64,000 bases of DNA. It comes from Rhodovulum euryhalinum (GTDB lineage: Bacteria; Pseudomonadota; Alphaproteobacteria; Rhodobacterales; Rhodobacteraceae). The notes under the pieces are model-generated. The model ran no database searches, was not told the origin of the DNA, and saw only the letters and a program-made list of their open reading frames with translations. Position 1 is the first letter of the stretch. Each line of letters starts with the position of its first letter. Position numbers and translations under genes: made by a program. Location of the stretch: assembly GCF_004342445.1 (NCBI RefSeq), contig NZ_SLWW01000007.1, positions 1 to 64,000 of the forward strand, given 5' to 3'. Positions 1-64,000 of the stretch are shown here, piece after piece.

Positions 1-83
1 GCATCGCCACCCGCTACGACCGCTGCCCGATCCTATTCCTCTCGGCCTGCGCTCTGGCCGCGACCGTCATCTATTGGTTGTGA
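1..83 (+). mobile_element. 3' end of an IS5-family transposase (partial)
   Basis: The first 83 bases encode the last 26 residues of a protein ending in TGA, with the segment IATRYDRC followed by a hydrophobic stretch ending VIYWL. This tail is typical of IS5-family (IS427/IS1031-like) transposases, whose C-terminus carries the IATRYDK/R motif just before a hydrophobic end. The rest of the element lies outside the window. The element's terminal inverted repeat must lie in the 50 bases between this stop and the end of the next gene, but one end alone cannot define it. Confidence 0.72.
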
Positions 84-133
84 GTCCTGACTCTAAGCTG
101 CCGACGGTTCCTTTGCGATCGTCGACCTCCAAA

Positions 134-916
134 TTACGGCTGCAGCCAGTCCTTGTCTGGCCGAGCGAGTTGCCGTGCGTTGTTGTAGGCCATGTCCAGG
201 GTCAGGCATGTCGAAGCACGGTAATGGTCGCCAAACAACTCCACCGTAAGGGCTAAATCGGCAACTTTGGGATTGCTCAGGCAAATTGGCAGCAAGAGCT
301 GTATTCGGCCTTTATAGTATTGCGGAATAGCCGTTTTATAGTTGCGCTTTACCCTGATCTTGAAAGAGTCAACAGCACCGCTTAGGAAGTTACGAAGTGC
401 AAAAGCATCGAGGGTATTGTATGGAGTAGGAAATCTTTCGCGGTTATCTTCAATGATGTGATCTAGGTTTACCCTTAGCTCTTTGCGCGGGTCGAAAATC
501 AGTAGTTCTGGGTTGTCGTAGTATTGGGCCAAGTCGGGCAGTGCAGAAAACCGTGAAAGCGCGTGCGAACTACGCTTTTCCCATCCTTGAAGGAACCATT
601 TCTGGCCGGCAGTCTCCCTTTTGTTTGGCTCGAACACTGCATATATTTCTTCCTGGTTATTGGTAACAAGGCCAGTGTTGAAGCAAAGGTGTAGGCCGTC
701 CGGACTAATGGCAATCTTGCGCTCTTCAACCAGCCGCCTGTAGGTGTAAACAATATAGTTTGTCAGGACCGGGTTAGTGCGATCGGTTTGGGCGTTCTTG
801 TAATCCCAATCTTCGTCTTCAGCCAATTCGGCCAAGTCTGTGAGGCCTTCTTGATATCCGCCTACGAAAGCTAGTTTGAGAAGGTCGGGTGGGAATTCGT
901 CGAAGTCACTGTCCAT
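134..916 (-). CDS. DUF3825 domain protein, uncharacterised, probably acquired
   Basis: A 260-residue soluble protein without signal peptide or membrane segment. The N-terminus is acidic. The body shows patterns I associate with DUF3825: a central IYAVFEPN...WFLQGW block and a C-terminal block with YRASTCLTLDMAYNNARQLARP at about residues 232-253, which ends close to the stop. DUF3825 has no established biochemical function. The gene is far richer in A+T than all later genes and has rare-looking codon use, and it sits directly beside an insertion-sequence end. Both point to horizontal transfer. The ATG at 914-916 is the first in a frame open over the whole domain. No partner gene is visible in the window. 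Confidence 0.75.
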   Translation of the reverse strand: MDSDFDEFPPDLLKLAFVGGYQEGLTDLAELAEDEDWDYKNAQTDRTNPVLTNYIVYTYRRLVEERKIAISPDGLHLCFNTGLVTNNQEEIYAVFEPNKRETAGQKWFLQGWEKRSSHALSRFSALPDLAQYYDNPELLIFDPRKELRVNLDHIIEDNRERFPTPYNTLDAFALRNFLSGAVDSFKIRVKRNYKTAIPQYYKGRIQLLLPICLSNPKVADLALTVELFGDHYRASTCLTLDMAYNNARQLARPDKDWLQP

Positions 917-1072
917 TCTTTCGTTGCTCCGCGGATTTCGCGCTTGAAGTTCAGCGTTTAGAAGGGTTTCGTATCCAAGGGACTTTCCGTCTCTAATAGT
1001 GCACTTATATCCAATCTGTCACCCCCGCGGCGCGTTCCTCGGCGCATGGCCGATCCGGGGACGTCCTATGGA

Positions 1073-2740
1073 TTACCTCGCAAACTTCTTGTACTTCACC
1101 CGCTTCGGCTCCACCGAGTCCGGGCCGAGGCGGCGGATCTTGTCTTCCTCGTAGGCCTCGAAATTGCCCTCGAACCATTCGACATGGGCCTCGCCCTCGA
1201 AGGCCAGGATATGGGTGCAGAGGCGGTCGAGGAAGAAGCGGTCGTGCGAGATGATGACGGCGCAGCCCGCGAAATCCTCCAGCGCCGCTTCCAGCGCCTG
1301 CAGGGTTTCCACGTCGAGGTCGTTGGTGGGCTCGTCCAGCAGCAGCACGTTGCCGCCGGATTTCAAGAGCTTGGCCATGTGGACGCGGTTGCGCTCCCCC
1401 CCGGACAACAGCCCCACCTTCTTCTGCTGGTCGCCGCCCTTGAAGTTGAAGGCCGAGCAATAGGCGCGGGAGTTCACCTCGGCGTCGCCGAGAACGACGA
1501 TGTCGAGCCCGTCCGAGATTTCCTCCCACACGGTCTTGTTCGCGTCGAGCGCGTCGCGGGACTGGTCGACATAGCTCAGTTTCACCGTGTCGCCGAAGGT
1601 GATGGTGCCCTCGTCGGGCTGTTCCTGGCCGGTGAGCATGCGGAAGAGGGTGGATTTGCCCGCGCCGTTGGGGCCGATCACGCCGACGATGCCGCCGGGG
1701 GGCAGCGCGAAGGAGAGATCCTCGATCAGCAGCCGGTCGCCATAGCCCTTTTTCAGCCCCTCGACCTCGATCACCTTGCCGCCGAGGCGGGGGCCGTTGG
1801 GGATGATGATCTGCGCACGGGAGAGTTTTTCGCGTTCCGACTGGCTGGCCAGTTCCTCATAGGCCTGGATGCGGGCCTTGGATTTGGCCTGGCGGGCCTT
1901 TTGGCCGGCGCGGATCCAGTCGAGTTCGCGTTCCAGCGTCTTCTGCTTGGCCTTGTCCTCGCGGGCCTCCTGGGCGAGGCGCTTGGATTTCTGTTCCAGC
2001 CAGGCGGAATAATTGCCCTCGTAGGGGATGCCGCGGCCGCGGTCGAGTTCCAGGATCCAGCCGGTGATGTCATCCAGGAAATAGCGGTCGTGGGTGACGA
2101 TCAGGATGGTGCCCTTGTAGTCGATCAGGTGGCTTTGCAGCCAGGCGACGGTTTCGGCGTCGAGGTGGTTGGTGGGCTCGTCCAGCAGCAGCATGTCGGG
2201 GGCTTCGAGCAGCAGCTTGCAGAGCGCGACGCGCCGGCGTTCGCCGCCCGAGAGGGTTTCGACCGGGGCATCGTCGGGCGGGCAGCGCAGCGCCTCCATC
2301 GCGACGTCGATCTGGCTGTCGAGATCCCAGAGGTTCTCCGCGTCGATCTGGTCCTGGAGGGCGGTCATCTCCTCCATCAGCTCGTCGGAATAGTTCTCGG
2401 CCACCTCCATGGCGATCTCGTTGAAGCGGTCGATCTTGGCCTTCTTGCCCGCGACGCCCAGCATGACGTTCCCGCGCACGGTCAGGGTCTCGTCGAGCTG
2501 GGGTTCCTGCGGCAGGTAACCGACGCGGGCGCCCTTGGCCGCCCAGGCCTCGCCCGAGAAGTCCTTGTCCCAGCCGGCCATGATGCGCAGCAGAGTGGAT
2601 TTCCCCGCGCCGTTGACGCCGACGACGCCGATCTTGACCCCGGGCAGGAAGTTCAGGCGGATGTTCTCAAAGCACTTCTTGCCGCCCGGATAGGTCTTGG
2701 AGACGCCGTCCATGTGGTAGACATACTGGTAGGAAGCCAT
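1073..2740 (-). CDS. ettA: EttA, energy-dependent translational throttle protein (ABC-F)
   Basis: A 555-residue ABC-F protein, the same length as E. coli EttA. It has two ATP-binding cassettes and no membrane domain: Walker A GVNGAGKST at residues 41-49, signature LSGGERRR and Walker B LLLDEPTNHLD in the first half; GPNGAGKST, LSGGERNR and LLLDEPTNDLD in the second. The linker between them is basic and helical, as in the family. EttA binds the ribosomal E site and gates entry into elongation according to the ATP/ADP ratio. The start ATG is at 2738-2740, followed by MASYQYVYHM as in close relatives. It is monocistronic here, with 146 bases to the next gene upstream. Confidence 0.93.
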   Translation of the reverse strand: MASYQYVYHMDGVSKTYPGGKKCFENIRLNFLPGVKIGVVGVNGAGKSTLLRIMAGWDKDFSGEAWAAKGARVGYLPQEPQLDETLTVRGNVMLGVAGKKAKIDRFNEIAMEVAENYSDELMEEMTALQDQIDAENLWDLDSQIDVAMEALRCPPDDAPVETLSGGERRRVALCKLLLEAPDMLLLDEPTNHLDAETVAWLQSHLIDYKGTILIVTHDRYFLDDITGWILELDRGRGIPYEGNYSAWLEQKSKRLAQEAREDKAKQKTLERELDWIRAGQKARQAKSKARIQAYEELASQSEREKLSRAQIIIPNGPRLGGKVIEVEGLKKGYGDRLLIEDLSFALPPGGIVGVIGPNGAGKSTLFRMLTGQEQPDEGTITFGDTVKLSYVDQSRDALDANKTVWEEISDGLDIVVLGDAEVNSRAYCSAFNFKGGDQQKKVGLLSGGERNRVHMAKLLKSGGNVLLLDEPTNDLDVETLQALEAALEDFAGCAVIISHDRFFLDRLCTHILAFEGEAHVEWFEGNFEAYEEDKIRRLGPDSVEPKRVKYKKFAR

Positions 2741-2886
2741 CGGGAACCGCCTTTGTGGGGTGAGTGTCTGGGTTGGGGCGTGACATAGCGACTCCGGGGG
2801 GCGAGGGCAATGTGGGGCGGTGCCAACGGGGACAACGCCTGCCTGACATTACGCGTCCGGTCTCGCGATTGCGGCCCTGTCGCCGG

Positions 2887-4377
2887 TCACCCGAAGGACG
2901 TGATCCAGCTCTCGAGCAGGTCCGTCTGCAGACGCCGGGCGCGGGTGATCCAGCTTTTGCCGCCTGCGGGGTTCTCGAGTTCCTGCGGGCCGAGATGCGC
3001 CCGGCGCTCGGTGTCGGCGGCGAAGATGGCGAAGGCAAGCTCGCGCCCCGAGGGGAAGGTGACATAGCCCGCCAACCCCGAGACGAAGTTCAGGGTGCCG
3101 GTCTTGGCGCGGATCGAGACCGGATGATCGTAAAGCGGGCGGCCCTTGGCGTCGCGCAGATAAACCTCTTTCATCAGGCCCTTGAGCCGGGCGTCGGGGG
3201 CGACCGCGGCCAGCATCCGCGCCATCTCGACCGCGGTCAGCCGCGAGGCGTCGCCGAGGCCCGAATGGTCGACGAAGCGGGCCTTGCGCGCGCCGCTGCG
3301 CGCCGCGAGCCATGCCGCCATCGCCTGCCCCGAGTCGGTCAGCGTCAGCGGGTGCCCGCCGCGGGCCAGCGTCGCGGCAAGCCCCACGGTCTCGGCGGTC
3401 ATGTTGGTCGAGAATTTCATCATGTCGCGCAGGATGTCGGTCAGCGGCTCGCTGAGATGCCGGGCCAGCACTGTGCCTGTCACGGGGGCCGCCGCCTCTT
3501 GCGGGCGGGGCAGGGCGATCCCGGCGGAACGGGCAAGGGTGTGGAACACCTCGGCGCAGTACAGCGCGGGCTGGCGCACCGGCAGCCAGCGCGCGCCGCC
3601 ATTGCCCAGCGCGCCCTGGGCCACCGTCCATTCATCGACGCCGCCCTTCGAGGAATAGGTGTAGACCGGCCCGGGACGGTCCACCACCTGCATCCGCGCG
3701 ACGTTGACCTGCGGGGCAAAGCGGCGCGCGCGGGCGTCCAGCGTGACGTCATAGCCCGCGCCCTCGCGCTTCCACTCGAAATGCACGCGGTTGAAGTTGA
3801 GGTTCAGCCCCGACACCGCCGGGTTGTAGCCGACATGGGGCGGCTGGGCCGGGTCGATCGCGGGCAGGCGGGGCAGGTCGCCGGCATGGAACAGAAACCG
3901 CCCCGTCACCTCGCGCAGCCCCGTTGCACCCAGCCGCGCGGCCAGATCGCCCAGCATGTCGGTGTCGAGCGTCGGATCGCCGCCGCCCGCCAGCACCAGA
4001 TCGCCCAGCAGCCGCCCGTCCACCACCGGTCCGGTCGCCAGCACCTGCGTGGCGAACCGGTGATCCGCCCCCAGCGTTTCCAGTGCGTAGAGCGCGGTCA
4101 CCGATTTCGCGACCGAGGCGGGCGGCAGGCCCAGCACCGGGTTGCGCAGGTCCAGCATCTCGCCCGTGGCGGCATCGGCCACGGCATAGGCAAGCTTGCC
4201 ATCCAGCCGGGCGCGGCGGATCAGCGCCTCGGCCTCGGCAGCCTGACGCTGCCGTTCGGGCCGCGGAACGGGGCGCAGGCTGCGGGCCAGCGGCCCGGCC
4301 AGCGCGGGAGAGGCCGCGCCCGCCATCAGCGCGGCCAGAACCCAGCGCCGGGACAGGGGGCTTGGGGGCATTGTCAT
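2887..4377 (-). CDS. dacB: D-alanyl-D-alanine carboxypeptidase/endopeptidase (PBP4 type)
   Basis: Peptidase S13 family; a periplasmic low-molecular-weight penicillin-binding protein that trims or cleaves peptidoglycan peptide bridges. All three active-site motifs are present: SVAK (SxxK) in PPASVAKSVTALYAL, STN (SxN) in MKFSTNMTAETVGL, and KTG in RAKTGTLNFVSG. The N-terminus PLSRRWVLAALMAGAASPALA is an export signal with a twin-arginine-like pair. The start at 4377 precedes this signal; another ATG lies two codons later at 4371 and one twelve codons upstream at 4413. No Shine-Dalgarno sequence clearly decides between them. nadD lies 54 bases upstream on the same strand. Confidence 0.9.
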   Translation of the reverse strand: MTMPPSPLSRRWVLAALMAGAASPALAGPLARSLRPVPRPERQRQAAEAEALIRRARLDGKLAYAVADAATGEMLDLRNPVLGLPPASVAKSVTALYALETLGADHRFATQVLATGPVVDGRLLGDLVLAGGGDPTLDTDMLGDLAARLGATGLREVTGRFLFHAGDLPRLPAIDPAQPPHVGYNPAVSGLNLNFNRVHFEWKREGAGYDVTLDARARRFAPQVNVARMQVVDRPGPVYTYSSKGGVDEWTVAQGALGNGGARWLPVRQPALYCAEVFHTLARSAGIALPRPQEAAAPVTGTVLARHLSEPLTDILRDMMKFSTNMTAETVGLAATLARGGHPLTLTDSGQAMAAWLAARSGARKARFVDHSGLGDASRLTAVEMARMLAAVAPDARLKGLMKEVYLRDAKGRPLYDHPVSIRAKTGTLNFVSGLAGYVTFPSGRELAFAIFAADTERRAHLGPQELENPAGGKSWITRARRLQTDLLESWITSFG

Positions 4378-4431
4378 GGGCAGGAGTGAAGCAAATCGGC
4401 CGGTTCCGGGCAAGTCCGCAGATCCGGCGGG

Positions 4432-5040
4432 TCAGGGGGCGCGGTGCCACTGGCCGCGGGCGCGGATCTGGGACGACGAGATGTCGATCAGCGGCAGGTT
4501 CAGATAGCACCAGGCGGGCGGGGGATGGGTGGCCAGGCTGCGCGCGCGCGCGGCCGGCAGGCGGTGGCGCGCATAGGCCAGCGCCGCACTGGACTGGCGC
4601 TGCGCGATGCCGTGGCCCGGGCGGGCCAGCACGCCCACGGGCACGGTGTCGAGGATGGATTGCCAGCGGTCCCAGCGGTGAAAGCTGGCCAGGTTGTCCG
4701 CCCCCATCAGCCAGACGAAATGGACGCCGGGGTAAAGCGCCTTGATCCGGGCCAGCGTCTCGGCGGTATAGCGGGTGCCGATGCGCGCCTCGATATCGGT
4801 GATGGTCACGCGGGGGTGGTGCATGACTCGTTGTGCCGCCGCGATCCGTCGGGCCATCGGCGCGGGGCCTTCGGCCTTGAGCGGGTTGCCGGGACTGACC
4901 AGCCACCAGACGGCATCCAGCCCGAAGCGTTTCAGCGCCTGCCGGGTGATGTGGGCATGGCCCTCGTGGGCGGGGTCGAACGACCCGCCCAGAAGGCCGA
5001 TGCGCTGGCCGGCCACGGCCCTTGGAAACCCCGCTCTCAT
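4432..5040 (-). CDS. nadD: Nicotinate-nucleotide adenylyltransferase
   Basis: This enzyme transfers AMP from ATP to nicotinate mononucleotide, the penultimate step of NAD synthesis. The 202-residue product begins MRAGFPRAV and reaches the nucleotidyltransferase signature [15 protein letters not shown] at about residue 14, with the HxGH motif as HEGH. The C-terminal block carries the [10 protein letters not shown] motif that closes this family. The frame stays open upstream to 5142, but that extension is arginine- and proline-rich with no similarity I recognise, so the ATG at 5038-5040 was chosen. It is followed on the same strand by the PBP4-type gene and is divergent from the MFS gene 134 bases away. 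Confidence 0.92.
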
Positions 5041-5174
5041 GTCCCGCGCATATCCTGTCGGCCCGCCGCAGGGAAGGGGCAAGGCTGGACGCCGCGGATG
5101 CCGGGCCGGAAACGTCACGCGATGTCGGATTCGGCCCTGCACGCGGCGCCCGGGGGCGTTAGCAGGGAAGGGTC

Positions 5175-6413
5175 ATGCGCCTGATGATCTCGTTCGCCGC
5201 CCTGTTCCTGTCGATCATCCTGCTGCAACTCGCCTCGGGGGGCGTGGGGCCGCTGGATGCGCTGTCGGGGCTGGCGCTGGGGTTTACCACGGCCGAGGTC
5301 GGCCTGCTGGGGTCGGCGCATTTCCTGGGCTTCTTCATCGGCTGCTGGTGGGCGCCGCGGCTGATGGGGACGGTCGGCCATTCGCGCGCCTTCGCCGCCT
5401 TTACCGCGCTGGGCGCGATGGGGCTGATGGCGCACATGATGGTGGTCGGCCCGCTGGCCTGGGCGGTGATGCGCGTGGGCATCGGGCTGTGCGTCGCGGG
5501 CTGCTATACGGTGATCGAGGCCTGGCTGAACGCGCGGCTGACCAACGAGACCCGCGGCCGGGCCATGGGTATCTACCGGATCGCCGACATGGGCGCGTCG
5601 CTGGCCGCGCAATTGCTGATCGCGGTGCTGCCGCCCGCCGCCTATGTCTCGTACAACCTGCTGGCCATCATCTGCTGTGCCGCGCTCTTGCCGCTGACGC
5701 TGTCGCGGCTGCGCCAGCCCGAGACGCCCGAGGCGCCGCGGCTGCGGCCCGGTCTGGCGCTGCGGCTGTCGCCGCTGGCCACGGCGGGGGTGATCGTCGC
5801 GGGTCTGACCTCGGCGGCGTTCCGCATGGTGGGGCCGGTCTATGGTCAGGAGGTGGGGCTGGCCCCCGACCAGATCGGGCTGTTCCTGGCGGCCTTCGTG
5901 GGCGGGGGGGCGCTGGCGCAGTACCCGGTGGGCTGGCTGGCCGACAAGATCGACCGGCGGCGGGTGCTGGTCTGGCTGTCGCTGGCCGCCGTCGCCTCGT
6001 GCGGGGTGACCGTGGCGGTCTCGGACGGGGGCGCGGTGGCGGTTTTCCTGGCGGCGGCGCTGTTCGGCGCGGTCAGCTTTCCGGTCTACTCGGTCGCGGC
6101 GGCGCATGCGAACGACTGGGCCGACAGCGCCGAGCGGGTGGAACTGTCGGCGGCGCTGATGTTCTTCTACGCGATCGGGGCCATCGCCTCGCCGCTGGCC
6201 GCCTCGGGCCTGATCGAGCGGTTCGGGCCCGAGGCGCTGTTCTGGCTGATCGGGGCGGGCCATGCGGGGCTGGTGCTGTTCGGGCTGGCCCGGATGCGCA
6301 GCCGGCCCAGCCTGGGTCCGCGCACGGCCTATGTCTGGACGCCCCGTACCTCGTTCCTGATCGGCCGGCTGACCCGTGCAAGCCGCGAGAAGGGCGACCC
6401 CGAGAGCCGCTAG
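5175..6413 (+). CDS. Major facilitator superfamily transporter
   Basis: A 412-residue inner-membrane protein with about twelve hydrophobic segments. The family's cytoplasmic loop is visible as NARLTNETRGRAMGIYRIAD after the fourth or fifth helix, and the second half repeats the pattern with LADKIDRRRVL. This arrangement resembles the YcaD-like branch of MFS carriers. The substrate cannot be inferred. The purine run AGGGAAGGG precedes the ATG at 5175 by two bases, a usable if close ribosome-binding site. It is followed by metG after 56 bases in the same direction, which may be a fortuitous neighbour. Confidence 0.85.
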   Translation: MRLMISFAALFLSIILLQLASGGVGPLDALSGLALGFTTAEVGLLGSAHFLGFFIGCWWAPRLMGTVGHSRAFAAFTALGAMGLMAHMMVVGPLAWAVMRVGIGLCVAGCYTVIEAWLNARLTNETRGRAMGIYRIADMGASLAAQLLIAVLPPAAYVSYNLLAIICCAALLPLTLSRLRQPETPEAPRLRPGLALRLSPLATAGVIVAGLTSAAFRMVGPVYGQEVGLAPDQIGLFLAAFVGGGALAQYPVGWLADKIDRRRVLVWLSLAAVASCGVTVAVSDGGAVAVFLAAALFGAVSFPVYSVAAAHANDWADSAERVELSAALMFFYAIGAIASPLAASGLIERFGPEALFWLIGAGHAGLVLFGLARMRSRPSLGPRTAYVWTPRTSFLIGRLTRASREKGDPESR

Positions 6414-6469
6414 CCATCGCCCGGCCCTTGGGCTAAACGGGGCGCCGACGCTCGCAAGAAGGCAGGCCC

Positions 6470-8185
6470 ATGGCACGCATCCTGATCACCTCGGCGATCC
6501 CCTACATCAACGGGATCAAGCATCTTGGCAACCTGGTCGGCAGCCAGTTGCCCGCCGACCTCTATGCCCGCTATGGCCGCGCCCGCGGCCACGAGGTGAT
6601 GTTCCTGTGCGCCACCGACGAACACGGCACGCCCGCAGAACTGGCCGCCGCCAAGACCGGCGAACCGGTGGCCGGGTATTGTGCGCGGATGCACGCGGTG
6701 CAGGCGGACCTGGCGCGGGGGTTCCGGCTGTCCTTCGATCATTTCGGGCGCTCGTCGAGCCCCCAGAACCACAAGCTGACGCAGTATTTCGCCGGGCGGC
6801 TCGCAGAGAACGGCTATATCGAGGAGCGGGTCGAGCGGCAGGTCTATTCCAACGCGGACAAGCGGTTCCTGCCCGACCGCTATATCGAGGGCACCTGCCC
6901 GAATTGCGGCTACGACAAGGCGCGCGGCGACCAGTGCGAGAACTGCACCAAGCAACTGGATCCGACCGACCTGATCGCGCCGCGCTCGGCGATCTCGGGG
7001 TCCACCGATCTGGAGGTGCGCGAGACGAAACACCTCTACCTGCGACAGTCCCTGATGAAGGACGAGCTGGAGGCCTGGATCGATTCCAAGACCGACTGGC
7101 CGATCCTGACGACCTCGATCGCAAAGAAATGGCTCAATGACGGCGACGGGTTGCAGGACCGCGGCATCACCCGGGATCTCGACTGGGGCATCCCGGTGAA
7201 GCGCGGCGAAGAGGACTGGCCCGGCATGGAGGGCAAGGTCTTCTATGTCTGGTTCGACGCGCCCATCGAATACATCGCCGCCGCCGCCGAATGGGCCGAG
7301 GCCCACGGGCGGCCCGCCGCCGACTGGCGGCGCTGGTGGCGCACGGACGAGGGCGCGGCGGATGTTCGGTATGTGCAATTCATGGGCAAGGACAACGTGC
7401 CCTTTCACACGCTGTCCTTTCCGGCCACGATCATGGGCTCGCGCGATCCGTGGAAGCTGGTCGATTACATCAAGTCGTTCAATTACCTGAACTATGACGG
7501 CGGCCAGTTCAGCACGTCCCAGGGCCGCGGCGTCTTTATGGACGACGCGCTGGAGATCCTGCCCTCGGACTACTGGCGCTGGTGGTTGCTGAGCCACGCA
7601 CCCGAAAGTTCGGATAGTGAATTCACCTGGGAGAATTTCCAGGCCTCGGTGAACAAGGATCTGGCCGATGTGCTGGGCAATTTCGTCAGCCGCGTGACCA
7701 AGTTCTGCCGTGCGAAATTCGGCGAGGCCGTGCCCGAGGGCGGCAGCCTCGGCGACCGCGAGACCGAGCTGATCGATGACCTCTACATCCGCATCCGCGC
7801 CTATGAGGCGCATATGGAGGCGATCGAGGTGCGCAAGGCGGCGGGGGAATTGCGCGCGATCTGGGTGGCGGGCAACGAATACCTTCAGGCGGCCGAGCCC
7901 TGGACCGCGATCAAGACCGATCCCGAGGAGGCCGCGACCATCGTGCGGTTCTCGCTGAACCTGATCCGGCTTTACGCGGTGCTGTCCGCGCCCTTCATCC
8001 CGGATGCCAGCGAGACCCTGCTGAAGGCGCTGAACACCGATGGCGACTGGCCCGACGACCTGCCCGCCGCGCTGAACCGTCTGGCGCCGGGCCATGCCTT
8101 TGCCACGCCCGACATCCTGTTCCGCAAGATCGCCGACGAAGAGCGCGAGGGCTGGCAGGCGCGGTTCGCGGGCCAGCGGCGCTGA
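6470..8185 (+). CDS. metG: Methionyl-tRNA synthetase
   Basis: Charges tRNA-Met with methionine in the cytoplasm. The 571-residue product has the class I HIGH-type motif as KHLGN near residue 20 and a knuckle with four cysteines (CPNC...CENC at about residues 143-162) for zinc. The KMSKS loop is replaced by FSTSQGRG near residue 346. This S-T-S form occurs in a subgroup of MetG enzymes from alphaproteobacteria and is not a defect. The protein ends after the anticodon-binding helical domain without the C-terminal dimerisation or tRNA-binding extension of E. coli MetG. A separate CsaA-like tRNA-binding protein is encoded at 19544. Confidence 0.94.
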
Positions 8186-8250
8186 GGGGGCAGGGGGCGG
8201 TTCCCGCCCCCGGGGACCGCGCGGCGCGTGGCCGCGCGGCGCCTCCGGCG

Positions 8251-8272
8251 GGAGTATTTTCGCCAAGAAGAA
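8251..8272 (+). repeat. Dispersed intergenic repeat, copy 1
   Basis: A 22-base element beginning GGAGTATTTT and ending CCAAGAAGAA, between metG and the convergent usp gene. It is preceded by a G/C-rich stretch with inverted symmetry (8189-8250). The reverse complement at 20859-20880 is identical over all 22 bases, and a diverged copy lies at 56780-56801. I recognise the pattern as a frequent intergenic motif in Rhodobacteraceae genomes. Confidence 0.8.
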
Positions 8273-8282
8273 CCGGGCGGCC

Positions 8283-8726
8283 TTAGCCCGGCTGGCGCAC
8301 CACGTAGACCGAGCAGTCGGAATGGCGCACCACGCGCGCGGCATTGGGGCCGAGCAGGTAGTCGCGCAGGTCCGGCTTGTGCGATCCGATCACGATCAGG
8401 TCGGTGCCCGCCTCGTGCGCGGCGTGCAGGATTTCCTCGTAGGCCTTGCCGGTCGCGATGATGTGGCGGACGGCGGTGTTGGCCTCGGCGCCGATCACCT
8501 CGATCACGAAATCATTCAGGATCTTCCGCGCCTTGGCCACCGCCCGGTCATGGAAATCCTTGTCGAAATACTGGCCGACCACGCTCATCCCGAAATCGGG
8601 GACGACGGTGATCACGTCCAGCCGCGCGCCGTCGAGGCGGGCGAGCCGTTCGGCCACGCGCAGCACCTCGCGGTCGACCTCGGGCTGGCTGACATCGATG
8701 GCGGCAAGGATCGAGGTGGTGGTCAT
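8283..8726 (-). CDS. Universal stress protein (UspA family), TRAP-associated
   Basis: A 147-residue single-domain Usp protein. It begins with the family's TSILAAIDVS strand and ends with the nucleotide-binding GSHKPDLRDYLLGPNAARVV segment, close to the G-2X-G-9X-G(S/T) ATP-binding pattern. Its ATG overlaps the stop of the TRAP permease gene in an ATGA, so translation of the two is probably coupled. In Halomonas elongata the ATP-binding Usp protein TeaD is encoded with the TRAP transporter TeaABC and modulates its activity. By position and family this protein could play the same role here; that is an inference. It is the last gene of a minus-strand operon with the regulator, binding protein and permease. 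Confidence 0.9.
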   Translation of the reverse strand: MTTTSILAAIDVSQPEVDREVLRVAERLARLDGARLDVITVVPDFGMSVVGQYFDKDFHDRAVAKARKILNDFVIEVIGAEANTAVRHIIATGKAYEEILHAAHEAGTDLIVIGSHKPDLRDYLLGPNAARVVRHSDCSVYVVRQPG

Positions 8727-11332
8727 GCGGGGACTCCCTCGCGCTGAAGGCGGCCGCGTTGCAGCCAGGCGACTCCGGCCAGCAGCAACAGCGCCGGCAG
8801 GAACATCAGTTCCTGCGGAAGCTGCGGCCGGGGCACCCGCAGCGCCGCGATCCGCACCGGATCATCGCCGTAGAAGTCGAAGCCCTGCAGCGTCGTGGCA
8901 AAGGGCGTGCCGAGCATCGGTTCCTCGAGCGTAATGGCGTCGTCCATCTCGACGGGCAGGAGGCCGGTGGCCTGAAGCCGCGCGGCGCCACCCTGTTCGT
9001 CGCCGACGGTGATGGCGAGGCTGGTTTCCTTGGGCGACAGGGTGACGTAATCGGGCCCGGCCACCCGGATGCGGATCGTGTCGCCGGGCGCGGCCTCGGC
9101 CAGCGCCTGTTCCAGCTGGGCGGGCGGCAGGTCCTCGAAGGGCGGCTGCAACTGGTTCATGAAATAGTCGGGGCGGAACAGCATGAACGCGATGAGCACC
9201 AGCGCCACGCTTTCGTGGATGCGGTTCTTCGTCAGGAACCAGCCCATCGTGCCGGCGGTGAAGACCAGGATCGCCACGGTCGCGACGACGAAGACGAGGA
9301 TGCCCTGCACCCAGGTCACGTCGATCAGCAGCAGATCGGTGTTGAAGATGAAGACGAAGGGCAGGGCGATGGTCCGCAGGCTGTAGAAGAAGGCAGTGAT
9401 CCCGGTGCGGATCGCGTCGCCCCCCGAGACCGCGGCGGCGGCGAAACTGGCCAGCCCCACCGGTGGTGTCACATCCGCCATGATGCCGAAGTAGAAAACG
9501 AAAAGATGCACCGCGATCAGCGGCACGATCAGGCCCGATTGCGCGCCGAGTTCCACCACCACGCCCGCCATCAGCGACGAGACGACGATGTAGTTGGCGG
9601 TGGTCGGCAGGCCCATGCCGAGGATCAGCGACAGCAGCCCCACGAAGATCAGCATCAGGACCAGGTTGCCGCCCGAGACGAATTCGACCAGATCGGCCAT
9701 GACCTGCCCGATGCCGGTCAGCGTCACGGTGCCGACGATCACGCCCGCGGTCGCGGTGGCCAGCCCGATGCCGATCATGTTGCGCGCGCCGGCGATCAGC
9801 CCGGCGATCAGATCCACGGCCCCGGCCCGCGCCGCCGCGCCGATCTCGCGCCCGCCGCGGAACAGCGCCTTGAGCGGGCGTTGCGTCAGCAGGATCGCGA
9901 ACAGCAGCGCGGTCGCCCAGAAGGCCGACAGGCCCGGCGATTTCTGCTCGATCATCAGGAAGTAGACCAGCACGATGATCGGCAGCAGGAAGTACAGGCC
10001 GGACTTGTAGATTTCCGACACGACTGGCAGGCGCACGTCCTCGGCGTTCGGATCGTCGGGTTCCAGGTCGGGGCCGGTGGCGGCCAGCGCCAGAAGCGCC
10101 ACATAGGCGACGAAGACCGAGGCCGCCAGAACCCAGCCCGCGCCCTCGGGCACCAGCGCCACGACCCAGCCGATCGGGTATTGCACGAGGTAGCAGAGTG
10201 CCGCGAAGCCGACGAAGAAGGCGAACATGCCGCCCACCGTGCGGCCCAGCGACACCACGCGGTCGCCCAGCGTCGGCATGTTCCGCTTCACCGCTTCGAG
10301 ATGTACGATATAGACAAGTGCGATGTACGAGATCATCGCCGGCAGGAAGGCGTGCTTGATCACCTCGACATAGGAAATCCCGACATATTCGACCATCAGG
10401 AAGGCCGCGGCCCCCATCACGGGCGGCATGATCTGGCCATTGACCGAACTTGCCACCTCGACCGAGCCCGCCTGTTCCGAGGTAAAGCCCACGCGCTTCA
10501 TCAGCGGAATCGTGAAAGTCCCGGTGGTCACGACGTTGGCGATGGACGAGCCCGAGATGAGGCCAGTGGCGGCCGATCCGACCACCGCCGCCTTGGCCGG
10601 GCCGCCGCGCAGGTGGCCGAGCGCGCCGAAGGCCATCTTGATGAAGTAGTTGCCTGCGCCCGCCTTTTCGAGCAGCGCGCCGAACAGCACGAACAGGAAC
10701 ACGAACTTGGCCGAGACCCCCAGCGCGATGCCGAAGACACCCTCGGAGGTGATCCACATGTGGCTCATCGCCTTTTGCAGGCTGGCGCCCTTCCAGCGGA
10801 TCACCTCGGGCACCCAGGGCGACGCGCCGAAGAAGACATAGACCAGGAAAATGGTGGCGATGATCGCCATGGCCGGGCCCAGCGCCCGGCGCGCGGCCTC
10901 GAACAGCAGGACCAGCCCGGCCAGCGCGACCCATTTGTCGGTGTTGTCGGCCAGCCCGCCCGACTGCACGATCTTGTCGTAGAAGACGTAGCCATACATC
11001 GCGATGAAGGCGCCAGAGGCGGCGAAGATCCAGTCCTGCACGGGGATGTGGCGGCGCGGGCTGGATTTCAGCGCGGGGTAGGCGCAGAAGGCCAGGAAGA
11101 TCGCGAAGGCCAGGTGGATCTGGCGCGAATTGTTGATGATGTCGCCGGGCAGGATCACGTTGACCAGCGGCGAGGCCAGCGCGACCTGGAACAGCGACCA
11201 GGCCAGCGCGACCGCGGCGAGGAACAGGCCGACCGATCCGGCGGGGTTGCGGGCCCCGGAATCGGACGCGGCGACGAGCTCCTGGAGTTCCGCCTCGGAA
11301 AGGGCACGACCTCTTGCGCTGGTCTCGGCCAT
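8723..11332 (-). CDS. TRAP transporter fused permease (TAXI type, DctQ-DctM fusion)
   Basis: An 869-residue inner-membrane protein joining small (DctQ-like) and large (DctM-like) TRAP subunits, as in TAXI-type secondary transporters that use a TAXI binding protein and an ion gradient. The N-terminal third holds several helices. The central DctM part has the conserved GLPTTANYIV and DVTPPVGLA segments. The last 170 residues form a predicted periplasmic domain between two hydrophobic stretches, matching the DUF3394 extension of some of these permeases. It lies downstream of the binding-protein gene, separated by 134 bases with a strong hairpin, and its stop overlaps the usp start. The substrate is unknown; the divergent aminotransferase suggests an amino compound. 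Confidence 0.93.
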   Translation of the reverse strand: MAETSARGRALSEAELQELVAASDSGARNPAGSVGLFLAAVALAWSLFQVALASPLVNVILPGDIINNSRQIHLAFAIFLAFCAYPALKSSPRRHIPVQDWIFAASGAFIAMYGYVFYDKIVQSGGLADNTDKWVALAGLVLLFEAARRALGPAMAIIATIFLVYVFFGASPWVPEVIRWKGASLQKAMSHMWITSEGVFGIALGVSAKFVFLFVLFGALLEKAGAGNYFIKMAFGALGHLRGGPAKAAVVGSAATGLISGSSIANVVTTGTFTIPLMKRVGFTSEQAGSVEVASSVNGQIMPPVMGAAAFLMVEYVGISYVEVIKHAFLPAMISYIALVYIVHLEAVKRNMPTLGDRVVSLGRTVGGMFAFFVGFAALCYLVQYPIGWVVALVPEGAGWVLAASVFVAYVALLALAATGPDLEPDDPNAEDVRLPVVSEIYKSGLYFLLPIIVLVYFLMIEQKSPGLSAFWATALLFAILLTQRPLKALFRGGREIGAAARAGAVDLIAGLIAGARNMIGIGLATATAGVIVGTVTLTGIGQVMADLVEFVSGGNLVLMLIFVGLLSLILGMGLPTTANYIVVSSLMAGVVVELGAQSGLIVPLIAVHLFVFYFGIMADVTPPVGLASFAAAAVSGGDAIRTGITAFFYSLRTIALPFVFIFNTDLLLIDVTWVQGILVFVVATVAILVFTAGTMGWFLTKNRIHESVALVLIAFMLFRPDYFMNQLQPPFEDLPPAQLEQALAEAAPGDTIRIRVAGPDYVTLSPKETSLAITVGDEQGGAARLQATGLLPVEMDDAITLEEPMLGTPFATTLQGFDFYGDDPVRIAALRVPRPQLPQELMFLPALLLLAGVAWLQRGRLQREGVPA

Positions 11333-11411
11333 CGGCTCCGTTCTCCCCGCTGTGGCCGCTTTATCGTTGCGCGGCCTTGTCGTTCACCGGCGCCGTTTCC
11401 GCGCCTTGGGT

Positions 11412-11443
11412 GGAACGGGGCACGCCGCGGCGCCCCCCGTTCC
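11412..11443 (-). terminator. Intra-operon hairpin between TAXI binding protein and permease genes
   Basis: Nine-base arms GGAACGGGG (11412-11420) and CCCCGTTCC (11435-11443) are perfectly complementary. The site lies between the stop of the binding-protein gene and the start of the permease gene. No T-run follows on the minus strand. It could protect the upstream mRNA end or attenuate read-through, giving more binding protein than permease, as is common in transporter operons. Confidence 0.6.
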
Positions 11444-11466
11444 TGGTTCGATAATGGCAGACCGGA

Positions 11467-12435
11467 TTACTCGATCCAGCCTTTTTCGCGGTAGTAGCGC
11501 GCCGCGCCGTCATGCAGGGGCGCGGACAGGCCGTCCTTGATCATCTCTTCGGGCTTCAGATCGGCAAAGGCCGGGTGCAGGCTCTTGAAATCCTCGAAAT
11601 CGTCGAAGACCGCCTTGACCAGCTGGTAGACTGCCTCTTCCGAGACATCGGTCGAACTGACCAGCGTGGCGCCGACGCCGAAGGTGGCGGTTTCCGAGTC
11701 ATTGCCGCGATACATGCCGGCGGGGATGCTGGCCTTGCGGTAATAGGGGTTCTCGGCCACCAGCTTGTCGATCGCTTCGCCGGTCACGTTGACCAGCACC
11801 GAATCGCAGGCGGTGGTCGCCTCCTGGATGGTGCCCGAGGGGTGGCCGACGGTGAACACGATCGCATCCACCTGGTTGTCGCACAGCGCGGCGGATTGTT
11901 CCGCCGGTTTCAGTTCGGCCGCGAGGGCGAAATCGTCCACCGTCCAGCCCAGTTCGGCCATCACGATCTCGAACGTGCCGCGCGCCCCGGAGCCGGGATT
12001 GCCCAGGTTCACGCGCTTGCCCTTGAGATCCTCGAACGCGCCGATGCCGCTGTCGGCGCGGGCGACGACGGTGAACGGTTCGGGATGCAGCGAGAACACG
12101 GCGCGCAGACCCTCGAACGGCCCGTCTGCCTCGAAGTTCTCGGAACTGCCTTCAAAGGCGTGGAACTGCCAGTCGGACTGGACGACGCCGAATTCCAGTT
12201 CGCCCGCGCGAATGGTTTTCAGGTTGTAGACCGAGCCGCCCGTGGACTCGACCGAGCAGCGAATGCCATGTTCCTTGCGGCCCTTGTTGACCAGCCGGCA
12301 GATCGCGCCGCCGGTGGGGTAGTAGACGCCGGTCACGCCGCCGGTGCCGATGGTGATGAATTCCTCTGCGGCCACCGGGGCGGCCATCGCGGTCAGTGCG
12401 GCGGCGGCCGCGGTCAGTTTCAGTCGTGCGAACAT
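11467..12435 (-). CDS. TAXI-family TRAP transporter substrate-binding protein
   Basis: A 322-residue periplasmic binding protein. The Sec signal is MFARLKL followed by a long alanine-rich stretch and a likely cut after APVAA. The mature start EFITIGTGGVTGVYYPTGGA is the hallmark of TAXI proteins (NMT1-like fold), and later parts such as FEDLKGKRVNLGNPGSGA fit the family. The reading frame is open to 12558, but the ATG at 12433-12435 begins the signal peptide and is the natural start. It lies 43 bases downstream of the RpiR-type regulator gene and upstream of the permease, consistent with one operon. Confidence 0.94.
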   Translation of the reverse strand: MFARLKLTAAAAALTAMAAPVAAEEFITIGTGGVTGVYYPTGGAICRLVNKGRKEHGIRCSVESTGGSVYNLKTIRAGELEFGVVQSDWQFHAFEGSSENFEADGPFEGLRAVFSLHPEPFTVVARADSGIGAFEDLKGKRVNLGNPGSGARGTFEIVMAELGWTVDDFALAAELKPAEQSAALCDNQVDAIVFTVGHPSGTIQEATTACDSVLVNVTGEAIDKLVAENPYYRKASIPAGMYRGNDSETATFGVGATLVSSTDVSEEAVYQLVKAVFDDFEDFKSLHPAFADLKPEEMIKDGLSAPLHDGAARYYREKGWIE

Positions 12436-12478
12436 CTGTTCAACTCCCTTGGTTGGGTTTGGGTTTCTTGGTCTCGGG

Positions 12479-13351
12479 TCACGCGCTCCAGAATTCCTCG
12501 AGGTGGTGGTTGCGCGCTTCCACCTCCTCGATCCGGGCCTTGCCGGCGGGCCCTGCACGGGCCGCCAGCATGCCCACGATCGTCTCGGCCAGCACCAGGC
12601 TGGCCGCGTAGGACGAAAAGAACTGCGGGCTGTCGGAGGGCAGGATAAAGCCCTGATCGGCCCATTTCAGCGCCGGGCAGGTATGGGTGTCGGTCATCAC
12701 CAAAACATAGGCGCCGCGCGCGCGGCCCATCTCGGCGGCGCGGATCGCCCGGCGCGCGAAGGGCGGCTTGGTCAGCACTATCAGCGCGTCGTCGGCGGAC
12801 AGGTCGGCCATCGCGGTCGCCAGCGAGGCGCCCATCCGCCCCGCAAGTTGCCAGTTCGGGGCGAAATAGCTGGCCGTATAGGCCATGTATTCGACGATTC
12901 CCGTGGACCCCAGCGCGCCGAACAGCACCACGCTGCGGGCCCGGTGAAGACGGTCGACCGCGGCTTCCAGCCGGGTGGGGTCGATCAGGCGGGTCATCGC
13001 CTCGATATTGGCCGCGCAGGCGCTGGCCTGCCGGGTCAGAAAGGGCGGCTGCCGGCCGGTCTCGGCTTCGGCCTGCAGGCGGCGGACCCGTTCGGAAAAG
13101 CTGACATAGCGCCGGCCGACCGCGTTGCGGCTGAGTTCGCGCATTTCCTCGTAGCTGGCGAATCCCAGCGCGCGGGCCAGCCGCGAGAAGGTCGCGGGCG
13201 CCAGCCCCGAGGCGGTCGAGATCGACCGGAGCGAGCGGGTCGCCACGTCGACCGGGTTGGTGGCCACGTAATCGGCCGCATCGCGCAGCTTGGCGCTGAG
13301 CTTGGCGTATTCGGCGGCGATCTTGTCCTCGATGGACGGCGTGTCCGGCAT
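12479..13351 (-). CDS. MurR/RpiR-family transcriptional regulator
   Basis: A 290-residue cytoplasmic regulator. The N-terminal RpiR helix-turn-helix is seen in RSISTASGLAPATFSRLARALGF at about residues 40-62. A C-terminal SIS domain, which usually binds a sugar phosphate or other phosphorylated or amino ligand, starts near residue 130 with RARSVVLFGALGSTG. It is the first gene of the minus-strand operon with the TAXI transporter and usp, and is divergent from the aminotransferase gene. Two palindromes in the 129-base divergent gap are good candidates for its operators. It probably senses the transported substrate or a product of the aminotransferase. Confidence 0.92.
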   Translation of the reverse strand: MPDTPSIEDKIAAEYAKLSAKLRDAADYVATNPVDVATRSLRSISTASGLAPATFSRLARALGFASYEEMRELSRNAVGRRYVSFSERVRRLQAEAETGRQPPFLTRQASACAANIEAMTRLIDPTRLEAAVDRLHRARSVVLFGALGSTGIVEYMAYTASYFAPNWQLAGRMGASLATAMADLSADDALIVLTKPPFARRAIRAAEMGRARGAYVLVMTDTHTCPALKWADQGFILPSDSPQFFSSYAASLVLAETIVGMLAARAGPAGKARIEEVEARNHHLEEFWSA

Positions 13352-13372
13352 TCCACCCCCTGGAAGGAATCA

Positions 13373-13391
13373 TTGAAACATAGCGTTTCAA
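13373..13391. promoter_or_regulatory. Candidate RpiR operator 1 (perfect palindrome)
   Basis: TTGAAACATAGCGTTTCAA has perfect 7-base arms (TTGAAAC/GTTTCAA) around 5 bases and lies 21 bases upstream of the regulator's start codon. RpiR regulators of this type commonly bind GAAA...TTTC palindromes. Its centre is about 40 bases from that of the second copy, near four helical turns, so dimers could sit on the same DNA face. Confidence 0.72.
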
Positions 13392-13414
13392 CCGTTTTGC
13401 TCGTTGTCAATTCC

Positions 13415-13430
13415 TGAAACGTCTGTTTCA
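13415..13430. promoter_or_regulatory. Candidate RpiR operator 2
   Basis: TGAAACGTCTGTTTCA has 6-base arms identical to the inner arms of operator 1, but a 4-base spacer instead of 5. It lies 50 bases upstream of the aminotransferase start, where it could control that divergent promoter. Confidence 0.68.
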
Positions 13431-13480
13431 ATTTCCGCCTGAATGACCGACCGCGCGACTCGCGCCCCGAGGGTTGCCCC

Positions 13481-14800
13481 ATGTCCCACATCTTTCCCCG
13501 CAATTCCCGTGCCGCCCTGCCGATGGTTGCCCGCGGCGAGGGGGTCTATCTGTTCGATACGGACGGAAAGCGCTATCTGGACGGCTCGGGGGGGGCTGCG
13601 GTGTCCTGCCTTGGCCATTCCGACCCCGACGTGACCGCGGCGATCAAGGCGCAACTGGACAGTGTGGCCTTTGCCCATACCGGGTTCTTCACCTCGGAAC
13701 CGGCCGAGCGGCTGGCCGACCTGCTGATCGAGCACGCGCCCCACGGCATCGACCGGGTCTATCTGGTCTCGGGCGGGTCCGAGGCGATGGAGGCGGCGCT
13801 GAAGCTGGCGCGGCAGTATTTCATCGAGACCGGCCAGCCCGGCCGCCACCGGGTGATCGCCCGGCGGCAAAGCTATCACGGCAACACGCTGGGCGCGCTG
13901 GCGACGGGGGGCAACATGTGGCGGCGCGAACCCTTTGCGCCGCTGATGATCGAGACCAGCCATATCGCACCCTGCTACGCCTATCGCGGGCAGGCGCCGG
14001 GCGAAAGCGAACGGGAGTATGGCCAGCGCGTCGCGGACGAGCTGGAGGAGGAAATCCTGCGCCTCGGGCCCGAGACGGTGATGGCCTTCGTTGCCGAACC
14101 CGTGGTGGGCGCGACGGCGGGCGCGGTGCCGCCAGTCGCGGGGTATTTCCAGAGAATCCGCGAGATTTGCGACGCTTACGGCGTGCTTTTGATCCTGGAC
14201 GAGGTGATGTGCGGGATGGGGCGCACCGGCACGCTGTTCGCCTGCGAGCAGGACGGCGTGGCGCCCGATATCGTGATCATCGCCAAGGGGCTGGGCGCGG
14301 GCTATCAGCCGATCGGCGCGATGCTGTGCTCGGGCGCGATCCACGACGCGATCGCCGCGGGCTCGGGCGCCTTCCTGCACGGGCATACCTATATGGGCCA
14401 CCCCGTCGCGGCGGCCGCCGCGCTGGCGGTGCTGACCCGGCTGACCGCGGGCGGGCTGGCGGATCGGTCCCGGGTGATGGGCGAGCGGCTGAACGCGGCG
14501 CTGGAGGCGGGTTTCGGCCAGCACCCCCATGTCGGCGACATCCGCGGCCGGGGTCTGTTCCGTGCGCTGGAATTTGTCGAGGACCGCGAGACGAAGCGGC
14601 CCTTTCCCCCGGAAAAGGGCCTTCACAAGCGGCTGAAGGCGGCGGCGTTCGAGGCGGGACTGATCTGCTATCCGATGGGCGGCACCATCGACGGGCGGCA
14701 GGGCGACCACGTGCTGCTGGCGCCGCCCTTCATCCTGGAAGACGCCCATGTCGACGAGATCGTGGACAAGCTGGGCACCGCGATCGCGCGGTCGATCTGA
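13481..14800 (+). CDS. Class III (aspartate/omega-type) PLP-dependent aminotransferase
   Basis: A 439-residue fold-type I aminotransferase. Family marks include DTDGKRYLDGSGG near the N-terminus, SGGSEAMEAALKLAR for cofactor phosphate binding, LILDEVMCGMGRTG with the ring-stacking aspartate, and IAKGLGAGYQPIGA with the Schiff-base lysine at about residue 269. Such enzymes act on omega-amino acids, polyamines or diamines with pyruvate or 2-oxoglutarate. The exact substrate is not readable from the sequence. The gene is transcribed away from the RpiR-regulator/TRAP-TAXI operon, sharing a gap with two palindromes, so import and transamination of one amino compound are probably co-regulated. Confidence 0.9.
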   Translation: MSHIFPRNSRAALPMVARGEGVYLFDTDGKRYLDGSGGAAVSCLGHSDPDVTAAIKAQLDSVAFAHTGFFTSEPAERLADLLIEHAPHGIDRVYLVSGGSEAMEAALKLARQYFIETGQPGRHRVIARRQSYHGNTLGALATGGNMWRREPFAPLMIETSHIAPCYAYRGQAPGESEREYGQRVADELEEEILRLGPETVMAFVAEPVVGATAGAVPPVAGYFQRIREICDAYGVLLILDEVMCGMGRTGTLFACEQDGVAPDIVIIAKGLGAGYQPIGAMLCSGAIHDAIAAGSGAFLHGHTYMGHPVAAAAALAVLTRLTAGGLADRSRVMGERLNAALEAGFGQHPHVGDIRGRGLFRALEFVEDRETKRPFPPEKGLHKRLKAAAFEAGLICYPMGGTIDGRQGDHVLLAPPFILEDAHVDEIVDKLGTAIARSI

Positions 14801-14858
14801 CGGGCAATCTGGCCCGCCGCGGCAGGGAATCCTTGCCCGCGGGCCGCGGCGGCGCATG

Positions 14859-15686
14859 ATGCAAGCCATGAGGGACGCGGGACATCCACGGCGCAGCATC
14901 GGCCATTCGACCAACATGGTGGGGCGCTCGCCGGACTGGCTGGCCAGTGCCGGTTTCAACGACGCGCCCGAACCCCTGCACATCTGGGGCGTGCGCGAGA
15001 TGAACCCCAGCCTGTTCGCCATGCTGGACCGGGCCGGGGATCCGGCCGAGGCGGGGGCGGCGTTCCTGGCCTACATGATGGCGATGTTCGGCATCGACCC
15101 CGAACAGCGCGACGAGGGTGCCGGGGGGCGGCGCTTTCGCGCGTCCTTCCTGCGGCTGATACAGGGCTGGAGCTTTGACAGCAACGGCCCCGAGGGCGCG
15201 GTGCTGAAGGGCTGGGTCGAAAGCCGGTTCGGCCTGTGCCCGTCGTTCCACAAGGCGATCATCGACGAGGCCGCGGGCCCCGCCTGGGCGGCCTATGTGG
15301 ACGAAAAGATGGCAAGCCGGTTCCACGCCAATGCCATCTGGGTGCAGCTCGACCTGCTGTTCGAGTTCTGCCAGTGGGCGGTCGCGCGCTTTGCCTTTCC
15401 GGGCCAGACGCATCTGACGCTGTTCCGCGGGGTCAACGCCTTCGACGCGCATGGCATCGCCGAGTGGACCGGGGGCCGCGGCGCGGTGGTCCGGCTGAAC
15501 AACCTTGTCTCGTTCACCTCGGACCGCGAGGTGGCGGATTGTTTCGGCGACCGGATCCTGACCGTCCGGGTGCCGCTGTGCAAGGTGCTGTGGTTCGGCG
15601 GGCTGCTGCCCTCGCACCCGCTGCGCGGCGAAGGCGAGGTGCTGGCGGTGGGCGGCGATTTCCGGGTAAGCGCGGATTATGTGTAG
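14859..15686 (+). CDS. draT: NAD+-dinitrogen-reductase ADP-D-ribosyltransferase
   Basis: Transfers ADP-ribose from NAD+ to a specific arginine of nitrogenase Fe protein, switching nitrogenase off in response to ammonium or darkness in purple bacteria. The 275-residue product begins soon after its start with the DraT opening SIGHSTNMVGRSPDWLAS. It carries an R-S-E style catalytic set: R in LFRGVNAFD, the S/T pair in VSFTSDREVADCF, and E in GEGEVLAVGG near the C-terminus. Starts at 14856, 14859 and 14868 are all possible, and no clear Shine-Dalgarno sequence decides. draG follows after 9 bases. No typical sigma-54 promoter was found in the 58 bases upstream. Confidence 0.93.
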   Translation: MQAMRDAGHPRRSIGHSTNMVGRSPDWLASAGFNDAPEPLHIWGVREMNPSLFAMLDRAGDPAEAGAAFLAYMMAMFGIDPEQRDEGAGGRRFRASFLRLIQGWSFDSNGPEGAVLKGWVESRFGLCPSFHKAIIDEAAGPAWAAYVDEKMASRFHANAIWVQLDLLFEFCQWAVARFAFPGQTHLTLFRGVNAFDAHGIAEWTGGRGAVVRLNNLVSFTSDREVADCFGDRILTVRVPLCKVLWFGGLLPSHPLRGEGEVLAVGGDFRVSADYV

Positions 15687-15695
15687 GGCAAGGCC

Positions 15696-16577
15696 ATGAC
15701 CGGGACGGGTGTCGAGGACAGGGCGCTGGCCGCCTATCTGGGCTTTGCCATCGGCGATGCGCTGGGCGCCACGGTCGAGTTCATGACCGCGCGCGAGATC
15801 GCCGCGAAATACGGCACGCACCGCGAGATCATGGGCGGCGGCTGGCTGGGGCTGCGGCCGGGGCAGGTGACCGACGACACCCAGATGGCGCTGGCGCTGG
15901 GCTGGTCGATGCTGCGGGTGGGCGGGCTGGAGCCCCGCGATGTCTGCGAGGAATTCGCCGCATGGCTGCGCACCGGCCCTGCCGATGTCGGCAATACCTG
16001 CCGCCGGGGCATCCGCCGCTACATGCAGACCGGTACGGTCGAGGGCGCCTTTGCCGAGGGCGATGCCGGGAACGGCGCGGCGATGCGGGTGCTGCCGGTT
16101 GCGCTGGCGACGCTGGGCGATCCGGCCCGCGCCGCGGAGTGGACGCTGGCGCAGGCGCGCACGACGCATCACCATCCGCTGTCCGATGCCGCCTGCCAGA
16201 CGCTGGTGCGCATGGTGCAGGGGCTGGTGCACGGGCAGGGGGTGCAGGCGGTGCGCGACGAGGCCGCGGCGCTGGTGGCGCGCCACCGGGTGTTCCGGTT
16301 CGATCCCTTCCCGGGGCAGAGCTCGGCCTATGTCGTCGACACGATGCAGACGGTTCTGCATCACTACATGGGCGCCGAAAGCTTCGAGGCCTGCGTGGTG
16401 GGCACCGTCAATCAGGGTGGCGACGCCGATACCACGGGTGCGCTGGCGGGGATGCTGGCGGGCGCGACCTGGGGGCTTGGCGCGATCCCGGCGCGCTGGC
16501 TGGATGTGCTCGACCCCGAGGTGGCCGGGGACATCCGGGCGCAGGTGCCGCGCCTGCTGGCGCTGGCGCGGGGCTGA
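15696..16577 (+). CDS. draG: ADP-ribosyl-[dinitrogen reductase] hydrolase
   Basis: Removes ADP-ribose from the nitrogenase Fe protein and restores its activity, opposing DraT. The 293-residue protein has the binuclear-metal signatures of ADP-ribosylglycohydrolases: VTDDTQMALAL near residue 55, GNGAAMRVLP in the middle, and QGGDADTTGALAGMLAGA near the C-terminus with its paired aspartates. It lies 9 bases after draT in the standard draTG order and is transcribed towards the phosphatase-kinase gene, whose stop is only 15 bases away. In diazotrophs DraG is sequestered at the membrane through AmtB-GlnK; those genes are not in this window. Confidence 0.95.
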   Translation: MTGTGVEDRALAAYLGFAIGDALGATVEFMTAREIAAKYGTHREIMGGGWLGLRPGQVTDDTQMALALGWSMLRVGGLEPRDVCEEFAAWLRTGPADVGNTCRRGIRRYMQTGTVEGAFAEGDAGNGAAMRVLPVALATLGDPARAAEWTLAQARTTHHHPLSDAACQTLVRMVQGLVHGQGVQAVRDEAAALVARHRVFRFDPFPGQSSAYVVDTMQTVLHHYMGAESFEACVVGTVNQGGDADTTGALAGMLAGATWGLGAIPARWLDVLDPEVAGDIRAQVPRLLALARG

Positions 16578-16592
16578 GGCGGCGGTTGCCGG

Positions 16593-17816
16593 TCAGCCGA
16601 GGCGCCGGGCCATATCGGCCTTGCGCGCGATCATCCGGTCCGCCAGCACGGGCCGGCCGCCCATTCCGGCCACGGCCCGCCGGATCGCGTCGTCGGGCAG
16701 ACGCGTCACCACCCGGATCGCCACCGTGACCGCGGCATCATCCATGTCGCCGAACAGGCGGGCGGCGTGCGGGTTGTCCGGGTCGGTGCGCAGCCGGTCC
16801 AGTTCGTCGACGGTGGTGCCGAACGCGCGGCCCTTGGGATCGCCGCTGGCGCGGTACTCAAGCGCCCCGCCCATGTCGAGCGTCAGCACCACCCCGCCCG
16901 CCACCCCCTGGTTGTCGCCATCGAACCCGGCCGCGTCCCAGTTCGCCGTCCAGGCATGCACCCCCAGCCAGCCCTGCGCCTGCCGCCGTTCGCCGGGGCT
17001 GAACCCGGCGATGTGGCGCTTGTCCAGATCGACGAAGGCGGTCGCCACCAGGGCCGGGTCGGTCATCGGCAGGTAGTTTAGCGTCGGCGCCCCCGCCAGG
17101 CGGTAAAGCCGCGCCGCGATCCGTTCGTTCAGGGCGTGCGCCGCGCTTTCCAGTTCCTTGACATAGATCCGGCGCCCAGCGCTGTCGCGGTAGAGGCCGC
17201 CGGGCGTGCTTCCCAGCCGCCCGCCGATCCGCTCCAGGTCCGCGATGTCGAGGGGGCCCTCGTCGGCCAGCGCCAGCGTCCGGCGCACGGCGGCCAGTTG
17301 CGAGGGCGTCTCGATCGCGCCCGGCCGCGCGCGGCGCACCGCGCGGATGGCCGCGTCGGGCGCCATGCCCAGTTCGGCCAGCAGGCGCGCCGCGATCATC
17401 CCCGCGCGGCCCAGCCCGCCCTTGCAATGCACCAGCACATCGCCGCCCCCGCGCAGGATGGCGCGGATATCGCGGCCATCGGCCTGCCATGCGGCCTCGA
17501 ACGCCGGGGTCGGCACCGAGTAATCCGCGATCGGCAGGTGGCGCCAGTCAAGCCCCCGGGCCACAGACTCGGCGCCCAGATCGGGCACCTTCAGCGCCAC
17601 CAGTTCGGCGGGTTCCACCAGCGTCAGCACAAGCCGCGCGCCCCAGGCGGCGATCGCGTCCAGATCGGTGGCCAGGTCGCGCGCCCAGGCCCCGGTGGCG
17701 GCGGCCGGGTCCTGCTTGCCGGGGCAGAAGGTGATGCCGATCCGGCCCAGGCCGGGGCCCGCCCGGACCTCGGCGATCTGAAGGGGGTGGGTCAGGCTTG
17801 TCCGTGACCGGGCCAT
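16593..17816 (-). CDS. CDKN3-like dual-specificity phosphatase fused to an atypical kinase-like domain
   Basis: A 407-residue soluble protein with two parts. Residues 1-185 match CDKN3-type dual-specificity phosphatases: ITFCPGK near residue 30, general-acid candidate Asp98 in HLPIADY, and the P-loop HCKGGLGRAG with Cys131 and Arg137. Residues 205-400 are separate. They show a buried-lysine pattern (RIYVKELESAAHALNE, Lys220 and Glu230), then ANWDAAGFDGDN (Asp294, Asp301, Asn302) and LTLDMGGAL (Asp314). This resembles the lysine, catalytic aspartate/asparagine and metal-aspartate order of HipA/PI4K-like atypical kinases. The kinase assignment is inference. The start at 17816 is preceded by AGGATGACGGA. 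It ends 15 bases from draG, convergently. Confidence 0.7.
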   Translation of the reverse strand: MARSRTSLTHPLQIAEVRAGPGLGRIGITFCPGKQDPAAATGAWARDLATDLDAIAAWGARLVLTLVEPAELVALKVPDLGAESVARGLDWRHLPIADYSVPTPAFEAAWQADGRDIRAILRGGGDVLVHCKGGLGRAGMIAARLLAELGMAPDAAIRAVRRARPGAIETPSQLAAVRRTLALADEGPLDIADLERIGGRLGSTPGGLYRDSAGRRIYVKELESAAHALNERIAARLYRLAGAPTLNYLPMTDPALVATAFVDLDKRHIAGFSPGERRQAQGWLGVHAWTANWDAAGFDGDNQGVAGGVVLTLDMGGALEYRASGDPKGRAFGTTVDELDRLRTDPDNPHAARLFGDMDDAAVTVAIRVVTRLPDDAIRRAVAGMGGRPVLADRMIARKADMARRLG

Positions 17817-18190
17817 TCCGTCATCCTGTTGCACAGGGGGCGTCGCGCCGTCACGATAGCGCCGCCCGCCGCGCCGCGCCATGGCGGGCTTTGCCGCTGT
17901 CCCGTTGGCGCTCAAATCAACCCAAGATTGATTCGCGACCTTGTCATTTCGCGCGGCGGTATTCGCTGCAACATCTGGTGGTTCACGCCGCAGATCCCGG
18001 CATCCCGCGCCAGTTGTCCACAAGATATTGCGTTACCAGCCAGCGCTGTCACGAAAATACTGCTTTACAGCCACCCCCTTTGGCCCCACCATATCTGGTA
18101 AGGGCTGGCGGGAAATTTCCACACCCTTGAGCAGGCACCTAAGCCTTGTAGGGTGCGCGCCCAGCAAGGCTACAACCGAAGAGGCCGGGC
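17817..18190. other. Intergenic region between the phosphatase-kinase gene and the ybjN-like gene
   Basis: 374 bases with no credible gene. It must contain the divergent promoters of both flanking genes. An inverted repeat AATCAA-N7-TTGATT lies at 17915-17933, and a single near-consensus DnaA box TTGTCCACA at 18014-18022. Neither is backed by further evidence. The middle is less GC-rich than the flanking genes. Confidence 0.5.
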
Positions 18191-18694
18191 ATGTCGCTTT
18201 CCGAAGATTTCCTGCATGGCGAGGACCTTCACCCCATCGACATCGTCGAACACCTCGCCGAACACCGCGACTGGGAGTTCGACCGGGTCACCGACGACCA
18301 GATCGCGATGGCGGTGACCGGGCAGTGGCGGACCTATTCGATCACGCTAGCCTGGTCGGGCCATGACGAAATGCTGCGGCTGATCTGCACCTTCGAGATG
18401 GAGCCGCCCGAGCACCGGGTGCAGGCGATCTACGAGACGCTGAACGCCACCAACGACATGTGCTGGGCCGGCGCCTTCACCTATTGGCACGAGCAGCGGC
18501 TGATGGTGTGGCGCCACGGGCTGATGCTTGCCCCGGGCCAGCCGGTCGCGGCCGAACATGTCGAGCGGCTGATCCGCACCGCGGTCGCGGCGTCCGAACG
18601 GTTCTATCCGGCCTTCCAGCTTGTCGCCTGGGGCGACCGAACGCCCGCGGATGCGCTGCAAGTCGCCATTGCAGAGGCCTACGGCCGCGCCTAA
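18191..18694 (+). CDS. YbjN-domain protein
   Basis: A 167-residue cytoplasmic protein of the YbjN family, alpha/beta-folded and structurally akin to type III secretion chaperones, with no agreed biochemical role. E. coli YbjN affects motility and stress tolerance. The conserved start HPIDIVEHLAEHRDWEFDR and the middle LNATNDMCWAGAFTYWHEQ support the call. Homologues are commonly encoded just before proC in Rhodobacteraceae, as here, where proC starts 31 bases later. Confidence 0.85.
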   Translation: MSLSEDFLHGEDLHPIDIVEHLAEHRDWEFDRVTDDQIAMAVTGQWRTYSITLAWSGHDEMLRLICTFEMEPPEHRVQAIYETLNATNDMCWAGAFTYWHEQRLMVWRHGLMLAPGQPVAAEHVERLIRTAVAASERFYPAFQLVAWGDRTPADALQVAIAEAYGRA

Positions 18695-18725
18695 CCTCGG
18701 CCCCCGGAAACCAAGGGGGCACGCG

Positions 18726-19547
18726 ATGAGGATGGACGATATCGCGGCCCGGGGGCTGGTGCTTCTGGGCTGTGGCAAGATGGGTTCTGCGCTGCTGGAG
18801 GGCTGGCTGAAACAGGGCCTGCCCGCCTCTGCGGTCTGGGTGGTCGACCCGGGCCCCTCCGACTGGCTGGCGGCGCTGGCGGCCGAAGGGCTGCACCTGA
18901 ACGAGCCGCTGCCCGAATCCCCCGCCGTCGTGCTGATCGCGGTCAAGCCACAGATCATGGACGCCGCCCTGCCGCAGGTTGCGGGGCTGGCCGATGGGCG
19001 CACGCTGTTCCTGTCGGTCGCGGCGGGCAAGACGCTGGACTACTTCGCCCGGCATCTCGGGGATCGCGCCCCGGTCATCCGCTCGATCCCGAACACCCCG
19101 GCCGCCATCGGCCGCGGCATCACCGCGCTGATCGGCAACGCGCGGGTGGACGAGACGGGCCTTGCGCTGGCCGAAGGGCTGCTGGCGGCGGTGGGCCAGA
19201 GCGTCCGGCTGGAGACCGAGGACCAGATGGACGCGGTGACCGCCGTCTCGGGATCCGGCCCGGCCTATGTGTTCCACCTGATCGAGGCGCTGGCCGCCGC
19301 GGGCGAGGCGCAGGGGCTGCCACCCGGCATGGCGATGACGCTTGCCAGGGCGACGGTCGGCGGCGCCGGGCAACTGGCCGAGGACTCCGCGGACAGCCCC
19401 GCGCAACTGCGCGCCAACGTCACCTCGCCCCAGGGGACCACCGCCGCTGCGCTGGCGGTGCTGATGGACCCCGAGACCGGCTTTCCGCCGCTTCTGCGGC
19501 GCGCGGTCGCCGCCGCGACGGTCCGTAGCAAGGAGTTGGGATCGTGA
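18726..19547 (+). CDS. proC: Pyrroline-5-carboxylate reductase
   Basis: Catalyses the last step of proline synthesis, reducing 1-pyrroline-5-carboxylate with NAD(P)H. The 273-residue product has the Rossmann motif GCGKMGSALLEG near residue 15. The C-terminal signature region TAVSGSGPAYVF, followed by LARATVGGAGQLA and SPQGTTAAALAVL, matches the family. The reading frame is open back to 18621 but the ATG at 18726 gives the usual short lead before the Rossmann strand. Its TGA overlaps the GTG start of the next gene, so the two are probably translated together. Confidence 0.94.
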   Translation: MRMDDIAARGLVLLGCGKMGSALLEGWLKQGLPASAVWVVDPGPSDWLAALAAEGLHLNEPLPESPAVVLIAVKPQIMDAALPQVAGLADGRTLFLSVAAGKTLDYFARHLGDRAPVIRSIPNTPAAIGRGITALIGNARVDETGLALAEGLLAAVGQSVRLETEDQMDAVTAVSGSGPAYVFHLIEALAAAGEAQGLPPGMAMTLARATVGGAGQLAEDSADSPAQLRANVTSPQGTTAAALAVLMDPETGFPPLLRRAVAAATVRSKELGS

Positions 19548-19882
19548 CGGAAATCAGCTTCGATGACTTCCTCAAGGTGGATATCCGCGTGGGCCAGATC
19601 GTGCGGGCCGAACCCTATCCCGAGGCGCGCAAACCCGCGATCAAGCTCTGGGTCGATTTCGGCCCGGAGATCGGCGAGAGGAAAAGCTCGGCCCAGATCA
19701 CCGCGCATTACGCCCCCGAGGATCTGCCCGGCAAGCGGGTGCTTGGCGTTGTCAACTTCCCGCCCCGCCAGATCGGCAAGTTCCTGTCCGAAGTTCTGGT
19801 GCTGGGCTTGCCGGACGAGACCGGCGAGGTAGTTCTGATCACGCCGGACAAGGATGTGCCGATCGGGGGGAGGATGTTCTGA
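19544..19882 (+). CDS. CsaA-like tRNA-binding protein
   Basis: A 112-residue single OB-fold protein matching the tRNA-binding domain found at the C-terminus of some methionyl-tRNA synthetases and in the chaperone-like protein CsaA. Family features are FLKVDIRVGQIVRAEP at the start and RVLGVVNFPPRQIG and VLVLGLPD in the second half. It starts with GTG at 19544, overlapping the proC stop by four bases (GTGA), with AAGGAG eleven bases upstream. Its exact role in this group is not established. Confidence 0.88.
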   Translation: MTEISFDDFLKVDIRVGQIVRAEPYPEARKPAIKLWVDFGPEIGERKSSAQITAHYAPEDLPGKRVLGVVNFPPRQIGKFLSEVLVLGLPDETGEVVLITPDKDVPIGGRMF

Positions 19883-20835
19883 TGACACGAATTCTGGTGA
19901 CCCGGCCGATGCCGGGGCGGGTGGGCCCGGCGGTGCAGGCGCTGGGCGAGGTCGAGATGCGCGACAGCAACCTGCCGCTTTCCGACGCGGAACTGCGCCG
20001 GGCGCTGACCGATTTCGACATCGTCCTGCCGACGCTGGGCGACCGCTTCTCGGCCGGGGTCTTCGCCGATGCAGGCCAGCCCCGGGCACGGCTGCTGGCC
20101 AATTTCGGCATGGGCTACAACCATATCGACGTGGCCGCCGCACGTGCGTTTGGCATCGCGGTGACCAACACGCCGGGCGCGGTGACGGATGCGACCGCCG
20201 ATGTCGGCATGCTGCTGATCCTGATGACCTGCCGCCGCGCCTCCGAGGGCGAACGGATGCTGCGCGCAGGCCAGTGGACCGGCTGGCATCCGACCCAGAT
20301 GCTGGGCCTGCACGTGACCGGCAAGACCGTGGGCATCATCGGGATGGGCAATATCGGCCAGGCGCTGGCGCGGCGCTGCCATTACGGGTTCGGGATGAAC
20401 GTGGTCTATTACACGCGCTCGCCCAGGGCGCTGGATTTCCCCGCAACGCCCGTCGACAGCCTCGCTGCGCTGGGGGCGGCGTCGGATGTCGTTGTGTCCT
20501 GCGTGCCGGGCGGTGCCGAGACGCGGCACATGATGGGGGCCGATCTCTTTGCGGCGATGCGGCCCCATGCGCATTTCGTCAACATCTCGCGCGGCGACGT
20601 CGTGGACGAGGCGGCGCTGGTCGCGGCACTGTCCGAGGGCCGGATCGCGGGTGCCGGGCTCGACGTATACGAGTTCGAACCGCAGGTGCCCGAGGCACTG
20701 GTCGCGATGGAGAACGTGGCGCTGCTGCCCCATCTCGGCACCGCCACGCTTGAGGTGCGGGACTCGATGGGCATGATGGCGGTCGAGAACATCCGCGCCT
20801 TCCTCGCGGGCGCGGCGCTGCCGAACCCGGTCTAG
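19882..20835 (+). CDS. D-isomer-specific 2-hydroxyacid dehydrogenase (glyoxylate/hydroxypyruvate reductase-like)
   Basis: A 317-residue cytoplasmic NAD(P)-dependent dehydrogenase. The cofactor motif is GIIGMGNIGQALARR near residue 152. The catalytic arginine is in HFVNISRGDVVDE, a glutamate lies downstream, and the histidine is in VALLPHLGTATLEVR. The N-terminal substrate domain keeps FGMGYNHID with the conserved NHID turn. Similar proteins reduce glyoxylate or hydroxypyruvate, but closely related enzymes act on other 2-oxoacids. Its ATG shares one base with the stop of the CsaA-like gene, indicating a proC-csaA-like-dehydrogenase transcription unit. Confidence 0.9.
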   Translation: MTRILVTRPMPGRVGPAVQALGEVEMRDSNLPLSDAELRRALTDFDIVLPTLGDRFSAGVFADAGQPRARLLANFGMGYNHIDVAAARAFGIAVTNTPGAVTDATADVGMLLILMTCRRASEGERMLRAGQWTGWHPTQMLGLHVTGKTVGIIGMGNIGQALARRCHYGFGMNVVYYTRSPRALDFPATPVDSLAALGAASDVVVSCVPGGAETRHMMGADLFAAMRPHAHFVNISRGDVVDEAALVAALSEGRIAGAGLDVYEFEPQVPEALVAMENVALLPHLGTATLEVRDSMGMMAVENIRAFLAGAALPNPV

Positions 20836-20858
20836 CCTGCCGCTGGTTCGCGCCCGCC

Positions 20859-20880
20859 TTCTTCTTGGCGAAAATACTCC
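20859..20880 (-). repeat. Dispersed intergenic repeat, copy 2
   Basis: Exact reverse complement of the 22-base element at 8251-8272. It is followed by GGGGTCTGGGGGCAGCGCCC and a CCAG tail, which forms a GC-rich hairpin (CTGGGGGC/GCCCCCAG at about 20887-20904). It lies between the 2-hydroxyacid dehydrogenase gene and glpX. Confidence 0.8.
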
Positions 20881-21015
20881 GGGGGTCTGGGGGCAGCGCC
20901 CCCAGCCGGTCGGCCGGGCGAAACCCGGTACGCCCCCGCGGCCCTGCGCCCCCTTGTCTCACCCGTCCCCGAGGGGCTAGATGCCCGCAACCGGATTTGC
21001 CCTGCAGGATTTCTC

Positions 21016-21987
21016 ATGACCGACACGCAAGCCTACGATTTCAACGACCGCATGCTCTCGCTGGGCCTCGCCCGCGTCTCCGAGGCCGCCGCGCTGGCCT
21101 CGGCGAGACTGATTGGCCATGGCGACGAAAAGGCCGCCGACCAGGCCGCGGTGGACGCGATGCGCACCCAGCTCAACAAGCTCGACATCGCGGGCGTCGT
21201 GGTGATCGGCGAGGGCGAGCGTGACGAGGCGCCGATGCTCTATATCGGCGAAGAGGTGGGCTCCGGCCAGGGCCCCGCGGTCGATATCGCGCTCGACCCG
21301 CTCGAAGGCACGACGCTGACCGCCAAGGACATGCCGAACGCGCTGGCCGTGATCGCGATGGGCCCGCGCGGCTCGATGCTGCACGCCCCCGACGTCTACA
21401 TGGAAAAGCTGGCGATCGGGCCGGGCTATCCCGAGGGCATCGTGACCCTCGACATGCCGCCCGCGGAACGGGTGCGGACGCTGGCCCGTGCCAAAGGCGG
21501 CGATCCCGACGACATCACCGTCTGCATCCTGGAGCGCCCGCGCCACGAGGCGCTGATCGCCGAGGTGCGCACGACCGGCGCGGCGATCCGGCTGATCACC
21601 GATGGCGACGTGGCAGGCGTGATGCATTGCGCCGAGGCGCAGCGGACGGGCATTGACATGTATATGGGGTCGGGCGGCGCGCCCGAGGGGGTGCTGGCGG
21701 CCGCGGCGCTGAAATGCATGGGCGGGCAGATCTTCGGCCAGCTTCTGTTTCGCAACGACGACGAACGCGCGCGGGCGGCCCGCGCCGGGATCACCGACCT
21801 GAACCGGGTCTATGCCCGCGACGACATGGTGCGTGCCGACGTGATCTTTGCCGCGACCGGGGTGACCGACGGCTCGCTGCTGCCCGGCATCCGGCGCGAG
21901 GTGGGCTGGCTGACCGCCGAAACCCTGCTGATGCGGTCCAAGACCGGCTCGGTCCGTCGGATGACCTACCGCACCCCTGCGAAATAG
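21016..21987 (+). CDS. glpX: Class II fructose-1,6-bisphosphatase
   Basis: Hydrolyses fructose-1,6-bisphosphate to fructose-6-phosphate in gluconeogenesis; in autotrophic Rhodobacteraceae such enzymes can also serve the Calvin cycle. The 323-residue product has the GlpX signatures GEGERDEAPMLYIGEEVG near residue 67, ALDPLEGTT with metal-binding Asp and Glu near residue 94, and ATGVTDGSLLPGI near residue 285. recJ begins 3 bases after its stop, so the two form a tight pair. Confidence 0.94.
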   Translation: MTDTQAYDFNDRMLSLGLARVSEAAALASARLIGHGDEKAADQAAVDAMRTQLNKLDIAGVVVIGEGERDEAPMLYIGEEVGSGQGPAVDIALDPLEGTTLTAKDMPNALAVIAMGPRGSMLHAPDVYMEKLAIGPGYPEGIVTLDMPPAERVRTLARAKGGDPDDITVCILERPRHEALIAEVRTTGAAIRLITDGDVAGVMHCAEAQRTGIDMYMGSGGAPEGVLAAAALKCMGGQIFGQLLFRNDDERARAARAGITDLNRVYARDDMVRADVIFAATGVTDGSLLPGIRREVGWLTAETLLMRSKTGSVRRMTYRTPAK

Positions 21988-21990
21988 CGG

Positions 21991-23739
21991 ATGGCGAAAG
22001 CCTTTCTCGACGTCGAGTGTTCCGCGACGGGCCGGCGCTGGACCGGCCCCTCGCCCGAAGAGGCCCGTCAGGCCGAGGCGCTGGTGCAGGCCACGCGCCT
22101 GCCGCCCGCCGTGGCCGCCGTGCTGGCGCGGCGCGGTGTCGGCCCCGAGGCGGCCGAAGGCTTTCTCGACCCCACGCTCAAGGATCTGCTGCCCGACCCG
22201 TTGTCCCTGCGCGACATGGGGGTGGCGGCCGAACGGTTCCTGGCCGCGGTCAAGGCGCGCCAGCGGATCGCGGTCTTCGCCGATTACGATGTCGATGGCG
22301 GCGCCTCGGCCGCGCTGATCCTGACCTGGCTGGCCGCGCAGGGGCACGGGGCCACGCTCTACATCCCCGACCGGATCGACGAGGGTTATGGCCCGAACGA
22401 GCCCGCGATGGAACAACTCGCCCGCGACCACGACCTGATCGTGTGCGTCGATTGCGGCACCCTCAGCCATGGCCCCATCGCCGCCGCCCGGGGCGCCGAC
22501 GTGATCGTGCTGGACCATCACCTGGGCGCCGAGACGCTACCCCCCGCGCTGGCCGTGGTGAACCCCAACCGGCAGGACGAGACCGGCGATCTGGGCCATC
22601 TCTGCGCGGCGGGGGTGGTGTTCCTGATGCTGGTCGAGGTCAACCGCCAGATGCGCGCGGCAGGGCAACGCGGCCCCAACCTGCTGGGGTATCTCGACCT
22701 CGTGGCACTGGCCACCGTGGCCGATGTGGCGCCGCTGGTGGGCCTCAACCGGGCGCTGGTCCGACAGGGGCTCAAGGTGATGGCCGGGCGCGGCCGCCCC
22801 GGCCTGGTGGCGCTGTCGGACATCGCGCGGATGACCAGTGCGCCCACGCCTTATCACCTGGGCTTCCTGCTGGGCCCCCGGGTCAACGCGGGCGGTCGGA
22901 TCGGCCAGGCCGATCTGGGCGCGCGGCTGCTGGCGACGGCCGATCCGCATGAGGCAGCGGCCCTGGCCGAGCGGCTGGATCTGCTGAACACCGAGCGGCG
23001 CGAGATCGAGGCGCGGGTGCGCGACGCCGCGCTTGCCCAGGCCGAGGCCCGCGGGCTTGAGGGGCCGCTGGTCTGGGCCGCGGGCGAGGGCTGGCATCCC
23101 GGCGTCGTCGGCATCGTCGCCAGCCGCCTGAAGGAGGCCACCAACCGCCCCGCCGTGGTGATCGGACTGGAGGGTGACCAAGGCAAGGGCTCGGGCCGGT
23201 CGGTGTCGGGCGTCGATCTGGGCGCGGCGATCCACCGGCTGGCGGCCGAGGGGCTGCTGATCAAGGGCGGTGGGCACAAGATGGCGGCGGGACTGACCGT
23301 TGCGCGCGACCGGCTGGATGCGGCAATGGACCGGCTGGGCGACCTGCTGGCGCGCCAGGGGGCAGGGGCGTCCGGTCCACGCGAGCTTCGGCTCGACGCG
23401 CTGCTGATGCCGGGGGCGGCCTGCGTCGAACTGGTCGACCAGATCGAGGCCGCCGGCCCCTTCGGCGCGGGCGCCCCCGCGCCCCGCTTTGCCTTTCCGG
23501 GGATGGCCGTGACCTTCGCCCGGCGCGTCGGCGAGAGCCACCTCAAGATCGGCTTCGGCGACGGCACCGGGCCGCGGCTCGACGCGATCGCCTTCGGCGC
23601 CTTCGACGGCCCGCTGGGCCCGCTGCTTGAGGCCCATGGCGGCGCCCGCCTGCACCTCGCCGGGCGGCTCGAGATCAACGACTGGGGCGGCCGGCGCCAG
23701 GTTCAACTGCGCCTTGAGGACGCGGCGCGGGCAGACTGA
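21991..23739 (+). CDS. recJ: Single-stranded-DNA-specific 5'-3' exonuclease RecJ
   Basis: Degrades single-stranded DNA from the 5' end in recombination and mismatch repair. The 582-residue product has the DHH-family motifs: VFADYDVDGGASAALIL near residue 90, CVDCGT, VLDHHLGAE with the diagnostic DHH near residue 173, then the DHHA1 region with GGGHKMAAGLTV and a C-terminal OB-like domain. Length and order match proteobacterial RecJ. It directly follows glpX and is followed after 79 bases by tRNA-Glu. Confidence 0.94.
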   Translation: MAKAFLDVECSATGRRWTGPSPEEARQAEALVQATRLPPAVAAVLARRGVGPEAAEGFLDPTLKDLLPDPLSLRDMGVAAERFLAAVKARQRIAVFADYDVDGGASAALILTWLAAQGHGATLYIPDRIDEGYGPNEPAMEQLARDHDLIVCVDCGTLSHGPIAAARGADVIVLDHHLGAETLPPALAVVNPNRQDETGDLGHLCAAGVVFLMLVEVNRQMRAAGQRGPNLLGYLDLVALATVADVAPLVGLNRALVRQGLKVMAGRGRPGLVALSDIARMTSAPTPYHLGFLLGPRVNAGGRIGQADLGARLLATADPHEAAALAERLDLLNTERREIEARVRDAALAQAEARGLEGPLVWAAGEGWHPGVVGIVASRLKEATNRPAVVIGLEGDQGKGSGRSVSGVDLGAAIHRLAAEGLLIKGGGHKMAAGLTVARDRLDAAMDRLGDLLARQGAGASGPRELRLDALLMPGAACVELVDQIEAAGPFGAGAPAPRFAFPGMAVTFARRVGESHLKIGFGDGTGPRLDAIAFGAFDGPLGPLLEAHGGARLHLAGRLEINDWGGRRQVQLRLEDAARAD

Positions 23740-23818
23740 AGGGCGGCGGAAAAATCCGCGAAATACCCCCTTGCGCAGCCCCGCCAATTTATCTAGGAAA
23801 CGCCCCACAAGCCTTCAC

Positions 23819-23893
23819 GGCCCGTTCGTCTATCGGTTAGGACGTCAGGTTTTCAACCTGAAAAGAGGGGTTCGACTCCCCTACGGGCTGCCA
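23819..23893 (+). tRNA. tRNA-Glu (anticodon UUC)
   Basis: A full cloverleaf can be drawn. The acceptor stem GGCCCGT/ACGGGCT has a G-U first pair, and the D arm follows with GTC...GAC. The anticodon stem TCAGG/CCTGA encloses the loop TTTTCAA with TTC at positions 34-36, and the T stem AGGGG/CCCCT encloses TTCGACT. The discriminator G is followed by an encoded CCA at 23891-23893. An AT-richer islet starts immediately downstream, as is usual when a tRNA 3' end serves as an integration target. Confidence 0.95.
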
Positions 23894-24169
23894 CTTTTAT
23901 TGCTTAAACTATTGATTTCATTGAGAAATCAGCAAGCAAGAAGATCTCTACCCACAATCCACCCACAGCATCCCGCCGCTAAGATCGACGGTCGCCAGCG
24001 CGTTGCAGGCCGGGAAACGATCACGCATTCGTGAACACGGCGCGGCGAGCGCAATGGGCTTCTGCGGTCATTACGATGACGTTTCGTAACATTTGGCCCT
24101 AGCGCGACGGCTTCGCCCGCCCTATCTTTGCACAAGATACGGTCACTTATTACGAGGCGAGCACTACAC

Positions 24170-24352
24170 ATGGCATCGACGTTCAAACCCGGCGATATCG
24201 TTCAACTGAAATCCGGCGGTCCCGCGATGACCATTTCTAGCAGCGGTTCCGGCGACGGCTATTGGTGCGAATGGTTCAAGGGCGCTTCGAAAGAGCGGGC
24301 GCACTTCAACGAAGAAACGCTTCAAGCTTACGTCGCGCCGAAGAAAGCATGA
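24170..24352 (+). CDS. YodC/DUF2158-family small protein
   Basis: A 60-residue protein beginning MASTFKPGDIVQLKSGGPAMTI and containing GYWCEWFKG, the pattern of DUF2158 (YodC) proteins: small beta-rich domains of unknown function, frequent on plasmids, prophages and islands. An in-frame ATG 14 codons upstream (24128) exists, but the domain begins at once after 24170, and GAGGCGAG lies 8 bases before this start. Its stop overlaps the next gene's start in an ATGA. Base composition is lower in G+C than the flanking core genes. Confidence 0.85.
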   Translation: MASTFKPGDIVQLKSGGPAMTISSSGSGDGYWCEWFKGASKERAHFNEETLQAYVAPKKA

Positions 24353-24606
24353 CGGAAGACGAAGCCGCCCGTTGGATGCTGGCAGAGTATGAACGCGACG
24401 GTTTTCTTTATCAGGAAGCTGCCGCAAGCCACCTGTTCCAACTTCAAGATGAAACCTTGGCGTATTTCGACAAGTCTTCGAACCTATGCGTCGGCAAAGG
24501 CGTGTTGAAGATTTTCAATACACTTACGCCGGATGCGGTCTATGAACGCGCGGGCAAGTTCTGGCGCATTCGCTTGGAAACCGACCAACCGGGACGCCAG
24601 CAATGA
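24349..24606 (+). CDS. DUF6953-like small protein
   Basis: An 85-residue cytoplasmic protein starting MTEDEAARWMLAEYERDGFLY and ending with LTPDAVYERAGKFWRIR. This organisation, a helical WMLxExERDGxLYQ start and an LTPDxVWERxxxxWR end, is what I remember for DUF6953, a family seen in integron cassettes and genomic islands. No function is known. It is translationally coupled to the DUF2158 gene by an ATGA overlap, so the two behave as a small mobile pair. Confidence 0.7.
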   Translation: MTEDEAARWMLAEYERDGFLYQEAAASHLFQLQDETLAYFDKSSNLCVGKGVLKIFNTLTPDAVYERAGKFWRIRLETDQPGRQQ

Positions 24607-24637
24607 AAAAAGCCCCGACGCGGTGAAGCGCCGGGGC
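24606..24637 (-). terminator. Rho-independent terminator, minus strand
   Basis: Arms GCCCCG (24612-24617) and CGGGGC (24632-24637), extended by an inner CGC/GCG pairing, are followed on the minus strand by six T (A6 at 24606-24611). This orientation would end the glg-malQ operon about 200 bases after malQ. No T-run follows on the plus strand. Confidence 0.7.
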
Positions 24638-24713
24638 AAAGCCGTTCGGAACAATCCCGAAGAACGAACGGCCATCGGGCAGACAGGCCATGCCGCCCGA
24701 ATTCGAAGGTTAT

Positions 24714-24833
24714 TCAATCGCGTTGACGATGACCTTCACCCGACTCGCGCAGTAGAGGCGTCTGGAAGCGGGCCAGCAGGTCGCGCGGGGCGCGGTGCGC
24801 ATTGGTCGGGTTTCCGACGCACCGGTGAACCGC
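24714..24833 (-). other. Noncoding stretch with DUF1589-like translated repeat
   Basis: Between malQ and its terminator one minus-strand frame reads GNPTNAHRAPRDLLARF, then QTPLLRESGEGHRQRD and a stop. Peptides with LLARFQTPL and RESGEGH recur in annotated small proteins of many proteobacteria and planctomycetes (DUF1589-like) and are usually translations of a repeated DNA element rather than real proteins. No start codon or ribosome-binding site supports a gene. Confidence 0.35.
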
Positions 24834-24835
24834 GC

Positions 24836-26710
24836 CTATCGCCCCGTCTGGGTCATCGCGTCTGCACTTTGCAGGACCGCGTTGGCATGCGCCAGCGCAG
24901 CCGATCCCGTCCCGATCCGTCTGCGCCAGTTCGGATGGGTCTCTACCGTGCCCGGCAGGTTCGCCTGGGCCGTGGCGCCAAGGATGTCCTCGATCTGAAG
25001 CGCGACAAGGCGGGCCGGTGTGTCGCCCAGATACCGGTGAAGCGCGTCGATGTCCGCACCGCCCGCACGCCGGGCCAGGCCGGCCACCTCGTCCGCGCGG
25101 CGCCGGAGCAGGTCTTGCGCCCGATCCGGCGCGACATGGCCGAGGCGGGTGTGCCAGCCGATGTCGGTGCCCTGCTTCCATCCCTCGAACGGCGGCAGGT
25201 CATGGGTTCCGAAACTCGCCATCACCGCCTCGGGCCAGTTCTCGGGGTGCGGGTCAAACATCGCGAGCCGGCAGCCGAGAATGCCCGAGGCGGCAAGGTC
25301 GGCCTGCAGCCCCTCGGGGATAACGCCGAGATCCTCGCCCACGATGGCCGCCCCGGCGCGCGCCGCCTCGATCCGCGCGACGGCCAGCAGCGCGGTTTTC
25401 GGCATGGCGACATAGGCGCCCGGGCCGTCCACGGGCACCCAGAAGGCGCGCTCGAAGCCCAGGATGTGGTCGATCCTGAGAAGGCCTGCGAATTCCAACT
25501 GGGCGCGCAGGATGTCCGCAAGCGGCCGGAACCCGCGGGCCACCAGCGCCGACGGAATCATCGGCGCCAGCGACCAGTCCTGGCCCTGGGGGGCAAAGGG
25601 GTCGGGCGGTGCGCCCAGCGTGGCACCGCGTGCGAAGAGGCCGGGATCGGCCCAGGTTTCGGCGCCCGCGGGGTGGGTGCCGACGGCGAGGTCGAGATAG
25701 AGCCCCTGTGCCATCCCTGCGGTGCGGGCGGCCGCGCGGATATCGGCCAGCTGGCGTCCCGCCCGGTATTGCAGCCAGGCGTGGAAGGCAAGTTCGCCGG
25801 GATGGGCGGCGGCAAAGGCCCGGGCGGCGGCGCTTTCGGGCGTTCGATACGCCTCGGGCCAGTCGGGCCAGTAGGGTCCGAACCTGTCCGACAGCGCCTG
25901 GTGCAGGGCGAAACGCTCCAGGTCCACGCCTTGCGCCGTGCGGAACGCGGCCAATGCGGTGGCGTCCTCGGGGTCGATCGCGGCAAAGGCGGCGCGCAGA
26001 CAGGCCAGCCGCGCGGCGATCGCGGACGGATACTCGACCAGCGCCCCGCCTGGGGCGCAGGACTCACCCGGGCAGGCGATATGCGCGACATTGAACCGGC
26101 GGCGGCTGGACGGGGAATAGGGGCTGATCGCCGCCGGGTCGCCGGGAAACCCCGCATGGATCGGGTTGATGCCGACGAACCCTGCGCCCAGCGCGCCGAA
26201 CCCCGCAACCGCCGTGCGCAGATCGGCGAAATCGCCGAGCCCGCCGGTTCCGGCATCCCGCAGGCCGTAAAGCGGCAGCGTCACGCCCCAGCCGCGCGGG
26301 GGCAAGGGCAGGCGGGGCGGCGCGGACAGCACGGTAGTTCTGTGGCCCCGCAGCGTGAGTTCGTGGATGCCGGGCGGCAGCGGCGGCAGCGACAGGCGGT
26401 CGGCTGCCCGGCCCTCGCGGCAGGTGCCGTCCTCGAGGTCAAGGCGCCAGTCGGAGGGCTGCTCCACGGAGAGGACGGCTGCCGTTCCCGCCTCGACGAC
26501 GATCCAGGCGGGCAGGGGGCGCGCCGCCTCGGCTGCCCGCAGGGCCGCCAGCGTCTCGGTCAACTCTGCCTCGGACCCTGCGGCCAGCCCCATGGCGCCC
26601 AGCAATGCGCGCGCCGTTTCGGGCGAGGTTTCCTGCGTCGTCCCGGTCAGATCGACATAGCGTGGCAGGATTCCCACATGGCAGGCCAGGGCCGTCAGCG
26701 CAGCACTCAT
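24836..26710 (-). CDS. malQ: 4-alpha-glucanotransferase (amylomaltase)
   Basis: GH77 enzyme that transfers maltosyl and longer units between malto-oligosaccharides, recycling short glucans left by glycogen debranching. The 624-residue product has GH77 hallmarks: SPYSPSSRRRFNVAHI (substrate-binding loop), LLRIDHILGFERAFWVP (catalytic Asp), AIVGEDLGVIPEGL (acid/base Glu) and FGTHDLPPFEGW. An N-terminal beta-rich lead of about 130 residues precedes the barrel, as in proteobacterial MalQ. The ATG at 26708-26710 overlaps the glgX stop in an ATGA. This is the last gene of the glycogen operon. Confidence 0.92.
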   Translation of the reverse strand: MSAALTALACHVGILPRYVDLTGTTQETSPETARALLGAMGLAAGSEAELTETLAALRAAEAARPLPAWIVVEAGTAAVLSVEQPSDWRLDLEDGTCREGRAADRLSLPPLPPGIHELTLRGHRTTVLSAPPRLPLPPRGWGVTLPLYGLRDAGTGGLGDFADLRTAVAGFGALGAGFVGINPIHAGFPGDPAAISPYSPSSRRRFNVAHIACPGESCAPGGALVEYPSAIAARLACLRAAFAAIDPEDATALAAFRTAQGVDLERFALHQALSDRFGPYWPDWPEAYRTPESAAARAFAAAHPGELAFHAWLQYRAGRQLADIRAAARTAGMAQGLYLDLAVGTHPAGAETWADPGLFARGATLGAPPDPFAPQGQDWSLAPMIPSALVARGFRPLADILRAQLEFAGLLRIDHILGFERAFWVPVDGPGAYVAMPKTALLAVARIEAARAGAAIVGEDLGVIPEGLQADLAASGILGCRLAMFDPHPENWPEAVMASFGTHDLPPFEGWKQGTDIGWHTRLGHVAPDRAQDLLRRRADEVAGLARRAGGADIDALHRYLGDTPARLVALQIEDILGATAQANLPGTVETHPNWRRRIGTGSAALAHANAVLQSADAMTQTGR

Positions 26711-28797
26711 GGCACGGGCTCCAGCACCAGAACCGCCACGGCCTCGGCAGGCATCGCGAGGCGGCCCCGCACGGGTTCGGGTGCGCTGTCGGGGCGCGAG
26801 CTGTCCAGTTGCAGGCTCCAACTCTGACCCGGGGGCGCCTCGGGCACCGATACCTCGACCGCGGCGCCTGCGTTCAGCACCGCGAAGATCGCGTGTTCCT
26901 GCGCGGCATATTCCGGCGTGCCGGCGGCGGTGCGCAGTTCGACCGCGATCAGCCGCAACTCCGGGTTCTCCCAGTCGGCCCGCGTCATCGGCGCCCCGTC
27001 CGCCCGGCGCCAGAACAGATCCTCGATCCCGTCGATTGCCCGCTCGTGCGAATGAAGGAACAGCTTTTGCCGCAAAACGGGATGGGCCTTGCGAAAGGCG
27101 ATCATCCGGGCGGTAAAGCGCAGGAAGGCGTCATCCGTCCCGTGCCAGTCGATCCACGAGATCGCGTTGTCCTGGCAATAGGCGTTGTTGTTGCCCTGCT
27201 GCGAATTGCCAAGCTCGTCACCCGCAAGGATCATCGGCGTGCCCTGGCTCAACAGCAGCGTCGCCATCATGTTGCGCCGCCGCTGCGCGCGGGCGGTCAG
27301 GATCGCGGGGTCGTCCGTCGGACCCTCGGTGCCGAGATCGTCCGAATAGTTCGCATCATGCCCGTCGCGCCCGTCCTCGCCATTGGCAAGGTTGTGCTTG
27401 GTGGCAAAGCTGACGACATCGGCAAGGGTAAAGCCGTCATGGGCGGCGATGAAATTGACTGAGGACGTCGCCGGGCGGCGGGAATGGTCGAACTGCGCGG
27501 CCGATCCCACGAGGCGTCCGGCAAGATCGGGCGCCCGCCCAGGATCGCGCCGCCAGAAGCTGCGGACAGCGTCGCGAAAGCCGTCGTTCCATTCAAGGAA
27601 CGGTGCGGGAAAGCCGCCCAGCTGATACCCGCCGGGGCCGATGTCCCAGGGTTCGGCGATCAGCTTCACCCGCGACAGAACCGGATCCTGGCGTACCGCC
27701 TGGAAGAACGGCGCGCGCGTGTCGAAACCCTGCGGCCCCCGGCCCAGCGCCGCGGCAAGGTCAAAGCGGAACCCGTCCACATGCATGACCTCGACCCAGT
27801 AGCGCAAGCTGTCCATCACCATGCGCAGCACCATCGGGTGCCCGATGTTCAGCGTGTTGCCGCAGCCCGTATCGTCGATGTAGTGGCGCCGGTCGTCCGC
27901 CAGCCGATAGTAGCTGGCATTGTCGATGCCGCGAAAGCTCAGCGTGGGGCCCATCTCGTTGCCCTCGCCGGTGTGGTTGTAGACCACATCGAGGATCACC
28001 TCGATCCCTGCCGCATGCAGCCGGGCGACCATCCGCTGGAACTCGGCGATGTCGCCGTTTTCCATGTAGCGCGGTTCCGGCGCGAAATAGCCCAGAGTCT
28101 GGTAGCCCCAGTAGTTCCGCAAGCCCTTCTCGACGAGGAAGCGGTCGTTCAGGAAGGCCTGGACCGGCAGCAACTCGATCGCCGTGATCCCGAGCCGCGC
28201 GTAATGTTCCAGCATCTGGTCCGAGGCCAGCGCCCGGAACCTGCCCGGCGCATGGACCTGGGGGTGGCGGATGGTCAGCCCCCGGACATGGGCTTCGTAG
28301 ATCACGGTATCGGTCAGCGGTGTGCCGGGCGGCCTGTCGGCGCCCCAGTCGAACCCGTCGGCCACGACGATCGAGCGCGGCACATAGGGCGCGCTGTCGC
28401 GCTTGTCGAAGCTGAGATCAGCGCGCGGCGATCCCATCTCGAAGCCCATCAGCGCGTCATGCCAGACCGGATGCCCCGAAAGACGCCGCGCATAGGGGTC
28501 GACCAGCAGCTTGTAGGGGTTGAACCTGTGGCCCTGGTCGGGACGGTAGGGGCCATGGACCCGATAGCCGTAATGCTGGCCGGGTTTCAGCCCGGCGATA
28601 TGGCCATGCCAGACATGATGCGTGCATTCGGGCAGGTCGATATTGGCGACCTCGTTGCGGCCGGTTTCGTCGAACAGGCAAAGGGTGACGCGGCTCGCAT
28701 GTTCGGAGAACAGGGCAAAATTCACGCCTTCGCCGTCGAAACGGGCGCCGAGAGGCTCGTTGCGGCCGGCGGTGATCGTCGTGGGGATCGTCGTCAT
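26707..28797 (-). CDS. glgX: Glycogen debranching enzyme
   Basis: Hydrolyses alpha-1,6 branches in phosphorylase-limit glycogen. The 696-residue product has the isoamylase-type N-terminal beta domain followed by a GH13 barrel: VILDVVYNHTGEG, VDGFRFDLAAALGR (nucleophile Asp), KLIAEPWDIGPGGYQLG (acid/base Glu) and FIAAHDGFTLADVVS (third carboxylate). The start at 28797 ([22 protein letters not shown]) overlaps the glgA stop in an ATGA; the frame is open another 42 codons upstream without recognisable homology. Its product feeds MalQ, encoded next. Confidence 0.94.
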   Translation of the reverse strand: MTTIPTTITAGRNEPLGARFDGEGVNFALFSEHASRVTLCLFDETGRNEVANIDLPECTHHVWHGHIAGLKPGQHYGYRVHGPYRPDQGHRFNPYKLLVDPYARRLSGHPVWHDALMGFEMGSPRADLSFDKRDSAPYVPRSIVVADGFDWGADRPPGTPLTDTVIYEAHVRGLTIRHPQVHAPGRFRALASDQMLEHYARLGITAIELLPVQAFLNDRFLVEKGLRNYWGYQTLGYFAPEPRYMENGDIAEFQRMVARLHAAGIEVILDVVYNHTGEGNEMGPTLSFRGIDNASYYRLADDRRHYIDDTGCGNTLNIGHPMVLRMVMDSLRYWVEVMHVDGFRFDLAAALGRGPQGFDTRAPFFQAVRQDPVLSRVKLIAEPWDIGPGGYQLGGFPAPFLEWNDGFRDAVRSFWRRDPGRAPDLAGRLVGSAAQFDHSRRPATSSVNFIAAHDGFTLADVVSFATKHNLANGEDGRDGHDANYSDDLGTEGPTDDPAILTARAQRRRNMMATLLLSQGTPMILAGDELGNSQQGNNNAYCQDNAISWIDWHGTDDAFLRFTARMIAFRKAHPVLRQKLFLHSHERAIDGIEDLFWRRADGAPMTRADWENPELRLIAVELRTAAGTPEYAAQEHAIFAVLNAGAAVEVSVPEAPPGQSWSLQLDSSRPDSAPEPVRGRLAMPAEAVAVLVLEPVP

Positions 28798-30221
28798 TTC
28801 CTGGTTGTCAGCTCTCGGAAAAGCGTGGCATAGGCGGCGGCCGACGGCCCCCAGCCCACCGGCGCACGCATGCCGTTGCGCTGGAGCTTCCGGAACGCCG
28901 TCCTGTCGGCGTAAAGGTCGCAAAGCCGGTCGAGCGCGGCCCCCAGCGCCTCTGCTGTGGCCGGGGCGAACTGGATCCCCGTGGCCACCCCCGCCGCCAG
29001 CGCTGCCGGATTGGCGTCGATCACCGTATCGGCCAGCCCGCCGGTCCGGGCGACGACCGGCACGGTGCCGTAGCGCAACCCGTAAAGCTGCGTCAGCCCG
29101 CAGGGTTCGAAGCGCGAGGGCACAAGGATCGCGTCGCCCCCCGCGATCATCCTGTGCGACAACGCCTCGTCATAGCCGATGCGCACCGCGACGGCGTCAT
29201 TTGCCTCGGCCTCGGCGTGCCAGGCCGCTTCCAGCCCGGAATCGCCCGCGCCCAGCAGGGCGACCCGCCCGCCGCGCGCGATCAGCCCCGGCAGGGCCGC
29301 CAGAAGCAGGTCGAGCCCCTTCTGTTCACTCAGCCGCGAGACGACGACGCAAAGCGGGCCGTCGCCGTCGGACAGGCCCATTTCCCCGATCAGCGCGGCG
29401 CGCGCCTTGGCCTTGCCGCGTGGTTCCTTGAAGGGGGCGATGTGCGGGTCCGTGGCCGGGTTCCACAACACCTCGTCGATGCCGTTGAGGATGCCCGAGA
29501 CATCCGCCCCGCGGGCGCGGATCACGCCGTCAAGTCCGGCGCCGAACTCAGGCATCGCCAGTTCGCGCGCATAGGTCGGGCTGACGGTGGTCACCTTCCA
29601 GGCATAGACAAGCCCTGCCTTCAGCGCCGAGATCTGGCCGTAGAACTCCATCCCCTCCGGCTGAAAGGCCCAGGCCGGCAGGGCGAGGGGCGCCAGACGT
29701 TCGGCGGGGATCAGCCCGCGAAAGGCCATGTTGTGAACGGTTATCACGCTGGGCAGGTCCACCGCCCGGGCCTTGAGGTACACCGGCGTCAGCCCCGCCT
29801 GCCAGTCGTGGCAATGCAGGATGTCGGGCCGCCAGTCGCCCGCCCCTTCGGCACCGATCCGGGCCGCCATCCACGACAGCGCGGCAAAGCGCGCGTCATT
29901 GTCGGGCCAGTCCTGTCCGGCCTCGTCCAGATAGGGCCCGCCGGGGCGGTCATAGAGATGTGGCGCGTCTAGCACGAACAGCGATAGCCCCGAAGCCGCA
30001 CCCTGCACCAGCCGGGCCGGGCCGCCGAACAGGTCATCCGCCTGCCACACCATCTCGGCCGCGGGCAACCGGGCCAGCACGGACGGATAGCCCGGCAAAA
30101 GCACCCGCATCTCGACCCCTTCGGCGGCCAGCGCTGCGGGCAGCGCGCCCACGACATCGGCCAGGCCCCCGGTCTTGACCAGCGGCACACATTCCGACGC
30201 GACGGAGAGAACCCGGATCAT
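28794..30221 (-). CDS. glgA: Glycogen synthase (ADP-glucose)
   Basis: GT5 enzyme that elongates alpha-1,4-glucan from ADP-glucose. The 475-residue product starts [28 protein letters not shown], with the ADP-glucose-binding KTGGLADVV motif at residues 16-24. The C-terminal nucleotide-binding block includes [13 protein letters not shown] and [18 protein letters not shown] followed by a second TGGLADTV. The length matches E. coli GlgA. The ATG overlaps the stop of glgC in an ATGA, coupling the synthase to the enzyme that makes its substrate. Confidence 0.95.
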
Positions 30222-31483
30222 GCCACCGCCGCCCGTCGATCCAGCATCGGCTGGGTGATCAGCGTGATGCCGCCCTCGGTGACGCGGAACCACCGGGCGT
30301 CCTCTTCGGGGTCCTCGCCCACAACCAGCCCGTTCGGGATGACCACCCCGCGGTCGATCACCACGTTCTTCAGCCGCGCGTGCCGGCCCACCACGACGTA
30401 GGGCAGCACGACCGCGTGATCGAGCACCGAATAGGAATTGGTATGCACCATCGTGAACAGCAGCGAGTTGCGCACCTCCGTCCCCGAGATCACGCATCCG
30501 CCCGATACCATCGACGACACCGCCGAGCCGCGCCTGTCCTCCTCGTCATGGACGAACTTGGCGGGCGGGACGCTTTCGGAATAGGTCCAGATCGGCCAGT
30601 TGCGGTCCCAGAGGTTCAGTTCGGGCGTGAAATCGGTCAGGTCGATATTGGCCTTCCAGAAGGCGTCCACCGTGCCGACATCGCGCCAGTAGGCGTTGGA
30701 TTCGGGGTGGTCCCGGACGCAGGACTCGGCGAAGCGGTGCGCCATCGCCTTGCCATTCTTCACGATCTGCGGGATCAGGTCCTTGCCGAAATCGTGGCTG
30801 GAACTCGGATCCTCTGCGTCGCGGATCAGCAGATCGCGCAGAAAGTGCCAGTCGAAGACATAGATGCCCATCGAGGCGAGGCAGGTCTCGGGATCACCGG
30901 GCAAGGTCGGCGGATCGGCCGGTTTCTCGACGAAGGCGGTGATCCGGTCGGTCGCGTCCACCTGCATCACGCCAAAGGCGCTGGCCTCGGCGCGCGGCAC
31001 GGTCAGGCAGCCCACGGTCACGTCGGCCTTGTTCGCCACATGCTGGCGCAGCATGATCTCGTAGTCCATCTTGTAGATGTGGTCGCCTGCGAGGATCAGG
31101 ACGTAGTCCACGTCATAGCTGTCCACGATGTCGATGTTCTGGGTCACCGCGTCGGCGGTTCCCAGATACCAGGTGGTCTCGTCCACCCGCTGGCTTGCCG
31201 GCAGGATGTCCAGGTATTCGTTGCGCTCGGCGCGGAAGAAGCTCCAGCCGCGCTGGCAGTGGCGGATCAGGGAATGGGCCTTGTATTGCGTGGCCACCGC
31301 CATCTTGCGGATCCCCGAGTTCAGCCCGTTGGATAGCGCAAAGTCGATGATCCGCGTCTTGCCGCCGAAATAGACGGCCGGTTTCGCGCGGGTGTCGGTC
31401 AGTTCCATCAGGCGGCTGCCACGCCCCCCGGCCAGCACGAAGGCCATGGTGCGGCTCGACAATCGACTGTAACGCATTTCCAT
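30218..31483 (-). CDS. glgC: Glucose-1-phosphate adenylyltransferase (ADP-glucose pyrophosphorylase)
   Basis: Makes ADP-glucose from glucose-1-phosphate and ATP, the committed and allosterically controlled step of glycogen synthesis. The 421-residue product has [20 protein letters not shown] (nucleotide binding), [28 protein letters not shown] and FVEKPADPP, followed by a C-terminal left-handed beta-helix region. Rhodobacteraceae enzymes are typically activated by fructose-6-phosphate, fructose-1,6-bisphosphate or pyruvate. On the minus strand a long G-run and GGATCGGAAA lie just before the ATG, a good ribosome-binding region. glgB ends 21 bases upstream. Confidence 0.96.
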
Positions 31484-31504
31484 TTTCCGATCCCCCCTGT
31501 GAAA

Positions 31505-33706
31505 TCACACCCCGTCCGGCATCAGGTAAAGCACGCTCAGGGGCGGCAGCGTCACTTCCGCCGAGGCGGGCAGCCCGTGATGCGGCTGTTCGGTGGCCGA
31601 AACGCCGCCGAAATTGCCGCGATTGCCTCCGCCATAGGCGGCGGCGTCGGTGTTCAGGACCTCGCGCCAGCGCCCCGCATGGGGCAGGCCCAGCCGAATT
31701 CCTGTCCGCTCGACCGGGGTCAGGTTACAGATGACAGCCACCGGCGGGTCGCCGGGTTCGCCCGTGCGCAGCCACGCATAGACCGAGATGTCGGCCGCGT
31801 TCGCCTCTATCCAGCGAAAGCCGTCCGGTTCGCAATCCTTGACGTGCAGCGCGGGCGTGGCGCGGTAAATCGCATTCAGATCGCGCACCAGGCGTTGCAC
31901 GCCGGCATGCCACTCGGCACCGAGGACGCCCCAGTCAAGCTGCCCGGCATGGTCCCATTCCGCGCGCTGGGCGAATTCCTGTCCCATGAACAGCAGCTTC
32001 TTGCCCGGATGCCCCCACATGAAGCCGAAATAGGCGCGCAGGTTGGCGAATTTCTCCCAGTCCGTTCCGGGCATCTTCGCAAGTATCGACCCCTTGCCAT
32101 GCACCACCTCGTCATGGCTGATCGGCAGGACGAAATTTTCCGAGAACGCGTAGAGCAGGCCGAAGGTCAGCTGGTGATGGTGATGCTTCCGGTGCACCGG
32201 CGCCCGCCCGAAATAGTCGAGCGTGTCGTTCATCCAGCCCATGTTCCACTTGTAGCCGAAGCCAAGCCCCCCCGCGTCCACCGGTTGCGAGACGCCGGGA
32301 AACGACGTGCTTTCCTCGGCCACGGTCAGGATGCCCGGCACCTCGCCATAGGCAAGCGTGTTCATCCGCTGCAACATGGCGATGGCTTCTAGATTCTCGC
32401 GCCCGCCATGGGCGTTCGGGATCCACTGGCCCTCGGGCCGGGAATAGTCGCGGTAGAGCATCGAGGCCACGGCATCCACGCGCAGACCGTCGACATGGTA
32501 TTCCTCCAGCCAGAAAAGCGCGTTGGAGAACAGGAAATTGGCAACCTCGGTGCGGCCGAAATTGTAGATCAGCGTGTTCCAGTCGTGGTGGAACCCCTCG
32601 CGGGGATCGGCGTGTTCGTAGAGCGCGGTGCCGTCAAAGCGCGCCAGCCCGTGCGCATCGGACGGGAAATGCGCGGGCACCCAGTCCAGGATCACGCCCA
32701 GCCCCTTGCGATGCGCAGCGTCGATCAGGTCGCGGAACTCGTGCGGCGGGCCATGGCGGATGGTGGGCGCGAACAGCCCGACCGGCTGATACCCCCAGGA
32801 TCCGTCGAACGGATGTTCCGACAGCGGCAGGAACTCGATATGGGTGAATCCCATGTCGGCGGCATAGTCGACCAGATCTTCGGCCGCCTCGCGATAGGAC
32901 AGCGGGCGGTTGCCCTCGTCCGGCTTGCGCCGCCAGGATCCCAGATGCACCTCGTAGACCGAGATCGGCGCGCTGCGGGCGTTCCGCGCGGCGCGGTCCG
33001 CCATCCAGTCGGCGTCATGCCAGCCATAGCCCGCGATGTCGCGCACCACGCTGGCGGTGGCGGGCGGGTGTTCCGCGCCAAAGCCGACCGGGTCGGCCTT
33101 GAGCGGCAGGACGACACCATCCGCCCCGAGGATTTCGTACTTGTAGACCGTGCCCTCGCCCAGCCCGGGCAGGAAGATCTCCCAAATGCCCGTCGCGCCC
33201 CGGCGCCGCATCGGGTGGCGCCGCCCGTCCCAGCCGTTGAAAGGCCCGACGACGGACACGCGCCCTGCGTTCGGCGCCCAGACGGCGAAATGGGTGCCTT
33301 CCACGCCCTCGTGCCTGCACGGATGGGCGCCCAGAACCTGCCAAAGCCGGCGGTGGGTGCCTTCGCCCAGCAGGTATTCGTCGATCTCGCCGATCACCGG
33401 ACCAAAGCGGTAGGGGTCGTCGAACTCCCAGATCTGGCCCGCGCCATCGGTCGCCCGCAGCCGGTAGGGGCCCTCTCCCGGGACCGGCCCGGCGAAAAGA
33501 TCCGGCGCGTCGGGATGGCGTGTCAGGGGAGTGCTTGCCGCGTCGGAAACGGCCTCCAGCGTGGCGATGCCGGGATGGAACGCCGCCACGCAACCGCCGT
33601 GCCGCCCCAGCACCGCGAACGGATCGTTATGGGTGCCGGCCTGTAACCGCCGCGCATCCTCGGGCGAGGGGAAGGACGGGATATCGTTCTGCGCGGCGCG
33701 GCTCAT
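31505..33706 (-). CDS. glgB: 1,4-alpha-glucan branching enzyme
   Basis: Creates alpha-1,6 branches in glycogen. The 733-residue protein has the full bacterial layout: an N1 carbohydrate module (FAVLGRHGG...), the CBM48 module ([22 protein letters not shown]) and the GH13 barrel with [18 protein letters not shown] (nucleophile), [12 protein letters not shown] (acid/base) and [14 protein letters not shown], then a C-terminal beta domain. The start at 33704-33706 ([12 protein letters not shown]) gives the family's usual length. It lies between glgP (43 bases upstream) and glgC. Confidence 0.96.
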
Positions 33707-33749
33707 GCGGGCAGCCTATGCTGCGCGCGGCAAGTTGCAAGGCCTGCCG

Positions 33750-36128
33750 TCACGCAGGGTCAATCGGAACCGCGCCCCAGATATCCGCCATGTAGCCCCG
33801 GATCGTCCGGTCCGACGAGAACCAGCCGGTGCGCGCGGTGTTCCGCGCGGCCATGGGCCACCATACCCCGGGATCGGCAAAGGCCGCGTCGACGCGGCGC
33901 TGGGCGTCCCAGTAGGCGGTGAAATCCGAGCAGACGAGGAAATAGTCATGCCCCGTCAGGTTGCCGACGAAGCCGCGATAGCGGTGCCGGTCGCGCGGCG
34001 AAAAGACGCCCTGCGACACCGCCTTGAGCGCGCCGCCAAGCCGCGTGTCGGCGGCAATCGCCTGGCGGGCGTGATCGGGCGCCGCGCGGCGGATCTCGGT
34101 CTCTTCGGCGGTCATCCCGAACAGGAAGAAGTTCTCTTCCCCCACCCGGTCGCGGATTTCCACGTTGGCGCCGTCCAGCGTGCCGATGGTCGGCGCACCG
34201 TTCAGCGCGAATTTCATGTTGCCGGTGCCGGACGCCTCCTTGCCCGCGGTCGAGATCTGTTCCGACAGGTCGGCCGCAGGGATCAGCCGCTCGGCCAGAC
34301 TGACATTGTAGTTCGGCAGGAACATCACCTTGAGGAACCGGTTCGTCTCGGGGTCGGCGTTCACCACCGTGGCGACATCGTTGATCAGGTGGATGATCTC
34401 CTTGGCGAAGGCATAGCCGGGGGCGGCCTTGCCCGCAAAGATCTTGACGCGCGGCACCCAGGGGCCGTTCGGGTTCGCCTTGATCTCGCGCCACAGCGCG
34501 ATCGTTTCCAGGATGTTCAGGTGCTGGCGCTTGTATTCGTGGATGCGCTTGATCTGGACGTCGAACAGCGCCTCGGGGTCGACCGTGATGCCATGCGCCT
34601 CTGCCAGCCAGGCCGCCAGGTCTGCCTTGTTCGCCCGCTTGGCCGTGGCATAGGCGTCCAGAAAGGCCGGATCGCGCAGGCTCGGCTCAAGTGTCTCGAG
34701 CTGATCAAGGTCGCAGACCCAGCCCTCGCCGATGGCCCCGGTGATCAGCCGGCTGAGCCGCGGGTTGGCCGAGAACAGCCAGCGGCGCGGGGTGACCCCA
34801 TTGGTCTGGTTCACGATCCGGTCGGGATGCATCCGGTGCAGTTCCGCGAAAACGGTCTGTTTCATCAGATCGGTATGCAGCGCCGAGACTCCGTTCACCT
34901 TGTGCGCCATGACGAAGGCCAGTTCCCCCATCCGGACCTCGCCATGTGCGGTCAGGGCCACCTTGCGTCCGGGGTTCTCGGCGGCATGGGCCGCGTCGAT
35001 CCGTTCGATCAGCTGCATGTGGCGGGGCAGCAGGCGGGTCATCAGGTCCTCGGACCAACATTCCAGTGCCTCGGGCATCAGTGTGTGGTTGGTATAGGAC
35101 AGACAGCCCCGCGCGGTTTCGATGGCCTGGTCCAGGGGCATGCCGCGTTCGTCATGCAGCAGGCGCACCAGTTCCGGCCCGGCGATGGCCGGGTGCGTGT
35201 CGTTCAACTGGATCGCGGCCTTTTTCGGCAGGTCGGCCAGCGCACCGCCTTCGTCCTCGAAGCGGTGCAGGATGTCCTGCAGGCTGGCGGCGGTGAAGAA
35301 GTATTCCTGCTTCAGCCGCAACTCCTTGCCCCGCTCGGTCGTGTCGTCGGGATAAAGCACGCGGCTGATCGTGCGCGCCAGCGCCTCGGCCTCGGCGGCG
35401 GCGGCATAGTCCCCCCGGTTGAACCGGTCGAGGTCAAAGCCATGCAGGGGCTCCGCAGACCACAGCCGCAGCGTGTTCGCCCAGCGCCCCTGCCAGCCGA
35501 TCATCGGCGTGTCATGGGCCTGCGCCATCACCGCCTCGGCGCCGCGCCAGACGGCCTTGCCCGCTTCCTCGACCACCTCGCCGCCGAAGCAGAGCCGCAA
35601 TCGCACGTTGCGGCGCTTGAATTCCCAAGTGTGGTACTGGGTCAGCCAGTCCTCGGGCTCCTCGACCTGGCGCCCCTCGACAAAGCTCTGGCGGAACAGC
35701 CCGTGCTCGTAGCGGATGCCATAGCCGATGGCGGGAACGCCAAGGCTGGCCAGCGATTCCATGAAACAGGCGGCCAGGCGCCCCAGCCCGCCATTGCCCA
35801 GCGCGGCGTCGGGCTCGTCCTGGATGACGGCCTCGGGCGACAGACCAAGGGCGCTCAGCGCCGCCCTCACCTCATCCTCCAGCCGGAGGTTGACGATCGC
35901 GTCCTCCAGCAGCCTGCCGATCAGGAATTCCATCGACAGGTAGTAGACCCGCTTCGCCCCGGCCTTTCGCGCGGCATGCGAGGCGGCCAGCCAGCGGTCC
36001 ACGAGGCGGTCGCGCACCGCCAGGGACAGCGCGATCCGCCAGTCGCGCAGCGTGGCGTGGTCCGGGTCCGTGCCCAGCGCGTAGATCAGGTGACGCGTGA
36101 TGGTGTCGCTGAAGCGTGCATCGATCAT
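33750..36128 (-). CDS. glgP: Glycogen/alpha-glucan phosphorylase
   Basis: Releases glucose-1-phosphate from glycogen chain ends using phosphate and PLP (GT35). The 792-residue product has YYLSMEFLIGRLLEDAIVNL near the N-terminus, NGGLGRLAACFMESLA, and the C-terminal EASGTGNMKFALNGAPTIGT with the PLP-binding lysine. The start at 36128 (MIDARFSDTITRHLIY) agrees with the family's beginning; the frame is open 60 more codons upstream without similarity. It is the first gene of the operon, so degradation and synthesis genes are transcribed together and flux must be set mainly by enzyme regulation. Confidence 0.95.
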   Translation of the reverse strand: MIDARFSDTITRHLIYALGTDPDHATLRDWRIALSLAVRDRLVDRWLAASHAARKAGAKRVYYLSMEFLIGRLLEDAIVNLRLEDEVRAALSALGLSPEAVIQDEPDAALGNGGLGRLAACFMESLASLGVPAIGYGIRYEHGLFRQSFVEGRQVEEPEDWLTQYHTWEFKRRNVRLRLCFGGEVVEEAGKAVWRGAEAVMAQAHDTPMIGWQGRWANTLRLWSAEPLHGFDLDRFNRGDYAAAAEAEALARTISRVLYPDDTTERGKELRLKQEYFFTAASLQDILHRFEDEGGALADLPKKAAIQLNDTHPAIAGPELVRLLHDERGMPLDQAIETARGCLSYTNHTLMPEALECWSEDLMTRLLPRHMQLIERIDAAHAAENPGRKVALTAHGEVRMGELAFVMAHKVNGVSALHTDLMKQTVFAELHRMHPDRIVNQTNGVTPRRWLFSANPRLSRLITGAIGEGWVCDLDQLETLEPSLRDPAFLDAYATAKRANKADLAAWLAEAHGITVDPEALFDVQIKRIHEYKRQHLNILETIALWREIKANPNGPWVPRVKIFAGKAAPGYAFAKEIIHLINDVATVVNADPETNRFLKVMFLPNYNVSLAERLIPAADLSEQISTAGKEASGTGNMKFALNGAPTIGTLDGANVEIRDRVGEENFFLFGMTAEETEIRRAAPDHARQAIAADTRLGGALKAVSQGVFSPRDRHRYRGFVGNLTGHDYFLVCSDFTAYWDAQRRVDAAFADPGVWWPMAARNTARTGWFSSDRTIRGYMADIWGAVPIDPA

Positions 36129-36677
36129 GGAAGAAGGTCCAGGGTATGGGGGACAAGCGGTAGTGTTGTCTCTATGGGCGAGAAATCTATCCAGCCGCAA
36201 GAGTGCAGCGGGGTTTTCCGGGACCACGGACACTTGGTGCCGCCGATGTCCGGAAACCATCCTGTCTGGCCGCTTGCGGTTTGAGCGTCCAGCGTGCCCG
36301 GGCATCACTTTGCGAAGGATCGGTCCAGCGCGCGCCGAACCCGTCCGGTGTCAATTCGAACCGACCGGTCCGCGCGCATGGCTCCTGCGCGGCAGGGCTT
36401 GCTCGCGGAATCCGGTGCGCTTGTCGGAAGCAGTCATGCGCCCTGCCTGCGGACGCGGCGTGTCCTGACCGCTGACGCTGGTGGCTTTCGCAGACCGGTC
36501 CGGTTTCGCCTTTCGAATTGCGGGGTGCCGGAATCCGACGGGATATCCCGGCGGTCGCGGCCGACCGGGGCGCCTGTGCCGGGTGTCACACGGATGTCAG
36601 ACAACTCCAATACCCGGAGCGCTGGAATTGGAAAAGTTCCGTGAGCCAGACCCTCAGCCACACAGGAAACCCCCGAC
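36129..36677. other. Divergent intergenic region between glgP and the phoX-like gene
   Basis: 549 bases without a credible gene. It must hold the glycogen operon promoter (minus strand) and the phoX-like promoter (plus strand). The only recognisable element is the Pho-box-like pair of TGTCA repeats at 36583-36600. Short open frames in the region lack family features. Confidence 0.6.
36583..36600 (+). promoter_or_regulatory. Candidate Pho box (PhoB site) upstream of the phoX-like gene
   Basis: GTGTCACACGGATGTCAG contains two TGTCA cores, at 36584-36588 and 36595-36599. They are in direct repeat with 11-base spacing, the geometry of the Pho box (two CTGTCAT-like 7-mers separated by four bases). 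It ends 77 bases before the phoX-like start codon. The outer bases of each 7-mer differ from consensus and no strong -10 element is evident. Confidence 0.55.
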
Positions 36678-38555
36678 ATGACCAAGTTCTCCCTACTTTG
36701 CGGAACCGCGGCGCTGGCGCTGTCTGCCGGCGCCGCGCTGGCTGCCGACATCGTCGCTGTCGAGTTCACCGACACGCCCGCGCCCACCGATGCCGCCGAG
36801 ATGGTAACGACTCATTCGAAATCCTCGGCCATCGTGCGCTACAGTGACGGCACGACCCGGGAATTTCCGCTGTCCTATGTCTCGATCTTCAAGAACATCG
36901 ACACGATCGGCGGTCAGGCCGCTGCGCAGCTTTACAACGCCAAGGGCGAGCCGCTGGTCGACCCGAACGGCGATCCCGTCATCGCCGAGACGCCGGATGC
37001 CAACAGCCTGCTGGAAATCGACGGCAAGCCGTTCCTCGTGACGCATTACGAATACGATTGGATCCTTGCCAACGGTGCCGAGGCGCGCCGCGTCGAGGGC
37101 TGGTATTCGCGCATGCCCATGTCGATGAGCGTCGCTACGCTGGACCAGGGCGCCGATGGTGCGTTGGTGGCCAAGTCGGTCAAGCCGATCGACTTTTCGG
37201 GCGTGAACGGCCTGTGGATCCCCTGTGCCGGCGGCCCGACGCCGTGGAACACCCATCTCGGCTCGGAAGAGGATTACGACCTCTACTTCCAGGCCGTCTC
37301 GGGCGAGAAGAACCTCAAGACGACCACCGAGGGCCTGCGCGCGCTGAGCGAGATGTATCTGGGCGGCGCCGCGGCCAACCCCTATCACTACGGCTTTATC
37401 CCCGAGGTGACGGTCAAGGCCGACGGCTCGACCGAGGTGGTCAAGCACTACTCGATGGGCCGTGCCACATGGGAACTGGCCCGCGTGATGCCCGACAGCC
37501 GCACCGCCTATTTCGGCGATGACGGCGACCATGTCGCGCTGTTCATGTATGTCGCCGATGCGGCCGAAGATCTGTCCGCCGGCACGCTCTATGCCGCGCG
37601 CTGGAACCAGGTCTCGGGCCAGGGCGGCGGGTCCGCCACGCTGGACTGGGTCAAGCTGGGCCATGCGACCGATGCCGAGGTCAAGGCGATCATCGACGGC
37701 GGCGTGACCTTCGACGACATCTTCGAGTCCACGACCGCCGAGGCGACGCCGGATTGGGAAGCGCAGGGCTACAAGATGATCCGCGCCGGTCATTCGGGCG
37801 ACGAGATCCTGCGCCTGAAAGACGGCATGGAACAGGCCGCGGCGTTCCTGGAATCGCGCCGCTACGCGGCCTGGGTGGGCGCCACGACCGAGTTCAACAA
37901 GATGGAAGGCGTCGCCGCCGATCCGAAGAAAAAGAACCTCTACGTCGCGATGTCCTACAACGAAAAGGGCATGCAGGCCGAAGAGGGCGCCGCGCAGGAC
38001 CACATGCAGGTCGAGAAGATCAAGGCCGGCGCCACCTACGAGGTCGCGATGGACGGCGGTCGCGTCGACACCAACGGCGAGGCGATCAATTCGGACTGGG
38101 TCGGCACCGCGATGCGGGTGCCTGCCGCGCTTCTTGGTCAGGACATCGAGGCCGACGCGCTGGGCAACATCGCCCATCCCGACAAGGTCGCGAACCCCGA
38201 CAACCTGCACTTCTCGCCCGCGATGCGCACCCTTTTCATCGGCGAGGACTCGGGGACGCATGTCAACAACTTCGTCTGGGCCTACAACGTCGATACCGGC
38301 AAGCTGAGCCGCATCCTGTCCCAGGCCTCGGGTGCCGAGGCCACCGGCCTGCAGGTCGTCGACAACATCGGGGGCCATGCCTACGTGATGGCCAACAACC
38401 AGCACCAGGGCGAGTGGATTTCCTCGATGCCCGAGGATGTGGTGGCCCGGCTGGAAGCCAAGGCGATCGAGCTTTACGGCACCAATGACAAGGGCACGCC
38501 GAACTACAAGCTTGAGGCCCATGTCGGCTATCTGGCAGGTCTGCCCGGCCTCTGA
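36678..38555 (+). CDS. phoX: PhoX-family (DUF839) phosphatase-like periplasmic protein
   Basis: A 625-residue exported protein of the PhoX/DUF839 family, calcium- and iron-dependent alkaline phosphatases that release phosphate from phosphomonoesters. The family core GLWIPCAGGPTPWNTHLGSEED is at residues 178-199, with Cys183 at the position of the iron-ligand cysteine. LFIGEDSGTHVNNFVWAYN near residue 525 fits the later metal-binding region. The signal peptide MTKFSLLCGTAALALSAGA lacks a twin arginine, unlike typical Tat-exported PhoX, so Sec export with metal loading outside the cytoplasm is implied. A Pho-box-like site lies upstream, and a two-heme-motif protein is encoded downstream beyond a strong hairpin. 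Confidence 0.82.
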   Translation: MTKFSLLCGTAALALSAGAALAADIVAVEFTDTPAPTDAAEMVTTHSKSSAIVRYSDGTTREFPLSYVSIFKNIDTIGGQAAAQLYNAKGEPLVDPNGDPVIAETPDANSLLEIDGKPFLVTHYEYDWILANGAEARRVEGWYSRMPMSMSVATLDQGADGALVAKSVKPIDFSGVNGLWIPCAGGPTPWNTHLGSEEDYDLYFQAVSGEKNLKTTTEGLRALSEMYLGGAAANPYHYGFIPEVTVKADGSTEVVKHYSMGRATWELARVMPDSRTAYFGDDGDHVALFMYVADAAEDLSAGTLYAARWNQVSGQGGGSATLDWVKLGHATDAEVKAIIDGGVTFDDIFESTTAEATPDWEAQGYKMIRAGHSGDEILRLKDGMEQAAAFLESRRYAAWVGATTEFNKMEGVAADPKKKNLYVAMSYNEKGMQAEEGAAQDHMQVEKIKAGATYEVAMDGGRVDTNGEAINSDWVGTAMRVPAALLGQDIEADALGNIAHPDKVANPDNLHFSPAMRTLFIGEDSGTHVNNFVWAYNVDTGKLSRILSQASGAEATGLQVVDNIGGHAYVMANNQHQGEWISSMPEDVVARLEAKAIELYGTNDKGTPNYKLEAHVGYLAGLPGL

Positions 38556-38571
38556 TCCGGTCTGCTGATCC

Positions 38572-38603
38572 CGGGGCCGGGCCCGTCACAGGGCCCGGCC
38601 CCG
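38572..38603 (+). terminator. Very stable hairpin after the phoX-like gene
   Basis: A perfect 13-base stem: CGGGGCCGGGCCC at 38572-38584 pairs with GGGCCCGGCCCCG at 38591-38603 around the loop GTCACA. Downstream is GCTCCGTTTCCC, only weakly T-rich. It can act as a terminator or as an mRNA-stabilising element that lowers expression of the following cytochrome-like gene. Confidence 0.75.
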
Positions 38604-38646
38604 CTCCGTTTCCCTGGCGTTTCCGACAGGCACAAGGGGTGATCCC

Positions 38647-40626
38647 ATGCACCGCAATCCGCTTCGATCTGTTCTTCTGGCCGGAACCGGCCTTGTCGCG
38701 CTGACCGGCGCCGCCCCGGCGGGGGATTATGCCGCGCCGCTGATCGGCGACTACATCTCGCGCGCGCAGTTCCCGAACCCCTATGCCCACATTCCCGCCC
38801 AGTGCTACATCGAGACCGCGGGCGGCACCCAGAACCCCTGTCAGGTCTGCCATACCGACGGGCTGGCCAATCGCCGTTTCGGCAACAACGCGCCGCAGGG
38901 CGGGGCGTCGCCTTTCATCGGCGATCTGACGGCGGAATACGCCTTCGCCGCGCTGAACCATCCGTTCCGGCCCAACGGGTCGATCAACCCGTGGGAAAAC
39001 ACGCTGTTCCCAGAGAAGCTGCGCGCCGCCGTGGCCGAGGCGGGCCATGACCCCGCCGCCTGGGACATGGAGACCTGGATCCGCCAGGACAACTGGTCCG
39101 CCGCCGCCGCGCGCCGCCCCGGCGATGCGCGCGTCTGGGATACCGGCGTGCGGGACAACCCGTTCCGCCTGTTCCCGGCGCTTTCACCGGCCGATCTGCC
39201 CGCCGACGAGGACGGCTTCGTGCGCAGCGACCGTGAAGAGGGCACATTTTTTAACGACGGGCGCGGCGGGATCACCGGCTGGCGGTCGGTCAATTTCGTC
39301 CCCCACGGCATCTTCACGCCGCTGACCGGGTCAGTCTCGGGGATCTATATCCGCCTGCCCGAACGCTTCATGCAGGATGCCGAGGGGCGGTTCGACCTGC
39401 CCACCTATGCCGCCAATCTCGACCTCGTGGCCGCTGCCGTGTCCGACCACCTGCCCGAGGATGCACCGGCCACCTACCTGGGGGCGGCCGGCGGTGATCC
39501 GGTCCAGCCCGGCCTTTATCCCATCGGCACCGAGTTCGCCCATCCCCTGCACTATGTGGATACCGAGGCCGACGGAACCGAAGGCGCCTCCGGCCGCTTC
39601 CCCGGGGCCCGCGCCGACCGGGTCAAGGAAATCAGGTACATGTACAAGATCCGGCGGTTCGATCCCGAATATGCCGGTCCCGAGATCAAGGAGGAAAGCG
39701 CGCCTGCCTATGCCAGTCGCACCGAAGGCTGGATCGACAATGGTGCGGGCTGGATCCTCGCCGGCTGGATCGAGGATGCGGACGGCACCCTGCGTGCCCA
39801 GACGCCTTCGGAACTGGTGCAATGCGTTGGCTGCCATTCCGGGCATGAACCGCAGCGCGAAACCGGGGGGCACGCCACCTTTCAGTCCGGGGTCGGCGTG
39901 ACCATCGACAGCACCTGGGCACTGCCCCGCCGCCTGCCCGGCGATACGGGCTGGGGCGAGAACACCGCGATGGGCTATCGCGCGCCGGAGGCAGAGGGCG
40001 GCATCGGCCAGTCCGCCTTTCCCGACCCGATCAACCGGGCGATGGGAAAGGGCGAATTCGCCCACTTCCTGGAACATGTGGTGGGTGTCAGCCTCTATGG
40101 CGACATGCCGGCCAGCGTCGAGGCGTTCCTTGTCCGGACGATCCGCGCGGGGAACGGCTATTCCGCCGATTGGCCCGCGCTCGTGACCGGCACGGCTGAG
40201 GGCTATGTCGGCGCGCAGCGCCACCGCGCCGCGCTGTTGAAAGAGTTGATCGCACGGGGCGATCATCTGGACGCGGAGGGAAACCTGGCCGGTGCGCTGC
40301 TCTACCCGCCGCACTCCGCTGCACTGGCTGCGGCGCGCGGCTATCGCATGGTGGTGGCCACCCAGCGCTACGATTTCGGCAAGGACGCCTTCCCGGAAAC
40401 GCCCGTGACCTTCCGCTATTTCCGCGGCGAAGAGACCGCGTTTGCCCACCGGGACGGCACGCCCTACACCGTGGGGGAGATCGTGCTCGACCGCCCGATC
40501 GACGAGGACCGCACCAGCCTGACCTGGGGCGTCGGAACCGCCGCGACCGAGATCACGGAGTCGCCCGACTATCAACCGATCCTGGACTATCTCTCCGCGC
40601 ACGAGCTTCCGGCCAGCGCCCGCTGA
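38647..40626 (+). CDS. Periplasmic protein with two c-type heme motifs, unknown function
   Basis: A 659-residue exported protein. The signal peptide MHRNPLRSVLLAGTGLVALTGAAPA ends near residue 25. Two CxxCH heme-attachment motifs are far apart: CQVCH at residues 65-69 and CVGCH at 393-397. Between and after them are Trp/Tyr/Pro-rich stretches without a family I can name. It has no second membrane helix, so it should be soluble in the periplasm. The wide spacing fits two separate heme-bearing domains, as in diheme electron-transfer or oxidoreductase proteins. It lies 91 bases after the phoX-like gene in the same direction, suggesting a shared transcription unit. Confidence 0.75.
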   Translation: MHRNPLRSVLLAGTGLVALTGAAPAGDYAAPLIGDYISRAQFPNPYAHIPAQCYIETAGGTQNPCQVCHTDGLANRRFGNNAPQGGASPFIGDLTAEYAFAALNHPFRPNGSINPWENTLFPEKLRAAVAEAGHDPAAWDMETWIRQDNWSAAAARRPGDARVWDTGVRDNPFRLFPALSPADLPADEDGFVRSDREEGTFFNDGRGGITGWRSVNFVPHGIFTPLTGSVSGIYIRLPERFMQDAEGRFDLPTYAANLDLVAAAVSDHLPEDAPATYLGAAGGDPVQPGLYPIGTEFAHPLHYVDTEADGTEGASGRFPGARADRVKEIRYMYKIRRFDPEYAGPEIKEESAPAYASRTEGWIDNGAGWILAGWIEDADGTLRAQTPSELVQCVGCHSGHEPQRETGGHATFQSGVGVTIDSTWALPRRLPGDTGWGENTAMGYRAPEAEGGIGQSAFPDPINRAMGKGEFAHFLEHVVGVSLYGDMPASVEAFLVRTIRAGNGYSADWPALVTGTAEGYVGAQRHRAALLKELIARGDHLDAEGNLAGALLYPPHSAALAAARGYRMVVATQRYDFGKDAFPETPVTFRYFRGEETAFAHRDGTPYTVGEIVLDRPIDEDRTSLTWGVGTAATEITESPDYQPILDYLSAHELPASAR

Positions 40627-40666
40627 CCGGACCTGCCCCGCATGTCGCCTTGCGGGGCAGGCCGGT
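40626..40666 (+). terminator. Hairpin terminator after the diheme-protein gene
   Basis: ACCGG and CCTGCCCCGCA (40626-40642) pair with TGCGGGGCAGG and CCGGT (40651-40666), leaving one bulged A at 40631 and a short loop. There is no T-run, so termination may depend on the stem alone or on Rho. Confidence 0.7.
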
Positions 40667-40697
40667 CGGATTGCCCGTCATCATGGCCCGCGCGCCA

Positions 40698-40725
40698 TTG
40701 ACAGCCCGCGTACCGTCTGTATAAG
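40698..40725 (+). promoter_or_regulatory. Sigma-70 promoter of rpsD
   Basis: TTGACA (40698-40703) and TATAAG (40720-40725) are separated by 16 bases, close to the sigma-70 consensus. They lie about 150 bases upstream of the rpsD start, with the transcription start expected near 40732. Confidence 0.75.
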
Positions 40726-40733
40726 CGCGCCAT

Positions 40734-40874
40734 CCCGGCCCCTGCGGCCGGGTCTTTCATTGGTGTTGGTGGCCCCCGCAAGGGGATGCCTGTCGGCCCC
40801 GGATAAGACCGGGGGCAAAGGACAACGCCCTTCATTGCCGCGCTTGCGCGGCGCCCGATTGAAGGAGATCAGCC
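40734..40874 (+). ncRNA. Structured 5' leader of rpsD, possible ribosomal-protein autoregulation element
   Basis: After the promoter, about 140 untranslated bases contain several hairpins: CCCGGCC/GGCCGGG at 40734-40752 followed by TCTTTC, CCCCGG/CCGGGG at 40797-40814, and a GCCGCGC/GCGCGGC stem just before the ribosome-binding site GAAGGAG. S4 represses its own synthesis by binding leader mRNA in E. coli and Bacillus. A similar role here is an inference from the structure only. Confidence 0.45.
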
Positions 40875-41495
40875 GTGACCAAACGCACGTCTGCCAAGTA
40901 CAAGATCGACCGCCGGATGGGCGAGAACATCTGGGGCCGTCCGAAATCCCCCGTCAACCGCCGCGAATACGGCCCCGGCCAGCACGGCCAGCGCCGCAAG
41001 GGCAAGCTGTCCGACTTCGGCATGCAGCTGCGCGCCAAGCAGAAGCTCAAGGGCTATTACGGCGACCTGACCGAAAAGCAGTTCCGCCGCATCTATGCCG
41101 AGGCCGAGCGTCAGCGCGGCGACACCGGTGAGCTGCTGATCGGCCTGCTGGAGCGCCGGCTCGACGCGGTGGTCTACCGCGCCAAGTTCGTGCCCACGAT
41201 CTTTGCCGCGCGGCAGTTCGTGAACCACGGCCATGTGACCGTGAACGGCGAGCGGGTGAACATCCCGTCCTACCGCGTCAAGGAAGGCGACGTGGTCGAG
41301 GTGCGGCAGAAATCCCGCCAGATGGCCGCGCTGCTCGAGGCCGTCCAGCTGGCCGAGCGCGACGTGCCCGACTACATCGAGGTCGACCATTCCAAGATGA
41401 CCGCGAAATTCGTGCGCACGCCCGGCTTGGGCGACGTGCCGTACCCGGTCATGATGGAACCGAACCTCGTCATCGAATTCTACGCGCAGAACTAG
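40875..41495 (+). CDS. rpsD: 30S ribosomal protein S4
   Basis: A primary 16S rRNA-binding protein that nucleates small-subunit assembly. The 206-residue product starts [26 protein letters not shown], as in alphaproteobacterial S4. It carries the S4 RNA-binding domain: [42 protein letters not shown] at about residues 92-134. It starts with GTG at 40875 and AAGGAG nine bases before, and stands alone, outside the alpha operon, as usual in this order. It has its own promoter, a structured leader and a downstream terminator. Confidence 0.97.
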
Positions 41496-41521
41496 GGTTC
41501 CGCGCCACCGACCGATCGTTG

Positions 41522-41555
41522 CGGCCCGCTCCGGCATCCCCGGGGCGGGCCGTTT
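41522..41555 (+). terminator. Rho-independent terminator of rpsD
   Basis: CGGCCCGCTCC (41522-41532) pairs with GGGGCGGGCCG (41542-41552), with one T-G wobble, followed by TTTCC. It lies 27 bases after the rpsD stop. Confidence 0.8.
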
Positions 41556-41637
41556 CCGTTCGGCCCTCGGGCCGCTTGCCAGCCTGTCGCGCGCGCAGTA
41601 GATCACGAACGGAGCGCGCTGAAACGGGAAAGGCGAA

Positions 41638-42174
41638 ATGGCCGGAAAACCGCCTCTGGAAAGCAGCTTCGAACGCGGGATCTTTGCCTCGCGCTGGCTG
41701 ATGGCGCCGATGTATCTTGGCCTTGTGGTCTCGCTGGGCATGCTCGCGGTCGTGTTCCTGCGCGAACTGGCCTATTACGCGCCGCAGGTGCTGACCATGA
41801 GCAGCGAAAAGGCGATCCTAGCAATCCTGACGCTGATCGACCTGACGCTGGCGGCCAACCTTCTGCTGATCGTGCTGTTCTCGGGCTACGAGAACTTCGT
41901 CTCGAAACTCGATATCGGCGAGCATGTCGACCGCCCCGACTGGATGGGTGCGGTGGATTTCTCGGGGCTCAAGATGAAGCTGATCGCCTCGATCGTGGCG
42001 ATCTCGGCGATCCACCTGCTGAAACGGTTCATGGAGATCGGCCAGCAGGCGGCCGACGCGGTCTTCGGCCGGGAAGAACTGTTCTGGCTGGTGGTGATCC
42101 ACATGGTTTTCGTGCTGTCGGGCGTCTTGATGGCAGCGATGGACTGGCTGTCGGCGCGGGCAAAAAAGGGCTAG
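41638..42174 (+). CDS. YqhA/UPF0114-family inner-membrane protein
   Basis: A 178-residue protein with four hydrophobic segments and the UPF0114 (TIGR00645) signature: FERGIFASRWLMAPMYLGL at the start, LTLIDLTLAANLLLIVLFSGYENFVS in the middle and LIASIVAISAIHLLKRFM. No function is established, although weak relatedness to small ion-channel or transporter proteins has been proposed for the family. The gene stands between rpsD and hisC with its own upstream gap of 142 bases; no operon is evident. Confidence 0.9.
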   Translation: MAGKPPLESSFERGIFASRWLMAPMYLGLVVSLGMLAVVFLRELAYYAPQVLTMSSEKAILAILTLIDLTLAANLLLIVLFSGYENFVSKLDIGEHVDRPDWMGAVDFSGLKMKLIASIVAISAIHLLKRFMEIGQQAADAVFGREELFWLVVIHMVFVLSGVLMAAMDWLSARAKKG

Positions 42175-42246
42175 TGTCACGGCCCTTTTTCCCGCTGGCC
42201 TCGTCCCGGCCTGTCGGCTAGGGATGCCCGGCAAGGAGAGACGCCA

Positions 42247-43332
42247 ATGAACCAGATCACGCCCCAGCCCGGCATCCTCGAGATCGCCCCCTATGTCGGC
42301 GGGCAGTCGAGGATCGCGGGCATGTCCGACGTGATCAAGCTCTCGTCGAACGAGAACCCGTTCGGACCGTCGGAAAAGGCCAGGCTGGCCTTCACGCGGA
42401 CAGTGCACAGCCTGCACCGCTATCCCTCGACCGACCACGCCGAGTTGCGCGCCGCGATCGGCGAGGTGCACGGCCTGGATCCGGCGCGGGTGATCTGCGG
42501 CGTGGGGTCGGACGAGATCATCACCTTCCTCTGCCAGGCCTATGCGGGTCCCGGATCGGAGGTGATCCATACCGAGCATGGCTTTGCCATGTACCGCATT
42601 TCGGCGCTTGCGGCCGGTGCGACCCCCGTCGAGGTGCCCGAGCGCGAGCGCGTGGTCGATGTCGATGCGATCCTTGCCGCCTGCACCGAACGGACGCGGC
42701 TTGTCTTCATCGCCAACCCCGCGAACCCCACCGGCACGATGATCCCGGCCGATCAGGCCGCGCGGCTGGCCGAGGGGCTGCCGCCGCAGGCAATCCTGGT
42801 GCTTGATGGGGCCTATGCAGAGTTCGTCAACGGGTTCGACGGGGGCGCCGGTCTGGTCGAGACGCGGCAGAACGTGGTGATGACGCGCACCTTCTCCAAG
42901 ATTTACGGGCTGGGCGGTCTCAGGATCGGCTGGGGATATGGTCCGGCCGAGGTGATCGGCGTTCTGGACCGCATCCGGGGGCCGTTCAACCTGTCCACCA
43001 CCCAGCTTGAAACCGCCGAGGCGGCGCTGCGCGACGTCGACTACACCCGCCACTGCCAGACCGAGAACGGGCGCCTTCGCACCTGGCTGGTCGAGGCGCT
43101 GAACGCCGCGGGCGTGCCGACCGATGTCTCCTTCGCGAATTTCGTGCTTGCACGCTTTGCCGATGCGGCCGAGGCGCAGGCTTGCGACGGTTTCCTGAAA
43201 TCCCAGGGTTTGATCGTGCGCCAGGTCGCGGGCTACAAGCTGCCCAACGCGCTGCGCATCACCGTGGGCGACGAATCCGCCTGTCGCCGTGTGGCCCATG
43301 CCATCGCGCGGTTCCGCGAGGGGGCCAGATGA
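42247..43332 (+). CDS. hisC: Histidinol-phosphate/aromatic aminotransferase
   Basis: A fold-type I aminotransferase of 361 residues. The signature [20 protein letters not shown] at about residue 217 contains the PLP lysine; [12 protein letters not shown] near residue 34 and [14 protein letters not shown] near residue 157 fit HisC. Histidine biosynthesis needs this step, but the gene directly overlaps a prephenate dehydrogenase gene (ATGA). That is the arrangement of a second HisC used for tyrosine and phenylalanine formation, so the aromatic role may dominate. GCAAGGAGAG upstream of the ATG gives a good ribosome-binding site. Confidence 0.92.
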
Positions 43333-44249
43333 GCGTCCTTTACGACCGCGTGGCCCTGATCGGGCTGGGCCTGATCGCGGGCTCGATGTCGCTGGCGATG
43401 CGGCGCGCGGGGATTGCGGGCGAGATCGTGGGCACCGCGCGCTCGGCCGAAACCCGCGCCGTCGCGGCCGAGATCGGCCTGGTCGACCGGGTGACCGAAA
43501 CCGCGGCCGAGGCGGTGCAGGGCGCTGATCTCGTGGTGCTGGCCGTGCCCGTGGGCGCGATGGACGCGGTGGCAGCCGAGATCGCGCCCAATCTGAAACC
43601 CGGCGCCACGGTGACCGATGTGGGGTCGGTCAAGCGCGCGGTGGTCGATGCCGTCACGCCCCATATCCCCGAGGGCGTGCATTTCGTCCCGGCGCACCCG
43701 CTGGCGGGCACCGAACATTCCGGACCCCGGTCGGGATTTGCCGAACTCTTCGACAATCGCTGGTGCCTGCTGGTGCCCGTGGAAGGCGCGGATCCCAAGG
43801 CGGTGGACCGGCTGCGCGCATTGTGGGAAGCTATGGGCGCCAATGTGGAGGAGATGGATGCCGACCATCACGATCTGGTTCTGGCGGTGACAAGCCATGT
43901 GCCGCACCTGATCGCCTATACGATGGTGGGCGTGGCCGACGATCTGCGGCGGGTCACCGACAGCGAGGTGATCAAGTATTCCGCCGCCGGGTTCCGCGAC
44001 TTTACCCGGATCGCGGCCTCGGACCCGACCATGTGGCGCGACGTGTTCCTGACCAACAGGGACGCGACGCTGGACATCCTCGGTCGCTTTACCGAGGAGC
44101 TTTTCGCCCTGCAACGGGCGATCCGGACAGGGCAGGGCGAGATGCTGTTCGACTATTTCACCCATACCCGCGCGATCCGCCGCGGGATCATCGAGGCCGG
44201 CCAGGACACCGACGCGCCGGATTTCGGCCGCGCGAAGAAGGTGCAATGA
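43329..44249 (+). CDS. tyrC: Prephenate/arogenate (cyclohexadienyl) dehydrogenase
   Basis: Oxidatively decarboxylates prephenate or arogenate in tyrosine synthesis, NAD(P)-dependent. The 306-residue product starts [26 protein letters not shown], with the Rossmann motif GLGLIAGS. It keeps [15 protein letters not shown] and the catalytic HH-type segment [21 protein letters not shown] in the helical domain. The ATG overlaps the hisC stop and its own stop overlaps the extensin-like start, so three unrelated functions share one tight transcription unit. The name tyrC follows Zymomonas and Rhodobacteraceae usage. Confidence 0.92.
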
Positions 44250-45097
44250 GCGTGCGGCGTCTGACATGCGCGCTGGTGCTGGCGCTTGCCGCAGGGCCGG
44301 TGCAGGCCGCGCTTGAAAGCTCGCCCCGGCCGGAACCGCGCCCCTCCGATGCGGCAGAGATCGTGAGCCGGGCCGCCGCGGCTGACCGGCCTGCCGAGAT
44401 GCCCGCGACATTCCTAAAATCGCCGCCCCCGGCGGCCGAGGCCCTTGCGGTGTCCGCCATGGCGCTGGGCCGCTCGCTTCGTCCGATGCCGCGCCCCGTC
44501 CTGCCCTACCGCACCGCCGCGCTTTCGGCCTCGGGCCTGCGCAGCCAGCCTTCGGCCGTGCTGACGGCCAGGCGCGGCGCGGTCTGCGGCGATCCCGGCA
44601 TAAGGGGCGAGGCGATGGCGCCGATCCCCGGCCGGGTCAAGGGCTGCGGGGTGGACCGTCCCGTGAGGGTGATTGCGGTGGACGGCATCCCGCTGACCCG
44701 TCCCGCGGTGATGGACTGCCCCACGGCGCAGGCGCTCAAAAGCTGGGTCGCGACCGGGGTCAGGCCGGCGGTCGGCGGCTTGGGCGGCGGGGTCGCCTCG
44801 GTCAATGTGGTTGCGGACTATGTCTGCCGGACCCGAAACAACAAGTCCGGCGCGAAGATTTCAGAGCATGGGCGCGGCCGCGCGGTGGACGTCGCCGCGG
44901 TGAACCTGAAGAACGGGGCGGCGCTGACCGTGCTGACCGGCTGGCGCGATCCCAGGCACGGCAAGGTTCTGCGGCAGATGCACAAGGCCGCCTGCGGTCC
45001 CTTCGGCACGGTGCTGGGGCCGGAGTCGGACCCCTATCACCAGGACCATTTCCACCTGGACACGGCGCGCTACCGCAGCGGCGCGTATTGCCGCTAG
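44246..45097 (+). CDS. Extensin-family (Extensin_CAtail) exported protein, M15-peptidase-like
   Basis: A 283-residue protein with a Sec signal ([21 protein letters not shown]) and a proline-rich segment of about 90 residues, followed by the bacterial extensin-like domain with paired cysteines. The C-terminal part contains SEHGRGRAVDV and DPYHQDHFHLD. Together they mimic the SxHxxGxAxD and HxH zinc ligands of M15 D-Ala-D-Ala peptidases, so a cell-wall peptidase role is plausible but unproven. The ATG overlaps the tyrC stop. Confidence 0.85.
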   Translation: MSVRRLTCALVLALAAGPVQAALESSPRPEPRPSDAAEIVSRAAAADRPAEMPATFLKSPPPAAEALAVSAMALGRSLRPMPRPVLPYRTAALSASGLRSQPSAVLTARRGAVCGDPGIRGEAMAPIPGRVKGCGVDRPVRVIAVDGIPLTRPAVMDCPTAQALKSWVATGVRPAVGGLGGGVASVNVVADYVCRTRNNKSGAKISEHGRGRAVDVAAVNLKNGAALTVLTGWRDPRHGKVLRQMHKAACGPFGTVLGPESDPYHQDHFHLDTARYRSGAYCR

Positions 45098-46099
45098 CTA
45101 GCGGATCGTGAAATCCGGCGCCGGGCCTACCGGCACGGGGCCCAGCCAGGTCTGCCCGGCGGCAAAGCGCAGCGGAATGTCCAGCGTCTCGGGCCGTCCG
45201 CCCAGCCCGGCGAGCAGGCCCAGCGCATCCTCGACCCGGTCGGCAAGCCCCGGCGGCAGTCGCCCCGACCCCCGCGCGATCGCCACCATCTCGCGCCAGT
45301 TCGTCGCCCGGACGGTCAGCAGCCCCGCGGGCAGCCCCTCGGCATCGACATCGAGATCGCCCGCGGCCCGCAATTCCAGATCGCCCCATTTCGCGTCAAG
45401 CCCGCCAAGCTCGATCCGCGTGATCTGCGGCCGCCGGTCCTCGATGGCGTGGCGGTCCCAGGGCGCATCGAAGTCCAGTACCGCCTCGATCCGGACATGC
45501 TCGAACAGCGCGGGCAGAACGCCGGCCCGGTCCAGCAACGCCACCAGCCGCGCGGGCGGGCGCATCTCTTCGGCGGAAAACGCGATGCGGTGGGCGTTCT
45601 TCCGCCCCTCGACCGCCGCCGAGCCGAGTTCGGCCTGCGCCATGCTCGCCTGCCAGCCCAGCGTCGAGGCCAGCGAGACCTGGTCCAGCACATAGGACGC
45701 GTGTGCCACCTCCAGCGCGGGGCCGGGCCGAAAGGCCAACTGCCCCTCCATCCGTGCGGCACCGATGGCGATCTTCTCGGCGGGGGTTGCGATCTGCTGG
45801 GCCTTGGGCCAGATCGCGGTGATGCGGTTGGGCCGGTGCGCCGCGGCCTCGATGCGAAAGCCGGGTGCCGACCAGGCAAGCCCGGTGTCCGGGTCGGCCA
45901 GCATCAGCCCGTCGAAAGCGATGTCGAACCGCGTGGGAAAGCCCGCAACCTCCAGCGCCGCATAGTCCGCGGCCCAGCCCTCGGCCCGGCGCGCCTCGAC
46001 CCAGGCGGCAAGCCCGGTTTCCAGCCCGCGCGCCGCGACCGCCCAGTAGCCCGACCAGAGCGCCGCGCCCAGCACCACGAGTGTCAGCAAGAGCCGCAT
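45098..46099 (-). CDS. DUF2125-domain protein, cell-envelope
   Basis: A 333-residue protein with one N-terminal hydrophobic segment (RMRLLLTLVVLGAALWSGYWA), probably a membrane anchor or uncleaved signal, and a large periplasmic beta-rich domain of the DUF2125 family (GLETGLAAWVEARRAEGWAADY, then FPTRFDIAFDGLMLADPD). DUF2125 proteins resemble AsmA-type repeats in their repeated beta strands, but their role is unknown. The start at 46099 places the hydrophobic segment at the N-terminus; upstream frame extension has no support. It converges on the extensin-like gene with no spacing and is divergent from the ChaC-like gene. Confidence 0.88.
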   Translation of the reverse strand: MRLLLTLVVLGAALWSGYWAVAARGLETGLAAWVEARRAEGWAADYAALEVAGFPTRFDIAFDGLMLADPDTGLAWSAPGFRIEAAAHRPNRITAIWPKAQQIATPAEKIAIGAARMEGQLAFRPGPALEVAHASYVLDQVSLASTLGWQASMAQAELGSAAVEGRKNAHRIAFSAEEMRPPARLVALLDRAGVLPALFEHVRIEAVLDFDAPWDRHAIEDRRPQITRIELGGLDAKWGDLELRAAGDLDVDAEGLPAGLLTVRATNWREMVAIARGSGRLPPGLADRVEDALGLLAGLGGRPETLDIPLRFAAGQTWLGPVPVGPAPDFTIR

Positions 46100-46164
46100 G
46101 CGCGCCCCCTTTCGTCCGCCCCTCGAATACGGTTTACAGGGGGCGTGCAATCAGGACCAGAACG

Positions 46165-46704
46165 ATGCGCGACGGGCTATGGGTGTTCGGCTACGGCTCG
46201 CTTCTGTGGAAGCCGGGCTTTGCGGTGGCCGAACGGCGGCTGGCGCGGCTGGATGGCTGGCACCGCAGCTTCTGCATGCGCTCGATCCACCACCGCGGGA
46301 CCGAGACCGATCCGGGTCTGGTGCTGGCGCTGGACGCCGCGCCGGGGGCGAGCTGTCACGGCGTGGTGCTGCGCGCCGAGACCGGCACCGAAGAGGCGAC
46401 GCTCGCCTACCTGCGCGAGCGCGAGCTGATCTCGTCGGCCTATTTCGAGACCGAACTCGACGTCGTCTTCGAGGACGGCAGCGGCGGGCTGAGCGCCGTG
46501 GCCTACGTGATCGACCCCGACCATGTTCAGTATTGCGGCGGCCTGCCGCTCGAGGAACAGGCGCAGATCATCGCGCGGGCGCAGGGCGGCATGGGGCCGA
46601 ATGACGAATACCTGTTCAACACCGCCGACCACCTGGCGGAACTGGGTATCGAGGATGCCGATCTGGCCTGGCTTGCCGCGCGGGTTCGGGCGCTCAAGAC
46701 CTAA
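46165..46704 (+). CDS. ChaC-like gamma-glutamylcyclotransferase
   Basis: A 179-residue cytoplasmic protein starting MRDGLWVFGYGSLLWKPGF. The YGSL substrate-binding motif is at residues 10-13, and a later acidic stretch around YFETELDVVF supplies the catalytic glutamate candidate. Members cleave glutathione (ChaC branch) or gamma-glutamyl peptides to 5-oxoproline. The length and the tail NTADHLAELGIEDADLAWLA are those of the ChaC branch. It is divergent from the DUF2125 gene with 65 bases between and precedes the MotA/ExbB-like gene. Confidence 0.88.
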   Translation: MRDGLWVFGYGSLLWKPGFAVAERRLARLDGWHRSFCMRSIHHRGTETDPGLVLALDAAPGASCHGVVLRAETGTEEATLAYLRERELISSAYFETELDVVFEDGSGGLSAVAYVIDPDHVQYCGGLPLEEQAQIIARAQGGMGPNDEYLFNTADHLAELGIEDADLAWLAARVRALKT

Positions 46705-46773
46705 TGGTTGTTGTTCGGCCGGGGTCCATGCCCTAGACTTGGGGGCGACGTCAACCGGGGCGGGGCTCCTTCC

Positions 46774-47976
46774 ATGGCCATGACCGAGCGCGAAACCGAG
46801 CCGCAATTCTCACGGCCCCTGCGCCAGATCCTGCTGATGCTGGTGTCGGTCGGGCTGTTTTCGGCGGGGGCCTATCTGGCCTATCCGCAGGTCGCCCCGG
46901 TTTTCCTGGCCAACCCCTATCTCAACGGCGCGATCTTTTTCGTCTTTGTCGTCGGTGTGCTGGCGTGCTTCCTTCAGGTGATCCAGCTGATCTCGTCGGT
47001 GCAGTGGATCGAGGATTTCGCGGCCGGCCGGCCGGGGCATGAATTGACCCGCGCGCCCAGCCTGCTGGCGCCGCTGGCCGCGCTGTTGCGCAAGCGGCGG
47101 GGCAAGCGGATGCAGATCGGCACCGCCTCGGCGCGGTCGATCCTCGACTCGGTGGCAACCCGGATCGAGGAAGCGCGGGACATCACCCGCTATATCGTCA
47201 ACCTGCTGATCTTTCTTGGCCTTCTGGGCACCTTCTACGGGCTTGCGACGGTCGTGCCCGCGGTGGTCGAGACGATCCGCTCGCTCGCCCCGCAGGAGGG
47301 GGAGGGCGGGGTCGAGGTCTTTGGCCGCCTGATGACCGGGCTCGAGGCGCAACTGGGCGGTATGGGCACGGCCTTTGCGTCATCGCTGCTGGGGCTGGCG
47401 GGGTCGCTTGTCGTGGGGCTGCTGGAACTTTTCGCAGGCCACGGCCAGAACCGGTTCTACCGCGAGCTTGAGGAATGGCTGTCGGGCATCACCCGGCTTG
47501 GCTTTACCGCAGGCGAGGGCGAGGGCGAGACCGGCACGGAAAGCGGCCTGCTGGCGGCGACGCTGGACCAGCTTGCCGAGCAGATGGAGGGGATGCACGC
47601 GCTGTTTTCCCGCGCGGACGAGGGGCGCAAGTCGCTGGAAACGCGGGTCGGCGCGCTGGCAGACGCGGTCGAGACGCTTGGCGTCGCGCTTGAGGCCCAG
47701 TTGGGCTACAGTCAGGACGTGACCGCGGCGCTTGCCCGCGTCGCCCAGGGGCAGGAGCGGGCGGCCAGCGCGATCGAAGCGCGGATGGGCGAGGAAGGCG
47801 CGATGGCGGATGCCGAAGCGCGGATGCGCCTGCGCTCGATCGACGTGCAACTGTTGCGCATCCTGGAAGAAATTTCCTCGGGCCGGCAGGAGACGGTGAC
47901 CGACCTGCGCGGCGATCTGGCGGCGCTGGGCCGGGTGCTTGCACGGCTTGCCCCCGGGGACCAGAAGTGGAGCTGA
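46774..47976 (+). CDS. MotA/TolQ/ExbB-like membrane protein
   Basis: A 400-residue inner-membrane protein. Two helices at the N-terminus (ILLMLVSVGLFSAGAYLAY and GAIFFVFVVGVLACFLQVIQLI) and two in the middle (YIVNLLIFLGLLGTFYGLATVV, FASSLLGLAGSLVVGLLELF) match the MotA_ExbB topology. The FLGLLGTFYGL segment is the characteristic third helix. About 150 residues of charged helical tail follow. Such proteins form ion channels coupled to a MotB/TolR/OmpA-type partner. The gene for that partner begins 4 bases downstream. ATGs at 46774 and 46780 are both possible. Confidence 0.88.
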   Translation: MAMTERETEPQFSRPLRQILLMLVSVGLFSAGAYLAYPQVAPVFLANPYLNGAIFFVFVVGVLACFLQVIQLISSVQWIEDFAAGRPGHELTRAPSLLAPLAALLRKRRGKRMQIGTASARSILDSVATRIEEARDITRYIVNLLIFLGLLGTFYGLATVVPAVVETIRSLAPQEGEGGVEVFGRLMTGLEAQLGGMGTAFASSLLGLAGSLVVGLLELFAGHGQNRFYRELEEWLSGITRLGFTAGEGEGETGTESGLLAATLDQLAEQMEGMHALFSRADEGRKSLETRVGALADAVETLGVALEAQLGYSQDVTAALARVAQGQERAASAIEARMGEEGAMADAEARMRLRSIDVQLLRILEEISSGRQETVTDLRGDLAALGRVLARLAPGDQKWS

Positions 47977-47980
47977 GCCG

Positions 47981-49663
47981 ATGGCCCTGACCCGGCGCGG
48001 CAACCGCTTTCAGGCGTCGATCTGGCCGGGCTTCGTCGATGCGATGACGGCGCTGTTGCTGGTGCTGATGTTCGTCCTGTCGATCTTCATGATCGTGCAG
48101 GAGATGCTGCGCGAGACGATCACCGGCCAGGAAAGCGAACTTTCCCAGCTTGGTGCCGAGCTTGCCGCGCTGTCCGACGCGCTGGGGATGGAGAAGCGGC
48201 GCGCCGCCGATCTTGAGGCCGAGATCGGCAGCCTGACCGGCGCGCTGGGTGCGGCGCGGGCCGAGGCCGACGAACGCGCGGCCCTGATCGAAACACTGGA
48301 GGGGCGGGTCGACGCGCAGGCGGCCGATCTTCGGGCGGCGCGCGCCTCGATCACCGATTTCGAGGCGCAGGTGGCGCGCCTCTTGTCCGAGCGGGACGCC
48401 GCGCGGGACAGGGGGGCCGCGCTGGCCGACGAGGTTGCGGCGCTTGACGCGCAGCGTGCCGACCTGATGTCCGAGCAGGAGCGGCTGTCGCTCGCACTGG
48501 CCGCCACCCGCGACGAGGTGGACGCGCAGCAGGAGGCGGCGCGCCTGGCGGCCGCCCGGCGCGAGGCGCTGGAGGCGCTGGTGGCGGACCTGCGGGCGCG
48601 CAATGCCGAGACCGAAACGGCACGGGCCGCGCTCGCGGGCGAGGTCGAGGCGTTGCGCACGGATCTGTCCGAGGAGGAAGCAGCGCGGCTGGCCGAGGCC
48701 GCGGCGACCCAGGCGCTGCGCGAGCGGCTGTCCGGTGCAGAGGACGAGCTGACCGCGATGACGATGGCGCTTGAGCAGGAGCGCCAACGCGCCGAAGACA
48801 CGCTGACCCTGCTGGCGGCGGCCGAAGCGGCCAGGGATCAGGCCGCGGCGGCGGCGGCCGAGACCCTGACCGAGGCCGAGCGTCGCGCGGCCCTGCTGGC
48901 GCAGGCGAATGCAGCGCTGGCCGAGGAAGAGGCGGCCTCGGCCGAAAGCCAGCGCAAGATGACGCTGTTGAACCGCCAGCTTGCCGCGCTCAGGGCCGAG
49001 TTGGGTGGTTTGCAGGCGCTTCTCGAGGAATCCGAGGCGCGGGATGCCGCCGCGCAGGTCCAGATCGAGACGCTGGGAAATCGGCTGAACGCGGCACTTG
49101 CCCGCGCCGCCGCCGAGCAGCGCGCGCGCGCCGACCTGGAAGAGGCCGAGCGCAGGCGGCTGGAGGAAGAGACGCGGCGGCTGGCCGAGGAGAAGAAGAA
49201 CCTCGAGGCCTACCGCTCGGAATTCTTCGGCGAGTTGCGCCGCCTGCTGGCCGGCCGCGAGGGCGTGCGGATCGTCGGCGACCGCTTCGTCTTCTCGTCC
49301 GAGGTGCTGTTTCAGCCCGCGCGCGCACGTCTGTCGCCCGATGGCGAGACCCAGATCGCGAATGTGGTCGCGATCCTGCGCGATGTCGCGGACCAGATCC
49401 CCGGGGATATCGACTGGATCCTGCGGGTCGACGGGCATACCGACGACGTGCCGCTGGCCGAGGGGGCAGACTTCGCCGACAACTGGGAACTCAGCCAGGC
49501 CCGCGCCCTGTCGGTCGTGCGCTACATGGTCGATGATCTGGGCTTTCCGCCCGACCGGCTGGCCGCCGCGGGGTTCGGCGAGTTCCAGCCCGTCGCCCGG
49601 GACGACAGCCCCGAGGCGCGCGCCCAGAACCGGCGGATCGAGCTGAAGCTTACCGAACGCTAG
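47981..49663 (+). CDS. MotB/OmpA-type protein with long coiled coil
   Basis: A 560-residue protein. One membrane segment near residues 15-40 (FVDAMTALLLVLMFVLSIFMIV) carries the aspartate and hydrophobic pattern of MotB-like helices. A coiled coil of about 370 residues rich in Ala, Glu, Arg and Leu follows. The C-terminal OmpA domain (residues about 430-560) has VDGHTDDVPLAEG and ARAQNRRIELKLTER for peptidoglycan binding. It is coupled to the MotA/ExbB-like gene 4 bases upstream, so the two probably form a stator-like complex bridging inner membrane and cell wall. Family context suggests an envelope role; no flagellar genes are nearby. Confidence 0.9.
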   Translation: MALTRRGNRFQASIWPGFVDAMTALLLVLMFVLSIFMIVQEMLRETITGQESELSQLGAELAALSDALGMEKRRAADLEAEIGSLTGALGAARAEADERAALIETLEGRVDAQAADLRAARASITDFEAQVARLLSERDAARDRGAALADEVAALDAQRADLMSEQERLSLALAATRDEVDAQQEAARLAAARREALEALVADLRARNAETETARAALAGEVEALRTDLSEEEAARLAEAAATQALRERLSGAEDELTAMTMALEQERQRAEDTLTLLAAAEAARDQAAAAAAETLTEAERRAALLAQANAALAEEEAASAESQRKMTLLNRQLAALRAELGGLQALLEESEARDAAAQVQIETLGNRLNAALARAAAEQRARADLEEAERRRLEEETRRLAEEKKNLEAYRSEFFGELRRLLAGREGVRIVGDRFVFSSEVLFQPARARLSPDGETQIANVVAILRDVADQIPGDIDWILRVDGHTDDVPLAEGADFADNWELSQARALSVVRYMVDDLGFPPDRLAAAGFGEFQPVARDDSPEARAQNRRIELKLTER

Positions 49664-49678
49664 GGGATGGCCGCTGCG

Positions 49679-49703
49679 GACCCGGCCGGGGGCCTCCCGG
49701 GTC
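49679..49703. terminator. Hairpin between convergent genes
   Basis: GACCCGG (49679-49685) pairs with CCGGGTC (49697-49703) around an 11-base loop, 16 bases after the OmpA-type gene and 25 bases before the end of the convergent DsbD-like gene. It could end transcription from both sides; no T-run is present. Confidence 0.6.
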
Positions 49704-49727
49704 ACAGGGCCGACGCCTGCCCTCCGG

Positions 49728-50540
49728 TCATCGCCCTGCGCAGCCGTGGATGTCGACACCCCGCCCCTCGCCCAGCAGCGTGATCCGCAGCCCCGATCGG
49801 TCCAGCGCAAAGGGCGTACCGGCCGCGGGCACCAGGTCGGATCGTGCGACAAGCCGCCCGCCCTTTCGTGCCATCTCGGCCTCGGAGACCCAGATCGAGG
49901 GATCGGGCAGTTCGAACACCACCGTTTCCTGGGCGCCGAGTGCGGAAACGTCGATCTCGGCGGTCAGGCGCAGCCCGTCGGCGATCGGCTCCAGCGTGCA
50001 GGTCACGGTGCCCACCCGCGCCTCCTGCGCCGTCCGCGGGCGTGCGTCCAGCGCCGCGCGAATCGCCTCGGCACCGCCCTCGGCCGGCAGTAGGCCGGTC
50101 AGCCGCAATTCCATCGGCATGCAGATCTCGTGGCAGACTCCCAGCTCGACCCGGGCGTGAAGTTCCATCGGGCGGCCCGGGTCGCGCGGGGTCAGTTCCA
50201 GCGGCAGCACCACCTCGTGCTCGTAGCCGATGGTGCGAAGCCCGTTCGACGAGAACACCTTGGGCGTGGGCCAGTGTACCCGGACGGCGGCCATGTTTCC
50301 CGACCCCGCCCAGTCAAAGCGCGGCGGGATTCCGGCGTCGCCGGGCGCCCGCCAGTAGGTCTTCCAGCCGGGGGCGAGGTGCAGGTGCAGCCCGGCCATG
50401 TAGGTGCCATCGGCCGTCTGCCAGCCGGGCAGGAACCGCGCGCTGATGACGCCCTCGGGGGCACCGGCCAGAGCGGATTGCGAAAGCCCCAGCGCAAGGG
50501 CCGCGGCTGCGGCAAGGCGTTGAATGATGTGCAAATCCAT
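49728..50540 (-). CDS. Periplasmic protein with DsbD N-terminal-like (DsbDalpha) domain
   Basis: A 270-residue exported protein with a signal peptide MDLHIIQRLAAAAALALGLSQSALA. The mature part begins APEGVISARFLPGWQTADGTYMAGLHLHLAPGWKTYWRAPGDAG, the pattern of the DsbD alpha/DsbC-like periplasmic domain. VELGVCHEICMPMELRLTG at about residues 125-145 supplies its pair of cysteines (C-H-E-I-C). It has no thioredoxin or membrane domain, so it is a stand-alone relative of the DsbD substrate-binding domain. A redox-relay function is likely, but the partner is unknown. The gene is divergent from yqgE. Confidence 0.85.
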   Translation of the reverse strand: MDLHIIQRLAAAAALALGLSQSALAGAPEGVISARFLPGWQTADGTYMAGLHLHLAPGWKTYWRAPGDAGIPPRFDWAGSGNMAAVRVHWPTPKVFSSNGLRTIGYEHEVVLPLELTPRDPGRPMELHARVELGVCHEICMPMELRLTGLLPAEGGAEAIRAALDARPRTAQEARVGTVTCTLEPIADGLRLTAEIDVSALGAQETVVFELPDPSIWVSEAEMARKGGRLVARSDLVPAAGTPFALDRSGLRITLLGEGRGVDIHGCAGR

Positions 50541-50643
50541 GGAGCGAAAATAGGCATCCCCGCGCCGGCGGGAAATCACATTCGGGCGAGAGGTTCGCGA
50601 AAATTGTCGCGTCCCGCCCTTGCGCGGCGGCGGCGGCGGGCAC

Positions 50644-51234
50644 ATGCTTGCGGACATGGCGGACCGGACGGTCGAAATGCAACTCGGCGGCAAGCTGCTG
50701 ATCGCGATGCCCGGCATGGGCGATCCCCGCTTCGAGAAGAGCGTGGTCTTTCTTTGCGCCCATTCCGACGAAGGGGCGATGGGGCTGATCGTGAACAAGC
50801 CCATGGCCGAGCTGTCCTTTTCCGATCTTCTGAGCCAGCTTGATATCCCGCGTGCCCCCGGTGCGCGCGACATCCGCGTGCATTTCGGCGGGCCCGTCGA
50901 ACATGCGCGCGGCTTCGTGCTCCATTCGGGCGACTACAATTCCGACAGGGACACGACGTTGCGCGTCGACGGCCGGTTCGGCATGACAGCGACGCTCGAC
51001 ATCCTCGAGGACATCGCCCGGGGGCAGGGGCCTGCGGCCTCGCTTCTGGCGCTGGGCTATGCCGGCTGGGGCCCGGGGCAGCTTGAGGGCGAGATCGGGC
51101 AGAACGGCTGGCTGACCTGCGAGGCCGCCCCCGAGATCGTGTTCGACAGCCTGGACGCCACCAAGTGGGAACGCGCGCTGCGCACCCTCGGGATAGACCC
51201 GCTGATGCTGTCCGCGACGGCGGGCCGGGCCTGA
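50644..51234 (+). CDS. YqgE/AlgH-family protein
   Basis: A 196-residue cytoplasmic protein of the YqgE/AlgH (UPF0301) family: [40 protein letters not shown] near the start and [17 protein letters not shown] in the middle. No biochemical role is settled; AlgH influences alginate expression in Pseudomonas. Starts at 50644 and 50656 are both possible; the second would begin nearer to the conserved region. It is convergent with the Sua5 gene, whose stop is 4 bases beyond. Confidence 0.92.
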
Positions 51235-51237
51235 GGC

Positions 51238-52191
51238 TCAGCCCCGTGGCGCGGCGGCCCGACGCAGCCGGTCATTGATCGCCCGGCCGAGCCCGCGATC
51301 GGGGATCGGCGCCACGGCGATCGTCTGTCCCGGTGCCGCGCGCGAGTCGAGTTCCCTGAGTGCGTCGAACAGGTTGGCCGCGGCCTCGACCAGGTCGCCC
51401 GCCGGCGACAGGTTCAGCGCCGCCCCCTTGCAGCCCGGGCCAAAGCCCAGCCACAGCGCGCCCGCGGGCGGCGTGGCGGCCTCCAGAAGGACGGCGGCGC
51501 CGGGGGCGTAGTGCGACGACAACTGCCCGGGGGCGGTCACCGGGGCCGCCGCGCCGCGCATGGCCAGCGGGCCGCCCAGGCAGGCCTCGATCGCTTCGAC
51601 GGGCAGGCCGCCCGGGCGCAGCAGAACCGGGTCGGGATCGAACCCCACGATGGTCGATTCCACCCCCACCGGGCAGGCGCCGCCGTCGACGACCGCGGCG
51701 ATCCGGTCGCCCAGCCCGTCCAGCACATGCGCGGCGCGCGTCGGGCTGACCGCGCCCGACGGGTTCGCCGAGGGCGCGGCCACCGGCCCGCCGAAGGCGG
51801 CAAGCAGGGCATGGGCCACCGGATGATCCGGCACCCGCAGCGCCACGCTCGGCAGCCCCGCGGTGACCAGCGGCGACAACCCGGCCTCGGGGCGCAGCGG
51901 CAGAACCAGCGTCAGCGCGCCGGGCCAGAAGGTGTCCGCCAGCCGTTCGGCGTCAGAGTCCATCAGGGCGATCCCGCGGGCGGCCGCGACATCGGCCAGA
52001 TGCACGATCAGCGGGTTGAAGCGCGGCCGTCCCTTGGCCTCGAAGATGCGCGCCACCGCACGATCATTGCGCGCATCCGCACCAAGCCCGTAGACCGTTT
52101 CGGTGGGGAAGGCGACCAGTTCACCGCTGGCCAGCAATCCGGCCGCGCGGGCGATGCCCTCGGGTCCGGGGTGAAGGATTTCCGCGCTCAC
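51238..52191 (-). CDS. L-threonylcarbamoyladenylate synthase (Sua5/TsaC)
   Basis: Makes threonylcarbamoyl-AMP, the precursor of the t6A37 modification of ANN-reading tRNAs. The 317-residue product has the YrdC domain (GELVAFPTETVYGLGADARND, KGRPRFNPLIVHL, PSANPSGAVSPT) plus the C-terminal Sua5 domain (APGQLSSHYAPGAAVLL), so it is the two-domain Sua5 form. I chose GTG at 52189-52191 because GGAGG lies 8 bases before it on the minus strand and the domain starts just after. No ATG lies near this position, although the frame is open far upstream. Confidence 0.9.
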   Translation of the reverse strand: MSAEILHPGPEGIARAAGLLASGELVAFPTETVYGLGADARNDRAVARIFEAKGRPRFNPLIVHLADVAAARGIALMDSDAERLADTFWPGALTLVLPLRPEAGLSPLVTAGLPSVALRVPDHPVAHALLAAFGGPVAAPSANPSGAVSPTRAAHVLDGLGDRIAAVVDGGACPVGVESTIVGFDPDPVLLRPGGLPVEAIEACLGGPLAMRGAAAPVTAPGQLSSHYAPGAAVLLEAATPPAGALWLGFGPGCKGAALNLSPAGDLVEAAANLFDALRELDSRAAPGQTIAVAPIPDRGLGRAINDRLRRAAAPRG

Positions 52192-52332
52192 GGGCAGCGC
52201 CTCCGGTGACGTTGCGTTCGCCTTGATGGGGCCGGGCGTTGCTTTACGCTTCCTGCGAAGCCTGCCACAACTCTGCCGGTCAGTTACAGCCGTGCCGGTT
52301 CCGGAACAAGGCTCGGCGCGAGGGAGGACGCG

Positions 52333-54042
52333 ATGACATACCGGGCACCCGTCGAAGAGTTCTTGTTCCTGTTCGACCATGTGGTCGGCCTGGCCCAGGT
52401 GGCCGAGACCAAGCGGTTCGCCGAGGCCACCCCCGACCTGACGGCCGCGATCCTGACCGAGGCGGGCAAGCTGTGCCGGCAAGTGCTGGCGCCGCTGCAA
52501 CGCGCGGGGGATCTCCACCCGGCCCGTCTGGAGAACGGCGTGGTCCGCACGCCGCCCGGGTTCGCCGGGGGCTGGCGCGCGATCGCCGAGGGCGGCTGGG
52601 TCGGTCTGGCCGCCCCGGCCGAGCATGGCGGCATGGGCCTGCCGCAGACGCTGGCGGCCGCGGTGCACGAAATGATGAGCGGCGCCTGCCTTGCGCTGCA
52701 GATCTGCCCGCTGCTGACCCAGGGACAGATCGAGGCGCTGACGCATCACGCAAGCGACGCGCTCAAGGCGTTGTACCTGCCCAAGCTGATCTCGGGGCAA
52801 TGGTCGGGCACGATGAACCTGACCGAACCCCAGGCGGGTACCGATGTGGGGGCGCTCAGGACAAGTGCGGTCCCGAATGGCGACGGCACCTACGCGATCA
52901 CCGGGCAGAAGATCTTCATCAGCTGGGCCGATGCCGAGTTCATGGAAAACGTCGTCCACCTGGTGCTGGCCCGCCTGCCCGACGGCGTGCCGGGGACCGG
53001 CGGGATCAGCCTGTTCCTCGTGCCGCGCAACCTGCCCGACGACGAGGGCCGCCCCGGCCCGGCCAACAGCCTGCGCGTGGTCAGCCTGGAACACAAGCTG
53101 GGGCTGCATGGCAGCCCGACCGCGATGATGGAATACGACCGGGCGACAGGCTGGCTGGTGGGCGCGCCGCACAAGGGCATGGCGGCGATGTTCACCATGA
53201 TGAACAACGCCCGGCTGGGCGTGGGCATGCAGGGGATCGGCGTGGCCGAGGCCGCTTATCAGAAGGCGCTGGCCTATGCACGCGACCGCCAGCAGGGACG
53301 CACGCCAATGGGCGAGGGAGGCATCGTCGAGCACGCGGATGTGCGCCGGATGCTGGCCACGATGAAGGCCGAACTCTTCGCGGCCCGCGCCATCGCGCTG
53401 TCCTGTGCGGTGGCGATCGACATGGCCACGGCAACGGCGGATGCCGACTGGTCGGCGCGGGCGGCGTTCCTGACGCCGATCGCCAAGGCCCACGGCACCG
53501 ATATCGGCCTCGAGGTGGCCTCGATGGGGGTGCAGATCCATGGCGGCATGGGGTTCATCGAGGAAACCGGCGCCGCGCAATTCCTGCGCGATGTCCGCGT
53601 GGCCCCGATCTACGAGGGCACCAACGGCATCCAGGCAATGGATCTTGTCGGGCGCAAGCTGATGGATGGCGGCGAGGCGGCCTGGCGCCTGCTGGAAGAG
53701 GTCGAGCAGGCGGCCGAGGCGGCCCGCCCGGTGCTGCCGGATCTGGCCGAAGAGGTCTGGGCCGCGGCCGAGTCCCTGCGCGAGACGACGGAATGGATGC
53801 TGACACAGGAGCCCAACGACCGCTTTGCGGGCGCGGTGCCCTATCTGCGCGCCTGGGCGCGGGTTCTGGGCGGGCACGCCCATCTTGCCGCCGCGCGGGC
53901 CGAGGGGGGAACCGGGCGGCGTACCGCGCTTGCCCGGGTCTTCGTTTCGCGCCTGTTGACCGAGCATGGGGCGCTGCTGGCGCAGGCGCGCTCCGGCGCG
54001 GCCGGGCTCTACGCGCTCAGCGCCGACGATCTTGCGGCATGA
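52333..54042 (+). CDS. Acyl-CoA dehydrogenase (DmdC-like subfamily)
   Basis: An FAD enzyme introducing a 2,3-double bond into an acyl-CoA thioester. The 569-residue product has an N-terminal helical domain, GTMNLTEPQAGTDVGALRTSA (flavin/substrate region), the middle beta domain with ITGQKIFISWADAE, and VQIHGGMGFIEETGAAQFLRDVRVAPIYEGTNGIQAMDL in the C-terminal domain, followed by the extra C-terminal domain of the larger subfamily. That subfamily includes 3-methylmercaptopropionyl-CoA dehydrogenase (DmdC), but generic fatty-acid members look similar and the substrate cannot be assigned. Its stop overlaps the MBL gene's start. Confidence 0.9.
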   Translation: MTYRAPVEEFLFLFDHVVGLAQVAETKRFAEATPDLTAAILTEAGKLCRQVLAPLQRAGDLHPARLENGVVRTPPGFAGGWRAIAEGGWVGLAAPAEHGGMGLPQTLAAAVHEMMSGACLALQICPLLTQGQIEALTHHASDALKALYLPKLISGQWSGTMNLTEPQAGTDVGALRTSAVPNGDGTYAITGQKIFISWADAEFMENVVHLVLARLPDGVPGTGGISLFLVPRNLPDDEGRPGPANSLRVVSLEHKLGLHGSPTAMMEYDRATGWLVGAPHKGMAAMFTMMNNARLGVGMQGIGVAEAAYQKALAYARDRQQGRTPMGEGGIVEHADVRRMLATMKAELFAARAIALSCAVAIDMATATADADWSARAAFLTPIAKAHGTDIGLEVASMGVQIHGGMGFIEETGAAQFLRDVRVAPIYEGTNGIQAMDLVGRKLMDGGEAAWRLLEEVEQAAEAARPVLPDLAEEVWAAAESLRETTEWMLTQEPNDRFAGAVPYLRAWARVLGGHAHLAAARAEGGTGRRTALARVFVSRLLTEHGALLAQARSGAAGLYALSADDLAA

Positions 54043-55091
54043 TGGACGGCGCCCGCCCCCCGATCCGCTATCCCTTTGCCGAACCGCCCGGACCCGGCGG
54101 TGCGGTCGAGATCGCAGAGGGCGTGCTGTGGCTGCGCCAGCCGCTGCCGATGCCGCTTGACCATGTGAATGTCTATGCCCTGGACGATGGCGACGGCTGG
54201 ACCGTGGTGGATACCGGCATTGCCTCGCGCAAGAGCCGGGAATTGTGGCAGGAACTGCTGACGGGCCCACTCTGCGGCAGGCCCGTGACGCGGGTCATCG
54301 TCACCCATCACCACCCCGACCACGTGGGCCTGGCCGGCTGGTTCCAGTCCGACCACGGCGCCGAGCTTTGGACCAGCCGCGTGGCCTGGCTGTTCGCCCG
54401 GATGCTGCAACTGGACGAGCAGGCGCGCCCGGTGCCCGAGACCCTGGCCCATTGGCGGGGCGCGGGGATGGACGCCACACTTTTCGACGAACGCGCCGCC
54501 CAGCGCCCGTTCAACTTTGCCGACACGGTGGCGCCGATGCCGCTGGGGTTCCGCGACATGGCCGAGGGCGGCGTGATCCGCGCGGGCGGGCGCGACTGGG
54601 ACGTGCGGCTGGGCGACGGCCACGCCCCCGACCACGTGACGCTGTGGAGCCGGGACGACACCCTGGTGATCGGCGGCGACCAGCTGCTGCCCTCCATCTC
54701 GCCCAACCTGGGCGTCTACGCGACCGAGCCGCTGAACGACCCCGTTGCGGGCTGGATGGAAAGCTGCAGGCGGCTCGCGGTCCATGCCCGCGAGGATCAC
54801 CTTGTCCTGCCGGGGCACAAGCTGCCCTTTACCGGACTGCCCACGCGGCTGGCGCAACTGATCGAGAATCACGAGGGCGCGCTTGCCCGGCTGATCGACC
54901 ATCTCGCCGAACCGCGCACCGCCTGCGACTGCTTCGTGCCGCTGTTCCGGCGCGAGATCGGGCCGGGCGAATATGTTCTGGCGCTGGGCGAGGCGGTCGG
55001 GCATCTGAACCACCTTTACCTGACCGGCCAGGCCCGCCGCTGGCGCCGCGCGGACGGCGCCTGGCTGTTCCAGAGCGCCACGGCGGGCTAA
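54039..55091 (+). CDS. Metallo-beta-lactamase-fold hydrolase
   Basis: A 350-residue protein with the MBL metal-site motif VTHHHPDHVGLAGWF near residue 90 and later GDGHAPDHVTLWSRDDTLVIGGDQ (second histidine and aspartate) and LVLPGHKLPF (third histidine). Its N-terminal strand PLDHVNVYALDDGDGWTVVDTGI fits the family. A thioesterase or hydrolase role in the pathway of the neighbouring acyl-CoA dehydrogenase is plausible, since the two genes overlap by ATGA and are often linked in this family of bacteria; the substrate is unknown. Confidence 0.88.
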   Translation: MMDGARPPIRYPFAEPPGPGGAVEIAEGVLWLRQPLPMPLDHVNVYALDDGDGWTVVDTGIASRKSRELWQELLTGPLCGRPVTRVIVTHHHPDHVGLAGWFQSDHGAELWTSRVAWLFARMLQLDEQARPVPETLAHWRGAGMDATLFDERAAQRPFNFADTVAPMPLGFRDMAEGGVIRAGGRDWDVRLGDGHAPDHVTLWSRDDTLVIGGDQLLPSISPNLGVYATEPLNDPVAGWMESCRRLAVHAREDHLVLPGHKLPFTGLPTRLAQLIENHEGALARLIDHLAEPRTACDCFVPLFRREIGPGEYVLALGEAVGHLNHLYLTGQARRWRRADGAWLFQSATAG

Positions 55092-55370
55092 CCCGGCCAC
55101 CCGAGGACGCGCCGCCGATGGCCGCATCGGCTCGGGCGTGACAGCCTGCGGGCGATCGTCTAGGCTGCGGTGCAGCGAACGGGAACGGGGATCAGCGGCG
55201 ATGGGTCCACAGGGCGTGCTGAGAGCGGAAAAGATGCGTGCGGCGGACGGCGTTCCCATGCATCCGCGGCGCTGCCTGTCCGGCGGGCAGGCGGCACGGT
55301 TCCCCGGTCTTCACCCGCCTCTGCCATAGCCAGGCGGTCGCCCCTCCCTGCTCCAACGGTTCCAGGTCCC

Positions 55371-55997
55371 ATGCGTCGAATTCTGTCCGTTCTCCTGCTT
55401 CCCATCCTTCTTGCCGCCTGCGCCGCCGAACCCGTCTGGGCTCCGGACGAGGCAGTGGCCCGCGCGACCTATCGCCAACCCGGCCCTGCGACGATCACGC
55501 TGTTCACGGTGATCTCGAACGGCACGAACTCGGGCGGACATTCCGCGCTGATGATCAATGCCAACCGGCGCGTGATCTTCGATCCTGCCGGCACCTGGTG
55601 GCACCGCGCCGCCCCGGAGCGCAACGACGTGATCTACGGGATCACGCCGCAGCTTCTGGAGTACTACATCGACTACCACGCGCGCGAGACCTACCGCGTC
55701 GTGACCCAGACCGTCGAGGTCAGTCCCGATGCCGCCCAGCGCGCGCTCCGGGCGGCCGAAGCCCATGGCGCGGTTCCCAAGGCGATGTGCGGCCAGTCGG
55801 TCAGCGCGGTGCTCCGGCAGGCGCCGGGCTTCGAGTCCATCCCGCGGACGGTTCGGCCCAAGGCCATCATGGAGGCCTTTGCCGCCCTGCCCGGGGTTCG
55901 CACCGAGACGATCTACGACGACGACCCGGATGCCAACGAGGCCGTGCTCGAGGAACAGCGCCGCGCCCGCGTGGCCGAGCTGGCGGCGTCGGACTGA
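55371..55997 (+). CDS. Outer-membrane-type lipoprotein resembling permuted NlpC/P60 (YiiX/LRAT-like) enzymes
   Basis: A 208-residue lipoprotein. MRRILSVLLLPILLAAC ends at lipobox Cys17. The mature part has SGGHSALMIN with His57 and, after about 80 residues, KAMCGQSVSAVLRQ with Cys140. This order of histidine first, then cysteine at a helix start, is the circularly permuted papain-like layout of the YaeF/YiiX/LRAT group. The assignment is my inference from this pattern; I know no named family for it. The start at 55371 begins the signal peptide. It lies 279 bases after the MBL gene; no operon partner is evident. Confidence 0.7.
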   Translation: MRRILSVLLLPILLAACAAEPVWAPDEAVARATYRQPGPATITLFTVISNGTNSGGHSALMINANRRVIFDPAGTWWHRAAPERNDVIYGITPQLLEYYIDYHARETYRVVTQTVEVSPDAAQRALRAAEAHGAVPKAMCGQSVSAVLRQAPGFESIPRTVRPKAIMEAFAALPGVRTETIYDDDPDANEAVLEEQRRARVAELAASD

Positions 55998-56078
55998 AGC
56001 CCGGTCGGCTGTTGCCCGGCATGCGCTGGCCCGGGTGCGTCCGGTGGTTTGATGCGATCGGTGAGCCGGAGGGCAGGG

Positions 56079-56669
56079 ATGAAGGTGGTTGGCGTGATCC
56101 TCGCGGGGGGGCGGGGGCGGCGGCTGGGCGGTGCGGACAAGGCGCTGGTCCGTCTGGCCGGTGAAACGCTGCTTGTCCGGGTCGCGGCGCGGTTTGCGCC
56201 CCAGGTCGCGGCGCTGGCGCTGAGTGCGAATGGCCCGGCTTCGGCCTATGCAGCGGCCGGTCTGCCGGTGTTGCCTGACGCACCTCCGGATGATCGGGGG
56301 CCGCTTGCGGGTGTGCTCGCCGGGCTTGACTGGGCGGCGGCCGAGGGGGCGGAGGCGCTTGCCACGGTGGCGGTCGACACGCCCTTTCTGCCGCTCGACC
56401 TGGTGGCACGGCTTGTGGATTCGGGGGCGCCGCTGGCGATGGCCGAAAGCGGCGGGCGGCGGCATCCGACCGCCGCGCTCTGGCCGGTCGCGGTGCGGCA
56501 GGCCTTGTCCGCCGCACTGGATCGCGGCGACCGCCGCCTTGGCGATGTCGCCGAAAGCCTGGGTGCGGTTGCGGTTGCGGTCGACGGCGACGGGATCGAT
56601 CCGTTCTTCAACATCAACACGGCCGAGGATCTTGCCTTGGCCGAGGCCGTTCTGCGCAGCGAGGGGTGA
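56079..56669 (+). CDS. mobA: Molybdenum cofactor guanylyltransferase
   Basis: Attaches GMP to molybdopterin to make the Mo-bis-MGD cofactor precursor. The 196-residue product starts MKVVGVILAGGRGRRLGGADKAL with the nucleotide-binding GGRGxRxGGxDK motif. It keeps LAGVLAGLDWA and VAVDTPFLPLDLVARL as well as FFNINTAEDL near the C-terminus. GGAGG lies about 6 bases before the ATG at 56079; an upstream frame extension to 56049 is not needed. The gene stands alone; no other moa/mob gene is visible. Confidence 0.93.
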   Translation: MKVVGVILAGGRGRRLGGADKALVRLAGETLLVRVAARFAPQVAALALSANGPASAYAAAGLPVLPDAPPDDRGPLAGVLAGLDWAAAEGAEALATVAVDTPFLPLDLVARLVDSGAPLAMAESGGRRHPTAALWPVAVRQALSAALDRGDRRLGDVAESLGAVAVAVDGDGIDPFFNINTAEDLALAEAVLRSEG

Positions 56670-56779
56670 GCGGGTTCAACCCCGGTGGAGCAGGGGCGCG
56701 CATGGCGCGGCTGTGCCGGTTTCGCCTTGGCCATGGCCAAGGCGACCCGCGCGGGGGGCGCTGCCCCCCGCGACCCCCC

Positions 56780-56801
56780 GGAGTATTTGGACCAAGTAGA
56801 A
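56780..56801 (+). repeat. Dispersed intergenic repeat, copy 3 (diverged)
   Basis: GGAGTATTTGGACC with an AGTAGAA-type end differs from the copies at 8251 and 20859 at four of 22 positions. As with the others, a GC-rich inverted segment (GCGGGGGGCGCTGCCCCCCG) precedes it. It lies between mobA and the convergent CIA30 gene. Confidence 0.7.
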
Positions 56802-56896
56802 GGCCATGGGTCCGGCACGCTGGTCCCCCGGGCGGGACCGGTGCCCGGCAGGGCGCTGGAGAACGCGCCGTTCCTTCTTCGGGCAGAGCCTTGCCC

Positions 56897-57436
56897 TTAC
56901 CCCGGATAGAAGCCCAGCCCCGAAAGCGACACGTCCGCCTGGTGATCCCGCCCGTAGGCGGCGATGCCGAGGCTTTCGAGCCTTTCCGGGAGAAGGGATA
57001 CGTCTTGCGCCCCGCCCTGCAGGCGGAACGCGGTGAACGGGATGCGTATGTCGCGCCACGTGGTGCTGGTCTCGAAGGGGGCCTGGAAGAACTGCCAGGG
57101 TCTCTGCACCCCACGCAGGCGCAGGTGGACGAAATAGCGCTGCCCGTCGCCGCGGACGCGCAGAGCGATGCCCTCGGCGCCGGGTGGACCCGTGACCCCG
57201 CGGCGCATCTGGATGAAGCCGCCGCGATTGGCCGTGCTGACCGCGCCCGAGAGCCGCAGGTAGCCCACGCCGTCCTCCTCGGCATAGGCGGCCGCGCCGG
57301 TCGACACGCCGCCCATCACCCGGTCGCTGAGAAAGGACCAGGCGCGGGCTGATTCGGCTGTGACCGGTTCGATCATGTTCTCCGCCATGGCTGGACCCGC
57401 CAGCGCCAGGATCAGCGCAGCCGCAAGCCGACTCAT
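56897..57436 (-). CDS. CIA30-family exported protein
   Basis: A 179-residue exported protein with a signal peptide [18 protein letters not shown]. The mature part ([15 protein letters not shown] near residue 33, [17 protein letters not shown]) is typical of the CIA30 family, a jelly-roll fold first described in the mitochondrial complex I assembly factor. Bacterial members like this are periplasmic and of unknown role. Its ATG overlaps the stop of the tlpA-like gene in an ATGA, so the two are a minus-strand pair divergent from argH. Confidence 0.85.
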
Positions 57437-57990
57437 TTTCCGTTCATCAGCGCGGCGACGATGGCCCTGGCGCTGTCGCTGTCCCATTCGGCATCGCCTT
57501 GCATCCGGGCGATTTCCTGGCCCTCGGGGTTCAGGATCACCGTCACCGGCAGCCCCATCACCCCCATCTGCCGGGCCAGCCCCGAGTCGGGGTCGCGCCA
57601 TTTCGGCAGGGTCTCGATTTCCAGTTCCGCGAACAGACGGTCGATTCCCTGGGGCGAGTTGCGCCCGGTCGCCACCGTGACCACGGCGAAATCCGGTCCG
57701 CCGAACCTGGCCTGCAACCGGTCGAGCGAGGGCATCTCGTGGCGGCAGGGCGGGCACCAGGTGGCCCAGAAGTTCAGGATGACCCACTGGCCGCGATGGT
57801 CCGACAGCCCCCTGTCCTGGCCCTTGTCGTCCACCAGCACGATGTCGGGAACGGGTTTCGGTTCGGCGTGGAAGTTCAGCTTTTTCATGCCGCCGTCGCG
57901 CAGCGCCTCGAGTGTCGCGGTATCGGCCGCGGCGGCGTTTGCACCGAGCGCGAGGGCCGTGTAGAGGACGAGCGATCTGACGAACGACAT
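57433..57990 (-). CDS. TlpA-like periplasmic thioredoxin
   Basis: A 185-residue thioredoxin-fold protein with a signal peptide ([22 protein letters not shown]). The active site is WCPPC in [16 protein letters not shown] near residue 78, and the cis-proline loop follows in [12 protein letters not shown]. TlpA/ResA-type proteins reduce apocytochrome c or copper-chaperone cysteines in the periplasm. Here the downstream CIA30 protein is translationally coupled, which may point to a redox or assembly partner. Only 24 bases separate its start from the argH start on the other strand. Confidence 0.92.
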
Positions 57991-58014
57991 GTTTCCCTCC
58001 GAAGGGGCCTAGCC

Positions 58015-59406
58015 ATGACCCAGGACCAGTCCAACGCGATGTGGGGCGGGCGCTTCGCCGCCGGGCCGGACGCGATCATGGAGGCGATAAACGCCTCGAT
58101 CTCGTTCGACAAGCGGCTTGCCGCCCAGGACATCGCCGGTTCGCGTGCCCATGCCGCCATGCTGGCGGCGACGGGCATCCTAAGCGATACGGATTCCCGG
58201 GCGATCCGGGAAGGGCTGCTCACGGTCTTGTCAGAGATCGAGGGGGGGCGCTTCGCGTTTTCCACCGCGCTGGAAGACATCCACATGAATGTCGAGGCGC
58301 GGCTGAAGGAGGTGATCGGCGAACCGGCGGGCCGCCTGCACACGGCGCGGTCGCGCAACGACCAGGTGGCGACCGATTTTCGGCTCTGGGTGCGCGACCA
58401 GATCGACGCCGCGGTGGCGGGGCTCCGGGCGCTGATCGCCGCACTTCTGGCGCAGGCCGAGGCCGGCGCCGACTGGGTGATGCCGGGCTTCACCCATCTG
58501 CAGACCGCGCAGCCGGTGACCTGGGGCCATCACATGATGGCCTATGTCGAGATGTTCGCCCGCGACATGGGCCGGTTTGCCGACGCGCGCGTGCGGATGA
58601 ACGAATGTCCCCTGGGTGCCGCGGCGCTGGCCGGCACCTCCTTTCCCATCGACCGGCACATGACCGCCGAGGCGCTGGGCTTCGACCGGCCGATGGCCAA
58701 CAGCCTTGACGCCGTGTCCGACCGGGATTTCGCGCTGGAATTCCTGGGCGCGGCCTCGATCTGCGCGATGCACCTGTCGCGTTTCGCCGAGGAGCTGGTG
58801 ATCTGGTCCTCGGCGCAGTTCCGGTTCGTCACGCTTTCCGACCGGTTCTCGACCGGCTCCTCGATCATGCCGCAGAAGAAGAACCCCGACGCGGCAGAAC
58901 TGATCCGGGCCAAGATCGGGCGGATCATGGGGGCGAACGTCGCGCTGATGATGGTGATGAAGGGCCTGCCGCTCGCCTATTCCAAGGACATGCAGGAGGA
59001 CAAGGAACAGGTTTTCGATGCCGCCGACAACCTGATGCTGGCGCTTGCCGCTATGGAGGGGATGGTGCGTGACATGACCGCGAACCGCCCGGCGCTGGCG
59101 GCGGCGGCGGCCAGCGGGTTTTCCACCGCGACCGATCTGGCCGACTGGCTGGTGCGGGCGCTGGGCCTGCCCTTCCGCGAGGCGCATCATGTCACCGGCA
59201 CGCTGGTCGCGCTGGCCGAGCGCAAGGGCTGCGACCTGCCCGACCTGACGCTGGCCGACATGCGATCTGTGCATCCGGGCATCCGCGACGAGGTGTTCGG
59301 CGTGTTGGGGGTGCACAATTCGGTTGCCAGCCGTGTAAGCTATGGCGGAACCGCGCCTGACCAGGTGCGGGCGCAGGTCGCGCGCTGGAAGGAGAGGCTG
59401 GGATGA
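58015..59406 (+). CDS. argH: Argininosuccinate lyase
   Basis: The last step of arginine synthesis, splitting argininosuccinate into arginine and fumarate. The 463-residue product has [11 protein letters not shown] near its start, [33 protein letters not shown] and the fumarase/aspartase superfamily signature [19 protein letters not shown] near residue 281. The ATG at 58015 is preceded by GAAGGGG 7 bases upstream; an upstream frame extension to 57499 is antisense to the tlpA-like gene and not credible. Its stop overlaps the start of a small lipoprotein gene. Confidence 0.96.
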
Positions 59407-59684
59407 GACGGGCCGCCGCCCTGCTGCTGATGGCGCTCGCGGGCTGCGCCGCGCCCTCTGGGCAGGTGGCCGTCACGCCCGATGGAGAGGCGACTGGCGC
59501 GCTCAGCACGGGCCCCGTCACGGTCGCGGGCGGGCCGGGGGGCGCGGCGGCCTCGGTCAGGGTGGTGGACACCGCCCATACCGATCTGATTGTCGGCACG
59601 GATGGCGCGGCCGTCGCCGTGCGCCCCGGCGGGTTGCCGGTGCGGCTGGGTTTGGGCACTGGAGGGATCAGCCTTGGGTTCTAG
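59403..59684 (+). CDS. Small lipoprotein coupled to argH
   Basis: A 93-residue lipoprotein: [15 protein letters not shown] gives a lipobox with Cys15. The mature part is rich in Gly, Ala, Val and Thr with a repetitive pattern ([19 protein letters not shown]) and no recognised domain. It overlaps the argH stop by ATGA, and a ribosome-binding site for the next gene lies inside its end. It is probably cotranscribed with argH and the lysA group. Confidence 0.8.
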
Positions 59685-59820
59685 ACTGACATTGGCCGGG
59701 GCATGCGCCGCGGCGCTGATGCTGGCGGGCTGCGGCGTCGATGGCCCGCCCGAACGGCCGGCAAGCGGTGTGACGGTCAGCGGCACCGCTGAATTCGGTG
59801 TGACGGGAGGAAGCCGATGA
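59674..59820 (+). CDS. LptM-like small lipoprotein (TTG start)
   Basis: A 48-residue lipoprotein. The start is TTG at 59674-59676, decided by the ribosome-binding site GGAGGG at 59661-59666, seven bases upstream. The signal [19 protein letters not shown] ends in a lipobox Cys, followed by GVDGPPERP. The C-G-x-x-GPPExP pattern resembles LptM (YifL), the lipoprotein that assists LptD maturation. In many proteobacteria LptM homologues lie beside lysine-pathway genes, and here lysA follows. The frame extends in the other direction to 59590 as an unlikely ATG start. The LptM assignment is by similarity of motif and place only. Confidence 0.68.
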   Translation: MGSRLTLAGACAAALMLAGCGVDGPPERPASGVTVSGTAEFGVTGGSR

Positions 59821-60143
59821 CGCCCCTGAGGATGATCTTTCTGGCGCTCGCGATCTGGGGCGCCATCCACCCGATGTATCATTTCCTGAGCTGGTATTTC
59901 GCCAACGACATGGATTTCATGGGCATGATCGACGCCTGGTACGTCAATGACAGCACCACGGGCCTGGTCTGGGATCTGACGATCACCGCCATCGCGCTGA
60001 CGGTCTGGATCCTGGCCGACAGTTTCAAGCGCCGCGACTGGCTGGGCCCTGTGGCGATCCTGGCGATCGGCATCGGCGTGTCCTGCGCGCTGCCGCTCTA
60101 CCTTTTCCTGCGCTCGCGCCCCGGCAAGGCCGGGCCCGCCTGA
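59817..60143 (+). CDS. DUF2834 membrane protein
   Basis: A 108-residue protein with three hydrophobic segments (MIFLALAIWGAIHPMYHFLSWYF, GLVWDLTITAIALTVWILAD, PVAILAIGIGVSCALPLYLFL). The first of these with its HPMYHF segment is the DUF2834 pattern. No function is known. Its ATG overlaps the LptM-like stop by four bases (ATGA), linking it into the argH-lysA transcription unit; lysA starts 16 bases after its stop. Confidence 0.85.
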   Translation: MTPLRMIFLALAIWGAIHPMYHFLSWYFANDMDFMGMIDAWYVNDSTTGLVWDLTITAIALTVWILADSFKRRDWLGPVAILAIGIGVSCALPLYLFLRSRPGKAGPA

Positions 60144-60159
60144 TCCACCCGGAGCCCCG

Positions 60160-61425
60160 ATGGACCATTTCCTCTACCGCGACGGCGTCCTGCACGCCGA
60201 GGACGTCCCCCTGCCCGAGATCGCGGCGCAGGTGGGCACGCCGTTCTATTGTTATTCCGTCGCCACGCTGACCCGCCACTACCGCCTGTTCGACGAGGCG
60301 CTGGCTGGCACCGATCACCTGATCTGCTACGCGATGAAGGCCAATTCCAACCTCGCGGTCGTCAAGCTGATGGGCGATCTGGGCGCCGGCGTCGATGTCG
60401 TGTCGGGCGGCGAATACCTCAAGGCGCGCGCCGCCGGCATCCCGGGCGAGTGGATCGTGTTCTCGGGCGTCGGCAAGACGCGGGACGAGATGCGGCTGGC
60501 GCTCGCAGGCGGCATCCGCCAGTTCAACGTCGAATCCGAACCCGAGATGGCGGCGCTGAACGAGGTGGCGCTGGCGATGGGCGTCGTCGCGCCGATCACC
60601 GTGCGGGTGAACCCGGACGTGGACGCCCAGACCCACGAGAAGATCGCCACCGGCAAGTCCGAGAACAAGTTCGGCATCCCGATTGCCAAGGCCCGCGCGG
60701 TCTATGCCCATGCCGCCACCCTGCCGGGGCTGCGCGTCGTCGGCATCGACGTGCATATCGGCAGCCAGCTGACCTCGCTGGAACCGTTCGAGGCGGCCTA
60801 TACCAAGGTGGCGGACCTGACCCGCGCCCTGCGGGCCGACGGGCACCGGATCGACCGGCTCGACCTCGGCGGCGGGCTCGGCATCCCCTATGAACGCTCG
60901 AACGCGGCACCGCCGCTGCCGCTGGAATACGGGCAGATGATCAGGCGGGTGCTGGGCGATCTCGGTTGCGAGATCGAGATCGAGCCGGGCCGCCTGATCG
61001 CGGGCAATGCCGGCATCCTCGTCTCGCGCGTGATCTACCTCAAGGAGGGCGAGGGGCGGAATTTCCTGATCCTGGATGCCGCGATGAACGACCTTGTGCG
61101 CCCCGCGATGTATGCCGCGCATCACGACATCGTGCCCCTGATCGAGCCCGCGCCGGGTGTGGAACAAGCGCCCTTCGACGTCGTGGGCCCCGTTTGCGAA
61201 AGCGGCGACACCTTCGCGAAAAGCCGGATGCTGCCCCCGCTGGCCGAGGGCGATCTGGTCGCCTTCCGCTCGGCCGGGGCCTATGGTGCGGTGATGGCGT
61301 CGGAATACAACACCCGCCCCCTTGTGCCCGAGGTTCTGGTCAAGGGCGATCACGTCGCCGTCATTCGCGCCCGGCCATCCTTTGACGAGATGATAAACCG
61401 CGATACCATCCCTTTGTGGCTCTGA
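60160..61425 (+). CDS. lysA: Diaminopimelate decarboxylase
   Basis: Decarboxylates meso-diaminopimelate to lysine. The 421-residue fold-type III PLP enzyme shows CYAMKANSNLAVVKLM (PLP lysine near residue 60), GIDVHIGSQLTSL, DLGGGLGIPY and EIEPGRLIAGNAGILVSRV, then VGPVCESGDTFA with the catalytic cysteine. The length is typical. It is followed directly by the DUF4175/TIGR02302 gene, an order common in Rhodobacteraceae. Confidence 0.96.
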   Translation: MDHFLYRDGVLHAEDVPLPEIAAQVGTPFYCYSVATLTRHYRLFDEALAGTDHLICYAMKANSNLAVVKLMGDLGAGVDVVSGGEYLKARAAGIPGEWIVFSGVGKTRDEMRLALAGGIRQFNVESEPEMAALNEVALAMGVVAPITVRVNPDVDAQTHEKIATGKSENKFGIPIAKARAVYAHAATLPGLRVVGIDVHIGSQLTSLEPFEAAYTKVADLTRALRADGHRIDRLDLGGGLGIPYERSNAAPPLPLEYGQMIRRVLGDLGCEIEIEPGRLIAGNAGILVSRVIYLKEGEGRNFLILDAAMNDLVRPAMYAAHHDIVPLIEPAPGVEQAPFDVVGPVCESGDTFAKSRMLPPLAEGDLVAFRSAGAYGAVMASEYNTRPLVPEVLVKGDHVAVIRARPSFDEMINRDTIPLWL

Positions 61426-61460
61426 CCGGCATGTCCGCCGGTCCGCCACGGGATGGGAGC

Positions 61461-64000
61461 ATGACCGACCGGACCGAGAGCCCGAAGGCAGCCCTTCACG
61501 CATTGCGCTGGCCCCTGCGTCTGACGCGGGCGGGCATGCTGGCCGAGCGGCTGACCCGGGCTTTCTGGCCGCTTGCAAGCGTGCTGCTGATCGTGGCCGC
61601 GCTGCTGGCCTTCGGCGTTCACGAGATGGCGCCGCGGGGCTGGGTGCTGGGCGGGCTCGGCCTGTCCGCGGCCGCCGCGCTGGTTGCACTGGTGCTTGGT
61701 ATCCGCGCGTTCCGCTGGCCCCGTGCCACCGAGGCGCTGGACCGGCTCGATCGCACCCTGCCGGGCAGGCCGATCGCAGCACTTGGGGACATCCAGGCGA
61801 TCGGCGCAGGCGATGCCGCGTCAGAGGCTGTCTGGCGCGTCCATGTCGCTCGCATGGCCGACCGCGCCCGGGCGGCGAAGGCCGTGAAACCCGATCTGCG
61901 GGTCGCCGCGCGCGACCCCTACGCGCTGCGCTACGTGGCGCTGACGGCCTTTACCCTGGCCTTGATCTTCGGCTCGGTCTGGCGCGCGGCGACGGTGGGG
62001 GACGTGACCGCCAGCGGCGGATCGGCGCTTGCGGCGGGGCCCGCATGGGAGGGCTGGGTCGAGCCCCCCGCCTATACGGCCAAGCCCAGCCTCTACCTGA
62101 ACGACATCGACGCAGGCCCCCTGACCGTACCCCATGGCAGCCGCCTGACGCTGCGCCTGTATGGCGAGGTCGGCGCGCTTGAGTTGCGCGAGACGGTTTC
62201 GGGCCGGCCGATTGCGGACACTGCCCCCGCAGGCGCCGATGCCATGGCGCAAAGCTTCGAGGTGGTCCGCCCCGGCGAACTTGCCATCGAGGGGCCGGGC
62301 GGTCGCAACTGGCAGATCGTGCTGACGCCGGACAGCCCCCCCGAGATCGCGCCTGACGGCCCGCTTGCGGTCGAGGCGAACGGGCAGATGAGCCAGCCAT
62401 TTTCGGCCGAGGACGATTATGGCGTTGTCGGGGGCCGGGCGACCATCACGCTGGACGCCGGGGCGGTCGAACGGCGCCACGGCCTGGCCCCCGAGCCCGA
62501 CCCGCGCGAGGCCCTGGTGCTCGACCTGCCGATGTCGATCACCGGCGACCGGCGTGCGTTCTCGGAAACGCTGATCGAGAACCTTTCGCAGCACCCATGG
62601 GCCGGGCTGCCGGTCCGGATGGTGCTGACCGCCGAGGATGCGCTGGGCCAGCAGGGCGAAAGCGCGCCCGAGGCGATGATCCTGCCCGGCCGGCGTTTTT
62701 TCGATCCGCTGGCGCGGGCGGTGATCGAACAGCGGCGTGACCTGCTGTGGGCCCGCGAGAACGGCGCCCGGGTGGCGCGGCTGCTGCGTGCGGTCAGCTT
62801 CCGCCCCGACGAGGTCTTCCGCGACGAGGGCGCCTATCTGCAACTGCGCGTCGCGATCCGCAGGCTCGAGGCCGGAGTCGAGGCCGGGCTGACGTCCGAA
62901 GCCCAGAACGAGGTCGCCGAGGCGCTGTGGAACATCGCCGTCCTGATCGAGGAGGGAGACCTGTCGGATGCCGCCGAACGGCTGCGCCGCGCGCAGGAGC
63001 GGCTGGCCGAGGCGATGAAGAACGGCGCCACCAACGAGGAAATCGCCGAGTTGATGCAGGAACTGCGCGAGGCGATGCAGGATTACATGCGCCAGCTTGC
63101 CCAGCAGCAGGGCGAGCAGGGCCAGGAACAGGCGCAGAACCAGCAGGACATGCAGGAGATCACCGGCGACCAGCTTCAGCAGATGCTCGACCGTCTGCAG
63201 CAGTTGATGGAAGAGGGCCGCATGGAAGAGGCGCAGCAACTGCTCGAAATGCTGCGCCAGATGATGGAGAACATGCAGATCACCCAAGGCCAGGGTGGCC
63301 AGCAATCGCCCGGCCAGCAGGCGATGGAAGGCCTCGCCGAGACGCTGCGCGAGCAGCAGGGCCTGAGCGACGATGCGTTCCGCGACCTTCAGGAGCAGTT
63401 CAACCCCGGCCAACAGGGCCAACAGGGCCAGCAAGGTCAACAGGGCCAGCAGCAAGGTCAGGGCCAAGGCCAGGGCCAGGGTCAAGGCGAGGGCCAGCAG
63501 CCCGGCGCCGGGGGCCGCGAGGGCGACCTGGGACAGGACCTCGCCGACCGCCAGCGCGCGCTCCGCCGTGAGCTTGACCGCCAGCAGCAGGGGCTACCGG
63601 GGCTTGGCAATTCGCCCGAGGGCGAGGCGGCGCGCGAGGCGCTGGACCGGGCCGGCCGCGCCATGGGCGAGGCCGAGCAGGCGCTGCGGGGCGACGACCT
63701 TGCCGGTGCGCTGGACAGCCAGGCCGAGGCCATGGAAGCCCTCAGGGAAGGCATGCGCAATCTCGGAAAGGCGCTGGCCCAGAACCAGCAGCAGCCGGGA
63801 CAGCAGGGCGAGGGCATGGGTCAGGCCCAGGCCGGCGGCGACAGGCGTGATCCGCTGGGCCGCGACCAGGGCGCGATGGGCCGGGTCGGCACCGATGACG
63901 AGATGCTGCGGGGCGAAGACGTCTACGGGCGGGCCCGCGAATTGCTGGACGAGATACGCCGCCGGTCGGGCGAACAGGAACGGCCCGAGATCGAACTGGA
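61461..64000 (+). CDS. DUF4175/TIGR02302-family membrane protein (3' end outside window)
   Basis: A large protein, 847 codons visible, running off the window. It has N-terminal hydrophobic helices (residues about 30-75 and 145-165) and a large middle region. Residues 440-760 are helical and rich in Gln, Glu and Met, including a run of Gly-Gln repeats. This matches TIGR02302/DUF4175, a membrane protein family of alphaproteobacteria with no established role. The start could be 61461 (GGGAG just before) or 61431 in the same frame. It follows lysA, whose TGA is 35 bases upstream. Confidence 0.88.
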   Translation, partial: MTDRTESPKAALHALRWPLRLTRAGMLAERLTRAFWPLASVLLIVAALLAFGVHEMAPRGWVLGGLGLSAAAALVALVLGIRAFRWPRATEALDRLDRTLPGRPIAALGDIQAIGAGDAASEAVWRVHVARMADRARAAKAVKPDLRVAARDPYALRYVALTAFTLALIFGSVWRAATVGDVTASGGSALAAGPAWEGWVEPPAYTAKPSLYLNDIDAGPLTVPHGSRLTLRLYGEVGALELRETVSGRPIADTAPAGADAMAQSFEVVRPGELAIEGPGGRNWQIVLTPDSPPEIAPDGPLAVEANGQMSQPFSAEDDYGVVGGRATITLDAGAVERRHGLAPEPDPREALVLDLPMSITGDRRAFSETLIENLSQHPWAGLPVRMVLTAEDALGQQGESAPEAMILPGRRFFDPLARAVIEQRRDLLWARENGARVARLLRAVSFRPDEVFRDEGAYLQLRVAIRRLEAGVEAGLTSEAQNEVAEALWNIAVLIEEGDLSDAAERLRRAQERLAEAMKNGATNEEIAELMQELREAMQDYMRQLAQQQGEQGQEQAQNQQDMQEITGDQLQQMLDRLQQLMEEGRMEEAQQLLEMLRQMMENMQITQGQGGQQSPGQQAMEGLAETLREQQGLSDDAFRDLQEQFNPGQQGQQGQQGQQGQQQGQGQGQGQGQGEGQQPGAGGREGDLGQDLADRQRALRRELDRQQQGLPGLGNSPEGEAAREALDRAGRAMGEAEQALRGDDLAGALDSQAEAMEALREGMRNLGKALAQNQQQPGQQGEGMGQAQAGGDRRDPLGRDQGAMGRVGTDDEMLRGEDVYGRARELLDEIRRRSGEQERPEIEL
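63411..63500 (+). repeat. Low-complexity Gly-Gln repeat inside the DUF4175 gene
   Basis: About 90 bases are an imperfect tandem array of a 6- to 9-base unit of the type CAGGGCCAA, encoding GQQGQQGQQGQ and then GQGQGQG runs. The unit is in frame, so length changes would add or remove whole codons. Such arrays are prone to expansion and contraction by slippage. Confidence 0.85.

Follow-up and report, generated by a model that had tools for sequence, protein, structure and literature searches.

The window analyzed here is a 64,000-nucleotide stretch of the Rhodovulum euryhalinum genome in which draT lies immediately upstream of draG and in which a third gene, convergent with draG, encodes a phosphatase fused to a kinase-fold domain. 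DraT and DraG, which turn nitrogenase off and on, respectively, are the textbook case of bacterial reversible ADP-ribosylation. The initial annotation had placed the fusion gene 15 bases from draG and convergent with this pair, which is confirmed by the end of draG at position 16577. The features of the locus are as follows.

14856..15686, forward strand: draT, dinitrogenase reductase ADP-ribosyltransferase (PF07357, 342 bits, cut-off 25; start codon picked by eye)
15696..16577, forward strand: draG, ADP-ribosyl-[dinitrogen reductase] hydrolase (TIGR02662, 431 bits, cut-off 337)
16578..16592, no strand: 15-base gap on which the stop codons of draG and the fusion gene converge
16593..17816, reverse strand: whole fusion gene, 407 amino acids, phosphatase domain followed by kinase-fold domain (ATG start)
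17274..17804, reverse strand: phosphatase domain, KAP/CDKN3-like, residues about 5 to 181
17406..17429, reverse strand: active-site loop HCKGGLGR, residues 130 to 137 (Cys131, Arg137)
16596..17261, reverse strand: kinase-fold domain, residues about 186 to 407
17157..17159, reverse strand: codon of Lys220, presumed ATP lysine, invariant in 66 sequences and 12 compared domains (window included)
16935..16937, reverse strand: codon of Asp294, in an NWD motif, invariant, presumed catalytic aspartate by likeness to the HipA motif
16911..16913, reverse strand: codon of Asn302, invariant, presumed metal ligand
16875..16877, reverse strand: codon of Asp314, invariant, presumed metal ligand

A YbjN-family gene (18191 to 18694, forward strand, by Pfam) is divergent to the phosphatase/kinase gene. 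YbjN-related chaperones are mentioned in glycohydrolase systems in section 3.8 of PMC9503650. ORF clustering of the flanks of 74 loci of relatives showed no prominent YbjN-like gene beside them.

The open reading frame had been read as a CDKN3-type phosphatase with an intact HCKGGLGR loop, and the N-terminal half bears this out. Pfam places the phosphatase at residues 46 to 173, with the PTP-SAK, Tc-R-P, and CDKN3 profiles all over cut-off, and across 78 aligned phosphatase halves, that of the window among them, Asp98, His130, Cys131, Gly133, Gly134, Gly136, and Arg137 are present in 77, the remaining row being gapped there. An HCx5R loop, an upstream aspartate (Asp98), a profile match above a curated cut-off, and the fold, for which the full-length search lists mostly phosphatases, are all found as in CDKN3/DSP-type enzymes. 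By sequence and modeled fold, the N-terminal half is therefore a CDKN3/DSP-type protein phosphatase with predicted activity. It differs from other KAP/CDKN3 and PTP-SAK phosphatases (PF05706, PF22784) in being joined to or paired with a kinase-fold domain and in its association with draT. Among PHROGs, matches of the fusion protein were confined to residues 93 to 177, with the labels thymidylate synthase and dual-specificity phosphatase, and NCBIfam returned two matches, both far below cut-off.

The second half has no match of any kind in Pfam, HipA_C (PF07804) included; a phage-type homologue scored 16.8 bits against PF07804, below the cut-off of 30.5, and a sequence search of the PDB with the C-terminal half gave a single chance-level row (E value = 0.61). 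Phosphatases dominated the full-length fold lists, so the C-terminal half was folded alone. The structural matches of this model include CtkA, actin-fragmin kinase, HipA, and HipT, with PI4K and PI3K lower down, at 8 to 15% identity in the structural alignments to atypical kinases. The initial proposal of an atypical, HipA/PI4K-like kinase is thus upheld by the model, which supports a HipA/CtkA/PI4K-like kinase fold.

The residues listed for this half in the initial annotation largely stand: Lys220, Asp294, Asp301, Asn302, and Asp314 are as given, but residue 230 is an asparagine, and the glutamate is residue 231. Lys220, Glu231, Asp294, Asn302, and Asp314 are invariant across 66 aligned C-terminal halves, and Asp301 is conserved in at least 90% of them. 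The same five residues are kept in 11 distant C-domains (phage, viral-contig, Streptomyces, and prophage-type) in a scripted comparison with the window, in which Asp301 is replaced by asparagine in the Streptomyces copy, and the family's His287 is replaced by aspartate in 9 of the 11. We presume these five residues to form the active site, with putative roles assigned by analogy. The W-x-x-N-x-D stretch presumably resembles the HipA motif, with what we take to be three extra residues between Asp294 and Asn302. The C-terminal half shares its modeled fold with CtkA, actin-fragmin kinase, and HipA and would also share with them a set of Lys, Glu, Asp, Asn, and Asp.

One contig scan recovered 75 loci in other genomes that encode relatives (best segments 51 to 78% identical) in Alpha-, Beta-, and Gammaproteobacteria, so the fusion gene is not a chance open reading frame. 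Because the scan seeks exact peptides, these loci are a set of close relatives rather than a random sample. Carriers include Rhodovulum, Phaeovulum, Blastochloris, Rhodopila, Rhodoblastus, Methylomonas, Zoogloea, Allochromatium, Rubrivivax, Derxia, Marinobacterium, Vibrio albus, Shewanella mangrovi, and others, along with drafts titled Desulfovibrionales and Sunxiuqinia. The 78 loci examined are the contig-scan loci and three more of the window's genus; the window itself (L001) and the apparent two pieces of one interrupted gene (L005 and L006, genome G004) were set aside, and L002/L028 (R. strictum) and L004/L012 (Rhodovulum kholense) are likely duplicate strains.

The two halves form one open frame in 21 of the 78 loci and two tandem genes, phosphatase first, in 55, with only the phosphatase present in 2 (counts that keep the duplicate strains). 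The single polypeptide described at the outset is therefore real here but is the less common form, and because tandem genes prevail, the phosphatase/kinase pair, which we call the module, is the common unit, of which the fusion is a variant. Downstream of one phosphatase-only copy (L081) lies a gene without a match to the kinase domain. In Rhodovulum visakhapatnamense JA181 (L030:6001-6930), tallied as fused, the frame stops early at 310 codons, and near full-length draT and draG matches adjoin this apparently interrupted gene; the gene of G004 appears interrupted as well.

The order of phosphatase then kinase, a 4-base overlap, at 19 of the 55 tandem loci, between a possible kinase start codon and the phosphatase stop codon, and the presence of HipA and HipT among the structural matches would all fit a toxin-antitoxin pair, in which a HipA-like kinase toxin lies downstream of, or is fused to, a phosphatase antitoxin that reverses its effect. 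We consider this very unlikely. The C-terminal half is 53 to 74% identical to the window's across three proteobacterial classes (Alpha-, Beta-, and Gammaproteobacteria), fusion of the halves recurs as counted above, and the module co-occurs with draT; in our judgement and to our knowledge, such slow evolution, fusion, and co-occurrence are unusual for toxin-antitoxin pairs.

Physical linkage to draT and draG recurs in a minority of the loci. Within the fetched flanks, draT is matched at 12 and draG at 11 of the 78 loci (10 and 9 of 76, respectively, without two likely duplicate strains), and linkage takes three forms. The convergent form of the window is found in Rhodobacterales, Blastochloris, and an Acetobacteraceae draft, and also in Rhodobacter sp. 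CZR27, where draG and a transferase are annotated and the module is missing from the gene table. In Rhodoblastus acidophilus DSM 142, draT is divergent beside a second module copy (L027), and in a Thalassolituus draft (L074), draT, phosphatase, and kinase follow one another on one strand, the phosphatase starting 12 bases past draT and a divergent draG-like gene adjoining the three. Linkage to draT and draG accordingly occurs outside this strain as well, though for few of the loci; the two points on which the initial reading hung, a kinase fold and draG linkage elsewhere, did not come out against it. R. acidophilus DSM 142 (G110) has two module copies (L017 and L027) and two draT matches, the more distant of which (45% identity) is the draT from which the L027 copy diverges; two draT matches were likewise found in each of two further Rhodoblastus genomes (G107 and G112).

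Besides the module, the ORF clusters present in at least 5 of 74 loci occurred in 10, 9 (DraT by position), 8 (DraG by position), and 5 loci, and this clustering found no neighbor common to more than 10. Membership of a nif cluster was rejected as an explanation because ORF clustering of the flanks of these loci shows no widely kept neighbor. A nitrogen-regulated promoter was likewise set aside. In a simple scan covering 250 upstream bases in each of 77 regions, the window's among them, with expectations from first-order shuffles, sigma-54 sites scored at least 11 in 31 regions (22.5 expected), at least 12 in 4 (4.8 expected), and at least 13 in 3 (L027, L055, and L075; 0.55 expected). This is no clear enrichment, although such a site may exist at a few individual loci; the best site of the window is poor. 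Expression of the module may therefore not be nitrogen controlled.

Linkage being the minority state, genome-wide co-occurrence with draT is the stronger link. Of the 75 loci, 50 were entered into a search of 48 carrier genomes, and DRAT was found in 47 of these, a TIGR02662-type glycohydrolase in 47 (39 above cut-off), and nifH over cut-off in 46, of which 45 have DRAT. One draft (G138) has the module and nifH, but no match to DRAT or to a TIGR02662-type glycohydrolase. In two drafts (G124 and G125; L035 and L037), the module is accompanied by draT and a draG-type gene, but nifH gave no match at an E value of 1e-50; these drafts may be incomplete, or the module may be used outside nitrogenase. 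In a phylum sample of 398 genomes, DRAT was sought in the 38 with nifH over cut-off and found in 25; at that rate, at least 45 of 46 has a P value of ~1e-7, a figure uncorrected for kinship and for how carriers were found. The C-domain was present at an E value of 1e-6 or better in 4 of the 398. Three of these (E value < 1e-100, one being the window's own genome) all have DRAT, and the fourth (G479, E value = 2e-43) is a protein starting with a phage MuF domain. The module is thus present in 3 of 25 DRAT genomes and in 0 of 13 with nifH but without DRAT, a difference too small alone.

Among 16 genomes of the window's genus, DRAT is present in 6 and the C-terminal half in 5, all with DRAT, and in 0 of 9 with nifH but without DRAT (Fisher, 0.002), with the caveat that module and draT are linked there and that one of the five carriers (G004) is interrupted. 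The family of G126 (57 genomes) has 5 carriers, all inside the 21 with DRAT (Fisher, 0.005), with module and DRAT on separate contigs or 1.7 Mb apart; this family cannot separate nifH from DRAT because the two nearly coincide (22 and 21 genomes). The family of G113 (61 genomes) has 3 carriers, and DRAT, sought in those 3, is present in all of them. Co-occurrence is not reciprocal: the module is absent from 22 of 25 DRAT genomes in the phylum sample and from 16 of the 21 in the G126 family. Since most sampled draT genomes lack the module, DraT and DraG can function without it.

We built a tree of 81 DraT proteins, with carriers represented by 46 of the 47 DRAT-bearing carriers (G129, broken in two, was left out), G149, G307, G567, and the window and with noncarriers represented by G006, 17 of the 22 in the phylum sample, and 13 of the 16 in the G126 family. 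Carrier status switches 12 times on this tree, and well-supported branches force at least 9 of these changes, compared with a mean of 25 changes for shuffled labels (0 of 500 shuffles were as low as 12); four carrier rows are long branches. The 12 changes exclude a single DraT clade as the source of the pattern: carriers are clustered, yet there were several origins or losses. Because only DraT genomes are in the tree, it is silent on whether gains need DraT.

The module could instead mark a lifestyle, as an accessory of purple, methane-oxidizing, and other diazotrophs that also keep draT, with no tie to DraT itself. The carrier set is biased and partly related by ecology, its neighbors are not conserved, and many draT genomes lack the module, all of which would fit. 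We nevertheless regard this as unlikely, given that draT accompanies 47 of 48 carriers though the module is mostly unlinked, that one genus has the module in 5 of 6 draT genomes against 0 of 9 with nifH but without draT (linked there), and that two further kinds of draT linkage (L027 and L074) exist beyond the convergent form. That the module is found almost only with draT in the genomes searched suggests an unrecognized layer of nitrogenase control.

Judged by sequence, both halves have relatives that are tied, by fusion or adjacency, to the transfer or removal of ADP-ribose. For the phosphatase, the nearest separate plasmid relatives lie beside a glycohydrolase gene in Roseomonas and are fused to one in Leisingera and Cereibacter; a Thauera plasmid relative has no glycohydrolase neighbor. 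These cases and section 3.8 of PMC9503650 agree with the view in the initial annotation that CDKN3-like phosphatases are encoded beside or fused to ADP-ribosylglycohydrolases. That section reports a coupled phosphatase in just over 55% of glycohydrolase neighborhoods and proposes that such phosphatases process released ADP-ribose. The anti-viral ARG/rhodanese-phosphatase systems it describes resemble the present locus in having a related phosphatase beside a DraG-type glycohydrolase. They are defined there by having no coupled transferase and often include a WYL or NUDIX regulator, whereas the module has a kinase and has draT adjacent here and present in nearly all carriers; as for a regulator, the most widely kept neighbor is present in 10 of the 74 loci, and no search put a name to the ORF clusters seen in 10 and in 5 of them. 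Distant phosphatase relatives also occur within arsenic operons (L100:2498-3001 and L101:2495-2995), flanked by arsH and an ArsO-type gene in one and by arsB and the ArsJ-associated dehydrogenase in the other, so the phosphatase is not tied to ADP-ribosylation everywhere.

For the kinase-like domain, homologues were found in 19 phage records (29 to 39% identity), some of them double entries of one phage, and in four viral contigs (46 to 47% identity), three of which are perhaps one virus. The proteins of Dolphis, Mecenats66, and Touem01 have at their C-terminal end an ADP-ribosyltransferase domain that passes the Pfam cut-off; the match in ST4 is below it. Forza gp78 has no transferase domain, and its gene lies two places from an annotated transferase, the fetched part of which has no Pfam match. 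Dolphis, Mecenats66, and ST4 each have a NUDIX gene two places further downstream, and a Pseudomonas juntendi plasmid encodes a phage-like protein that combines a NUDIX, a kinase-like, and a transferase domain in a single chain. In L087, the domain sits within a 1,094-residue protein with a transferase domain above cut-off. A kinase-like domain in mid-chain with a C-terminal ADP-ribosyltransferase was observed in L090:2066-5734, L091:2012-5728, L096:2120-5737, L082:2624-7024, and L087:3967-7251, some with a NUDIX domain or gene nearby. The homologous domain, with the five key residues kept in the 11 compared, thus lies on the phage side inside larger MuF/ADP-ribosyltransferase proteins (734 to ~3,300 amino acids among the fetched records), several of which include the transferase in their chain. 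On the module side, it goes with a phosphatase, and the transferase is a protein of its own. Such kinase-like/ADP-ribosyltransferase chains are not described in the parts of the literature consulted for comparison (PMC9503650, PMC5512222, PMC7341956, PMC6490700, and PMC5536186); the polyvalent phage proteins treated in PMC5512222 are described as containing another kinase group that has lost its C-terminal subdomain.

These associations also bear on whether the substrate might be ADP-ribose, free or on NifH, which the kinase would phosphorylate and the phosphatase would restore, thereby blocking DraG or recycling ADP-ribose. The phage chains that join kinase domain and ADP-ribosyltransferase, the NUDIX domains or genes nearby, the phosphatase relatives fused to or beside ADP-ribosylglycohydrolases, and the proposal on released ADP-ribose in section 3.8 of PMC9503650 are in its favor. 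No kinase gene of this type is annotated in the stretches fetched around the three glycohydrolase-linked phosphatases (Roseomonas, Leisingera, and Cereibacter), which argues against it. CtkA, actin-fragmin kinase, and HipA, the top structural matches with known targets, phosphorylate proteins, the lipid kinases PI4K and PI3K ranking lower, and we know of no free phospho-ADP-ribose in diazotrophs. We therefore hold this reading to be rather unlikely. Very unlikely, in our estimate, is a lock in which the kinase half would phosphorylate the ADP-ribose on nitrogenase reductase, or the region of the Arg-ADP-ribose bond, against removal by DraG, with the phosphatase unlocking it; if true, a metabolic enzyme would bear a phospho-ADP-ribose code, with the phage transferase-kinase proteins as the attack version of that code.

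The reading that we prefer, and to which we give about an even chance, is that the CDKN3-type phosphatase and the CtkA/HipA-fold kinase form one switch, an optional accessory to DraT-DraG. The kinase half would phosphorylate a protein of the DraT-DraG pathway, most likely DraT or DraG, and the phosphatase half would remove that phosphate. A second signal other than ammonium, such as energy, carbon, or redox state, may then set how readily nitrogenase is switched off. Enzymatic activity, the opposition of the two halves on one substrate, the substrate, and the signal are what we infer here.

PII and AmtB are named as controllers of DraT and DraG in the parts of the DraT-DraG literature consulted, which make no mention of a kinase or phosphatase acting on either protein. 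The domain types themselves are known; how they are combined here and how this combination is tied to DraT appear not to have been described, as we found no account of either in the open-licence literature searched, mainly titles and abstracts. Set against the known nitrogenase switch, the module adjoins draT and draG here and co-occurs with draT genome-wide in the genomes searched. A conserved kinase/phosphatase pair near-confined to DraT genomes would add a second input to this switch and would join two modification chemistries. Its kinase domain recurs in phage ADP-ribosyltransferase proteins, which suggests that a partnership with ADP-ribosyltransferases is a more general rule for this domain.
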